A DNA stretch of 64,000 nucleotides, from positions 1-64,000 of the forward strand of contig NC_052489.1 in the NCBI RefSeq assembly GCF_009730915.1, written 5' to 3'. This document shows positions 1 to 64,000 of the stretch, piece after piece. This stretch comes from Dioscorea cayenensis subsp. rotundata. Taxonomy: Eukaryota; Streptophyta; Magnoliopsida; Dioscoreales; Dioscoreaceae. The position numbers and the translations under genes were made by a program. The notes below the pieces were generated by a model that ran no database searches, was not told the origin of the DNA, and saw only the letters and a list, made by a program, of their open reading frames with translations. Each line of letters begins with the position of its first letter. Position 1 is the first letter of the stretch.

Positions 1-1329
1 TAGTTATATTCAAACATGTTAGATTTGAGATTGGTTTTATATGTAAGGGTATGTGGTTAAAATAAAAATCATATTGAGATTTACCCTCAAGCCTGTCAAA
101 ATTTAAAATGAAAACAGTAAAAATAATACTTATTAAAAATGTATAACTAACAAAAACATGTTGAGATTTATGTCAAAAATTAGGGGGAAGAGGATAAGAA
201 ATATGGCTTCAAACCTTGATGCTAATCCTAAAGTTGGGTTAATAGTTAGAATATTTGCATGCACTGGCCCAAGCCCAAAAGATCACTGCACATTTTTATT
301 TCTCTTTGTCATATTTACGATGCTAAGTCATAGGCGGACCCACATGGGTGGCGACACCAGTGGCCGTGGAAAACATGAAGAACTCCATCGGATAAGGTTT
401 AAATCCTGATTAAGGAAAAGGAAAGCCCAAAGGTGAAAACGTGGTTGGGACACGATGATGTTTATTATGAAGATTGATTTTTATTTAAACCCCGGGTTGC
501 ACTCAAATTTCGAGTCCGACCCACTAGTCATAAGTCAAATTAATGCCAATTATTGTTAGGTCTATTAGTATAAGTTCTCTATGTAAAGTATTTGTATTTC
601 ATTGAGAATGCAGGTTCAACTCTCAGCTTGCATAGGATGAGGATACATGTGGTTGCAGAGTTTGTGATTACGCTTCATGCATGTATATACCATGACACAT
701 GACTTGTTCATGTATTTAAAAAACAAAAAATCAAATTAACATAACAAAGTTTAGTTGGCAACAAGGATTCAGATTTAAGCTTACCTACATTTACTATTAT
801 ACAATAATATGAGTTTGAACTATTATCTTGTTATTTATTTGTTTGTCTGATTTGACTGATTAATCATATAATGTTTTTATATTGTATCTTTTTCTATTTT
901 ATTAACCATATATATTGTAAATGTCTTGCAACTCAAAAATTTCTTCCCTAGTTCATCATCAGAAACTGTTATTATTATTGTTGCTGTAATTATCACTGTA
1001 GTGTTCAACATATATTTAATTTCTTTGAGTTAATGAGTGAGTTCCAACCTGCGCTTGAGCAGAATAAAGTTTAATTATTATTAATTTTTGACAAATTAAT
1101 TAGTAAAAATAAAAGACATAATTTAAGAGAGCGATCTAATCACATTTTATACAGAGGTGGCTCAAAAAGAGTATAAAAACAAAATATAACTTTTTGATGA
1201 ATTAAGTGTACTTTTTAATTCATCAAAATCCAGTCCACTGTACATGGAAGTGTTATGTAATTATGTTCAAGGATAAAAGTACGTACAAGGTACATCATGA
1301 AGTAAATAAAATTTAGTTCATTTTAACAA
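1..1329. other. AT-rich intergenic sequence
   Basis: No gene is visible. The stretch holds short low-complexity runs and one tRNA-like repeat near 555-720, listed separately. Its last nine bases, TTTTAACAA at 1321-1329, are the left target-site duplication of the MuDR-like element that follows. Confidence 0.7.
555..720 (+). repeat. tRNA-derived SINE-like relic
   Basis: An A-box-like stretch (TAGTATAAGTT, about 566-576) is followed about 40 bases later by a B-box-like stretch (GGTTCAACTCT, 613-623). This is the internal RNA polymerase III promoter layout of tRNA-derived SINEs. An A-rich run follows near 718. The upstream words GTCTATTRGTA are shared with the better SINE at 49121-49346. I found no target-site duplication, so the ends are approximate and a chance match remains possible. 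Confidence 0.4.
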
Positions 1330-2010
1330 GTGGAAATTGCCAAAAACCCTACAACTCTTGCCCAAATTGTCGAAACAAACCCCCATAGTTTTCGAATACT
1401 CAAAACCCCTTCCCTTTTTCAACTCCATGATTTTGAAACCCCCAAAAATACATGCTATGACATTAAGCGAGTGTATTTAAAAATTTTATGACTGAAAATG
1501 CCCTTGTCACGGAAGTCGTGGTGCTATGCCCCATTTCGTCGATGTGAGAGGAAGTGGGTGGGTTTTTCTTCAAAGCATTACAGATAGCTTGTCTTCTCTC
1601 AACTTTCGCGACTCGATCAGACTGCGTCTCCGACTCTTCTCTCCCAAGCACTCTTCCCTTTCCATGGCGTCTCGAAGAAGAAGTCCGTGCAAGTCTAGGC
1701 ATTTCATCACTTTGCGCCTAAAGGTATTCATTATGGTTTTTTGTTAACTATTCACATTACGAAGAGACATTTTTCGGTTTTGGTTTGTGATTTTGTTTTT
1801 GTTGGAAGACATTGAAGCTTTTCGAGGATTAATCTGGGGTTTTGTTAGTCTGAGGGAGATGTCTCGGCTAGGGTTTTTGTTTTTGTTTTACATTTCGATA
1901 CATGTATACGATCGGAAATGGTTTTCCGATTGTTGTGCTTTTGTGTAATGTTTATAATCTCGTTTTCACGTTCGAGTTGATATAGTTGCGATTGTAAAAA
2001 TGAGGACTCC

Positions 2011-2140
2011 GTTTAAAGCAATGAGCTTTCTGGTTTAAGTTAGTTCAGTCTCGTTTAATTATTTGTATCTCACGTTTAATAGTATACGTCAACTGCTTAA
2101 AAATGATATCGGTGTTTAAGAGCCGAGTGTTCTAGTTTAA
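2011..2140 (+). repeat. Phased GTTTAA array 1
   Basis: GTTTAA (once GCTTAA) starts at 2011, 2033, 2053, 2074, 2095, 2114 and 2135. The steps are 22, 20, 21, 21, 19 and 21 bases. The 13-16 bases between hexamers are not alike, so this is not an ordinary minisatellite. The array lies between the putative first exon and the first GC-rich block of the MuDR-like element. Confidence 0.85.
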
Positions 2141-3033
2141 CAAATTACATTTCAAGCTAACAATGTGCTTGTTATTGTCAGCGAGGCTTGTGATTATGGC
2201 TGGTCGATCTAGTTAATGGGCGATGCTACTTGACACATTAGTGGAGGCCGTGGGTCGAATTGAAAGTTCACATGATCCCTCGACATCTGGGAGATCATCA
2301 GAAGGACACCGCATTCCATGACATTCTATGAGTTGGAAGGCGTATACCAAGAGCTGGGCCTTCTTCGACTCTCTATTGCGAGAGATACGATAACGCGCTG
2401 ATAAATTCAGGGATCGGGAAAGCATCTCGACTTTCGGGACACGAAGATGTGGCATCGTTCTTGGCCCTGCTAGTTGCGATGGGGAGGCGATCGTGTTTCG
2501 AGAGAGAAGAAAACACGGTCGACTTCAAGAGAGGTATTTATCGAAGGCGTCACGAGAGCGCGAGACTCCATGAGCGAGCACTCTTCGAGACCTCGTTGGA
2601 CGGAGGAGAAGAGGAGAATTTTTGTCAAACCATCGATGGTGTACTGCTCACGGGTACAATCCTCTTCCCAAATACCTCCTCGCTCGGTTCCCTAACCTGG
2701 ATCGCTGATTATGTCGATGATCTACCCGGAATGGGGGCGCTACGCGTGAGGCATGGCGACGCACTAAGTGGCTTATGGAGGACATACCACGCTCGCTACC
2801 CGAGTGCGATCTAGATCTGCTGGGAAGAAGACCAACACGGGTATGTTAAGGGTTCTGCAGTGGCGCTTAACATCCCCGGTTTTACGGTGACCCGGAGCCG
2901 GAAAGAAAGTCCGGTTTTGCAAGATCCCAAGGATCTTTCGTGCCTACGGTGAAAATACTTACCGGAAGCTGAGCGATAGAGGCAGTTTGTCGTCTCTCGA
3001 AGGAAAAGAGGTAATAATTCAAAAATATTTTTT

Positions 3034-3271
3034 GTTTAGCTGAGGCGTTAACGTTTAACCATGATCATTACTCGTTTAACTTTATTCATCTATCGTTTAA
3101 AAATTATAACTTACCGTTTAACTTTGTTCGACTACCGCTTAAAACTTTTGGTTTAATGTTTAATTTGTTTGTTCTTTATGTTTAACACAATAGGTTATAA
3201 CGTTTAAATATACTGAGATTACAGTATGTAAATATAGTTTTTAATTGTTTAAACTAAATAATTTCGCTTAA
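3034..3271 (+). repeat. Phased GTTTAA array 2 (longest)
   Basis: GTTTAA-type hexamers start at 3034, 3053, 3074, 3095, 3116, 3137, 3158, 3180 and 3202, with further matches at 3247 and 3266. Most steps are exactly 21 bases. The hexamer is often preceded by AYC (for example TACC or TATC), while the rest of each unit differs. The block sits between a possible donor site near 3010 and the GC-rich block starting near 3290. Confidence 0.9.
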
Positions 3272-4403
3272 GATTGTTTTGCTTTACATATGCTAGTTTC
3301 TGAGATCGGTTCCGTGAATCTTGATGAAGAAGTATTTGTTCGAGACGATAGTCGGTCGGATGCTATTGCTCGGGCAAAACCGCTTGCTCGAAAAGGCGAG
3401 ATGAGAGAGCGACACCTCTTCCTTGTGCTACTGGCGCCTGTTCTCCCGCTTCCGGTCAAAACGCGTCGTCGAGGCCGGAGAAGCCCTCCCCCACCCCGCC
3501 CAGGCCGTGGCTTCCCCGACAGTGTCGCACCGAACGTGGCGGCTCCCTGCCGGCACTAAGCGAGGATGTCGACCGCAGACTCTCACGCGAGGGCTTGCAG
3601 ATTTTTGATGACCGAGTTCCCTCGGCTTGTCGCTCGGGTGGAGGCATTGGAAGGCCAGGTCGCGATCGCTGATCTTGCGCCCTGCTGAACAAATGAAGCA
3701 CGGGACGGATCAGCGCGTGCGGAGTTCGGCAGCGAGGACATCATCGAGGTGGCCCTTCGAGGCGGCCTCGTTCGAAGAAGCTGCAAAGAGGAAAACAATA
3801 ATGCCTCAGTCTCACCGCGTCTGCGGGCGACGATGAAATAATAAGCGGCACCATCGGCAGCAGCTTTCATCGGTAGCGATGTTGTTAGCGTTGATGACAT
3901 AGCCCATCACGGTGGAGGAGATTGAAAGATGGCGGCGAGTTTGCAGCGGTGGAAAAAGATCGATCGACTCTGTTGTTGTCGACATCATGCATCTGGTGGG
4001 CAAAGGCGTGGCAGATCTGGCGTCAAAGATGGACCCGATCCATCGAAGAAGAAGAACCGGAACAACGTTGTGTCTCCCATTGATCGTCTGGCCGAGTGGA
4101 ACTCACGGTTGAGAAGGTCGTTGAGTCTATCCTCAACGAAGTGGAATTCGCGATGGAACCAGCGGTTGACCGCGTCCTGCGTCGAGCGAGACCATGATCC
4201 CACGAGAACAAGAAGCATGTAAAGAAGTGTCTCCCAGTTGATCTCTGCTCGATGGTGTACCCCCGTTAAAGGGAAGCCCGATAAAAAGTAGAAGAACTCG
4301 GAAAGTCTTCGTTCAGAAGAAAAAATCGTTAGCCCGATCCGCCTCAATAAGTCTGAGCGAGGAGTTGATAAGGATCTTCCTCAGTCGCCTATGGACAGAT
4401 TAA

Positions 4404-4604
4404 GTTTGAAGTTTTTTATGATATTGTTTAAAAGCTGTTTTAGTTACCATTTTAAGTAGGAGCGTTAACGTTTAAAAATTCTGAGATAACATTTAACTTA
4501 TAAGTGATACCCTTTTAAATATTACCGATTCTGGTTTAAACATTCAATATAGAATTTAAAGTTTATACTTTAACGTTTAATTTTATACTTCTAACATTGT
4601 TTAC
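4404..4604 (+). repeat. Phased GTTTAA array 3
   Basis: Matches or near matches (GTTTAA, ATTTAA, TTTTAA, GTTTGA) start at 4404, 4426, 4449, 4470, 4491, 4512, 4534, 4554, 4575 and 4599. The period is 20-24 bases and mostly 21. Spacer sequence is not shared between units. Confidence 0.8.
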
Positions 4605-5421
4605 ATGTCTTTGTTCCGTTCAACCACGTGACATGTATGCGTGTGGAAGAATGACTACTGTCGGCACCACCGCAGGGCGATCTATTCGACTCTGCTCGAG
4701 GGAAGGAGATAGTCGCGAGGGACGATGTGATGGACGCGTCGTGATGTATCTTGCAAAAAGGCGATGAGCGTAGTGCCATGCTCGTTATAAAGAGCGCCTC
4801 CGTCACGACGGCCACTGGCCTTGTTCGATGTCAAAGCGAGCGGCGAGCTGCGATAGAATCCACGATGGCTATGATTGGAGATGCCGCGCGCGACTTGCAT
4901 GAAGTGGACATCGTCGTCCTCCAGATAATTATGAGTGGCCAGCTTCCGATAGTCAAATCGTCCTTGACAATGAAAAACAAGAATCAGGGCGTTATTCTTC
5001 AGTGCAAAGCGAAGAATCACGATAAAAGCAGCGCTAGAAATGGTAAGTGCTTTAATAATTTGTGTTTGTGTAATATTTTTAGGTAAATAATCGGCATTCT
5101 AATATGAACTTGTATATCTCGAAGCAGTAGAACCTATTCGACATCAGTATCGACATGGAGTTGGGCGGTCGGCGACCTCAAAATGCCAGCTTGTTCACGC
5201 CAACGGAGCCCCAGCGCGAGGAAGTGCTGCGGCGTCTATGTCATGCGGTTTATCGGCGAGTTACTCACGGTGAGAAGCTACGGGTACTGCGGTCGGCGTC
5301 CCTTATCTGCGATTAAGGTATGTTTCCGCATACTTAGGGAGGGAGGCGGTAGGCATCGACCCGGAGGAGTCTTGTAGCGGGTTCTTAGTCATTCTTTCTA
5401 TATTTGTATACGCGATTCTTT

Positions 5422-5526
5422 CTTTAATAATCAGATTCATTGTTTAACATACACTTTCGGTGTTTAAGTATATAGTTCATTGTGTAAATATCAATGTAAT
5501 TGTTTAAACTCCGTTTTCTTGTGTAA
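5422..5526 (+). repeat. Phased GTTTAA array 4, strict 20-bp period
   Basis: CTTTAA, GTTTAA or GTGTAA start at 5422, 5442, 5462, 5482, 5502 and 5521. The 20-base step does not preserve a reading frame, which argues against a coded heptad repeat. The array follows the Ulp1-like block. Confidence 0.8.
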
Positions 5527-5810
5527 AAAGCGAACAGGAGGAGTGTGCATGAAAGCGGGGTCATAGAAATCGTTGTATAGGTGTAATAGTTTCAAATGTA
5601 AAACCCAGGTTTAAATTCAATTCAGTTTTTCATAAGAACATGACAAATTTTTGTCGATGTAAATGTACATGTATCTAAATTCAATTAAATTCATTCTAGT
5701 TTCGTTTTGAGGTTACGTTCTTGTTGGATGATATTGTAGTCCATGAGGTACATTATCGGGTAGGGTTCGTTTCATTTTCATTTTTCATTATCGGCTAATA
5801 TCAACATTCA

Positions 5811-5908
5811 TTTTAAGCGTATAATGATAACTTTTTTGCCCTTTTAACTTTCGTTTTTCTCGTTTAAGTTTAGGTTTCTCTGTTTAAATTTAATATTTTT
5901 ACATTTAA
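5811..5908 (+). repeat. Phased TTTAA array 5, weaker
   Basis: TTTTAA or GTTTAA words start near 5811, 5842, 5862, 5882 and 5903. Most steps are 20-21 bases, with one missing or mutated unit. This is the last array in the plus-strand orientation. Confidence 0.6.
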
Positions 5909-6123
5909 AATATCCTTATTATTTAATAATATCAATGTAATTACAACAAAAATATACTTAATATTTTTACATTTTAAAAATATCCTTATTACTTAATAAT
6001 CTCTTATAGAGTGTAATGTAATGTTCGAATTTTTTTATGTGCGACAGGGAGTGGAAAGCGCTTGGGGAGCCCGGCGTGTAGTAGTGCAGCTAGGGAACGC
6101 TAGCACCATCCCGTTTATACATT

Positions 6124-6231
6124 TTAAGCGGATACAAATTTATTTTAAAGCGATAAAAATAACGATTAAGCAGAGAATAAAAATATTTAAAAGCGTAAGA
6201 GATATATTTAAATATAAAGTTCGATATTTAA
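6124..6231 (-). repeat. Phased TTTAA(AGCG) array 6, inverted orientation
   Basis: The TTAA core starts at 6124, 6145, 6166, 6187, 6208 and 6228, steps of 21, 21, 21, 21 and 20. Several units continue AAGCG to the right, so the motif read on the minus strand is CGCTTTAA. That is the mirror of the left-half arrays. Confidence 0.85.
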
Positions 6232-6446
6232 ACAATAATAAAGAAGTATATACCATGATACCTAGTCGTGACAGATTCATTCCACGATCTGCGATTGTGA
6301 CCGAAGCGTGCTGATGGCTACAACGCAACTTAGCGACCTCGGGACGCTTCTACGACTCGATCCTCTTTCAAATCTAGGACACCGGGTTGCCTTCTCGTCA
6401 CGAGCGATCATAAGCGCGATTCGCGATTTTCATCCATCGGCTGTCG

Positions 6447-7230
6447 TCATTGTCCGGTATGGGGAATATAGCTTCCCTTATCGCCATTTTTGAAGTCGAA
6501 GCTACCTTCACGATCTCCGGTGTTTCTGTTCTTGATGAATTTGAAGTCAAAATTCCTTTTTGATTGCAGAAATTCTAAGTCGTCTCTGAAATGTTCAGCG
6601 CCTTGAAAACATTGTCGATATCCAGCGACAACACTTGACTGATCGGATGAGGAAGGAAGGCATGCCACACCCTCGAGCTCGCCATGATGTGGAGCGAGCT
6701 GCGCGGATTACGAATTCACTGCCAACACTTTAGTTTAAAGCGAACACGATCGATATTTAAAGCGAGAGACACAAAATATTTAAAGCGATAAACATAAATC
6801 TTAAGCGTTAAAACAAAAAGTTAAATAATAAGTTAATAAGTTAATGGAAACTTGATAAATGTAAAGCGATGGCGAGGGATAATAAACAATAATTAACTTC
6901 TACAACTATATAAACATAAGCGAGAAGAAACTTACAACGAGAAGAACTGCGTTTTTCGGTGAGGATCACGATGCCACATCATACATCTCAACAACAAGAT
7001 CAACAACGAGAACATTTTGAAGATGGAGTGCGCGTGACACATGCTGTTGGAAGTCAACCTCGTTTTTATATAGAGACATACTGATTTTATGTCCATCGGG
7101 TGTGATAACTTCCCCTCGACACTGGGAAATATCGAGACCCCATCGCTCGCATATTTCGTGCTACTCTGATTCCCCAGTCGGTGCAGTGGACGTTAGCGCT
7201 CGATCCCTCCCCGTTGTATCTAGCGATAGC
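6447..7230 (-). pseudogene. Relic of mudrA-type transposase N-terminus
   Basis: Read on the minus strand, 6447-6668 gives FRDDLEFLQSKRNFDFKFIKN. This resembles the plant MuDR N-terminal DNA-binding domain, which has an F-x-(S/D) start and an 'aikn.fdfkfikn' core. Upstream on the same strand, about 7000-7230, one frame reads GHKISMSLYKNEVDFQ, like the variable start of plant MULE transposases. No DDE catalytic part is visible, so only the 5' end of the gene seems to remain. It points inward from the right terminus, opposite to the left gene. The family call rests on eye-level similarity. Confidence 0.4.
6735..6866 (-). repeat. Phased TTTAAAGCG array 7, inverted orientation
   Basis: TTAA cores start at 6735, 6757, 6780, 6801, 6821 and 6841, with a final TAAAGCG near 6862. 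The first three units read ATTTAAAGCGA or nearly so. The array lies between the two minus-strand mudrA-like blocks. Confidence 0.8.
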
Positions 7231-7283
7231 ACAAAAAAACTCTCCATAATTTAATCGGAAGAGCTAAAATTGAATACAGCCCA

Positions 7284-7330
7284 AATGAGGAAGAAGAAAA
7301 AGAAGAAGAAGAAGAAGAAGAAGAAGAACA
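7284..7330 (+). repeat. (GAA)n-rich microsatellite
   Basis: A run of GAA/AAG triplets lies near the right end of the MuDR-like element, with A-rich flanks. Confidence 0.8.
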
Positions 7331-7637
7331 AGAAGCAAGAAACGAAAACAAGAAGAAAGCAAGATATAGGCGCCTAAAACTTTGTTTGAGAAAAAGCAGG
7401 AGGCAAGATTGAAAAACTATCGTAAAAGAAAGTTATGATTAGGTAGCCATTTTTCACCTTTTGTAAGAGCGAAAAAGGAATTTCATATCGATGGACCCAC
7501 TTCAAACTTACCGTGAGGGGTTAAAAAGGAATGTAAAAATATAACGAGATTTGTCCAGGGTGTCACAAAAGTTGGAGGGGGTTTTTGGGAAGTTTTGAAA
7601 ATTACGAGGGGTGAACAGTAATTTCCCCTTTTAACAA

Positions 7638-8475
7638 AGTTGAGTATAATTTAATCAAATTCCAACACGAGAATGGTATTATATTGTTATACAAAAAAAG
7701 GTTGATGTTCTTTCATAATTACATTACCCTTTTGGCAGAGAGTGGCAAAATAGATGATGCTTCCAAGTGACAAAAGAAACTAGTGCGTTTCATGATTCCT
7801 CCACTACTTTTCTCTTTACTTATTAAGGACTTATGGTTAATTTTTTCATATATACCCTTGTGAACTGACTCAGCTTAACTACAGTAATTATATAACAATT
7901 TCAAACATATGAATTTATCAAAATATATATGTAATATTTGTTATTTTTAATTGTAATTCACATGGACCACTCCAATCACTTGAAACACAAGATTTTGTCT
8001 TTGTGTATATAATATATATATATATTCCATTGTACAAAAGATTTCTTATTTTTACAAAGGAATCTTGCTAGTACAATTGATTATAATAAAACAGATTAAC
8101 AAAGAAAGAAATGCATAAAAATCACCTGATATTTGACTTCTTTGTCTTTAAATTCAGTCCTTGTTTTAGATCTAGACCCATATATATATATATATATATG
8201 AAAGGTTAAAAATTAATTAATAAAATACAGATGCAAGTTTTTCAATCCCCCATAAGAAACTAAGAAAGTCCCAACTCCACTTGACTTTTTATGCATTCAA
8301 TTACTAAAATAGCATCATCAGATCAGACTGTCACAAAACCATGCTCTAAAATAATTAAAATGAACACAAGAAGTTAAAAGTAATAAATAAACAACCACCA
8401 TGGCCATATGTCACAATGTGAGTGCATCTGCATCTATTCATTCAAACCTTATCTCTTCTCCTCTCTCTCTGCCTT
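7638..8475. other. Peroxidase upstream region
   Basis: AT-rich promoter-side sequence lies between the transposon and the peroxidase gene. It contains TA microsatellites near 8010 and 8180. Apart from the TATA-like box listed next, I see no recognisable element. Confidence 0.5.
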
Positions 8476-8483
8476 TATTTAAA
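8476..8483 (+). promoter_or_regulatory. TATA-like box of the peroxidase gene
   Basis: TATTTAAA lies 63 bases before the last base ahead of the start codon, after a CT-rich stretch. Transcription would begin near 8505, giving a leader of about 40 bases. Confidence 0.5.
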
Positions 8484-8545
8484 GAACCCAATGGTGCTTC
8501 ACTAGAAAGCACACATTATTTCTACTGCTTCTCTTTCAAAGATCA

Positions 8546-10116
<1,571 letters not shown>

Positions 10117-11250
10117 ACATTTTAATCATGTTCACATTTTGCATTTGCGCATATGTTGGTAATAAGTACTGATGTCATGCTCTGTGTTTTTGGCGTTGGT
10201 ATTGGTACTCATGTTGCTTTGCTTTTCCTATTGTCATTTTGTTGTTGCTGTTTGTTTAATTGGGTTCCTTTTTTTTTTTGTTTTTTGGCTATGTTTATGA
10301 TGTAGTTGATGCTCTTCTTTGTTGTGTAAATTTAATAAGAATGGAGAAGAGTTTATATTTAGAAATTTGGTGTTATATATATAGGGCAAGTTTGCTGAGA
10401 ATGTTCATAGTTATATAAGATCTTTCTAATGAACCATTTGAATTTTCATCCAATAGCCGGATTTTGTAAGGAATATTGTTACTGTTTTTAATAACAATAG
10501 TATATTAAAAATTTGGTGTATTATATTTTAATTTAAATCATTGACCAACAACACAATACTATAAATACTAATTAACTTTAATCATTTTATTAATCAGTCT
10601 TATCTCTCTCCAATTTAGTTACTGTGCTCAATTATAAACATATGCAATTTATATTTTTTCATATATATACATGACATATGCTAAGATGAATTAGTGTGCA
10701 ATATCACATGTATGATATCCATAATTGTAGAGGCAGATACTTTAATTGAAAAACTTAAAAATAATTTAGTGTATTACATCATATCATTAATGACAAAAGG
10801 GACGTGGAGTGACAAGGACTAGTGATGAAGTGTCGGTGGAGCACCCGTATATAATTGAAATGGGTAAACACTACTGACACTATTAAGTAATGGGAGCAAT
10901 TCAAGAAACATTGATTAGTGATCACTAATGAATTCATATTTAAGAATGGTTCTTTTTTGAATTCCAATTCTGTACTTTCTGTTGAAAGTAAAGAGTGGTA
11001 GAGAAGGAAGTATCAATTCAATTGTGTGTGGGTGGGGTAGAGTTATCACTTATCACATGTCTTGTCCATTTGAATCCAATCAATAAAACAAAGTCGGACA
11101 AACATTGATAAAGAGTTTGAAAATGAGTTATTATCCTCATGGACCACCACCACCACCTGCATGTATTGAATAAGAAAAACTCACAGATATGTTCATGAGA
11201 ACATTTAACAAGGTTTTCTCTCTCACATGACTCTCTCATTTGTTTTTTAA
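10117..11250. other. Peroxidase 3' flank and intergenic sequence
   Basis: T-rich sequence follows the peroxidase stop, with an AATAAG word near 10333 that could act in polyadenylation. From about 10400 the sequence is AT-rich with no supported gene. It ends in TAA (11248-11250), the left target duplication of the Harbinger element. Confidence 0.5.
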
Positions 11251-12635
11251 GGTGGCGTTTGGTTGGATGTAATTTAAATGCGAGTGGATTTTCGAGTTCA
11301 TGATATGGCTGGAAATACTAGTTTTCAAAATACATTGCAGTCAAATCTTGTGTTTGGTTAGATCTAACTGGAATTACTGTATTATAAAATTTTATGTTTG
11401 TTTGGAAGGATTTGTAAATGTAGAATTGAAAAACACATGTTTGGTTAGATGTATTTTAAAGATATAGTTACTCAGGGTAAGATTACCCTCTTATTTTATT
11501 ATATATCAATTTATTATAATATACCAAATATTAAATAGTTATTAATTATTAACTTTAGTATTTAATTTATTATTATTATTATTTATTATTATATTTAAAA
11601 AGTTTATATTTAATAATTGGTAATAATAAATTAAATCACTGATACATTAAAAAATTAAGTTGGTGGTTACTATACTATTTAATATTTTAATTATAACCCA
11701 ATTATTATATTTATTCACTCACTCTAATATGCATTTTTTTAAAAAAAAAACCATTTATTATTAACTTTATTAACTTTTTATTATAATTAGTTATTATATA
11801 TTTATTAAGTTACTCTTACTGTGTGTTTATTTATTAATTTGCATATAGTTGCTAGCAAGAGAGGAGAATTAGAGAAAAAATTTCAAGCATGCTTGAACAT
11901 ATAGATCACAAGGACAATAACAAACTTAAAATTATACCATACATTGCGAAAATGAACGTCACATGGAATGGCCATCATATATTCTTATTTTCAAGACAAT
12001 TATAAACAACCTTACATTGGCAACATGAACAACACATGGAATGACCATCATCATAGTTATATAAAGTTTGAATAAAAACCTAGTTTTCATGTCATGCATA
12101 CAAATAAAATCTCAACAAAGGCATCTTCCTTTATAATACATAATTACAAGGAAAACATGTGATTTGGTCTTGATCATGATTCCAATCTCAATGTTTCATA
12201 CTGAACAACAAAAAATAATCTCAATAGTGCAAATTCCAATCTCATCATTGCAACCAACAATCCTCAAACACTATTAAGTTCAAAGTTCATACTTAACAAC
12301 ACAAAAATAACTCAACAATCAGTGCACATACACAAAAAAACACATCCAAAACCAAGCTAGAGTTTACAATTTCATGCTGCATTTTCAGCCCTTCAATACG
12401 ATAAATAACCTGTACATATGGAGGAAAATCATTTTTCAGTGTCATGAAATAATATATGACAACAATATATATATATATAACTGACACAATTATTTACCAG
12501 TAGCATTCTTGTAGGTTTCATTGCTAAATCATGCCCACATGCTCCAACACCCTGTTAAAAAACAATGGTAACATAGTAAGTACATAACAACATCATAACA
12601 CACACACACACACAAAAACCAACCTAAATGGGACT

Positions 12636-13668
12636 TCAAAAATATTCTTCTTGATTGTGAATTGATTCAAAGAAATCCTCCGCCCAATATTTCCTTAGCT
12701 CTTCATCCTTTGCTAAGAAAGCCATAGCTCTACTATCATCGGCCATTAACCAATCATAGGCCTTATTGATTTGACGGCCAGAGTAGCCATATACTTTCAA
12801 TTTCATGCACTCACCAATCAATTCCTTTGCAAATTCTAAATTTCGAGTAGACTTCTTTGTTACCAATGCCTCTTTAATTGTGTTATTCATCTCCTGTATT
12901 GCTTCAACTTCAGAGGGCATTTTTCGTTTTCCTTTTCCTTTTTTTGATTGAGCAGAAGATTCCCCCCTATTTTCTGTACTCTCTGATTGGTTGTGGGTGG
13001 GCGGTGGTATATTGACATGATAATTAGTGTCCTCAAACATGTCATCAAGACTTTCTGTCTGAGATGGATGGCGGTACTCAACACTATCATCCATATGGGT
13101 GCCGATTTCATCTCCAAATTGCACAGCACGTCGTCCAGTTGCTTGATCATTACCGCAAACAATCTCAAGCAAGTCATGATCCTCAATTGGTTTGTTTAAG
13201 TAGGGCTCATCTTGTGGATGAATCTGGTATAGTAAAAAATTATTTCATAATTAGTACATGGACAATGTAAATAGAAATAAATTAGAAATAGATGTGAACC
13301 TTTATGTAGTTCTTGAACTCTGATTCTCCCATAATTATCATCTTCAGTCTGTTATCCCAACCCATTCCGCTTAACTCTTTCAATTTTTTAATTCTTGCCC
13401 ATCTTTTGCGAATTGTTCTCAAGTGGTTATTCACATTTGCTTCAGTGACTATAATTCCGAACTCATTCTTCATTGCAATGATTGATGCATGAAGTGCTTG
13501 CGGTTTGAAACCCTTATCGACTTTCAAGCCTTGCTCAACTTGAGAAGCCATGAATCTTAAAAAAAATCGACTTTCGGCAGTGGTCCATCTTTTATTGCCA
13601 CCTGATCTTTTGGTTGGGGTTCTCATTGATGACATTTGACTATCTTCTGACATTCTTGTGTTATCCAT
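12636..13668 (-). CDS. PIF/Harbinger ORF1, Myb/SANT-like DNA-binding protein
   Basis: Two exons on the minus strand (13668-13300 and 13223-12636) join in frame through a GT-AG intron of 76 bases to give 318 residues. Residues about 25-115 form a Myb/SANT-like domain: W28 in KRWTTAES, then NNHLRTIRKRWARIKKL, SGMGWDNRLKMI, and after the splice IHPQDEPYLNKP. A low-complexity acidic and basic linker follows (KKGKGKRKMPSEVEAI), then a helical C-terminus ending EDFFESIHNQEEYF. In Harbinger elements such ORF1 proteins bind the termini and escort the transposase to the nucleus. The start at 13668 is the first methionine after which the domain is complete; an in-frame extension to 13728 is possible. 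The frame is uninterrupted, unlike its transposase partner. Confidence 0.8.
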
Positions 13669-13855
13669 TCTAAAATTGCCACATAAACAAGAAATTATTA
13701 CAACAACAAAATTAAACAAACATTCCAAACAAGCTAAGTAATGCTATTATGACAATCGAAATTTGTTCATAGAAATATAGGAAAATAATTATCAAATACA
13801 AGCTAGAAAATTAAACAAACATCCACATATTTCCATAAGCACAACAAATAATTTT

Positions 13856-14262
13856 CTACTTGTTTGCCCACATATCGCATGCAATCTGTTCTCGACGTGC
13901 CACCCACTCTTGGGCATCCTCTCTTTGTTCTCTCACGTTACTTTCTGAGGGTGGTCGTTGTGGTGTCCATTCTTCCTCAGAGGGTATGAACATATCTTCT
14001 CCACCACTTATAATATAATTATGCAAAATACATGCAGCTAAAACTAGTTCAGCTTGAGTTTTGAAAGGAAAGAATGGTCTTGATGATAAAATTTTGAAAC
14101 GTCCCTTAAGAGAACCAAAAGCTCTTTCAATGGTGGTTCGAGCTGATGAGTGACGAAGATTAAAAAGTTCTTTATGATTTGCCGGTGTCCGCGAGCCAAA
14201 CTCTTTAAGATGGGGAGTAAAACGTTAGGGTGATTTGTCAACCATCAAGCTTTGTTGGGAGT
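13856..14262 (-). pseudogene. PIF/Harbinger DDE transposase, C-terminal fragment with frameshift
   Basis: Minus-strand translation gives HLKEFGSRTPANHKELFN, then RHSSARTTIERAFGSLKGRF, then FKTQAELVLAACILHNYI. These match the end of Harbinger nucleases (DDE_Tnp_4), including the late ERAFG and ILHN motifs. The frame runs on to a stop at 13856. Near 14212 the frame shifts: the preceding residues (LTNHPNVLLP) lie in another frame. Beyond about 14270 the sequence turns into ATT repeats, so the rest of the catalytic core is missing. It lies just upstream of ORF1 on the same strand. Confidence 0.8.
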
Positions 14263-14270
14263 GGAAGATG

Positions 14271-16060
14271 AAATACTCCACTAATGCAAGTATTCCATTT
14301 TAATTAGTCTAATAATAATTATTATTATTATCATTATTATTATTATTTTATTTTTAATCATCTAGTGTTAGTTGTAGCATAGTTATCTATCTATTATATT
14401 AAGGTGAAATAATGAGATTATATATATATATATATATATTTTAAACCAACAGAAAAGAAAATGTGAGAGCTAATGGATTCACAAGCACATTCACCTTATT
14501 ATCAACTAGGTGAAGACACTAAATAAAGCATGCTGTTCAGCATTTTGTTCTAGGATTTTTCTATGTTCCATTTTAGGATGCACTAATGCAGGAATACCAT
14601 GAGTCCATGACACAAGACATATGAAGCCGCAGTCTAAACTCACAACCATTTCTAAGTTGAAATTGTCCCGGTCATGGTTCAACAATAGAAGCTTATTCCA
14701 TCCAACATCCCCAAATAGTCCAGTTCTCATGAAGAATTTTTCTTTCATAAAATCGAAGAACCGGTAACATAAACAATAGGATGATGACAGAAATAATAAA
14801 TATATGCATCATAGAATTCTCTTGAGTGAATTGAACATTTTTTTTTTTTTGCATTCAGACTCTGCCATCTTGCATAAAAGGACACATCTACTTATCTTCT
14901 CAACAAGGCAGCACCATATAAAGAAAGTTAAAAAGTATATATGCAATTATTCTTATGATCATTCAAGGAATTCAAATAATAAGAATAAATGACAAAGCAT
15001 CCATCCAGAATAAGCTGCCTTCTCTACTATGTTCATACATCCAAGAAGTGCAAAACAACATACCAACTGGTAGGATGCCTGAAAATATTGAAGATACACT
15101 CATACACATAATCGGAAGTTTGCCTGAACATAGGATCACTGAAACTAAACAAATACTACAAAGGAACTTCTATCCAAATTTACTCAAGGCATCTTGCATA
15201 GATTACATACCAAATAAATAAACACACATGACACTTACAACATATATTGTTGAATATGATACGTAGGCGTAATATTTACAACAACATATAAAAGTGGCGA
15301 GTGACACAAATAAATACATCTCATATACAAATTCAAATGATACTACAAACTGTTCACAAGAAAATATATGATCCGATATGTAGCGGGCATTGTATAAAGC
15401 AGATCGACCAAATATACAATAATATCTTTGAATATGCAAGTAACTGAATAAAAATAACCTAATACTTCCAAGATTAACCATCAAGTTTATGGTGTTTTCC
15501 TTTTATTTTGTAGTTTAATTGTTCTATATTCACCTAGCATGATCTAATAACAAAAATGAACAATATCATTAGGAAACATAAATTAACATACACCATCATC
15601 AACAAGTAAAAGAAATAAAGACTCATTACATAAAGATAAGCAAAAGATCATAAAACACAAAACAAACAAGAATCTCACAATCGTAGCATTTATTCATCCA
15701 GTCCAGGGATTAAAGGGAAACCTTGTAAAAACTAGAAGCACTCCACGAGCAATATAGTCAAGTAATGTCCTTGATTCCACAAACTGAAGCGCCGTGGAGG
15801 TTCACGGTTCCGCCAACCAAGAAGGAAATTCAAGCAAAATTCGCAGCCACCTCCACAAATTAATCAGCCAAAATCAACAAACATGGCAAATTAATGAAAC
15901 AAAATCAATTGAACAAGAGCTTTCTTTTGTAGGTGTGGACTAATGTTGAGTACCTGGTGAAGACTTTTGATCAAATAAAGGTTGCAGGATTTATGCAAGA
16001 GAGACAAGCCTTGGGGGATCTTGGCCACTTGTTGGACGGTTGCAGGATTTTGGCAAAGGA
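14271..16060. other. Internal Harbinger sequence of unclear content
   Basis: AT-rich sequence with ATT runs (14310-14350) and a TA run (14421-14440). A minus-strand open frame at 14506-14748 (80 residues, MKEKFFMRTGLFGDVGWNKL) faintly recalls gag-like or plant-mobile-domain proteins in which a tryptophan-rich start precedes a conserved 'EF' region, but I cannot assign it. The rest shows nothing I can support. Confidence 0.3.
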
Positions 16061-16091
16061 GAAGAATGTTCAGCATGAAAGAAAGGAGACA

Positions 16092-16420
16092 ACTTCTCTA
16101 ATCGGCGGGGAAGGATCGGAGGCGAAGAAGAGAGTGATAATTGATGAAGGAATGGAGTTGACTTCTCCGATCGATGAGGAAAGAATGGAGGCAAAGATGA
16201 CAGCGATCGCCGAGGAAGGAACAGATGTAATTTCTCCGATCTGCGAGGAAAAAATTGAGGCAAAAGTGGAAGAGATCGTCGGAGAACGAACGGAGATGAC
16301 TTCTCCGATCGGCAATGAAAGAACGGAGGAGGTGGCAGCGATTGTCGAGATCCTCCGAAGGCGACTTCTCGAGCAGCGAGGAAAGAACTGAGGCGAAGGA
16401 GAGATCGATGAATGGAGGCG
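16092..16420 (+). repeat. 69-bp minisatellite open in several frames
   Basis: Units start ACTTCTC or ATTTCTC at 16092, 16161, 16230, 16299 and 16364, so three steps of 69 and one of 65 bases. On the plus strand it codes a 23-residue repeat (TSPIDEERMEAK type) inside an open frame from 15933 to 16391. On the minus strand three overlapping frames are also open, because the unit lacks stops. The frame may have no protein function. It sits just inside the right Harbinger terminus, where a leader would lie. Confidence 0.8.
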
Positions 16421-16473
16421 AAGGAGAAGTCCAGCTGCAAACCAAATCCTCACAAATGTAAAACCAAATTCAA

Positions 16474-16514
16474 GGATTTGGTTTTACGGCCGATTTGGCC
16501 GTAAAACCAAATCC
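16474..16514. repeat. Subterminal palindrome of the Harbinger element
   Basis: GGATTTGGTTTTACGG is followed by a short loop and its complement ending CCAAATCC. The same palindrome, slightly varied, is in the MITE at 60759-60795. Confidence 0.85.
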
Positions 16515-16649
16515 TCCATCTTTAGCCAATCAAAGGGATTTTGGTGGTCAACTGAAAATTGAATACATTGAACCAAACAAATGATTTTGATTGACAATGT
16601 ATTTGGAGTTACATGTAACTCCTAATACATCAAAACAAACACAGCCTAA

Positions 16650-18840
16650 AGTGAATTTATAGCATATTATATATATATATATTATACTATAATTATACAC
16701 ATCAACACAATTGTTTTCTAATAAACCACCAAACACACACATTTTATTATTATACTTTATTCATATATTACAATAAATCAAACTTTTATCTTCACATTGC
16801 ATGTTAAATGCTTTAATTATAAAAAAAAATTATAAAATTGACAAATGACAAAATAAAAAAAAAACAAATAGAGAAGTTTACTGGTTACAATGACTTGACT
16901 GACATTCTAAGAATAAACCCCCTATCATGCAATCCTGAAAAAAAAAATCAGAGTTATTCTTCAGACAGAACTCAGGACCTCTCAATCACAAACACGAATA
17001 ATTACCAATGAGCTAGCTATGGTTCCTTAACCATTCAATTAGTATTTCACAATTCTACTTTGTTAGTTAACAAAGTTCATAAATGCAAGAATTTTAGTTT
17101 CAACATGCTCATGATCATATATTTTTCATAGAAAAAGTTATGCATAAGAACAAGAGTGATTATGCTTATATAAATAATATTGATATGAATTAAAAAAAAA
17201 ACATGAATATAAATTATTAATAGGCTTGGGAGGTATCAGGTAGGGTTGAATGGGAACCATTGAAATTGCCTGCTTCCATGTCACTATACATTTGGGCTCT
17301 GTCGGTGGAGATCAAATGTTTTTTTATGGTTACCATTGCATTGCGAGCAAATGACATTAACAAGTTGATTTCCATTTTAACTTCATAAAAAGACACAAAA
17401 TTATTAAATCACTTCAATTAAATGAGTGAAGTGAAGGACATCCAATAAGGGGGCATTCATTTCAGGAAAAGTGGGGGGAAGTGGTCTGACTTCCACCACT
17501 TCACAGTATTCATTTGTCTTTGAGCGGGAAGTGTCACTCCCCACTCCCATCGAAGTGGATTTTTGAACTAAAAGCCCACTTCGGTATTTTTTTTAATGAA
17601 GTGGGGGAAGTGAGACAATTTATAAAAACTAACTTCCTTTCACTTCCAAAATCTTTTTTGAACTCATAGACCTTCATCCAACACCTAAATTTTTCGATTT
17701 TATTCTCACTTTCTGACAAATGAACATCAGAAATCCTGGAAGTGTATCACTTCCCTCGACTTCCTGACTTTCCCCCACTTTCCCTGAAATGAACGCCCCC
17801 TAAAATTAGAACCCATAGAGATATGATTTAAAATATTAAAATTTAATTAAAATTTTAAATTTATTTTAATTCAATAATTATAAAAAATTTGAGTTTTATC
17901 CAATACTTATATATTATTAAGTAGATATATAATCTAATCCTTTGGTGTTTGAAGGAATAAATTTAAATATTTCTTATTATGTTTAATTTTTATTTATATT
18001 AAAAATAATATTAATAATTAAAAAAATTTGATTTCATTTATTTGTTTGTATAATAAATATCAATGAGATTTTTTAAAATTAAGGTATGAAAATATTTTCA
18101 AAAATAGAAAAATTATTTAATTATGACATTATAGTGTTATTGTATGACTCCTCAAAAACTTCAAAATTTAAAACCGAGATCTATTGGCTAATTAAAATCA
18201 AAACTTGAAGTCGAATTAAGATTAAAATTTTCAAATTATTTCTTATTGTTTGTGTAGAAGTCGTGACTTAAGAATCAATTTAGTTTTTAGTTGTATGTGT
18301 GAGACTAGCGAGAGCATTGATAGATGGTTAGTAAATTATCATTTTTAAAATAATGAAATATTTTATTTATTTATTTTTAAATTTTTTCCATTTAAATCTT
18401 TGTATCATTTTTTTATTATTGTAATATTGCTTTTGATTTTATTATGGGTTTAATTATTTTGAGATTTTTTTTTATTTTTCAGTTTTTTAAAGAGATTCTT
18501 CTATTAATTTCCCTTGATATTGTATTTTTATATAAAAAAATAATTTATAAACTTTATAAAACAAGTAAAAAAATTTATATTTGAAATAATTTTTAATTAT
18601 AAGAATAAATAAAAAAATAAAAAATAATTTATGAGCGTCTACAAGTTTTTGTACAAGGTATGTAAGAAATTTCATACAAGAAATGAAAGTAATTATGTGG
18701 GTTTGCAGGGGTATATTCATAAAAATAAAAAATAAAAAATAAAAAAAGGGAAAAATTGCAAAAGTACACATTGAAGTGTCCTGAGAAGCAAGGATTGGGT
18801 GCATCCCTTTTCTTGCCAAAAAAAGGCGAGTAGTTCTCCA
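16650..18840. other. AT-rich intergenic sequence with one MITE
   Basis: Apart from the Tourist-like MITE at 17449-17800 there is no recognisable gene. The stretch from 17820 to 18640 is extremely AT-rich. Confidence 0.6.
17449..17800. mobile_element. Tourist-like MITE (PIF/Harbinger type), 352 bp
   Basis: Inverted termini of about 30 bases: the left end starts GGGGGCATTCATTTCAGGAA and the reversed right end GGGGGCGTTCATTTCAGGGA. Both are flanked by TAA (17446-17448 and 17801-17803). There is no coding capacity. The interior repeats AAGTGG/CCACTT words in both orientations, so a single strand would fold into a long hairpin. Confidence 0.92.
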
Positions 18841-18908
18841 AACTTTTTCTACGAATCTAACCCAATTCTCCTGCCGTCTTGCTTCAGATCTCTCTTCCGA
18901 GTTCCTTT
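18841..18908 (+). other. Probable 5' UTR exon of the OTU2-like gene
   Basis: A less AT-rich stretch (CCCAATTCTCCTGCCGTCTT) ends at TTCCTTT before a GTAAGT donor at 18909. The matching acceptor is at 20011 (TTTGTGTCCAG), 16 bases before the start codon. The transcription start is not determined. Confidence 0.5.
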
Positions 18909-19241
18909 GTAAGTAGTTTAACATCCATCTTTTGTTTATCTTGATGATTGTTATCTATTTCCATTGCTGCTGTTTGAATTTTTGTTTGTGGTATTGGTTC
19001 TGTTTGAAAATTTTGATCTTTATAGTGGAATTGTTTTCAATTAGGGTTGAATTCTTATTCATTGATGTTCTTCTTTAGTATCTGATTCTATTTGAGAAAT
19101 TTCTAGTTTGGAATCCTGCTATTGAGAAGTTCAGATTTGTCATTGGGGTTTCAATCCTAGATTTGTTTATCTTGAGGTCAGTGTTCTTGGTTTTTGGATT
19201 TATTTTTTTTTAAATTTTTTGTTCTTAGATAGGTATATATA

Positions 19242-19279
<38 letters not shown>

Positions 19280-20027
19280 TTTGGCCTGCATGCCCTATAC
19301 CATAAGGTTGTGTTTGGAAACTTGAACTTGATTAGTCATGGATTGGCAATGAATCTGGTTGAAATGTATTAACATGGAATGAACTGGAGTGGCAAGTCTC
19401 CAGAAAGGATGGAATATATAACTTGGATTGGCTATTTTGCAGTTTGGTTTTTTTGTCGTTTTTCGATTGCTAAAATTATAATGCAACTGATGGAAAGATC
19501 CCTGACAACTTGACGTGTCAAGTCTGGACTGGTTTAGATGGAGATTTCCCTTTTGTTGCTCATTATTCCAATTTATTTTTGTACAATTATGTGTACATGT
19601 TAATTCATATGATCAGCTTACTTGATTAAGTGAGGGAACCTGTCTAGTTTCATCCATATGTACCATGGTAATAATTAGAAGCAGTTTAGGTTGTAAATTT
19701 CCCTTCAAAGAATCAAAAGGTTTGAACAAGCTGAAGTTATCATCGACATTGAAATATGACCAAATGAATTTATACTTGTCTCATATTCTGTGTGTGTGTG
19801 TGCGCGCGCCCGCATGCCCGCGTACTTGTGTATATGTATGTATGTTGTCTTTTGGATTTTGGTTGATTTCTTTTGACATGTTCAATGTCATCCATATTTT
19901 TGGTGATGGGCAATTGTGTTTAAGGTAGATCAATTTCCATCTTCTCCCAAGGTTGAATATTGTGGCTCTTAAAAGATTCAGTAGCACTTTTTTTTTTGTG
20001 TTTGTGTCCAGGTGGCTGACTGATAGG

Positions 20028-23000
20028 ATGGAGGGTATCATTGTTAGGAGGGTAATACCCTCAGACAACAGCTGCCTCTTCAATGCTGTTGGGTAAGAAT
20101 CAGACAGAGTCACTTCCCCTTACTAAATCAATTTTGCTGGGTGTAATACCTTATCTCATTTTTTATGTTGCAGCTATGTGATGGAACATGACAAACACAA
20201 AGCTCAAGAGCTGAGACAGGTTTGTCTATGTTTCTTGTGTTTAAATTGCATGCACCTGTTTGATTAACTTTTCAAGCTGTAATCTTTATTTCAAATTAGG
20301 TTGTTGACTTGCGTGTTTCATTTTTTCACTGCTTCATTAACTTTGAAAGTGGATTCTGTTTTTCCATAGCTGTGATTCAATGCATGTAGATCCAAAACTT
20401 CAATTTATTTTGTTTCCTGTATGCATACATAATATTTATTTTCTTATGAAATTGAAACAATGCATAATCTTAAGTAGAGCTAAAGGTTTGAAGACTTTCT
20501 CAGTAAACAGTAGAAGAAAATATTGATGCTTCTAGAATCAAGCAGGGATTATATCTGTTGAATTTATAAAAGTGGAGTATTAGCTCCAAGATAATACAAA
20601 AGAATGAAGATTCTTGTTTTTTGTTGTTCCGTACTGTGCTATGAGGATATGCAAATATTAATCGCATTAGTTGACAGCACTTTGAAAATTCACATAAAAT
20701 TTGAGAATGCATTAGGGTTTTTCCATTTCTAATGATCTGGTCTTTTCAACTTTCTTCAACATTGAAAAATAGTAACTTTTTCCTAACGCTTCTTTCTGTC
20801 AATCTTCGATAGCCCCAATGATTTTTCTTTCTCAATAGAATAAAAAAATTGTTGATATCACAACCACAAAAAAACCATCATGCACTTTTTGTCGCATTCT
20901 ACTTCCTTTTGTTGGAAAAATCCACCGTTTTGTCATTTGTACTTGATATGAGCGGCACCTTGATTTCCTCCATTTATTGCAGGTAATAGCTCTTACTTGA
21001 TATTTCTCCTCCGCTTGATAGTGATGTCTATTATTGACACCAGTGATGGATGCTTATAGCTTATTTGATATCCAAAGCAAATTTCATATTTATGCTGTGA
21101 ATATGAACTTTTTAGTCAAACAGAATTTACGTAAAGATAGCATTATCTTTAGATGTGAACTTTTAGAATAACTTTCATTTATTTTGCAAACATTTATAGC
21201 AAAATTTATTGGGTTTCTATTGGTTAAATTATTTTCTATTTGTGGCTTGGTGATCCTCTCTATCTCATTATACCAATATTTCTCTTTATCCTCTTAAAAG
21301 ATATATATTGTGGGAAAGTTCTTTAGTAAGCACGATTTGATTTGGGTAATCTTATTTTTTTGATTTTTCTCAAATGGATAGATATGATATCTGCATATGA
21401 ACTTGCGTTTACTCACATAATCAGCTATACGATTCTCCGCCATGATCACGATCACTGTTACTCTAATACTATATAAACTGCATTGAAGAAGCTGGCATTT
21501 TTGTTATTTTTAGCTGTAAAGACATTTGTTTTGTGAAATTTTTATATTGTTGCATAAGCATTGTGATATTAATTTGTGGGCTATTGCTAGTGTTAGAATA
21601 TTGAAACATAAGTTTTTTTTTATCTTTGAAGGTAATTGCTGCAGCAGTGGGAAGCGATCCTGAAAAATATATTGAAGCATTTCTTGGAAAACCGAATGAA
21701 GAATACTGTGCTTGGATTCTGGATTCTGATAAGTGGGGAGGTAAGCTCAGTTTTCTGAACTATATTATTAGATATTGGCAATCCTCCCTTCTTGTAGTAT
21801 GCTGTGGTCCAACTTGTATAGAGCAGTTCAAGTAGAAAGCAGATACGGGCTCATAATCTCATAGCAAGCATGTTTAGTTCCATAACATCTTTGATAGTTA
21901 ACTGACTACATCTGTGTTGCATTTATGGATGTAATATCCACAAGTGGTGCTTATGTAACTACCTGTCCTTATTTAAAAGGTGCGATTGAGCTTTCAATAC
22001 TATCAGAATATTATGGGCGAGAAATTGCAGCATATGACATACAAACAATGCGTTGTGATTTGTATGGTCAGGTAAAATGGATTTCAGTTTATCTCTCTTA
22101 TTTTGTTGATGCTCTTCTTTGAAATATCTTGAATGTCATGTTCATTGAACTGTTGAACAGGAAAAGAAGTACACAGAAAGGGTCATGCTCTTATATGATG
22201 GTCTGCATTATGATGCTTTAGCTGTATGTTCACCTGACTTCTTGGTTCTTATTTTCACATTTTTATTCTCTGATGATCAAATGATATCAAAAACTTCTTT
22301 CTTTAATAACGAAATCCATTTTTTATGTAATTTAGATTTCTCCATTTGATGGGGCACCAGAAGAGTTTGATCAAACAATTTTCTGTGTCAATGGTTCAAT
22401 TCGAACTGTTGAAAGCCAAGCTCTGAAACTTGTTCAGGAAGAAAACAGGTAAGAGTTTTATATGCCAGTCCTGATCTAGAAATAGCTTAACCCTGCCATC
22501 TCGTAATATGGAGTAAATTTAAAAGATCCTACTACCTGTTGTCTACTGTACTCTCGCACTTGTGTTGTGAGGATGCACACTAGTATTGAGTGAAAGCATA
22601 TGCGTGCATAAGATTAAAGTTATGAATTATTTTTGAAATTCTTATTCAACTTATGCCAGCAGTGAAGAATTCCTTAAATTCTGATGCTCCACATGAACTA
22701 AAGGAACAATGTGTTATTGCTCTTTTGAACTCTAGTGAATGGTAACTGGATTATCTGAGACAAATTCAATAATTAGTCCTCTTAGTGTCACTGGTTTGCT
22801 AATATTCTTTGATTACAATGTTGGAAAGGGCCGCCTACAGATGAAGTTAAACAACAACACACAAGAATTATTCAAATTTTCATTTTGGCGTATGAAAGTA
22901 AATTAATTTTGTTATCTTGGGAATTGCAACTCTGTTTTGCATCTGAAATAATCCTCCTAATTGTGGTTTAGTTTGGAGTCTTTGGACAGCTTGCTTTGAT

Positions 23001-23782
23001 GGCTCCTACAGTATATTGTATTATTTAATTTTTTTAGATTACATCTTTCTCAATTATCATGCCAAGAGTTTCTACAGTTTGGTTTTTATAATGTTTTGGG
23101 AAATGAATTATCATTTATTTTTACTGTGTAGGAAGAGGAGCTACACCGATACGGCGAATTTCACCTTACGTTGCGGACAATGCTCAATTGGCTTAGTTGG
23201 TCAAAAGGTTGTGATCATGTTAAGCATAGGGCTGTAAACGAGCCGAGCCGAGCCGAGTATCACCAGGCTCGAGCTCGGCTCGAGTATAATATTCGAAGAC
23301 TCGAGCTCGGCTCGAGCTCGTTCGAGCTATTTTTTTTGTGCTCGAGCTTGGCTCGCTGAAAAGCTCAAGTAGCTCGAGCTCGGCTCGTTTAAGCTCGATT
23401 AGCTTATATACATAAGTATTTTTGTAATTTATATATAAATAATTTAATATTTTATATATAAAAACTCGTTTAGGCTCGCGAGCCTCACGAGCTGAGTATT
23501 TTTGGGCTCGAGCTCGGCTCGTCAACATAAACGAGCAGCTCGAGCTCGGCTCGGCTCGTGAAAAATCGAATCGAATTTGAGCATTGACCGAGCTGATCTC
23601 GAGTAGCTCACGAGTAGCTTGGCTCATTTACACCCCTAGTTAAGCAGCTTGCTTTTCTTTTCTTTTCCCTCTAAATGCTCATGTTCCCATGTTTTGGTTT
23701 CTAATGGATTATTTGGTAAATGCAGGAGGCTGCTGATCATGCAAGGCAAACAGGCCATGTCAATTTTCAGGAATATAGATGA
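20028..23782 (+). CDS. OTU2: OTU-family deubiquitinase with C2H2 finger, OTU2-like
   Basis: Eight coding exons join in frame with GT-AG introns: 20028-20092, 20174-20219, 21632-21740, 21980-22071, 22161-22223, 22336-22448, 23132-23207 and 23726-23782. They give 206 residues. The catalytic site of an OTU cysteine protease is clear: PSDNSCLFNAVGYVM (Asp13, Cys16) and YDGLHYDALA (His120). The C-terminus holds a C2H2 finger (Cys177, Cys180, His193, His199, in CGQC and HARQTGH). Length and sequence agree with Arabidopsis OTU2 and resemble yeast Otu1 and human YOD1, which trim ubiquitin chains in the Cdc48/p97 pathway. The yeast and human proteins have an N-terminal UBX-like domain that is absent here, as in the plant protein. 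A hAT MITE lies in the last intron, close to its donor. Confidence 0.95.
23227..23638. mobile_element. hAT-type MITE in the last OTU2 intron, 412 bp
   Basis: An exact 8-bp duplication, GTTAAGCA (23219-23226, 23639-23646), flanks termini that read TAGGGCTGTAAACGAGCC on the left and, reversed on the right, TAGGGGTGTAAATGAGCC. The interior is made of GAGCTCGGCTCG words in both orientations around an AT core. It begins 19 bases inside the intron, after the donor at 23208. Related ends occur at 59673-61447. Confidence 0.93.
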
Positions 23783-24741
23783 GAAAAAGGAACACCCTCT
23801 TGACTTTTCATTTTAACTGAAACATGGACATGTCTCTCCAACTATATGAAAAATAATAACCATCATTTGTGTTGTTTTAATTACCATTTTAGTTGCTTGA
23901 TGTTTGTTGTAACAGTACTGTACAATCATAGCTTATAGAAATGTCTTATCTAAACTCTTCCCAAGTGGTTGCATTATTTGTGGCATCATCAATTATTGAA
24001 TTGTTATTATAATTTCTATTTTTATATCAAGAAGTTGATTGGGTGGAGACATGAGTTATTAAATTCATAATTTTTGGTTCTTAAGTAGATGTATGTAAAA
24101 TTCCATTATATAATGGGCAAAATCACGGATTGAAAAACATTGAAAACCTAGATTTTTTGATTTGGAAAATGAAATGTTAATTTTTAAATTTTTATTGTTT
24201 TGTAATTTTCCCCCCAAGTTTATATAATTGAACAAATAATTCAATTCCAAAACAAAAACACAAATAAAGAGAAAATAAATTATAAATTATGGTAGAGAAA
24301 ACCCACATTATACACACTTATATTATATGTGCGAAATTCTTGTTTATTTTGAAATCTAGATCATGCAATTTCAAAAATAACTTTTTAAAAATTAAATAAA
24401 TTAATTAAATTTAAAAGTAGTACCACCTTTTTCCAAAAATCTCTTTCCTTTATGCTTTAAATCACCCTTATCATACAAGAGAGATAATCCAATTTTTTTC
24501 CCCAAGTAAAAATTGATAGTTCACTTTGTTCCAACTCTATGGTTGAGGGTTCATAAGTTTCCCATGTTTATTAAAATAATAATAATAATAATAATAAATA
24601 ATAATAAAGATCACTACAATACTAACTTGTGAAATTAATTGAAACAAGAGATCATTGGCAAAAGCACAAACAAACAGAGAAGAAGAAGAAGAAGAAGATC
24701 AGCCATGCAATAATATATAAATACTCACTCAAGTTCTTGAA
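23783..24741. other. OTU2 3' flank and intergenic sequence
   Basis: AT-rich sequence with an AAT-repeat run near 24575-24607 and a GAA run near 24681. No gene is recognised. Confidence 0.5.
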
Positions 24742-25002
24742 TTAGCCACAAAGAACTCTCTTCAAATGCTTGACTTGATTCATAATCATTAAAGGAGCTC
24801 CACAAAGATGGGATTCAAACATGGTCAATCTCTTGCTGAACTTAATCTTGAGTTTGTACACTCTTCTCTGATTCAAAGATCTCCTTCTGCTTCTCATGTC
24901 TGCTTCTCCCATCACCTTGTAAATCAAAAACATTCTTTTCCTTTGTTGTAGCTCATCAGGGTCTTCTTTCTCTAGCCTTGAGTAACTGCTAAACCACATC
25001 AT
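24742..25002 (-). CDS. Small basic protein of unknown function, 86 residues
   Basis: A single open frame begins with two adjacent methionines (MMWFSSYSRLEKEDPDELQQ). It continues with a basic middle part (SRRRSLNQRRVYKLKIKFSKR). Support comes from a canonical TATA box about 130 bases upstream on the same strand, a purine-rich leader, and an amino acid composition unlike random AT-rich translation. No signal peptide or membrane segment is visible. The DPDELQQRKR...YKV stretch faintly recalls small plant DUF3511 proteins, but I do not trust that. Expression is not shown by the sequence alone. Confidence 0.55.
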   Translation of the reverse strand: MMWFSSYSRLEKEDPDELQQRKRMFLIYKVMGEADMRSRRRSLNQRRVYKLKIKFSKRLTMFESHLCGAPLMIMNQVKHLKRVLCG

Positions 25003-25130
25003 TATATTCTTGAATTGAAGTGATCTTTTGGTTTATTATAAGTTCATATGGACAGATAGAGAGAGAGAGATCAGAGAGATGTGTATAGATAGATATATAT
25101 GGGATTTTACTTGATGAATTAATTTTGAGA

Positions 25131-25140
25131 GGTTTTTATA
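25131..25140 (-). promoter_or_regulatory. TATA box of the small minus-strand gene
   Basis: The minus strand reads CTATAAAAACC here, a strong plant TATA box. It would place the start of transcription near 25105, with a leader of about 100 bases before the start codon at 25002. Confidence 0.55.
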
Positions 25141-26830
25141 GAAGTCATGAGAGAATGGAGGGATTATTATTTTATGGTTATTTTTAAAATGAGTAGTTTT
25201 GGCAGGCCTTGATTTGTTTACTAAGAACAGTGGGAGAGATGTCTTTTGTTTTATTTTCTTGATTTTTTATTTGTCCAATTACATTTGGCTTCAAGGTCAA
25301 CCTTCACTAATGAAAGTCCAACCTTTTTACCCTGTTTTATATATATATATATATATATATAATTGATAATAACAATGATTATAATTTTCCTTACAATTTG
25401 TTCTTAGTTGAAAGTCATGGTTGATACTGAAGTTGGGGTGATTGCTTGTTTTATATGTATTTTATTTAATACAATGAACTAAATTGCTCGGTTCATTTGA
25501 TCTCTTCTATCACCATCAATTTAATTTAAAGATATTTTTTTTCTTAAATAATCATAATAAATAATTATCTCAGTTTCAAATAAAAAAAGTGAATTTTTTC
25601 CAATGATGTTTTTTCTGATCAACAGTTTTAAATTTTTAAGTAATAATATTTAATTTTTATTTAATGGAGGCTAAATCTTCATCAAAATTTAAGTGCATGT
25701 TAAATCCTTGCTTGTATTGGTAATTTGGTATGTGATATATATATATATTATCATCTTCTACAAATATCAAAGAAAGAGAAATTTTTCCTTGATGTTTTTC
25801 TCTTTGAAATTGCAAACTTTTTCCTTAATTAATAGCTGAATGACATTTGGCAACTTTTGTATATCATATTGTAACGGAAATGTATGTATTGAAAGCATCG
25901 TCTAACATTAATTTATATTGTTATTATTATGTTCATAGGATGGTATATCTCATAGAATAAGCTAACCATGTCTTATTAGTAGAGAATATTGTTAATTGAT
26001 ACTCTTATTAACAAAAGGATGCCACTACTCAAAAGAAGGCAATTAATTACTTGAATAAAAAATGAGACTTTATATTAATCAATTTGGTACTTTTGATGTG
26101 TTTGACTTGTAGATAAACAAATTGCATTTGATTCTTGGCTAAGCTAGCTAGTTAATAAAATTTGGTGTAACATATCCTATTGTTGAGATGTTTAGGAGCA
26201 ATTAATGCTGTTTAATTAACTTTAAATATGGTGGTATTCTGACATGGCTCCCATGACTTTTAATTTATAGCTTATTAATTTTATGTGTTTTTTTTAACAG
26301 TTTGACGTCAAGATTTCTTTTGGTTTTTTAAAAATTTTTGGCTTGATGAATGCCTTGAAGGTATAAGGAAATAAACAATAATGGAGGTTTGAATTTTTTT
26401 TTTTTTTAATTGAAATCTGTTTTAAAGATATGATATTGCATGATTACTGAAACAGTGAAGTCATTAATCATTAAACAAAATCTCAATCTCTATCTTGTAA
26501 AAGTGGATAAATCACACTAAGTGAAAAACTTATTAATCCTAATCCAAACCATGTGTGCTTATCTCTTCATAAAGTTAACTGAAACACAAAAACTCTTCTT
26601 TTAATACAATATTTTTTTTTTCTCTTCAAAATATTTCCATTCAAATAGAATCATCTATATCATGTTAATTATATAATATATATATATACAACTCAACTCA
26701 AAAAGATCAAAGACAAACGTGAGACTAATTACAACTTTGAACACAAATTAAACCCTGATGATGACTGATTGCATGGTCTGATGGTCATGGTCTCTTAATC
26801 AAGCTTAATAACTTTTTTGTAATTAATTAA
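25141..26830. other. AT-rich intergenic sequence
   Basis: TA microsatellites (25340-25361 and 25735-25750) and T-rich runs are present. I see no gene or bounded repeat. Confidence 0.5.
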
Positions 26831-26900
26831 GGATCAATCCCACGTGTCTCATGTGGGATATATACATTACTGACCATTTATATGGTCTTCATTCCACAAT
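26831..26900 (+). promoter_or_regulatory. G-box promoter block, copy 1
   Basis: GGATCAATCCCACGTG (G-box CACGTG at 26841-26846) is followed by ATGTGGG and, downstream, ATGGTCTTCATTCC. G-boxes bind bZIP and bHLH factors in light or ABA responses. Similar blocks occur at 28848 and 30601. This copy lies about 260 bases before the start of the 109-residue gene, and a TATATA run at 26970 lies between. Confidence 0.6.
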
Positions 26901-27101
26901 TTAACACTCCCAAATGCATGTTCTTATCCACAAACATTTAAAGATCAAACTAAGTCATGTACTTCTCCTATATATATATATATAGATAGATAGATAGATA
27001 GATCATTAATATTGCAAAGAAGAAACAAAACCAAGAGAAATCTCATAAAAGAGAGAAAAAAAAAGAAGGATTAATTAATTTCCTTGATTAAGTTGCATTG
27101 A

Positions 27102-27431
27102 ATGGGGAATTGTCTGAAGCCAGTAAGGACATGGGCAGATGATGATGAAGACTGGGACTTTGTTGATTCAGAGAACATGGAACAATGCAAAGAAAAAGCC
27201 GAAGAGAAGACAGTGAAAGCCGGTAGGAGGATGTCGGCAAATATAGAAGTATCTTCTCCGGCTAAAGTTATCAAGATGAAGCTAACAAAGAAACAATTGA
27301 ATGAATTACTACAATCTGTTGAAATGCATGACTTGCTGCAGGATATGACTAGAAGAGATAATGAATATGGTAGCAGACTAGTACTATGGAGACCAGTTCT
27401 TCAATCTATACCAGAGGCAGAGGAGTGCTAG
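27102..27431 (+). CDS. Small, probably N-myristoylated plant protein, 109 residues
   Basis: The start MGNCLKPV is a classic N-myristoylation site with a palmitoylatable cysteine at residue 4, so the protein probably sits on a membrane face. An acidic stretch follows (ADDDEDWDFVDSENM), then a basic helical core (KVIKMKLTKKQLNELLQ) and a conserved tail WRPVLQSIPEAEEC. This layout matches a family of short plant proteins without assigned function; I give no symbol. There is no intron. A TATATA run and a G-box lie upstream. Decayed relatives of its tail follow at 27971, 28546 and 29290, and a relic of its acidic part lies at 30826, so the gene has been duplicated in tandem. Confidence 0.8.
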   Translation: MGNCLKPVRTWADDDEDWDFVDSENMEQCKEKAEEKTVKAGRRMSANIEVSSPAKVIKMKLTKKQLNELLQSVEMHDLLQDMTRRDNEYGSRLVLWRPVLQSIPEAEEC

Positions 27432-27435
27432 TTAG

Positions 27436-27474
<39 letters not shown>

Positions 27475-27970
27475 GGTTGTTTTTGGAATTGTTAATTAAT
27501 TATCCAGTGTTAATGAGAAAAATTGACAATAATAATACAAGATATATTGATCCATAATTTGAATGCATAAACTTACTGTGTTATCTGTTCCTTTATTCTT
27601 CTATATTGCTTTTGAGTGGCTGAAGATCCATTGATATTATATAAGAGATCATTGAGTTTAAAATTTTTATCAAAATGATAAAATTAAAGTCAGTAAACAT
27701 TTGTTGGCACTAACCAATGGATCATAATCCATTAGCCCAAAACCATTTCCTCATCAAACCATCTCCTCCAAACCTTTGGCCCAAACTAATTACCCTAAAC
27801 TAATGGCTCATTAAACCATCAACTTACAACCTTGAGTGAAGAATCAAGTGAAGAAGTGAGAGTGAGAAGAAATTAGAGAGAGAAGAAAAGTGGAAAAAAT
27901 ATTTAGAGAGTTAGTCCAATCTCCTAGTATAAGAGAGAGTTCTGGTTTTCTCCTTGTTATTAGAGAGTTG

Positions 27971-28138
27971 ATGGAGTTGGTTGAAATTCATGGATTGCAA
28001 ATTGAGCAGGCACTGATCAGTCATCAATTCATCAGCAGGAACAATATTGATGTTGTTAATAGTAATGAATCACATACATTTGGTTGCCAAAGAGTACCAT
28101 GGAGACCAGTTCTTCAATGTATACCAGAGGAATGTTAA
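27971..28138 (+). pseudogene. Tandem paralogue 2, N-terminus lost
   Basis: From ATG at 27971 the frame codes 55 residues, MELVEIHGLQIEQ to VPWRPVLQCIPEEC. The end matches WRPVLQSIPE of the gene at 27102, and the preceding RELMELVEIHGL matches its NELLQSVEMHDL. The frame is open upstream to 27890 but without an ATG, and the MGNC start is missing. It could be a diverged short gene, but a truncated copy is more likely. Confidence 0.6.
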
Positions 28139-28545
28139 TTACATACTTCAAATAGTATTTATAGCTAGATGTAATATTTCATTAGTCCTTCTCTTTTCAA
28201 AGAGTAAAATTTTCAGGAATTGAATTAATTGTGGACATGTTTAAGAATTACTGTTTTTCATATAAAATAGATTTGATAATGCCATATTGATAAGATATAT
28301 GGCAAAAATCTTGTTTAATTCCCATGTGAATGAAAAGTGTTCAACTAATTATATATATGTATATATATATATATATATTCAAAGACACATCCAAGAAAAT
28401 GATCAATATTTGCAGAGAGCTATAATTAACTAAATAAATCTTGATTTTACATTTCTACCTAGCTAGGTAGTTTTTCTTGTTCTTTTTTCTTAATAATTGT
28501 GGAATTAATCTAGTTAGTGTTTCATTGAATTATTTTCTGTTTGAA

Positions 28546-28647
28546 ATGGAAACAAGTACAAATGACATCCAACTTGAGCTTGAATTGAAGGAAAATTGCA
28601 CCGCAAACCGCAATTGGAGACCAAGTTCAAACAAAAGAAAGGACTGA
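28546..28647 (+). pseudogene. Possible tandem paralogue 3, short
   Basis: A 33-codon frame, METSTNDIQLELELKE to NRNWRPSSNKRKD, keeps only the leucine-rich helix pattern and the WRP motif. Homology to the neighbours is likely from position and motif but weak. Confidence 0.35.
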
Positions 28648-28847
28648 TCATACTAATTAACTAATTAATTAGAACTCAAAAATAATAATTAGTTTGATGA
28701 CTTTCAAGTCATGATTCTGTGTCGATGTATCTAATATTTTCACTCAAATCTTATGTTCTCACACATCATTATTTTTTTTTTCTTTCTTTTCGTGACAACA
28801 TATAATGACCATTTTATAATATTGTAACTGAGTCACAATTCATGCAA

Positions 28848-28905
28848 GGATCTCCCACGTTTGTAATGTGGGTAAATATTAACGCAAGTTTGTGGTCTTC
28901 TTTCT
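28848..28905 (+). promoter_or_regulatory. G-box promoter block, copy 2 (decayed)
   Basis: GGATCTCCCACGTTTGTAAT is followed by GTGGG and TGTGGTCTTCTTTC. It matches the block at 26831, though CACGTG has changed to CACGTT. It shares GTCACAATTMATGCA just upstream with copy 3. Confidence 0.55.
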
Positions 28906-29289
28906 AGATTAATTCTAATATCATTAATCAATCAATTAATTAATTAATCTAGCTTTCATTAATTAATTTCCTGCTTGTGTTTATGTGTCTACATATATGT
29001 ATATATATGTACACATACTGACAGACATAATACTCCCCATATACTTTGCAATCTATATATGTATAACATAAGGGAATTAGCAAGATCAATCTAGAAATTA
29101 AAAGACGGCAAAAGCAAGCCCTGATGATGATGATCACCGGAGAAAAACAAAGCATGCATGTTAATTAGAAAACCAAGAAACAATTCCAAGACTTAATAAT
29201 GCAATTAGCTGAAATGCTTGGTTTGCAGATTTATTGACTAAGCACTCACTCATTCCAAGAACAAAAGCAATGTTATTAGGAGAAGCGAA

Positions 29290-29349
29290 TTTGGAAGCAA
29301 AATAGCAGGGAAACCAGCTCTGCAATTTATACAACAAGAGCAGCGTTAA
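29290..29349 (+). pseudogene. Tandem paralogue 4, tail only
   Basis: The frame FGSKIAGKPALQFIQQEQR ends in a stop. It aligns with YGSRLVLWRPVLQSIPEAEEC of the intact gene. The tryptophan is lost, so this is a decayed copy. Confidence 0.55.
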
Positions 29350-29381
29350 TTAATTAGAATGTGTGTATATATATACATATA

Positions 29382-30048
29382 TGTCGGGGTTCCGGCATTT
29401 TTCCGGCACTGCAATAGTTAAAAATTTCAACGGAAGTTACCGTTCACAATACCAATTAATGTGTGACACCAATTTAGTATGGAAAATTTTTCAAATCAAA
29501 AGAAAAACCACGTGACTCTTTAGAGTCACTTCAAATGTTTCTCCTATGTCAATTAACGGGGTTACAAAGGATTTTTCTCTAACTAACTAAAGGTTTACAA
29601 ACACAGTTATATGAAAATTCAATAGGAGAATCTCTCAAGACAAATACATTCGTCATCTTAACTCAAGATGGAAACAATGACTTCAAGAAAAGTTTAAAGA
29701 AAATCAAATAAGTGGATTAGGAGGTTTGCTAGCAAAAATGCCCTACCTGAAATATGGTGAAATGTGGTACTGTTTTGCCATCTAATCTTCTTGCAAACCT
29801 CAAGCTCTAACCCTTTCACTCTTCCTCTTCTTCTTGATTTTTTATTTCGTCTTCTCTTGCTATGTCTCTCTATTTTTTCTCAATAAATAAAAATTTACAC
29901 ATATATTAGTTTCTCATATGAAAACCCAAATATGTCATTGACTTTCATTAATTGATATAGCTTCTTTATTTTTTTCATTTAAGTGGGATGGCCCATGTGG
30001 TCCATTTTATTCACATATTGGGGTCCCAAATATGGCAACACCCCGACA
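29382..30048. mobile_element. Solo-LTR-like insertion, 667 bp
   Basis: It starts TGTCGGGGTTCCGGC and ends CAACACCCCGACA, so it has TG...CA ends inside a short inverted repeat (TGTCGGGGT). Flanking pentamers ATATA and AGATA differ at one base. It has no coding capacity. It sits in what looks like the 3' flank of paralogue 4, since the TATGGTTGTTTT downstream matches the 3' flank of the intact gene at 27470. A non-LTR MITE is the alternative reading. Confidence 0.6.
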
Positions 30049-30450
30049 AGATATACACACACATGATCATATGGTTGTTTTCTTGAATAGTTATATATCT
30101 TGTGCAAAAACACATGACATTATGAAAACAAGGTTTTAATTATAAAACTTATAAAAAGCTTACACGCATGAAGGTTTGCATATATATTAGTTTCTCATAT
30201 AAAAGCCAAAATCTGCTATAACCTTTTCATTAATTGACATACTTTTTTTTTCATTTAATGAAATGACCCATATAATCCACTTTATTCACATATTGACGGC
30301 CCAAAATATTGCAACACTGCAATAATATATACACATATTCATATGGTTGTGTTTTTAATAGTTATATATCTTGTGAAAAACGCATGGTATTATATATGAA
30401 AACAAGGTTTGGATTCTAAAACTTATTTGAAGATTGCATGCATATCTGTT
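29893..30450 (+). repeat. Tandem duplication, unit about 281 bp
   Basis: ATATATTAGTTTCTCATAT occurs at 29901 and again at 30182, and the following bases stay alignable for about 270 bases. The unit spans the last part of the solo-LTR-like insertion and its right flank, so the duplication came after the insertion. In copy 2 the terminus has decayed. Confidence 0.85.
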
Positions 30451-30600
30451 GCTTGTTATTAATCCAAATTAACAAGCTTGTTAATTTGGATATTTTTTTA
30501 GTTGTGTCCTTTTATTTATTATTTATTACTCAAAAAATAATTTAATGGGTCTCAGCCACCTTTGTAGAGCTTATGCATGTGGTCACAATTAATGCATGCA

Positions 30601-30640
30601 GGATTCCCACGTGTGTTCTTTTATATTTCTGGTCTTCATT
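30601..30640 (+). promoter_or_regulatory. G-box promoter block, copy 3
   Basis: GGATTCCCACGTGTGTTC (CACGTG at 30608-30613) is followed by TGGTCTTCATTTCC. It matches the block at 26831. It precedes the acidic-exon relic at 30826. Confidence 0.55.
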
Positions 30641-30825
30641 TCCGCATTGATCCAAAACACATCATTCTATCCACATTAATTAAAATCCTTTTTCCGGTTT
30701 TGCTTTCTCTAAAGTAATATTTATTAAATCAAAAAGTAAGCATGCATTATTAATGGGAAAAATCTCTGAAAGCACTAATTAATTAATAACCATGGGTGCT
30801 TAATTACTTTCATATATGATGAAAA

Positions 30826-30870
30826 AGCCAGTTTGTTGATTCAGAGAATTACATGAAATAATGTTGTGAA
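30826..30870 (+). pseudogene. Tandem paralogue 5, fragment of the acidic region
   Basis: TTTGTTGATTCAGAGAA is identical to the part of the intact gene that codes FVDSEN, and it is followed by a diverged ATGAAATAATG. No further coding sequence is seen. Confidence 0.55.
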
Positions 30871-32321
30871 TACACTGTTTATAATATATTTATTTTTCAA
30901 ATGATAATACTACTCATTATGGTTCATTTTTAAATTATCAAAACGTCTAATTTATACTATATCTCTAGTTGTTATATATAATTTGCTGTACAAATTTTAG
31001 TTTAATATATACATTTATAATATTAAAAAATTCACAAATTTCCCAATGTTTTCAAGTGCCAATTAAGTGGATTCATATGCACACGTGTAAATAAAAGTAA
31101 AGAAGGCAACGTCTTCAATTAGTTCTCGTAGCAGTGTAGTGCATGTTATTTAAATAGTCCAAGCACTAAAATCCATTTTTAAGATCAACTAAAAACACTC
31201 ATATTGCCTTGTGTTTAGTCAAAAGTTTGAAATCATAATCAATAAAGAAATGACCAGATATATATATAAAGCAATCAACTATATATATATTTAAACAAAT
31301 TAAAAAAATCAGTTTAAATGGAAAAGTTAATAGGAAATCAACCGGAAGAAATAAAAGTTTAAAATAGATTTACTCCTTTTTTTTTCTACATTGGCTTTTA
31401 ATAATTAAATTAAATAAATAAATAACAGTAGATTATCCTCAGGGCTTATTGACCCAGCAAATAAAAAATTAAATAATGTAACTATACATATATATATATA
31501 TATATATATGAAGATTAAAGAAAGACAAGTAATGATAATACCTTAATATATATATATATATATAATTGAGAACACAAAGTTTGATCCATGAATAATGAGT
31601 CATGGTCTTCTCAGCATCTAAAGTTCATATTTTCTTTTTAAACTCACAGTAAGTCTGCTTCTCTTGAAGACTCATGACCTTGCTCTCATATATCCCTGAC
31701 AAGAGCCTGCTACACAAGTTTCTAGCTTTCCCATTGGCCAGACTCTATGACTTGGCCCACCCTATGAGCCAATCAGATCAGGACACTTCAGCTTTCAGTT
31801 TTATATAACTCTGCTGTTAGAATCCACACAGCTAATCCTTTTGCATGGACGTGGAACATAGTACTTTAGAAAATGACCATTGCGCCATCGGGGTCTTTCT
31901 CCTTATCAATGAAATGGTATCATGCCGATTAGTGTGTGGGAATCTGGTTTTAGGCCACCGCATTTTTGGAGTTTCATGTCTACTGTTTGAAACGCTATTG
32001 GCTCTACTAATAGATGAAACCAGTTACTTGTTTTCAATTTGTTGAATGCCTGGAATTGATTTTGTTAAGGTTATTACCTGTGAAGCTCAACTATTTGAAA
32101 TAAATCGTATCACCTGCTAAGATTCCATGCTGAGACCACCCACCGCAAAATATCCATTACCCACCATTCCCCCATTCTCTATCTCTTTCTCGCATCACGA
32201 CGCTGGAGACAAGAAGCTACAGCGTTAAAAGCAAGTTGGAAAGAGAGTGACTTCATCCTGCTCTTCCTTGTTTGCCTACAGGCATGCACAAAATTTATTG
32301 ATCCAATTAGACTTGACCTAC
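30871..32321. other. Intergenic sequence before the assembly gap
   Basis: TA microsatellites lie near 31490 and 31550. Around 31765-31815 there is a CCAAT word (GAGCCAATCAG) and a TATA-like TTATATAAC. The following 66-residue open frame at 31845 has no recognisable family. A promoter of a gene whose body is lost in the gap is possible but unproven. Confidence 0.35.
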
Positions 32322-33321
32322 NNNNNNNNNNNNNNNNNNNNNNNNNNNNNNNNNNNNNNNNNNNNNNNNNNNNNNNNNNNNNNNNNNNNNNNNNNNNNNN
32401 NNNNNNNNNNNNNNNNNNNNNNNNNNNNNNNNNNNNNNNNNNNNNNNNNNNNNNNNNNNNNNNNNNNNNNNNNNNNNNNNNNNNNNNNNNNNNNNNNNNN
32501 NNNNNNNNNNNNNNNNNNNNNNNNNNNNNNNNNNNNNNNNNNNNNNNNNNNNNNNNNNNNNNNNNNNNNNNNNNNNNNNNNNNNNNNNNNNNNNNNNNNN
32601 NNNNNNNNNNNNNNNNNNNNNNNNNNNNNNNNNNNNNNNNNNNNNNNNNNNNNNNNNNNNNNNNNNNNNNNNNNNNNNNNNNNNNNNNNNNNNNNNNNNN
32701 NNNNNNNNNNNNNNNNNNNNNNNNNNNNNNNNNNNNNNNNNNNNNNNNNNNNNNNNNNNNNNNNNNNNNNNNNNNNNNNNNNNNNNNNNNNNNNNNNNNN
32801 NNNNNNNNNNNNNNNNNNNNNNNNNNNNNNNNNNNNNNNNNNNNNNNNNNNNNNNNNNNNNNNNNNNNNNNNNNNNNNNNNNNNNNNNNNNNNNNNNNNN
32901 NNNNNNNNNNNNNNNNNNNNNNNNNNNNNNNNNNNNNNNNNNNNNNNNNNNNNNNNNNNNNNNNNNNNNNNNNNNNNNNNNNNNNNNNNNNNNNNNNNNN
33001 NNNNNNNNNNNNNNNNNNNNNNNNNNNNNNNNNNNNNNNNNNNNNNNNNNNNNNNNNNNNNNNNNNNNNNNNNNNNNNNNNNNNNNNNNNNNNNNNNNNN
33101 NNNNNNNNNNNNNNNNNNNNNNNNNNNNNNNNNNNNNNNNNNNNNNNNNNNNNNNNNNNNNNNNNNNNNNNNNNNNNNNNNNNNNNNNNNNNNNNNNNNN
33201 NNNNNNNNNNNNNNNNNNNNNNNNNNNNNNNNNNNNNNNNNNNNNNNNNNNNNNNNNNNNNNNNNNNNNNNNNNNNNNNNNNNNNNNNNNNNNNNNNNNN
33301 NNNNNNNNNNNNNNNNNNNNN
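32322..33321. other. Assembly gap of 1000 N
   Basis: Exactly 1000 N. The round number suggests a placeholder rather than a measured size. Open frames across it are artefacts. Confidence 1.
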
Positions 33322-35759
33322 ACAAAGCCAAGATAAAGAGAATGCCGACTTCCATTCAAAATGAATTATAACATCCATTATCTTAATACAGTCCAAGTTA
33401 GGGTTTAGAGTTTACAGGTTTAGTCAAGGATTAGCTTAAGTTAGGTTTATGTTCATGATTTTAGTCAGAGCTTTCTCACTATGAGCAACAACATTTTGGC
33501 TTTTGTGAATCACCGGGTCTAGTAGATTAATCATCCTTGTGGTGGAGCTAGGGTTTTCAAAGCTCATGGTCTACAATTATTGGAAGTAAATGATGGGAGA
33601 TCATCAGGTGATTTTGTTATCTTATATGTTCTACGCTGCTATTTTCCTTAAGCCTGTTTCGCTCCCTGGTCACAACCGCACCTATTTTCAACCCGAATTT
33701 CCCATTTGTTGAATTCTCAAGTCTTTTCCACACCAGTCACCCATTCTCGCTTTGTTGCCATTGGCAACCTGCCGGTCGTCCTCTAGTGCATCCTAGATCT
33801 CAACCTTTTCTCTATCTTAAATCTCATCCCCTATCTTGCATCTTCAAGTCAATGCTTAATGGAGCTTTTAAACGGAATCATCTTAGATGTTCCTTTGCTG
33901 AAGGCCTTTATTGTCGTGTACGATAAAATGAAAGGTTTTTTTGTCTTTGTTGCAGGAAGTATCTCATTATGCTAAGTCCCTTTGTTGTACACATGGTATA
34001 ATTCAGGTTTTTGAACTTTTAAACAAGCTTATTGCACCGAATATCTCTATTTGTCTTTTATGTTGAATGAAAGTTCATAGATTACTTCTAATTTTGACGC
34101 AGAAAACTGAAAACTACGCTTGACTTCCTAACAACTTCAGCTTTTGAGCAAATTTATTTCACAACGTATCTATATGTATCCCTCATGATGAATGAAAATA
34201 CATAGGTTTGTTCTTATGTGATGCAGAATGGTTTATGCCTTTAGTGTTGTGCACCAAATATAGAATTTTTTTTTTTTAATTTGCTTTTGTGCCATAATAA
34301 TATTAGAATGCACTAGAGGACTGGTGAGACTTAAGCCTCATAAAATGAGCAGAAGCTCAGGCAAAAAAAGGGCCTTTGATGTTCCAAAGCTTGAAGTACT
34401 AGTCCAAGACAAATCCCAAGTTGCAATTGCACATGAACTTAAGTGTTGGAAATAATGGACTAGGATAATAGTCCCACATCGAATAAAAACTAAAAGTGTA
34501 AGGGGCTTATATAGTTCAAGTCAGTCACACCAATAACCTTGAGGTTTTTGGTTCATTGGCCTCCATTTGAACTATCATATTTCAAACATTTAGCAAGGCC
34601 TACTAATACAAATCTAAAAAATCCAACAAATTCATATGACAATAGTCTTTCGAAATCTTCATTTATTATTATGCTAATCTTATCATTTGTTGAGTGATAT
34701 TGGCTTGATCATCTCTGATGTGGAGCCATGTATCATTTGTTTAGTCCTTGATTCAGTAACAGTTGGTTCCATATTTTTCTATTATAATTGCATCTTCTTG
34801 ATTTTAGTTTAAATTTTTATGGAAAAATGAATTAATATCCGTTCTCATGCTATAATTAGACTTGTTAGAAGTGCAAAATGATTTTTTATGCATGTTTTCA
34901 TTCTTGAATTCCATAGTACTCAGATTCACTCGAATTAAGTTTTAATTTTTTTGACTTTCTGGTGTGAGGCATTGAGATATTTATGTTATTTTTGCATTGC
35001 TCTTGAGACATGCATTGGAGCTTGGGTACAAGCCTAAAGATGGTAGTAATGGTATTCTCGTCAACATTATTGTAGTCTTATTTGACTTCCTCTTGAAATC
35101 CATCCATTTTTGCTGGATAAAAAGTTTAAAAGAATTCAAAACAACCTAAGATATATTTTCTTGTTGATAGCTGAGTGATTGTGATTAGCAAGCCCTTTAC
35201 GCTATAAGGGCGTTGATGTGTGATAGTCAGAATATTGTGACAACTAGTCAAGTTCACTACCCGTAATAACTTAATGTCAATCCTTGTTAGTCAATTCTTT
35301 CAATCCTTTGTAGAAATTCCTTTAATCCAACTTTAATTATGATTAAAATTAATCATGTTTTATTTCTATGGATGTCTGCGAAGCTAAAAACAAAACAACT
35401 AAAGTGGGCAGATGCAATCAGTGCTGCTAAACGCAGCCTATAGTTTCTAGAGTTCCGAGAGCGTGATTGTGGTGATACAACTACCAACAATAACGCGGCA
35501 AACACGTCGAAGTAATCATTGATGCCTTCAAGGAATAGAGATCCTTGGCCTCCTTGCTGTTGTCTTGGTCCTGTTGTCTATCTATGGCTGTCTCTCCTGT
35601 TTGTTTGTTGTGTTTTCCTTTTTTTTTTGTCAGTCCACTCATAGTGGATGTCTTTCTTTCTTTTTGCCTTTCACATCTTCCTTTCTCATCTCTTTGTTCT
35701 ATTATGTTAGTTGTACTGTGTTTAGTATTGCTTATTTTTGGTTTAACAAAGTTGTAGTT

Positions 35760-35807
<48 letters not shown>

Positions 35808-38138
35808 TGCACACCTTACGCATGGTTATTATTGGGGAAAATGGCAGGTATTCCTGGTAAACTTATTTTGACTTCTATGTGGCATGAGTGGAACTACTGT
35901 TGATGCACATGATTAACCTGTGGCCTTATCATGCACGAGTAGGAATTGGATTTCTTATGATCCCATCTGTTGATATCTTCGTCATTGTTCTTTAGATTTT
36001 TTTGACCTATCTCAAAACCTTTATGATGTTCATATTTTGGTTCCATTTTCAAGATTTTACTTATGTAGTAATATTCTTGTTAATTATGCTTCGTTTGTTC
36101 TTATATTTCTACTGAGTATGTTGCTTAATTACATAAACAACATTGTTCAGATTTTTTTATAGTTTTTGAACAAGTCATGTTTTTGTTGAACTCCCCGCCA
36201 ATTGATTTGAGTTTTCAAATTTTTTTGTTTTTGAAACTAATTCTTGTGTTCACATATTGTGTAGGTAAAATCTACCAATTATATGAAACAATCCATTTGA
36301 GTCATATTCAACATTTAAGAAACTTTCACTTACACCTAGCCTTCATAATTTTTCTACGTCGTTCACTTTTGTTTCCCGTCTCTGCTTTCCTTCTTGGATT
36401 AGGTTTTGCATCCAATTGCTGATTCTATCAAAACCAAAAGATCTGGGGAGTGTATTTCGACAACTTCCTCCGAAAACTGGTTGAAGTAGATGACGGAAAC
36501 TATGGATCAACCACTATTCATGAGTTGATAGTACTTCAAGTATGAATGATAGTGGTATTGACTCATTCCATATTTGTATGTTTCCAAGGACCTCGTGTAT
36601 ACTTTTTTTTATTTACTACCATGGTTTGTTAAAGGAGGTTTAAGTTATTTCTTCTGTTTCTTGTTATTTATTAATTTTTTTAATTTTAATTTTAATTTTT
36701 TCCTTTAGGGCTTTGGAGTTCGTATCCTTTGATAAGTGTGGGTTTTTTTTTTTGTCTGTACGGTTCTTTTTCATTTTAACTTTATAGTTTACAGTTGTCA
36801 TATTCTTTGATCTCATGAACTTCACTTGATCCAAGTTTAGTTTGTGGATGAATTGTTGCATATGTATATATATGTAGTATTATAGATTCCTAAGTTCTAG
36901 TTGCTCTACTAATCCCGAGGCACAGTCTCTATTTTAATGCTGATATTGATTTTACTTTGAATGAATACTTGAAGATTCTATCAAATAACTACTTGAAGAT
37001 TCTACTTTTGTGTTCCTGAACGTGGTATTGATTTGTCATGTATTCAAGAATAAAAACACTAACTATATCTTATTGGTAGGCTCTCTCTCTCTCTGTGAGG
37101 TTGTTTTTTGTTTAATTTTGACATGTAAAAAATAAAAATAGAATTTCTATTTGGTTAATAATCTTAAGTTTTTCTTGCTTATAAATAAGGCACTCTATGG
37201 GTGTCAATAATTATGATTGTAACAATTAGGAATAAGTTGATAAGACAATTTGAATTAGACTCCTATTTGTTTAAACTTCCAACTAATTGTGATGAACCGT
37301 GGTCAAACAAATCTCTAAATGATTTGAGGACTTTAAATTTAAACTTTCAAAGCAATTTTTTTTTTTTTTCCATTTTATAATTATCTTAGTCTTATTTATT
37401 ATTTTATTTTATTTATTTTTCTAGTATTTGGTGATTATATTAGTTTCACTTACTATTTTGTCCTTAGTCTAAATCTTTATAAGTACTTGTTTTAGTGGTT
37501 GTAAAAGGGGAACCAGTCAATTGAATACTTGTGTTCTTTTTTACTCCATTTTAAGTGTTAGTTTTTGGAGTGGAATTGGGATCCGCTGCTTCAGTTTGTG
37601 TTTTTGAAAAAGTTTTGTTTTATTTTACGGATACACTAGGTTGACTCGAAAGGTTATATCAGTAGAAGATGAATAATTACTTGTTACAAGTACTATGTAA
37701 GTTATCCACATTTTGGGTCTCGGTAATGAACTAATGCTTTTGGAAACAAGGGGCTTAAGATGAAATTGCTTTTTCATCTTTCTCTTTTGTTCACCATAGT
37801 AATGTATTTTTGATTTGGTCTTTACTTTGCCTTGACCACCATGTTTTGAAGCTACTTTGCCGACACAAAGGTCATGTATGCCAATACTTTTCTTAAGTTA
37901 TGCCATCTTTATGATTGCTTGCCCTAGCATGTGTATTAGCCCTGTGAAATTGCTTCTAAACTGTGGATTTCTGCCATATTCTATTTTAATGATGATACTT
38001 TGACAAAATAGGAGGCTGTTGCACCATGAACTGCAATAAAAATTCTCTATTCATGTAATTTGGCCTTTAGACTTGTTTATTGCAGCTAGTCTTCACAGTT
38101 GTTCTGCTAATGCTTTGTCAAAATGTGAGATGTGAATC
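33322..38138. other. AT-rich sequence with old repeats, no gene recognised
   Basis: An old tandem duplication with a step of about 122 bases lies at 34011-34250 (units ending GACGCAGAA and GATGCAGAA). A TAGTCCCACATCG word near 34470 recalls LTR promoters. A LINE-like 3' end at 35390-35808 is listed separately. I see no defensible coding exon. Confidence 0.45.
35390..35808 (+). repeat. Probable LINE 3' end with (TAA)n tail
   Basis: A T-rich, TTTG-rich stretch typical of plant L1 3' ends (TTGTTTGTTGTGTTTTCC) finishes in TTTATAATAATAATAATA from 35759 and a run of about 16 TAA units to 35808. No reverse transcriptase remains. The 5' boundary is a guess. Confidence 0.4.
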
Positions 38139-38259
38139 TTGAAGCTCTTTCTTGCAGGGAATCTAGTAAATCCGAGAGCAAGTCAAAAAAAGGAAGGAAT
38201 TCTCTTAACCCGTAACCTTTGTTTTTCTTTCTTTTTTATTTATCACATCTCCGCTCAAA

Positions 38260-38930
38260 TCTTATGTTGGAACTGTAGGGTGGCCTCAAATTCTCACATA
38301 GTCAACCGCATCAAAGACTTTGCGACTAGATTAAACCCTCACCTCATCTGCTTGGTAGAAACCAAAGCTGACTCTTCTAGGATGCAACTTTTGCAAAATT
38401 TTCCAAAAGAAATGGGAATGGGCTGCCAACACTGTGTCAAGTCTCTCAGGTGGTATCATCATTCTCTGGAACATAAATATTGGCTTTGTCACTCCTATTA
38501 TGGGTGTCAAAACCACTCTCCATCTTGTTATTTCTTCTGTTTCGTTCTCTTGGATTTTTACTATCATTTATAACTCTCAACGTATTTTTGACCAAAATTT
38601 TCTTTAGAATTCTTTATTGGTTTTTTCCTCGCTCAACTTTCCTTGGCTCTTAGCCGGAGACTTTAGTGCCATTATCTCCGGCACAGAACACAAAGGTGGT
38701 GTATTTCAAAACTATTCCTCTAAATCTTGAAATTTCCCTCAGTCTATCTCTCAAAATCAACTTCTCGATTTAGGGTTTACTAGTTTTGTCTTTACTTGGT
38801 GTAACGGTCAAAACCTCTTTTCTCGCAGATGGGCTCTTCTTGACTGTTTTCTCACTAATGTCAGTTGGACGAATGGTTTTGTTTCTTATGTTAATCATCA
38901 TCTTTCTTGTTCTAATTTGTGTGTTAAACT
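38260..38930 (+). pseudogene. LINE (L1-type) endonuclease relic
   Basis: Translation gives ILCWNCRVASNSHIVNRIKD, then LNPHLICLVETKADSSRMQ. After frame changes come PWLLAGDFSAIIS and LLDLGFTSFVFTWCNGQNLF. These are the ordered motifs of the apurinic-type endonuclease at the start of plant L1 ORF2: the N in WNCRG, ET in LVET, GDFN and TW.N. The catalytic Asn of GDFN is Ser here. Stops and shifts break the frame. The reverse transcriptase does not follow; a relic of one, in the same orientation, lies at 48.8 kb. Confidence 0.85.
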
Positions 38931-41794
38931 CTTTAAGTCATGATCCATTGTATTGATTATTAGTGGTTCTATGTTATGCGTTCCTATTCTTGATTAGGGT
39001 TTTGTTTGTATATCTAGATCTTGATTACAACCTTGATCCATTCTCTCAAGGTGTATAGCCAAGGGGTACTAGACATTGTTCCTGTTTGTAGGGTTTGTTG
39101 GCTCAACCAATATTGATTTAACATGCATGGACTATGAATATCAATTCTGTCAAGAAGGGTTGTATAAAACAGGCATTAGATATAGTTTTTGTTTTCAGGG
39201 TTTGGAGCACCTATAGCTTTGATTATGTTTGTTGATTGCAAGGGTTCTAACTTAGCCCCTGTAGCTCATGTTTTATATATTTTATTACTGCATGCCTTTT
39301 GAAGAACTTTGTATATTGGGTTATATCATCTAAAAGTCAACTGTAGAAAACTCCAAGAATCAAGCGAGACGAGGACAAATATTGAAGAGCCTTGTATCCG
39401 AATAGGGAAGGAGAAGGTGGGGTTCAATAATCGAGAAAAAGGGAGACAAATTGGAATAATTTCAGAAGAATTAACGAAAGTTGGTGGACTCCTAAATCTG
39501 TTATCTTCAAGCCCTGCTAGGGCAATCGAATGGTATGATTTATCTCAGTAATTCAATATTCAGTGCCCTAGACCTTCTATTCCATTCCTTGATTTTCCTT
39601 ATTTTTCTACTTTGATTTGTGGGCCATGCTGCTGTCTTCTTTCATTTCCTACTTAGCATGCTTATCTAGATCTATTGGGCAAAGTTTACAAAAATTGATG
39701 AAGATTTAGGATTTATTTATTTTTGTGTAAAACCTATATTGTTTTATGCCAATTTGCTATATGTAGGTCTCATGTGCTTGATTAGAAGTAATATCCAGTT
39801 CCATGGAGTGTTCCTTTACAGCTGGAGTCAATTATTCAGTGATGCTATATCTATGACATGATGCTCTCTAACATATGTTCATGCTACGTACATTATGCAA
39901 CAAAAGGAAAAATGATATTTTAGGAAACCAAAACAAGTATTGTAATTCTTGCTCATATGTATGTCTTTAGGCTTGTTTATTTAATGATTCATCAAACATT
40001 GCTCAAAAGTTCCTCCATTGTTCTTCTGATATGATTCATCCAGTTGTAAAAGATGGGTTGCTTAGGCTCGCTTGCTACCTTTTCCAAGCAAGCTAGCAGT
40101 TGACTAGCTTTGATTGTGGCCTAACCTGTAATTAGGATAGAATCACCATCAAGTTGATTTAGCATATTTTTATGTTGCTACAACATGTTCAATGATTGAT
40201 TGACCCCAACTTTTTTGATTCATGAACCCATTTGAATCATAATTCAGTGAATTCACCTTATAAGTCTCTGATACTTCCCCAAGCCATTCTCAGTCACCAG
40301 GAGCTTCACCATTGGCTGCAATAGTCACCATCTTCCCTCACCGAATTTGGCCTCATTTTCCCCTGTTAGCAGCCCTAGATGGCCCCACCCATAGGAACAC
40401 TTCAATATCTTCCTGTTAAGGTTCAGTGTTGCCATTATATGGTGAAATTTGCGGCCTTTGATTTTTTTTTTTAAATTAAGAAAACCTTATTGTTTTTATG
40501 CCTTAAGAATTATGCTAATGATTTTCAACTCTTGCTTTGTTTCTAACTTTATAAATCGATCCTTGAAAAATGAGAAATAGTTTATTTTTGGACTCATATA
40601 TTTTCATAATAACCATAATATGGTCCATAGATCCATTAGAAGCTGGGGGCTATGCATGACTCATAGGTCTTTATCGATTCTTTGTGTGACTTATACAAAA
40701 GGGAATTTTGAACATAGGTTTATGATTGAAAATTTTAGAAGTTCTATCTATCAATCTTGTCATCAAGTTGAGCATTATTTGTACTATATAAGCTCAAAGT
40801 AATGAAGAGATATAGATTTAGATTTTCTTTTCGAAGAACTACATTATATTATGTGGCTTGAAAACAGAGAAGCTTGCCAATCGGGCTAGATAAATGTCCA
40901 TGTGATTAAATTACATAATAGGGGTGTACACATTATATTCTAGTCTCCGTTTGAAAAATGTATCTTATAATCATCTCTCAAACCTTCCTCATTACAATTA
41001 TCAGTCATAAACCATCTAATCCACATTATTGTTATATTTCTTTCTTTGCACAGAAAACTAAAATTATGTCTTTGTGGTTTTTTTGTGTTATTGAGTTTCA
41101 CCATCTTTTTGCTAATTCTACCTTTTGTATTTGTATTTTATTTTAGTTGGTAATTATTCTAAGATACAAGACTGCTTATTTGTGTGCTCAAAGTTTTTAA
41201 ACCCCAAGTATGCAAAATTGAATTTTGTATTTATGGTTGTTTTTTAAAAAAACAAAAAATAAAATGTCATCATGTTTTTGTATCCCTTTAGTTGATCATT
41301 CAAGTTTAGTCTCCTAGAATATTAATGAACTAATTGGTTTTCTCTAGTAAGTTTGATTTATGCTGCATATTGTTTATAAAAAATCGCAAATTTATAAAAA
41401 TTAATAAGTCTAAGGAACATTCTTTACTTCCACATCATTACTTGAATGTAGTATAGGACAGGAGTTTGATTTGTGTGTGTGGGAAGACTATCTCAAGCAT
41501 GCACTTGATTTCCTCTCCCCGGTTCTTAATTCAGATTTAAGGTTATACTGATTGAGGAATTTTGGTTTGGGCCTTAGAAATTATTGTTATACTGGTTTAG
41601 GGATTAAGGTTTTGGGAATTTTAGTTTATACTAATTTAGGTTTTGGCCTTTGGTTTTAAAGTTATATTCGATTAGGAACCAGGCTTGTGGCTTAAATTTT
41701 ATGGATATATTGATTTGGGAATGATGTTTAAAGTTAGACTTTTGTTAGGATAAGAAAAAGGTTTACAGAGACGTTCATTGTAGCTGGATTTTCT
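38931..41794. other. Non-coding AT-rich sequence
   Basis: No recognised gene. An 80-residue open frame at 39309-39551 has no family I know. The part from 40920 is a diverged copy of 47790-48450 (listed separately). Confidence 0.4.
40920..41600 (+). repeat. Diverged long direct repeat, copy A (partner at 47790-48450)
   Basis: Shared ordered words include ACACATTATAT, AAAACTAAAA, AGTTTCACCATCTTT, TTGTATTTGTRYYTT, TTGAATTTTGTATT / TTGAACTTTGTATT and TTGATTTCCT. The copies are alignable over about 600 bases with many indels, and both are on the plus strand. Confidence 0.6.
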
Positions 41795-43796
41795 AGATAT
41801 CGTCATTAACTTAATCATTGTTCTCAAGTCAATGTGTAAAATCAGTCATTTTTCCTGTGTTTTACATTAGAAGAGTTAATAATTTAGTAGCCACGCTAAT
41901 TAACTTGTGACCTGCACAGATGGGGTAGAAGCCACAAATAATTCAACTACGTAGTCAATTTAAATAAAAGACTTATTGAGTCGGGTTCTATTGCACAACC
42001 GCAAGCGCACGGTTTTGCTAAGTAGTAAATAAGTATTGATCCCACGAGGACCAAGTATGATTACCAATCTATTGCAACAAGGGGTTATCTAGACAATAAA
42101 AAGGGTGGGAATTGGGTACAACAAGAAGCAGGAAATAAAACACAATCAAGGCTGCAGAAACACAGGGCTGTGGATTACACTTCAGGTTAAAATTGACTTA
42201 GGTTTGGGAACCCACCACAAGGTGTAACATGAATAATGTGTTGGATCTAGACTAGATTTGGGTAGATCTCTTGAAGGGCATTAATCCTAAGCTACTTGTC
42301 ACTCTCTTTCAAGAGGTAACAAGTTAGGTCTTGGTAGGGCCATCTCCTACTTTCGTGGTAGATAAACTTTTTCAAAACCTGAATAAGCATGGTGATTAAG
42401 CAAAATACCCTCAAGTATTACCTTTCAGTAAGTTCAGGGTGATTAATGAGGTTCCAAGACCCAGGTTATCCTTTCAGTTAACCTAGATCTCTAAGGTAGG
42501 CAAGTATGCTTTCACAATTACAAGCTATGTACTCAAATCAGAAATCAACTCAAGAAATCTACCTTTAAGCATAAAATATCCATACAAAATGTATCAACAC
42601 ATCAAACAAATACCACCTTGGGTTAATCCCAAACCTAAGAAGAGTTCTACACACACATTGTCTCAGTTACAAAGTGAAAATAGGAAGAACAAGAGTATGC
42701 CAGACACATCACAACAGGGCTTAGAAGACTCCCTATAATGGCTACAAGGATCCGATCTTCAGTCTCTCAGCCCTTCTCTTCTTCTTCAGCTTCTTTTCAG
42801 CCTTCAGAACTTCCTTTCTTTTTTCAGCCGCCACCCTTTTTGTCCCTGCTTTCTCCTACCCTAAAGCCCATTTTCTGGTCCTTTTATAGCCAAAGGTGGA
42901 AGCTGGGCCCCAGTCACTTTACAGATCACAAGTACTTGTCGCAGACCACAGATAGGTTGTGTTTCTTCCCAGTCTCCAGGGTTTCTTAACCAATTCTTGC
43001 TTTCTGAAATCAAAACAACTAGAGAGAGTAGTTTGTAAAAAAGAAAAGGGTAATCACTATGAAAACTAGGAAATATGCATGATATTTAGCTAAATGCATG
43101 AGATAACAATGAAATTTGTATGTGCAACAGGTTCCAGATGTGCTATTTGTTTAAATATAATCAATTTAAACTTCTTCTAGCGCTAATATAATTTTACTAG
43201 TTTTACTTAAACACAACATGTGCTACTAGTTTGTAATGTTATGTTGCTTAATCAAAACTCATTTCTAGATTGTGTTACAATCTATATGAATCGAATTTTG
43301 AAAGCCAATCATCCCATTTCCTCTAAATTTCATATTTTTATAATCATGTTGTGGTTGTAATGATTTTCCATTGTCAATTTAGGTCTATTTAGATATCGTC
43401 ATTAACGTAATCATTGTTCTCAAGTCAATGTGTAAAACCAGCCATTTTTCCTGTGTTTTCCATTAGAAGAGTTAATAATTTAGTAGCCACGCTAATTAAC
43501 TTGTGACCTGCACAGATGGGGTAGAAGCCACAAACAATTCAACTACGTAGTCAATTTAAATAAAAGACTTATGAGGTCGGGTTCCAGATGTGTTATTTGT
43601 TTAAATATAATCAATTTAAACTTCTTCTAGCGCTAATACAATTTTACAGGTTTTACTTAAACACAACATGTGCTACTAGTTTGTAAGGTTATGTTGCTTA
43701 ATCAAAACTCATTTCTAGATTGTGTTACAATCTAGATTAATCGAATTTTGAAAGCCTATCATCCAATTTCCTCTGGATTTCATATTTTTATAATCA
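41795..43796 (+). repeat. Tandem duplication of about 410 bp, first copy split by an LTR
   Basis: Copy 1 is 41795-41988 plus 43130-43356. Copy 2 is 43391-43796 and uninterrupted. Both contain AATTTAGTAGCCACGCTAAT and AACACAACATGTGCTACTAG in the same order. Copy 2 preserves the empty insertion site as GTCGGGTTCCAG. Confidence 0.95.
41989..43129. mobile_element. Solo LTR, 1141 bp
   Basis: The ends are TATTGCACAACC and ATGTGCAACA, so the inverted terminus is TRTTGCAC, with the first TG changed to TA. The flanking pentamer GGTTC is duplicated exactly (41984-41988, 43130-43134). The left part reads ACCGCAAGCGCACGG and GTATTGATCCCACGAGG, a phrase I know from plant LTRs. There is no gag or pol. A TC-rich leader-like stretch with an 83-residue open frame lies at 42738-42989 and is probably not a gene. 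Confidence 0.85.
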
Positions 43797-45779
43797 GTTG
43801 GAAGTTGGTTTGACATGCTAGTAGAGATGCGCAATTATTTGATTGAATTTTTTGGCTTTCCTCTAGTCAAGTTTCTCGATGTAATGCCAATTGAATTTAT
43901 GTGCTGCTTTATTTATATTTTATATTATGATATAGTTGTATTTATGATTGTTTATCGTTTTTTGATGTGCTTTTTCTAGAAGGTAATGTAATTGGAAGTG
44001 CTTGTCTTCTTTTTTTAACAATCATAGGTTCTTAGTTGATGTTCTAATATGATTCCACTTTTTTATTCAAACGATATTTGGAAATCAATGATGCCATTTC
44101 CTGAGATCCTCTATGTTTAAATTTTGTGCATCTATTACTTGCCACTCAACTACGTGATGTTTTTTTTTGTGGTTAGGGTCCAGTAATTTTTTGTTAGTTG
44201 CATCAAATATTAATCTAGTTGCATCTATTACGTTGACTAGTTCCTTTTCAACTTAGCATATGCGTGGTACCTTGCAAATCCAGTGATTTCTAAGAAACTA
44301 TTTTTAGAAACATCACATATGGCTTGTTTACTCAAATGATCCTCTGCAAGTGTTGTATAGCAAATGCGAAATTTCATCAATAATTTGATGTACAACATAA
44401 ACAATTGAAGCGAATAAATTAGTTCTTTCACAAGTGCTAGAAATGCTTGATTAGGATATGAACATGATGTTTAACTTTCAACATTTTTTTCTTGGGGTTT
44501 TCATTAATTGTAGGTCTTTTTTGCTTAATGTAATTACTAAGTAAATGCATTCTAAACCTAAGATAGATGTACGAACGTGGAACCTTTTTCAGCTTTTACT
44601 AAATGTGTAGAAGAAAATAAATTTATTATCTGCTATTGATATGGTAAGTTCTATCATTGACCTGTTACATTTCCTATATCCATGTTCTGAAATGAAAGGA
44701 TCGATTGTTTTAAGACTCACTTGCATGTATGATTTTCTTGTCTTGGAATTACTGTAGCAATATCTTGCTTGTTCTATAGTTGGTGTGCGTGTGTGTGCGT
44801 TCACTCATACATATATGTTCATATTGATTACTCTATTATTGTTAAGCAAGATAAGTACTCTTTTTGCACATGTTACATGCTTTGTTTAAAGTTCTAAATA
44901 ACAAAATGTTGCATCTAGTTTGTTATATTATGCGTTGTGCTCTAGAATCTTTGATCTCAAAATTTCTTGCCATGTTGTATTTAAGGTTTGAAATAACAAA
45001 ATTTTGGTTCTCACTTGTTATATTATGCTTTATGATCTAGATTTTTTTTTATTTTAAAATTTCTTGACATTTTGATAGATCATGTTTCAGTAGGGTCATG
45101 CATATGCTTTTTATGTTCATTGTACTTGGATTATCATTATGTGCATTCCAAATTGTGAAAGCTAGACGCACTTGTGATAGTCTTCCTCAAGGTACCACAC
45201 TGCAAGTGTGAATATATTCTTCGTTTTGTACTTAAATAAGTGTTTTTTTGCATTTGTTGTCTTCAATTTCTCATTGGCTCTTAGATGTTTGAGGGGATTT
45301 ACGATCTTATGATTTTTAGGAATGGTTTGCTTGCCCTAATGATCAATTGGTCCAATTCACAAGCAATGATGTTCTTTAGGGTATTATAGGACAAGTATGA
45401 CTTTTTTCTTAGATTTGTATTTGCGTGAGAGGTGTTGCTTTTTCCATCATATGTTGTCTTAAATGTTTACTTATCTCATAGGGCAAGATTTTATAATGTC
45501 ATGATTTTTTCAAGTCGATCCTTGTCTGTTGCCTAATTGCTTCTCTAATTGACTAGCTAAAGGTTTTGAACCATACTATAGTATCTTAACTCAGATTTGT
45601 ATTCTCTTTTTTGTTAGATTCTAATTGTTATCAAAATTTATTTTTTCCATAGCTTGTGCTACTAGCAAGCTTGCCGTAACGTGATTATTTTTTGGATGGT
45701 AGAAAGCATGGTATTTTTCATGCCTCTTGAATCTACACTCATTGTCTTTGATTAAATAAGCAAAATGTTGAACTTCATT
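43797..45779. other. Non-coding AT-rich sequence with a short tandem duplication
   Basis: Near 44880-45075 a unit of about 115 bases is duplicated (AAATAACAAAATGTTG... and AAATAACAAAATTTTGG..., each followed by TTGTTATATTATGC). No gene is recognised. Confidence 0.4.
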
Positions 45780-46830
45780 TTCATCTAAGTGGAAATTTTT
45801 CTTTCTCAAATGTTTCTAATTTGATAAACCTACCTGGAATTGTTTGTTTTTTGTTGAATTTTGCTATATTTAAATCCACTAATGTTCAAACTTAAAACAT
45901 GGATGTTATAAATATTTCATGGGAATGTCATATTTCTTTAGTGTTCATTGAAGAAAACTTGCACTTTGATATTAGGTAATTTTATCTCAGAAGTGAAAAT
46001 TATATTAGCCAATCTTGGCTGAAGCAATAAAAACTAATTCATCTTCTTTGTTGGTCTTAATTTAAGTTGTGATCAACTTTATATGTGCCATTTCATATTT
46101 TTAGTGACCTGATGTAACAAGAGATTCTTGTACTACTGGTTTAATCCATTGTAACACCAAACATACTATATTTTCTTTTATATTATGCCATGGTGGGCTA
46201 CTACATCATATGCATCTTAGGTATGCTTGAAACTTGATCCCACTTTGTGTGTTTATTTCATAATATATGTGGTACGAACAATGTTTCTCCATTTAAAGCT
46301 AAGTGGAATTTATTTTGTTTTCTTTATTTATTTTTGGTTCAAGTATTTCTACTTTGATAAAACTATATGGTATTGTTTGTGCTTTTGTTGAGTTTTACTA
46401 TATTTAGGCTACTAATGTTCAAACTTGGATGATATAGATATTTCACGGAAATGGCATGCTTCTAATTTGTTCATTGAAGAAGACTTGCACTTTGATATTA
46501 GGCAATTTTATCTCAAAAATGAAAATAATATTTGCCAACTTAACTGAAACATTGAAAACTAACTTATCTCCTATGCTGAATTTTAATGTAAGTTGTGACC
46601 CAACCCTATATGTGTCTCTGTTACTTGAGTCATTTATGCCGTTTCATATTTCTAGTGACCTCATTTGACAAAAGATTCTTGGGCTACTGGTTTTGTCTAT
46701 TGTAATAGCAAACATACTATATTTTCTTTAGTGTGGTAGCTTCTGTAGCATCTCAAGGTATGCTTGAAACTCGATTATACGTGGTGTATTTATTCATAAT
46801 ATATGTACTACTAACATGGTATCTCTATTA
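45780..46830 (+). repeat. Old tandem duplication, unit about 530 bp
   Basis: AATGTTCAAACTT at 45881 recurs at 46413, and the order of words (GACTTGCACTTTGATATTAG or near, then AACATACTATATTTTCTTT, then TATGCTTGAAACT) is the same in both. The copies differ by many substitutions, so the event is old. Confidence 0.75.
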
Positions 46831-48829
46831 TAATGCCTGTGTTTTAATCTTTATGATCATTAAAAGGATTATTTCTCCTAATATTTGACATTCTTTAGAC
46901 TGAGGTTTCTTTCATTATCTTAGATGGATATTAAAGTTTAGCTTTTTCAAATGCATCATAAACAATTTTTTTAGCAGTTGCAATGTTGCAAGGGGATTTA
47001 CAAATAAAATTATTGGTCATATTTCTTTTAAATTCGCATAAATGTTGATTCTAGTTAAGGTTGCTATTTTTGCAAAAATGCAAATTATAGTTTAGTGCGT
47101 CCTTGTTTTTATTATCTTCATGTGAGATTTTCTTTATCAATGCATGTTAAAGTTCAGAACATAATTTTTCAAGTGCTATTATGATTTATTTAACAAGCTA
47201 TTTTTGTTTTCATACCCTTACAAATTAAACAATTTCAAGTAAACTTCTATTTGAAATTTTGTAGTTTGCAACTGAAATTCTTTTTACATTATTGTTGGTT
47301 AGATCTATGCCAAACCAATAATTCACAATATCTCAGTGAATCTTGGACAAGCTTTATTACATATTAGATTCTTCTTTTCTTGTTTTGAAGTAAATTAAAT
47401 AAATAAGTCTTTTGGGATCAATCAAAGCCCAATGCCAGCTAGATAGATGAAGACTGAACAAAGAATTCAGCCCTCTTTCTTTGTTATGCCAAACAGCAAT
47501 AGCTTACCAAAAAATTCTTGCCTATGGTTTTAGTTTCAATAGATCTTTACCGGGCATCAACTTTTCAAATCAGAGGTATGTTAGTATAATTCCTTGTGTA
47601 TTTTTGAGCATTGATGATGGTTTTTTGAACTTGGATCTAACTTTGAATGACTTGCTTTTTTAAAATGTCATCACTGTGGTGTAAAACTTAATGCTTAAAT
47701 CTAAAAGTAGTGAAAACTAAACCAACAGTGGTCAGGATGGAGAAATTATTCTCAATCCATCTGGACCTGCCGTTTCAATTGAGTTCATAATAAGGGCGAA
47801 CACATTATATACTATTACTCTCTTTTAAGCCTTTCTCGTTATAATCATCATAGTCACAATATGCCAATACACTATTATGGTTATATTTTTGTGAGAAAAC
47901 TAAAAAAATTTTCTTTGTATTTCCATTTTATTAAGTTTCACCATCTTTAACAAATTCTTCCTTTTTTTTTTATTTTGTATTTGTGCCTTTTGTTTTAGCT
48001 GGTTATATAAGATACATGACCGCAAGCTCTCAAAGCTTGCAAATCCCATGGAATTGAACTTTGTATTCATGGTTTTTTCGCAAGAAAAGTTTGAAGATCT
48101 TTATGTTTTTATACCCCCTGAGTAAAAACTGTTTAGATTTAATTTCCTCGATCTATACCTGTGAATTAAACTTTTTAGTCAATTTGATGTATGTTGCTCA
48201 CTATATATAGACCTTATAAGTTTATAAATTAAGATCCCAAATATCATGTCTTGCTTCCAAATCATCACTAAAAGTAGTAGAGGATGGTGTTTAGGTTTCA
48301 TGTGTGTAAGAGAGATGATATCAGTTTTTCCTTTGATTCCTCTTCTCTCTGTAAGATAGGACCTTAGAAAGAGAATGAATCTCAGATCTGTGCTTGATTT
48401 CCTTTCCTCTATCTAAAATTTTGGTTTTGGTGTTGTACTGGTTTTGGTGTTCACATTGGGATGCATGCTATAATTGTCTTGTCTTTCATTTTTGTTAAGA
48501 TGTGCATCCCATGTTTATGTTGTGTAGTCCAATAATCATGATGCATGCAATCGTCACACAGGGCAGTCTTGCGTTATGATTAGACCCATACATGAATTTT
48601 GTATATGGACAAGTGATGCACTTGCTTCCTAATTCTTTGTGCATTCGTGCCATGAGCATTTTATGGTCATTGTGTGGTGTTCAGTAACTATAGTACAGGT
48701 GATTATCACATCCATATGATTAGAAATCCACATTTATTTAATAGAAACACAACATGATTGTTTTGGTACTTGTGTTAGTTGCATCAGGCTTCCTTGTGTT
48801 ATGTTTTACTACAAATTATTTGGTTCAGT
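46831..48829. other. Non-coding AT-rich sequence
   Basis: Contains copy B of the long direct repeat at 47790-48450 (partner of 40920-41600). No gene is recognised. Confidence 0.45.
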
Positions 48830-50560
48830 CTTTCAGGATGAATTTGCTACAAGAGAGAATGCCACTTTAAATCACGCTGGAAAAGGTCGTTAGACTTCAA
48901 GCTTATGGTTGACTTGTCACGTTTAGAAACCTTTTTCTCCTTTAAACAAGTCAAACAAGCTTCATTCAATCTTTGAGTTGATAAAGCCCTCAGTTGTGAT
49001 GGTTTCCCCATATTCTTCTTTAAAAAATTTTGGCCAACAATGCGTAATGATCTCAAAAAATTGTGTGATGACTCTTATATTGCAAAGACCAACTTAACAA
49101 GAATTAACTAGGCATGTATTTTGGGAAAGAGGAGTGGGGCGAACCCACTTAAGACCCAGGGACGTGCACAAGCCTCGGTGAAATAAATGGGGATAGGGCC
49201 GCGCTCACGTGGGCGCTGGAACCACCCATACACAACCACTATTCACAACTCCCAAAAATGTGCCCTCAGCCGAGAATCGAACTCTCACCACTCGGTGAGA
49301 GCTCTATCGGCGACCCGTGTACCAATAGACCCAAAGGTCGTTGGCAAACTAGGCATGTATTGCTCTAATACCAATAGTGAAAGCTTCTGAATTCCCCTAA
49401 GGTTTTAGGCCAATCTCCAAATTATTTAAAGATTTTGGCCTAAAGACTCAGAAAGATACTGGACCCCTTAATTGATATTTTCTCAATCAGGATTTATAAA
49501 GCGTTGTTGCATCTCAAACAACATAGATACTGGGCTCCTTAATTGATATCTTCTCTGGATTCATAATGGGTTGTTGCATCTCAAATGACATTGTTACTAC
49601 TAATGAGCTAATTTACAGCTCTCAGAAAACAAAGGATCCTTGTAAACATGATCAAAGTAAACTTCACTAAAACCTTTGATATAGCGAATTGGGACTTCCG
49701 ATTGGAGTAGTTGTCAGCGCAAGGCTTCGTACCCAGCTAGATAGATTAGATTAAATTGATTCTTTATAGCTTTAAGGCCTCTGTTCTTATAAATGGCTCC
49801 TCATGTGGCTACATTAGATATCGGCTCATTCTTAAACAAGGCGATTATCTCTCACCCCTCTTGTTTGTGCTTGTCATGTATATGCTAATTTCATGTCCAC
49901 ACATGACATTTCCTCTAGGATCCTATACGGTGTTCCATTGGTGGCGAAATGATAAAATTTGTCATCATTAGTATGTGGATGACCTATCATTTTGTTTGTC
50001 GGAGGTGGAGAATATATTAGAATAATAATGCTCATAATGTATCTATTCAAGGGTATTTTGGGGTTGACAATTAACTGTCACAAACATGTTTGTATTTCTT
50101 TAGATGTGAGCGTATGTCGGAACCATCTCTTACTAAGACGTTTAATTGCACCAATCAGTACGTTGGCTCTTACCTACATCAATGCCTTCATCTTTAGGAG
50201 ACAACCCAATCTGCGAGACTTGGAAAAACTTATTTTAGCATCAAATCTAGGCTCTCTTCTTGGAAATCTAAACTTCTTGAGCTTGCCCTTGTGAATGTAG
50301 TGCTCACATCTATTCTGATATATTGGATGTTTATTTTTAAACTCCCTTATGGGTAGCAAAGTTATTCTATTTAAGTTACACCTGATGTTGATAGGACCGG
50401 GTGTTAGCTAGCCAGTTACAGAAGCCTTTGCAAACCCAAGAACTAGGGAGAGTTAGGAATTCTAAACATTTACAAATTGAACTTCACCTTCCTAGGAAAG
50501 TGATGGTAGAAGACCATAATTGGGGTGAGCTAATGTGGCTGTAATGTCGTCTAGTTTACT
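48830..50560 (+). pseudogene. LINE (L1-type) reverse-transcriptase relic
   Basis: Translated pieces in order: LETFFSFKQVKQASFNL, GFPIFFFKKFWPTMRNDL, then after a SINE insertion SGFIKRCCISNN, ELIYSSQKTKD, VLINGSSCGYIRYR with LKQGDYLSPLLFVLVM, and YVDDLSF (the usual YADDL catalytic box). These are the fingers and palm motifs of plant L1 reverse transcriptases. Frames shift repeatedly. Within it, a unit of about 75 bases is tandemly duplicated (49445-49600, with CTTAATTGATATYTTCTC in both). The start of the domain is missing. Confidence 0.88.
49121..49346 (-). mobile_element. tRNA-derived SINE, 226 bp, inside the LINE relic
   Basis: A perfect 15-bp duplication (AACTAGGCATGTATT, 49106-49120 and 49347-49361) flanks it. 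On the minus strand the A box TGGTACACGGG (49324-49314) fits the consensus at every fixed position. The B box AGTTCGATTCT (49283-49273) fits at 9 of 11. The body is GC-rich compared with its surroundings. The tail is not poly(A) but ends CTCTTTCCCAA. The insertion is young relative to the LINE. Confidence 0.92.
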
Positions 50561-50592
50561 AGTTTGGAATTGGCAAATTTGGAATTATTTCA

Positions 50593-50625
50593 GTCAATTA
50601 TATATATATATATATATATATATAT
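50593..50625 (+). repeat. (TA)n microsatellite
   Basis: An uninterrupted TA run lies after the LINE relic. Confidence 0.9.
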
Positions 50626-50814
50626 TTGCTGCAAATGTTTTTTAAACAATCTTCCCCTTTTAAGGACTGCATCATCACTTCTGAAGCGAAAAGAATCAAA
50701 TTGAAGTTGGTTAGCATAGTAAAGCATGGTTTGGGGTTTTTGAGATCCTAAGATATAGAGGCAGGAGATCTTGAAAAGACCATTGTTTGCAAGTGCCACT
50801 AGGGATTTATTTTA

Positions 50815-50818
<4 letters not shown>

Positions 50819-50864
<46 letters not shown>
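50819..50864 (+). repeat. (ATT)n microsatellite
   Basis: An uninterrupted ATT run follows TTTATTTTATTTTA. It may mark the degenerate 3' tail of a retroelement. Confidence 0.9.
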
Positions 50865-50870
<6 letters not shown>

Positions 50871-52993
50871 AGGAATGTGGATTAACCATTACACTGGGAA
50901 AAGATTGTCATATCTTTGTGGCCATTTTGTGGTGTTTTTTTTTTTGTAGTAGAGTCGTAGCTTTCCTCTCCTGTGTATTTACTTTTTGTGTTGTTTTAAA
51001 TTTTGCGTGAAAATCTTATACTATTAATCTAGTGAACCATTGAGATTTCAATTGCCATTCGTCTGAAAATATGAACAAGGGGAGAATCAATATTTGAAAT
51101 GAAACATCTGAAAGGCTGTGTTTCTGTCCAGTGATGTCATCATCTAGCTGTTAGTATCCTATAATTTTTCACATAATTTGATTCTTTAGTAGATGGGTTG
51201 TATGTTAATAACAAGTGAAATTGGCATATATCTCTCTATGAAATTATATTATTCGTACACCTCATCAAATATCTATATACGTGTATATATGTCAAATGAA
51301 ATTATTTTAAGTACGTAGACAAAGTAATATTGTTTGGATGCAGCCCCTACAATGAACATTTGAACTGAGGCAGGGCCCTAGTTTCTGAGTTTTTTATGAT
51401 ATTTTCACTGAATTTTTATAGCCTTTGATTTAAGGGTGTTAGTAAATACTAAATAGACATCCGAAGGAAATATAGGTTTTTAATATGGATAAATTACAGT
51501 TTTATTGAAAAACAAAGGACACAAGGAGTTTTCTCACTAGAAATGAGGTACACAAAACAAAAGAAGATAAAAGCAGGAAAATAAACAACAACTAGACTAG
51601 TGAAGAATTGGCAACACAGGCCGGCCCAACATATCTGATGGAGTATCCTACTTTTGCACTAAGTTATGGTTTGAATCGCCCGTTTGGTTTGAGATTCTTC
51701 CGTTTAAAAAATTGAGGGAGCGCTAAACCGGTTTGGTTTTGTTTGTTAATAATAGAGATTTGTTTAATTGTTTAGTAATAACAAAAAAAATTGAGTAAAT
51801 ACTACTATATGAATTAGCTGTATTATATCCTCATGAATATACAAAGGCTTCGATAAATATCAATGATATGAGACAAAAGGACTGACAGGACTAAAATACA
51901 TGTTTATTCTCTGCTATAGTGAGTCTCGCTTATGCTTATTTTGAAGGTATCTAGTACGTAAATAATTTGTTCATATATGATATATATTATTGAAATAGTT
52001 AGGATATAATTTGATTACCAATCTCTAAGGTATTGTTAATTTTTGTATGGTATTTTTAGTCTTTTTTAAAATAGCATTGATTTTATTGTCAGGTAGTCAG
52101 GTTATTAAGGATAATGCAAATATTAATATTTCATGGATGATCGTAACATTTAATTCAATTCGAAACCAAGGAACAAGAAGAGGATCAAGAGGAATGAACC
52201 CATGAGCTTCACCCCTAACAACTAAGCTACAATTTATTTTTAATAAATTAATATATATATATATATATTATAATTGTTGGACATCGGTTTCTTAAACACT
52301 AACTTTCGATTCAATGAGAATATCAACATAAATAGAAAGCTCAACTTTCTTAAATGGTGGCAGAGTAATAAATTCTCATGCACGTTATTTGTGTGAGTTG
52401 CAAAAAATAAGGTTTGATTTCATTCATGGTCACATGTATTTTTCATTAATTTTAGCTGTGGTCACAAAAAAAAAAATTTAACATGAAAATCACTTAATTT
52501 TTTTTTATTGCGTATATGTCTAGGCAGACATGTGATACAACAAGTTCCTAATTCTAGCCACAAAGCTGTAACGCAAGTTTGCATAGATGATTGATAATGA
52601 TTTTTCATGGTTGGATGGATGATATTTACTTATTTATCTTTCATTTTTTTGGAGTGGTTATTTTTATTATATACATATTGATGTTTAGAGTTTTGAATGG
52701 CTCAATTATATTGGATGTTCATGTTTTGACATACTAATATGGTTTCTTTGTAGCATGTGTTACAATTTTTTTATATTAAACATGTATTTTTGTGGCGTAC
52801 TCATTGATATATGGAAAAAAAACTACTGTATAAACAACCACCTTATTAGAAAACGTTCCATTTTATTTGTTATATTTTTATTTGAATTCTTCAACCAAAC
52901 TATGCATAATATACGTAAATATTACTTATTGTAATTAGATTAAATTAACTATATTAATAATACAATAAGCACAACAACAACCATCCCTGGAAG
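50865..52993. other. AT-rich intergenic sequence
   Basis: A minus-strand stretch near 51490-51600 ending in TCAATAAAACTGTAAT looks like a LINE 3' end but is unsupported. No gene is recognised. Confidence 0.4.
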
Positions 52994-53633
52994 TAGAGGT
53001 GGGCAAAATTGGATCTGGTTTTTTGGATCGAAAAAAACTCGATCTGTATTTGACCCAATTTAAATGAATATTTGGTTTAAACTGAATCGGATATCCAATT
53101 TCCATATCCAAATTTAAGTTTATCGACCATATGAATTTTTTAATATATAATATCACATTAAAAATTAATATAACAAATTTATAATTTACAAAAAAAACTA
53201 AAATTTTATATTATATTCTCTACACAAAAATAATAAAAAGTTTTATCAACCCTAAGCAATACAAAAGAAAATCAAATATTTCTAGAAATATTAAATATCT
53301 TATTAATAATAAGGCTAGAGAAAAGATGGGCGGATGAGGACTAGAAGAGAGAAATTAAGAGAAAAATAAATATATTTTAAAGGGACTGATTAATGTATAG
53401 GATGTTTTTTTTAATTTATTCATATATATTCATATATATTATGAATTTGGTTTTAAGTTTTTAACCCATATAAAATTTATATACTGAAAACCAAATCGGA
53501 TTCCAATACTAGTTTTCATCTAAAAACTTTGGATCGAGTTTCCAATTCTTTTTTAGTTTAGATACCCGCAGATCTAAGAATCGGATAGTGGATCAAATCA
53601 TGAGATCAAGGTTTTTATTTTTGCTCACCCATA
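52994..53633. mobile_element. hAT-type MITE, 640 bp
   Basis: The left end is TAGAGGTGGGCAAAAT; the right end reversed is TATGGGTGAGCAAAAA. The flanking 8-mers CCTGGAAG (52986-52993) and TCTGGGAG (53634-53641) agree at 6 of 8 positions, as expected for an old hAT duplication. Subterminal GGATC/GATCC words occur in both orientations around an AT-rich core. Confidence 0.78.
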
Positions 53634-54095
53634 TCTGGGAGTTTGAAACTGAAGCCAAGACTATTGCAGACCTCAATGGTGACATGGTAACGAATAGATA
53701 AGTGAGTAATTACAACAATCCAAAATAAGAGAATTGTATGAATTTTAATTTCTGTTATACTAAAAAAAGTTACGTGGACAACCTTATGATTCAATAGGTA
53801 AATGAATTAATGTAACATTCATTTGTTTAATGTTATCTAAAATTATTTTATGTCATCTCGAAATCTTTTGATTTTGTAGTAATTGTTTTAATTTTTTTTT
53901 TAATTAAATTTTTAAAAAGTATTTAGTGATTTTTCTTTTTATTTATTTATTAAAAGAACACATTATTGGAGAGTGGTTGGTACCCATGACACAAAACCAT
54001 TTTTATTTTAATCAATTCAACCATGAATTAATCCACCAATAATCAGATTATTACAGGTAGCTCAAAGAAACATAACGAAATTCAGGTACGTGAGA

Positions 54096-56036
54096 ATGGT
54101 ATTCTTGAAACAACCGACAAAAGAACAAGAGCTCTCTTCCCTCCTGCAAACCCTCCATGAGCATCATCCGCTCCATCCTCGCCACTACGCCCCCATCTTT
54201 CAGCTCCTCACCCGCTTCCGTGGCTCCCTCTCCCAGGCCAAGCAGCTCCACGCACACCTCACGCTCCGCGGCCTCCGCCCCGATGCCTTCCTCGCTGCAA
54301 AGATGGTTGCTTTGTACTCCAGCTCCCGCGACCGACGAACCGCTACTCTTCTATCTCGCCAAGTTCCATGTCCCTCTACCCTTCTCTTCAACGCCCTCAT
54401 TCGCGGCCACTCCCTCTTTGCCTCCCCCTTAGAGACCCTGGACGTCTTCCGTCAAATGCAATCACACGGGCTTCCGCCCGACCACTTCAGCTTCCCCTTC
54501 GCCCTCAAGTGCTGCGCTGAGCTGCAGTTTCTTCCCCTTGGACAGTCCCTCCACTCCCAGTGCCTGCGCTTCGGCCTCGAGAAAGATGTCTACGTCGGGA
54601 GCTCTTTGGTTAACATGTACGCTAAATGCGGTGAGCTTCTCTTTGCCCATCATCTGTTTGACGCTATGCTTGTGAGAGATATTTCGTCTTGGAACGCTCT
54701 GATCACAGGATACATGAAGTTTGGTGCCGTAGAGATGGCGAAGGAGTTGTTTGATGATATGCCTAAAAGAAATATTGTTACTTGGACCGCTATGATCTCG
54801 GGTTACTCTCAAAACGGGATGGCTGACAGTGCATTGAGCTTGTTTGAAGATATGAAAAGGGAAGGCTCTCAGGTGCAGCCCAATTGGGTCACAATTGTCA
54901 GTGTGCTGCCTGCATGCGCACATTCAGCTGCTCTGGAGCAAGGACAACGGATACATGATTATGCCACTGCCATGGGAATGGATGCACATCCAACAGTTCG
55001 GATTGCACTTGTGACCATGTATGCCAAGTGTGGCAACCTTGTGGCTGCTCGCAGATGTTTCACTAGCATACTTGGGGAGGACGACAACAACAGCAAGAAT
55101 GATTTGGTTCCCTGGAACGCTATGATTGCCGCATACGCATCCCATGGGCTTGGAGCTGAAGCTGCCACACTATTTGAAGACATGATAAAGACTGGTGTTA
55201 GGCCCGATTCAGTCACGTTCACGAGTTTGCTATCAGGATGCAGCCATTCAGGTTTGGTAGAAGATGGATTGAAGTATTTTGATTCCATGAGGACAGTGTA
55301 CTCTGTGGAGCCTCAAGCTGAGCATTATGCTTGTGTCGTGGACCTCCTGGGCAGGGCGGGTCGCTTGGATGAAGCTGTTGGGATTATTGAAAGGATGAAT
55401 GTTGTTGAAGTGGGTCCAAGTGTTTGGGGTTCACTCCTCTCAGCTTGCCGGACTTTCCGGAACTTGGAGTATGGGGAGATGGCAGCCAATAGGTTGTTTG
55501 TTTTAGAACCCGAGAATAGCGGCAATTATGTTCTGCTTTGTAATATATATGCTGATTTTGGAAAGTGGGAGGAAGTCAAGAAATTAAGATCTCTTCTCAA
55601 GGAGAGGGGGATACGAAAGAGCCCTGGTTGCAGCTGGACAGAGATCAATGGAAAAATCCACGCATTCTTTGAGGGGGACAAGTCTCATCCACAATCAAGA
55701 CAGATACAAATATTATTGGAAGATTTGGACAAGAAAATGAAGGCTGCCGGATACGTGCCGGATACTAGATATGTGTTGCATGATATCAGTGAGGAGGAGA
55801 AGGAATGTAGTCTGAAGACCCACAGTGAGAAACTGGCGATTGCCTTCGGCCTTCTCAATGCTTCACCTGGGACAGTTAGAGTCTTGAGAGTGACCAAAAA
55901 CCTTCGCATATGTGGAGATTGCCATATGTTTGCTAAATTCATCTCTAACATCTATTCGCAAGAAATCATAATTAGAGATGTTAACCGCTTCCATCATTTC
56001 AAAACTGGTACGTGCTCATGTGGAGACCATTGGTGA
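54096..56036 (+). CDS. PPR protein of the PLS-E-DYW class, probable organellar RNA editing factor
   Basis: A single intronless frame of 646 residues from the ATG at 54096 (the frame is open six bases further, but only to a GTG). Degenerate 35-residue pentatricopeptide repeats run from about residue 60 to 430, with typical phrases SSWNALITGYMK, TWTAMISGYSQNG and YACVVDLLGRAGRLDEA. E motifs follow (GNYVLLCNIYADFGKWEEV, SPGCSWTEINGKIHAFF). The DYW deaminase domain has HSEKLAIAFGLL (His576, Glu578), CGDCH (Cys606, Cys609) and CSCG (Cys640, Cys642). Such proteins bind organelle transcripts and deaminate specific cytidines to uridine. The last three residues are DHW instead of DYW. The target and organelle are not readable here. 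The N-terminus shows no obvious transit peptide. Confidence 0.95.
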   Translation: MVFLKQPTKEQELSSLLQTLHEHHPLHPRHYAPIFQLLTRFRGSLSQAKQLHAHLTLRGLRPDAFLAAKMVALYSSSRDRRTATLLSRQVPCPSTLLFNALIRGHSLFASPLETLDVFRQMQSHGLPPDHFSFPFALKCCAELQFLPLGQSLHSQCLRFGLEKDVYVGSSLVNMYAKCGELLFAHHLFDAMLVRDISSWNALITGYMKFGAVEMAKELFDDMPKRNIVTWTAMISGYSQNGMADSALSLFEDMKREGSQVQPNWVTIVSVLPACAHSAALEQGQRIHDYATAMGMDAHPTVRIALVTMYAKCGNLVAARRCFTSILGEDDNNSKNDLVPWNAMIAAYASHGLGAEAATLFEDMIKTGVRPDSVTFTSLLSGCSHSGLVEDGLKYFDSMRTVYSVEPQAEHYACVVDLLGRAGRLDEAVGIIERMNVVEVGPSVWGSLLSACRTFRNLEYGEMAANRLFVLEPENSGNYVLLCNIYADFGKWEEVKKLRSLLKERGIRKSPGCSWTEINGKIHAFFEGDKSHPQSRQIQILLEDLDKKMKAAGYVPDTRYVLHDISEEEKECSLKTHSEKLAIAFGLLNASPGTVRVLRVTKNLRICGDCHMFAKFISNIYSQEIIIRDVNRFHHFKTGTCSCGDHW

Positions 56037-57268
56037 CCACAATAAAGGGCAGTTGTCACAGCACTAGTTTTTAATCTGGAAGAATACTTGTGTAATTATT
56101 TGTTATTCCAAAACATCAAAGTACATTTTGCATATGAACACAAATTATCGACAACATGACAACTCATCAATGCCCCTCTACTCGATTTTTTTTTTTAGAA
56201 TTTAGGATTAGAATTTAAGAGAGTTTAGAGTTAGGATTTAAGATTTACATAGTGTTTGGATTTAGAAGTTGAAGGGAAAGTAGGGGGGAGAGAAAGTGAG
56301 GGAAAGTAAAAGATGGGTTCAACCCTCGTTTGGATAACAAATTTTATGGAGAGAAAAGAAATGAGATTTCTCTAATAAACCTTGTTTGGTTTGGGAAGAA
56401 AAAAAAAATGAAAGGATATATAATAATATGATTTATTAATTATACCCTTATTATTAAATAAAAAATTACACATTTCTCTTTAAACACATAGATTATGAAT
56501 ATCTCAAATAAATTCACATATTTTTAAAAAAATTTTAAAAAATAGAATTATATTAAGATAAATTATTCTAAAGATGAATTGAGAATTAAAAAAACATAAC
56601 ATAAACAAACAAACAAAAAAAAAATAAACAAAAAAAAAAACACATAAAAAACAAAAATTTGTTATGAGAGTCATGTGAATACGGATTAAAATAAAATTAA
56701 ATTAAAAAAATGAAAAAAAAAAACTTATAAAGTGGTGTTATGTAATTAATTTTAAAAAATAAAAGTAATAAGGTCTTTTACTAAGCTCTCCCCCAGCACC
56801 CCAAATCGAGGGGCCAGGAAAAGAGAGATCTCAGAGGGTCAAAATTAACCCTTCCCTTCGTTAAATTAAAAATATCAATCCAAACAAAAGAAAGACCGAC
56901 TCTAACCCTCCAAAACCCCCTCAATCCAAACATAGCATAAGGACTGATATAACTAAATTAAAAAAATATAAAAAAATAAAAAAATCATAATTTAAAATAA
57001 AAAATTATAAAAATAAATTTAGAAAAATAGATGAACATTTAAGGGAATTATGCCTTTATTTTATGTTTCTTGTAGAAAACTGCTAAAGCATAAGTCTGAT
57101 AATTACTACCATTAGAAAATTTGATGTTTCAACCAACACAAATCAAACCAAAATTCAAAATTTCAAGGTCAAGAGGTAATACAAATATGGCGTGCATGCA
57201 CCATTGAATGGATAAAAAACCAAAACTACTCAGAACTCCAAATAAAACTCATTCCTAATTTCTTTTGC
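56037..57268. other. Intergenic sequence with a MITE-like segment
   Basis: The PPR 3' flank is followed by a segment at about 56249-56935 with inverted ends (listed next) and by A-rich sequence. No gene is recognised. Confidence 0.5.
56249..56935. mobile_element. MITE-like segment with short inverted ends
   Basis: The left end reads CATAGTGTTTGGATT; the right end reversed reads TGCTATGTTTGGATTGAGG. Both ends continue into G-rich or C-rich words. The GTTTGG start is typical of plant MITEs, but the flanking triplets (TTA and TAA) are not a proper duplication on one strand. The superfamily is undecided and the boundaries approximate. Confidence 0.5.
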
Positions 57269-58905
57269 TCATTTCCTCCTGAGATTGATTTTACTTTTGC
57301 CTCGCCGCTTGCCTTTCTTCAGCTTTAATTTCCTTTTTGACTTTTTCCCAATCCCACCTGCAGGCTTCAAGAATGACTTAGTATCGTCACTGTGTGAACC
57401 TCCTCCAGCGGCCATTTCCACATCTGTTCAAGGACAAGATAGTCTGGTTTAATCAGCTAAAATGTAACAATTACATTTGAGGATAATATCACATGTCTGA
57501 TGGGGGAAAAAATCAAACATAGCTCAACAAGGAGAAGGATTTTCTGCAGATTACTTTGTTGCAAAAACCAGTCCAATGAAGTCTTTATATGAAACTGTAG
57601 GAAAAGGCCAGCGCAACCTTAATTTAATTTACAGTTAGACTGCAATCAATGAAATCTGATGTTGGCACATAAAAGTTAGTAGCTATAGCTTGAAAAAATT
57701 GGTCTTCGATTGTCTGATTTGTTTACAAATAAATAAATAAAGATAATGAGAAAAAAGATTAGTTTCATTCAAGAATATAGCACAAAACACAGCTTTAAAA
57801 AGGGAAAGAAGTCTTGGGTCCAATCATGCATGAGCTAGAAACATTGAAACGATGTATAAGAGTGCAGTCAGGTTCAACATTACCGAATAAAATGAAGTGA
57901 AAAAAAAGGGATAAATTCTAAGTCTGATCACAGACATATAAAACATAAGGCAGATCATGTTTAATGTTACAAACTTTTGTCATGTAAAATACAATTAAGA
58001 GTCAGAGGCATGCTTTTGTGAATGGGAGAACTTCCAAAACCACCAATTGCATTTGCACCAACACCAAACTTTAAGGAACCTTAGGGAAAAATATCAGCAT
58101 TGATCATCCAAAATCAATCATTCTGGTGTTCTAAAGGCTAAAGTTGTTTCAGCTTTTTTAATCTATAACAAGCAGCCAAGTCCTAGCGCTAGTGATAAAA
58201 ATTTCATTTATGATCCAAGAATAGTTTTCCAGCATACACATACAAATCATCCAATAATTTTAATCAAGTTATCTATTTGAAAGAAGCAGTTGCTATATCT
58301 ATGGGATCCACAAGAACAATGACTTTGATAAGAATCTAGAGCTTTTATGAAATCCGAGGTCTAAACATCCCCCAAATAGAGACACCAAAAGAGTGAAATT
58401 GTCCTCTGCTAATATAAAAAGCCATAGCAGTCACAATTGAAGCTCAGACAAACGTATGGTTCAAGAGCATAATGAAGAACATCAAATAAACTAAATATAA
58501 TAATTTCATTGTGTTTAAAATTAGTCATCTTAGTCCAAGTAATGAAATAAGATTTATCACAACAAAGGAATCACTAGCTATGATCCATCCAAATTCCAAT
58601 ATAGAGCAAATAAAACTAAATAACACCGACAAACTAAGATGAAGCATTTATCAATATAAATTTTTGAAAGCTGATAACGAGGGTAAGAAAGGTAGCTAGA
58701 AAGAAAGCTCACCCATGGATATGGGAGTAGAGGCCACGGAAGGGGTTTCATCTTTGCGGGTGCGGACTTGAAGCTTGGGAGCGGCGAGGGCGGCCTCCTG
58801 CGCAGCAAGCTTGGCAGCATCCTTGTTCTCGTAGAAAGGTTCAGCTATCTCCCTCCTCAGAGTCCTCAGCCTCTTCTTCTTTTTCGATCTTAGAGACTTT
58901 GCCAT
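57269..58905 (-). CDS. LLPH-like small basic nucleolar protein
   Basis: Two exons on the minus strand (58905-58713 and 57423-57269) join through a GT-AG intron of about 1.3 kb to give 115 residues. The start MAKSLRSKKKKRLRTLRREI matches the MAKSLRSK...R.R start of the LLPH family (learning-associated protein homologue). In plants it is followed by EPFYENKDAAKLAAQEAALA, as here. The C-terminus is very basic (GKKSKRKLKLKKGKRRGKSK). LLPH homologues are nucleolar and linked to large-subunit ribosome assembly. A telo-box lies just upstream, common in plant ribosome-biogenesis genes. The exon 2 join (ATGG|AT) restores a clean frame. The gene looks intact. Confidence 0.88.
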
Positions 58906-58935
58906 CCCTGATCCCCTCTCGCTCTGTCTGCGGCG

Positions 58936-58944
58936 CTAGGGTTT
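58936..58944 (-). promoter_or_regulatory. Telo-box upstream of the LLPH-like gene
   Basis: The minus strand reads AAACCCTAG here, about 30 bases before the start codon, so in the leader or at the transcription start. Telo-boxes are enriched in promoters of plant ribosomal and translation genes, which fits the gene. Confidence 0.65.
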
Positions 58945-59212
58945 TCTACGAGGCCAAGCGAGGTGCGAGTGTGAGAACAAGCTAACCCACAATCCTCATA
59001 ACTCATAAGTCAATACATACCCTACGAAAATTGTGAAAATTATGAATAAACACCATTATTTTACGGACCCAAAAAAAAAAATTTATATATATATATAATT
59101 TTATAAACATAAATAAATCACTCTTTATTGAATTATTTATTATTTATTTATTTTGCATATAACCCACCCATTAATTAATTTTTTTAAGCTAATAAAACTC
59201 ATGAACAATTAA

Positions 59213-59501
59213 CCTTAGCGGCCAGACTGAGATCTCTGTTGTCTTTTGATGGACCTCTTCACCTCATATGTTGGTCGTCCATTATGTTTTTGTTTTTTGT
59301 GTTAAGGGTGCCTCACCCCTGTGATGCCCCACTTAATTTTATGTTTTGCTTATATTTGCTATCATCTTCTGTCTGTTGATCTTTTTTTTGTTTCTATGTT
59401 GTTGTGTTTGTTTATTCGTTTTTGTTTTTTCCTCCGTCTTTGTTTGTTCAATTTACTTTTTCTAATAAATCTATGGTTTTTCACTTTTTTTAAAAAAACT
59501 A
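59213..59501 (+). repeat. Truncated LINE 3' end
   Basis: A TTTG-rich segment ends TTTCTAATAAATCTATGG and an A-tract, as L1 3' ends do. Similar 13-mers flank it: TAACCTTAGCGGC at 59211 and TAACCTTGGTGGC at 59501, 11 of 13 identical, like a decayed target duplication. No coding sequence remains. Confidence 0.55.
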
Positions 59502-59672
59502 ACCTTGGTGGCTTGGCTTGTGGACCCTAAAGGAAGAGCAGATCACCAATTATCTTATATTATTGAAAACATTGATCATCGAGTAAACTTACAAATAAAT
59601 GTATATATATATAAGAGCATCCAGCTATTGCCCATAGGCTCATAGCATTTCCTTTTTTTTAAGCACATTATA

Positions 59673-61447
59673 TAGGGCTGCAAACAAATCGAGCCCAGCC
59701 AAACTAGGCCATGCTTAAGCTTAGCTCATCACTATTTTTTACTGAATCCAAGCCAAACTTGAGCCTACTTTAATCAAGTCCGAGTTGAACTCGAGCTTAC
59801 TTCAACCAAGTTCAAATCAACGCCGAGCTTCATGAAATTCTGGGACTTTGGCTCATTAACTCAATTATTTTTTCATAAATAATATATTATTATTATTATT
59901 AAAAATATATTATTTTGAAAATATATTAAATTTTTTAAAATAACAATTATAAATTAATCTTTTCTTTTACTTAAATGTACACTAAAACGACGTGTAATAT
60001 TTTTGTCACAGATTATTATTAATGATCCCATAGAAAACTGTTTAATATTACTACAAAGAGTTCTATAAATGCTCTATATAAATGTGATTATTGATGATAC
60101 TATAAACAATTTTTGTAATAATTCTTACAAATCAGCTTGTTAATAATAATATAAATGACCCTCTTAACTATTCTTATAAATGATCTTTTAATAATATTAT
60201 AATTATGTTGTTTATGAGCTTTAAAAAATCAAGTTTGGTGGTATTCAAGCTCTCCACATTTACCTTATGAGCTTAGAAATTGCACTCAGGAATCATTCAT
60301 TTAAAATAAACAAACTGAGGCAAGCCCTTAATGCGTCAAGCCTTCGAGCTTTCAACGAATTAGTTTATAGCCATACTTATATATATATATATATATTTAG
60401 TAGGCTCGTTTAGCGGGCTTGCAAGTAGACTCATTATCAAACTTGTTTAGCATACTCATTAAAAGGCTTGCAAGCAAGCTCATTAAGCAAGTTCATTTAA
60501 CAAGCTTGTTTTTAGACTCACAAACTAATAAATGAGTAGGATCGCTAGCCTTAATAAGCCAAGCAGTATATGGCTCAAGCTCGGCTCGATTAATTATTTG
60601 AGCTTCAAAATCAAGCTTGAGCTCGGCTTGTTTACTTAGGTAGTGTTTGTTTGGAGGGTTTTTGAGTTACATGTAACTTGAGTTACTGAGTTTTATGAAA
60701 TCCTGTGTTTGGTTCACAGGATTTCAAAAACCAATGTAACTCATATTACATCCAATGAGGGATTTGGTTTTACGTTGGGCGTAAAACCAAATCCCTTATC
60801 TTTGAATTTCTTCAAATGCATAACTTGTGACCTATATGTGACCAATTAAAGAAAAACAAATATAATTAAACATTTATGGATATTTTTGTGGAGTGAAAAA
60901 TTATAAAATTTAATAATAAATTTAATAATTACTTTGATAATTAATTTAATAATAAAATTAAGAGTTAAAATGATCAATGCGATAATTAAAATCATTAATA
61001 ACATGCTAAAAATATATGAAAAGTTCAAAATACTTTTTTTATTGGGTTAAAAATTAAATTTAAAAATTATAAATATAATAAAATAAATAAATAAATATAC
61101 TAATAAATTTAATAACTAATTTAATAATAAAATTAATAGTTAAATTAATTAATACAATACTTAAAATCATTAAAATATTTATAATGTAAAAAAAAAAATT
61201 CTAATTTCAAATTTATAAATATCTCTTATCAAATACAAAATCCTATAATACAGCATTTACAGTACATCTAACCAAACACTAGATTTGACTGTACTGTATT
61301 ATAAAATCCATGGATTTTCAGTTACATTGTAACTAGAAAGCCACTGTATTTACAGTTACACTGAACCAAACACCCCCTTAATGAATGAACCTTTTTTGAA
61401 TCAAGCTTTGAGTAGCTCGTGAGCGGCTTGATTTATGTGCAGTCCTA
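59673..61447. mobile_element. hAT-type element of the GAGCTCGGCTCG family, interrupted by a Harbinger MITE
   Basis: The left end is TAGGGCTGCAAACAAATCGA; the right end reversed is TAGGACTGCACATAAATCAA. GAGC and GCTC words in both orientations fill the body, as in the 412-bp element at 23227. Without the nested MITE it would be about 1.03 kb. I find no clear 8-bp duplication, so the ends have decayed or the element is a chimera. Confidence 0.7.
60639..61377. mobile_element. PIF/Harbinger MITE, 739 bp, nested in a hAT-type element
   Basis: TTA flanks both ends (60636-60638, 61378-61380). The left end is GGTAGTGTTTGTTTGGAGGG; the right end reversed is GGGGGTGTTTGGTTCAGTGT. It shares GAGTTACATGTAACT and the palindrome around GGATTTGGTTTTACG (60759-60795) with the 5.4-kb Harbinger element at 11251-16646. 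It has no coding capacity. Confidence 0.88.
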
Positions 61448-61644
61448 TGTGTGAATCTAATTGTTGTGAGATTAGAAAGATTTTCATAAATTCATAGCTG
61501 CATGAGATTGGATGGAGAGTTTTTTTTTACTATTATGAAAAAAATAGGGTGCAACTGGAAGAAAATATCACAGTTTAAACATTTTGGTCAAGACGAAATG
61601 GAGAGATTTTGTGCTTGTATAAAATAGGTGCTTACGACAACGAG

Positions 61645-62537
61645 TAGGAATGGAAGTGGGACGGGGCGGGGAATGGGATCCCCGTCCCCATCCCCGCTCT
61701 CCACAGTGCAGGGATTCCCCGGTTTAAAATTCCCCGTAGGTGAAAAATCCCCCCACCCCCGTGGGGATCCCCGCCCCGGCCAAAACATTGATATAAAAAT
61801 TTTCTGTAAATAACTATAATATTTCTAATGCATTTATGTTACACATATGCTAAAGATGCTATATACAATTGAAAATAAAAAATATAATGTATGATGAAAT
61901 AAAATAAAAATTCGCAACCAAAGTTTTTTTTACAACATACACATCATATATAAAATAAAAATACACACAAAATATTTCTCCTAACAAGTCATAATATAAT
62001 GTTTGATGAAACAACATTAACGTACAAATTAAGTAATACAAATAACATAAATTTTAAAATTAAATTAAAATTACAAATCCATTAAATAAAATTCATATAT
62101 TGAGAATCCAATTCCACCACTAAATAAATAATATATAACGTTATTTCAAATTTATTGTTACAATTATATTTAAACTTAATTATTTTAAATTAAGTTTCTA
62201 TTAAATATGAAAGTATATATATATATAATATTATATTAATGGTGAAATAATCTTTAATAAATATAATAATAATATATAATATATTTTTTCGGGAATCTCC
62301 GAGAGGCACGGGAAAACCCCCGTGCCCCGAGGAAATTCCCTACGGGGTTCCCCGCAGGGAGCGGGGTGGGAATTCCCGTGGGCCGGGGAGACCATTCCCC
62401 GCCCCCGCCCCCGCCCCGCTAGGCGGGGAGGAATTTTTCCCCGCTCCCCGCCCCACGCGGGGAGTTCGGGGAATCCCCGCTCCGTCGGGGCGGGGCCCCG
62501 CAGGGAACGGGGATTCCCCGCCCCACTTACATCCCTA
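61645..62537. mobile_element. hAT-type MITE with very GC-rich ends, 893 bp
   Basis: An exact 8-bp duplication ACAACGAG (61637-61644, 62538-62545) flanks the ends TAGGAATGGAAGTGGGACGG and, reversed, TAGGGATGTAAGTGGGGCGG. About 150 bases at the left and 250 at the right are almost pure GGGGA/TCCCC words; the core of about 490 bases is AT-rich. There is no coding capacity. Confidence 0.93.
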
Positions 62538-62545
62538 ACAACGAG

Positions 62546-64000
62546 TCACTTATCAATGAAAGCATTTAATGCAAGGTGATGACATGTAATTAATAAAATA
62601 AGCATTTAACTGCACGTTTACATGGATACAGCCCAGCAGTCTGCATAGATGGGATTCAATTGGCCTCTGCTAAAGTCCTGGAAAGAAGTCCTTCTCAGTT
62701 GGTGTTTGATAATTTGTAATCTAATTTCCCAAGTCTCTAGTGGATAAATGGCTGGGTGATGAGTACACTCACATTCAGATACAGTAGCCGAGAGATGCAT
62801 ATTCAATGTTGATTATAGTGTCTGCATGTGGGACTACACCTTCATTCAGATGTATCAGTCAGCAGCGCATGTGCATTGAAGATAATTTTAAGGTTTTCGG
62901 TTTATCCATTCACTGGAATTTTATCATTCAAGTCAGATAGATAATGCAAGAAACTATCTGAAATTTTAAGAATTTGCGTTTCATGCCCATCTGATTAGCT
63001 ACACACATGCAACACCCAGTGTATTGCATGCTTCTTGTGCAATCTAAATGTACTTCTTCAAAACCCAAACATGCACAGTAACAGCCCCGCGGCAAGAACA
63101 GAATAAAGAAATTAAAATTTCTAAAGCCCTGTAAATAATAAAGGAAACAGGTTTTCTGACCTCAAATTTGGCCAAATCATCCATTCCACGTTTTATTCTT
63201 AAACACACAACCCAGTTACAGCTGAGAGACCTGTCAACTGTAGAACGACAACAAGAACACAGTTGGCTCTTCTCACAGGCTAAATACATGAAGAATTGGG
63301 TATAAGACAAGAAACCATGAACACCAACCCCAAAATATGGAACAATAACCTAAACTTGGGTAACTCATTGTTAATGGTGTTGACATATAAGTTGCAAAAT
63401 AAATTGGGGAAAAAAAAATCCTCAAGAGAATGATTTTGGACTTGCTACACGTTACCTTGAACCATGAGAACATACCAATACCCTTTTAGAATATACTTAT
63501 CACTTATGAATAGATGAAATTTCATTAGTCGAATGATATTTAGCTTTGAAAACGCTCCAACTTCTTAAGATGTAATGAAGAAATTTCACTGCTGATCATA
63601 CTTTGAATAAAATGAAAGCACAAAGCATAAATGACTAACATATAATAGGCAAGAATTATATGCAATACAGAATGTATTTTGGTCAATAATGAAGGAAATA
63701 TATGAAGTTTGAAGAAACATTGACTTCGTTTGAGAAACTAAACAGATCTAGCACCATAAAAATACCTGTTAGGTGATCAAGTATTTTTCGCAAATACAAC
63801 TAGGTCTATCTAACCTAACAGGAAAGTGAAAACGATAAATCATAAACACAGGTAAGTGGAGACCATAAACCATAAACCATAAATACAACTAGGTCTATCT
63901 AACCTAACAGGAAAGTGAAAACCATAAACCATAAACCATATCAACTGAGACCTTTTTCCAAACTAACTTGATTTCAAAACAAATATGGTTTTCACAAACT
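62546..64000. other. Intergenic sequence, or flank of a gene beyond the window
   Basis: Less AT-rich than the repeats to the left. Several minus-strand open frames (63044-63310, 63273-63473) have no recognisable family. The stretch may be an intron or 3' UTR of a gene lying beyond position 64000, but nothing proves it. Confidence 0.35.
63792..63950 (+). repeat. Tandem duplication (89-bp step) with CCATAAA runs
   Basis: AAATACAACTAGGTCTATCT occurs at 63792 and 63881, followed in both by AACCTAACAGGAAAGTGAAA. Between and after the copies are runs of the heptamer CCATAAA (63863-63882 and about 63918-63939), one base away from the plant telomere unit CCCTAAA. Confidence 0.85.

Follow-up and report, generated by a model that had tools for sequence, protein, structure and literature searches.

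Helically phased GTTTAA arrays in MULEs of yam as candidate target sites of a VANC-like anti-silencing protein

The element and its arrays

The window (the whole stretch of DNA that was analysed, 64 kb) contains a non-autonomous MULE insertion whose ends and flanking 9-bp target-site duplications were read directly (Table 1). Seventeen of the 20 further copies of its family that we fetched match from element base 1, and an exact 9-bp duplication was recognized by eye in 12 of these 20 copies. The terminal repeats of the window element are degenerate, with a local score of 22.0 compared to a mean of 13.2 and a maximum of 21.5 in 200 shuffles. Inside the element lie remnants of a DUF1985 exon, of Ulp1-like exons and of a transposase gene, the query for the last being a domain of the related element L029 that scored as DBD_Tnp_Mut (68.1 bits). 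A tblastn search found no transposase catalytic core in the element, and a Pfam scan of three window ORFs returned a single, sub-threshold match. The preliminary description had called this a MuDR-like element; it is indeed a MULE, but not an intact MuDR, since it is non-autonomous and its genes are broken.

Table 1. Features of the window element (positions in the window).
Feature	Position	Strand	Remarks
Left target-site duplication	1321..1329		TTTTAACAA, 9 bp; read directly
Non-autonomous MULE insertion	1330..7628	+	ends GTGGAAATT.../...AATTTCCCC; read directly
Array 1	2011..2140	+	7 units; likely in first intron (GT at 1724, AG at 2180-2181)
Broken DUF1985 exon remnant	2288..2949	+	tblastn with L029 peptide, two frames, E 6e-14 and 8e-12
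Array 2	3034..3271	+	9 units to 3207 and two weaker units; chain finder
Array 3	4404..4623	+	11 units; upstream of Ulp1-like exons
Ulp1-like exon remnants	4682..5371 (4682-4954, 5087-5371)	+	tblastn E 9e-18, 9e-6
Array 4	5422..5526	+	6 units; downstream of Ulp1-like exons
Array 5	5819..5926	+	6 units; between two gene remnants
Array 6	6124..6233	-	6 units; transposase-gene half
MuDR DNA-binding domain remnant of transposase gene	6528..6707 (element 5199-5378)	-	tblastn with L029 domain, E 4e-14
Array 7	6735..6866	-	decayed in window copy; below finder threshold there
Right target-site duplication	7629..7637		TTTTAACAA, 9 bp; read directly

Chains of at least four units, each matching at least five of the six bases of GTTTAA at steps of 18-24, were sought on both strands. 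This chain finder returned six arrays in the 64-kb window, all within the element and at the sites first reported, and none outside it. The seventh emerges when 20 family copies are aligned, their column majority showing seven units on the minus strand. The arrays at a pitch of 20-21 bp are thus real, with the strand corrected for arrays 6 and 7, which read on the minus strand. The same finder detected no array of the reversed word AATTTG in 64 kb and none in 200 dinucleotide shuffles of the element (300-bp blocks), the kind of control that had been proposed beforehand; a chance origin of the arrays was rejected on these results.

Array 2 sits in the intron 3' of the DUF1985 exon (3011-3296, GT-AG by homology), and the array sites in general are intronic or intergenic, mostly on the sense strand of both genes. 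A coded heptad repeat is therefore out, and the argument from reading frames once raised against it becomes moot. When the window element is pooled with its relatives L029, L031 and L032, the steps are 18 (1), 19 (5), 20 (61), 21 (44), 22 (14), 23 (3) and 24 (4), with a mean of 20.68. It had been claimed that only the hexamer and its phase are kept. Part of array 2 (3073-3169), however, was identified as a 42-bp repeat by Tandem Repeats Finder, so that this array retains some trace of a longer unit.

Relatives, words and pitch

Relatives of the window element carry MULE transposase, SWIM, DUF1985/PMD and Ulp1-like exons. L029 has DUF1985 (44.2 bits, cut-off 35.1), PMD and MULE (72.4 bits) above the Pfam cut-offs. 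In L032, MULE (45.5 bits) and SWIM are above the cut-offs and a C-terminal Peptidase_C48 match of 17.8 bits is beneath its cut-off of 20.7. The Ulp1-like gene is opposite to the transposase in both and in L031, which was chosen by its array. Three of the four loci picked by their arrays belong to the window family or have MULE-type genes, in agreement with the suspected link between arrays and MULEs. L033 has clean arrays with a 20-bp repeat; no MULE, DUF1985 or Ulp1-type genes were apparent among its listed ORFs, and a search for its terminal repeats led nowhere. A single conserved 21-mer, which the preliminary description would have taken as the sign of a simple minisatellite, does not describe the window family, but one conserved 20-mer unit largely describes another family, L033.

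Twenty introns behind DUF1985 matches were chosen before their sequence was seen. Half of them (10/20) contain a GTTTAA array, and in all ten the sense strand gives the best chain; a weaker overlapping antisense chain also scores in five of the ten. Eight of the 20 have a weak series or none. L039 was classed as array-less with three units and a score of 4.2, the shuffle maximum being 4.0 (15 shuffles). Two arrays of L032 (2758-2828 and 2963-3030) score better on the antisense strand.

Nine complete homologous arrays from introns of DUF1985 genes were compared: divergence per site was 0.048 in the hexamers, about five times below that of the spacers (0.236) and also below that of the flanks (0.118), and a hexamer value as low was reached in 1 of 20,000 random placements. 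L032, L036, L040 and L042 were excluded from this test because their arrays are incomplete; with all 13 rows the values were 0.036, 0.152 and 0.083, respectively. Units were gained and lost in whole steps among homologous arrays, and spacers differ between the arrays of one element at a constant word and pitch. The window's own family, aligned without L027, did not show clear hexamer conservation (0.0330 compared to 0.0435 in spacers), and shifting the windows by +1 to +10 gave values equally low or lower. The prediction that hexamers outlast spacers thus came true in homologous arrays of related lineages, while the copies of the window family gave it no clear support and with it none for selection. 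In relatives of the window element the word GTTTAA is kept by selection.

Across the 584-Mb genome, three exact GTTTAA words occur at a period of 20-21 in 11,850 places, compared to 16 for the reversed control. The counts are 7 and 7 at a period of 15-16, and 3 and 11 at 10-11, which means that one-turn phasing is absent. The genome-wide search suggested earlier therefore confirmed that both word and phase are specific. Exact triples of ATTTAA number 1,808. At the same pitch GTGTATA was found 116 times against 5, and at least five of the places listed lie, as judged by eye, within 1 kb behind a DUF1985 match.

Each row of the DUF1985 tree has some 345 bases; for L016, L029-L032 and the window this piece was excised by its coordinates. 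Fifteen GTTTAA rows form one group (100/99), to which the CRCTTAA row is sister (88/99), and two TGTGTATA rows stand together (100/100); this other DUF1985 clade has TGTGTATA as its word at an unchanged pitch. Motif diversity in the ten-row TGTGTATA set was 0.050 compared to 0.261, a value biased low because L054-L061 were picked by a pattern requiring the word in three units, only L030 and L049 not being picked by word. The word is linked to the DUF1985 clade, and these data suggest that related lineages changed the word and kept the pitch.

CpG retention, proposed function and alternatives

The observed/expected CpG ratio of the DUF1985 exon was 1.12 with GTTTAA arrays (13 loci), 0.82 with CRCTTAA (1), 0.72 with TGTGTATA (2), 0.61 with a weak array (2) and 0.38 where none was found (6), a contrast in which few clades are represented, so that its rows are not independent, and in which clade age is uncontrolled. 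The 20 fetched family copies had ratios of 1.16-1.37, compared to 0.48 for the remainder of the window. A consensus-based count of CpG changes in the family alignment passes over 480 of 6,245 columns that have no 70% majority. Since a recount placed 93 of these columns in CG context, that count understates CpG change and a consensus-free count is the better guide. Self-comparison of the window for a control repeat family gave pieces too short to calibrate CpG decay. The retention of CpG beside GTTTAA arrays and its loss where none was found provide indirect evidence of long hypomethylation. Retained CpG beside arrays would then be a cheap footprint, and long-term anti-silencing might be read off the bare sequence.

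We suggest that the arrays probably act in cis as targets for an anti-silencing protein of the VANC kind, the helically phased words being bound by the DUF1985 protein. Next to their MULE transposase, relatives encode a DUF1985/PMD protein with Ulp1-like exons, and it is this protein that would recognize GTTTAA. With copies of the word about two helical turns apart, many molecules could bind along the same side of the helix, and an array would have to be dense and phased to recruit the protein. Once bound, it may strip or block DNA methylation across the element, and the genes of the element would therefore stay on. The window element and other non-autonomous copies carry the arrays and would be served in trans. 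A protein array of the VANC kind had been envisaged in the preliminary description; the specificity of phase and word, the hexamers outlasting spacers in related lineages and the DUF1985 of the relatives support it, whereas we infer its function, the identity of the binding protein, its co-operativity and the loss of methylation. The sense-strand arrays behind DUF1985 matches, the change of word between DUF1985 clades and the retained CpG also speak for this reading. In a PDB sequence search for DUF1985 relatives the best hit had an E of 0.053 and was not a VANC. More tentatively, and with somewhat less than even expectation, we propose that the pitch is ancient and the word is not: a DUF1985 filament with a fixed two-turn repeat would have had its reading head swapped (GTTTAA, CRCTTAA, TGTGTATA), and whole MULE lineages would have escaped germline CG methylation over their divergence, as recorded in the missing CpG decay.

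The arrays might instead bind the element's own transposase, either to transpose or to relieve silencing in the manner of TnpA, with DUF1985 as a bystander. Since the same elements encode the transposase, which travels with DUF1985, its divergence would keep step with that of the word. TnpA of CACTA/Spm, which is element-encoded, binds repeated subterminal short words and affects methylation; its sites belong to another superfamily, form subterminal arrays and come without DUF1985. The yam arrays, however, are internal (introns and intergenic parts), and in Arabidopsis VANC21 transgenes are enough to bring about demethylation when the other two genes are missing (PMC5735166). We consider this explanation unlikely. 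A signal at the RNA level, GUUUAA being read in the transcript, would agree with the sense-strand best chain in all ten array-bearing introns and the sense orientation of most arrays in both genes. It is very improbable, because helical phase would be of little consequence to RNA, some arrays are located between the convergent genes (window 5422-5926) and two L032 arrays are better on the antisense strand.

Gain and loss of units in whole steps, the 42-bp repeat in array 2, the clean 20-bp repeat of L033 and the window-family copies without clear hexamer conservation could all be taken as traces of a neutral AT-rich intron minisatellite in decay. A plain minisatellite was rejected on the variation of spacers between arrays of one element and on the contrast of hexamers with spacers and flanks, and the other clade has the same pitch with a different word; we give this explanation hardly any weight. 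No more credible is a structural signal in which phased A/T tracts bend DNA or place nucleosomes without a word-specific protein. It would account for the two-turn pitch and the A/T-rich word, but A/T composition or bare bending was rejected on the 1.85 bits of the first G of GTTTAA, the lower count of ATTTAA triples and the absence of one-turn phasing, and the word TGTGTATA of the other clade also speaks against it. The observations that count against the VANC-like reading itself are the dead copies of the window family, the eight array-poor introns, the antisense arrays of L032, the gene-less ORF listing of L033, the few and non-independent clades behind the CpG contrast, and the transposase, which accompanies DUF1985 and might itself bind the arrays.

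Comparison with known systems

VANC proteins contain DUF1985, bind short words that are arrayed in non-coding sequence, and remove methylation (Hosaka 2017, PMC5735166). According to the same text, VANC21/VANDAL21 (Hiun) and VANC6/VANDAL6 of Arabidopsis likewise combine a MULE with a DUF1985 gene, and their short words stand densely and in one orientation within introns, between genes and in terminal non-coding sequence. Related elements there differ in word, units are gained and lost, and the word is also present in AT9TSD1, which is not a VANDAL. The yam elements share transposase and DUF1985 in relatives, one-orientation non-coding word arrays (with the two exceptions in L032) and lineage-specific words. 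Degenerate terminal inverted repeats, a VANDAL feature in the excerpt of PMC10398659, are present in the window element as well. The words differ, being YAGTATTAY and AGTTGTCC/AGTTGTAC in Arabidopsis VANDALs and GTTTAA and TGTGTATA in yam. Binding and demethylation were demonstrated for Arabidopsis VANC (PMC5735166), whereas for the yam arrays they are predicted. No mention of word spacing, periodicity, helical phase or repeat unit was found in the part of Hosaka 2017 used here. KAONASHI (KI) and other ULP-MULEs of Arabidopsis, melon, rice and grapevine pair a MULE with an Ulp1-like gene, which in KI is opposite to the transposase. The yam relatives have this orientation too, with a Peptidase_C48 match beneath the cut-off in L032. 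Phased arrays are not described for ULP-MULEs in the excerpts of PMC2528002 and PMC13317346.

A literature search at the level of titles and abstracts found no GTTTAA tandem repeats or phased MULE repeats. The preliminary statement that no such phased motif has been described for MULEs is not supported, since Sasaki et al. 2022 (EMBO J) reportedly found that VANC targets are defined by the sequence and density of the words together with their helical periodicity. In this work on anti-silencing by Mu-like elements of eudicots, the diversity of VANC is said to lie in the DUF1985, DUF287 and Ulp1 parts, and non-autonomous copies are reportedly served by the VANC system. Most likely the yam arrays add a further case to the known VANC/VANDAL system and do not represent a system of a new kind. 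What is new here is the words, set against those of Hosaka 2017, the scale and the CpG footprint. Two predicted address words were obtained, pitch included, and the 11,850 exact triples point to large-scale, sequence-addressed anti-silencing of the VANC type in one plant genome.

Periodicity of the arrays and the elements that carry them

The GTTTAA periodicity claimed in the preliminary description was borne out against a shuffled control. A mechanical finder detected six arrays in the window, every one within the MULE insertion, while 200 shuffles of this element yielded none. We pooled 156 units from the window and three relatives with MULE-type genes (L029, L031 and L032). In this profile the GTTTAA positions carried 0.76-1.85 bits each, the base directly 3' of the hexamer 0.40 bits and the 14 bases 5' of it at most 0.30 bits; of 132 steps, 105 measured 20 or 21. 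In these four sequences the array strand was mostly the sense strand of the surrounding gene half, the exceptions being two arrays of L032. Three GTTTAA words at a period of 20-21 occurred 11,850 times in the window's own assembly (584 Mb, 2,249 contigs), compared to 16 for the reversed pattern. The corresponding counts were 7 and 7 at a period of 15-16, and 3 and 11 at 10-11. Triples of the neighbour word ATTTAA numbered 1,808 against 89 in the control.

Coordinates of features in the window and in the fetched loci
Sequence	Position	Feature	Remarks
Window	1330-7628	MULE insertion, 6.3 kb	flanked on both sides by TTTTAACAA; ends short and degenerate
Window	8545-10116	peroxidase gene	begins some 0.9 kb to the right of the MULE; the piece 9673-10113 scores 77.9 bits for Pfam peroxidase
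Window	12636-14224 (minus)	Harbinger-like pieces	Myb/SANT-like domain and DDE endonuclease fragment
Window	16146-16329	69-bp tandem repeat, 2.7 copies	within a 152-aa open frame and so perhaps a coded repeat
Window	32322-33321	assembly gap	1,000 N
L032	2758-2828; 2963-3030	GTTTAA arrays	transposase half; read better antisense
L033 (G000:C1:1105100-1115000)	4307-5552	clean 20-bp repeats	GTTTAA and mostly GAAATGAGTTTTCT
L043	400-610	DUF1985-gene intron	no 20-21 bp array; tandem repeat of about 80 bp instead (by eye)

Array 1 was used as a genome query, with the best 40 of 174 candidate matches scored, and 20 other family copies were fetched; in 12 of them a perfect 9-bp target duplication was recognized by eye. 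Pairwise identity was 81-95% in the alignment of the window and 19 copies (L027 excluded), and the window copy diverged by 7.2% from the column majority. The DUF1985 peptide was matched by all 20 aligned sequences, in more than one frame in 17 of them, and a MuDR DNA-binding piece by at least 17, while the MULE core and SWIM peptides of the relatives matched none at E 1e-3. The window family therefore looks non-autonomous.

About 19 array clusters were recognized by eye among the places listed, all of them between the start of contig C1 and 3.7 Mb, and four were inspected. L020 was a copy of the window family. The MULE and SWIM domains of L032 and the SWIM domain of L031 exceeded the Pfam cut-offs, and both loci matched the DUF1985, transposase and Ulp1-region peptides of L029. 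No MULE-type gene was apparent among the listed ORFs of L033. This locus may be a non-autonomous element, or an unrelated one, that picked up the word, and we liken it to Arabidopsis AT9TSD1, which also acquired its word. Units like those of L033 make up many of the genome-wide hits listed.

Arrays in introns behind DUF1985 exons

A genome search for DUF1985, in which the best 150 of 455 candidates were scored, supplied L029 and L030. We also took the 1 kb downstream of 20 hits spread along the list and chosen blind to sequence. GTTTAA arrays were found in 10 of these 20 regions, beginning 350-384 bases in, just within the following intron, and each of the ten had its best chain in the sense orientation. 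L049 carried TGTATA/TGTGTATA, the word of another DUF1985 clade, seven times at steps of 20-21, and L030 likewise had a TGTGTATA array; genome-wide, GTGTATA at this pitch numbered 116 against 5 in the control. A CACTTA-like word occurred six times in L037, and L050 and L052 had weaker TGTTTA series of five units. L039 was barely above its 15 shuffles (4.2 vs 4.0), and in L034, L041, L051, L043 and L045 no series exceeded that locus's own 15 shuffles.

Conservation of the hexamers and CpG content

In nine complete homologous arrays, the mean pairwise difference was 0.048 in hexamers, 0.236 in spacers and 0.118 outside, or 0.020 in hexamers and 0.213 in spacers at A/T positions only. One of 20,000 random placements was as low as the hexamer value, and when the hexamer set was slid from -10 to +10 the value rose at all shifts but +1 (0.040). 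Distances to the majority in all 13 rows were 0.036, 0.152 and 0.083 for hexamer, spacer and outside. Ten TGTGTATA arrays gave 0.050 vs 0.261, with 8 of the 10 rows picked by the word itself. The check proposed in the preliminary description, whether hexamers outlast spacers, came out in favour for the nine homologous arrays but not for the window-family copies, in which the two did not differ clearly (0.0330 vs 0.0435). We infer selection in active lineages and neutral decay in dead copies. Compared to other aligned rows, L059 had two extra units and L049 one, in whole 20-bp steps, indicating that arrays gain and lose by unit.

Pooled CpG observed/expected in homologous DUF1985 exon pieces was 1.12 for 13 GTTTAA loci (range 0.94-1.30), 0.82 for the single CRCTTAA locus, 0.72 for two TGTGTATA loci, 0.61 for two with weak series and 0.38 for six array-less loci (range 0.24-0.59). 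The TG+CA ratio was 1.06 in GTTTAA loci and 1.33 in array-less ones. The GTTTAA loci differed from the eight weak or array-less loci with a Mann-Whitney P of 1e-5, rows within a clade being not independent. The 20 fetched family copies had a CpG ratio of 1.16-1.37, compared to 0.48 in the window outside the element; among family copies, CpG transitions were in mild excess (0.13-0.17 per comparable site vs 0.04-0.15 in other contexts). The simplest reading of the retained CpG would be a long escape from CG methylation, but the high values of the GTTTAA clade may also come from young age or coding bias. The ratio was 0.23-0.58 in 1-kb bins over the Harbinger-like pieces, unlike the MULE.

Candidate binder and comparison with VANC systems

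A DUF1985 tree was built from 26 rows of about 345 exon bases each. In it the GTTTAA rows formed a single group (15 rows, 100/99), with the CRCTTAA row as its sister (88/99), and the TGTGTATA rows a separate group (2 rows, 100/100). The main rival to a VANC-like binder is that the transposase binds the arrays; the link between word and clade comes from the DUF1985 tree, and a transposase tree would probably show the same grouping. For the VANC-like reading, we infer the identity of the binder, its co-operativity and demethylation.

Helical periodicity was reportedly already described as a determinant of VANC targeting by Sasaki et al. in 2022. Arabidopsis VANC proteins carry DUF1985 and bind short words that lie in arrays of a single orientation within introns and other non-coding sequence; they strip methylation across the element, and related VANCs use different words (PMC5735166; PMC10398659). 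VANC genes bearing Ulp1 act likewise, according to a 2026 review citing Sasaki et al. 2022 (PMC13317346). Because the yam elements share with the Arabidopsis VANC system those features that are visible from sequence, we suggest that GTTTAA and TGTGTATA are probably address words of VANC-like systems, and that the pitch of 20-21 bp would correspond to two helical turns, placing neighbouring molecules on one face.
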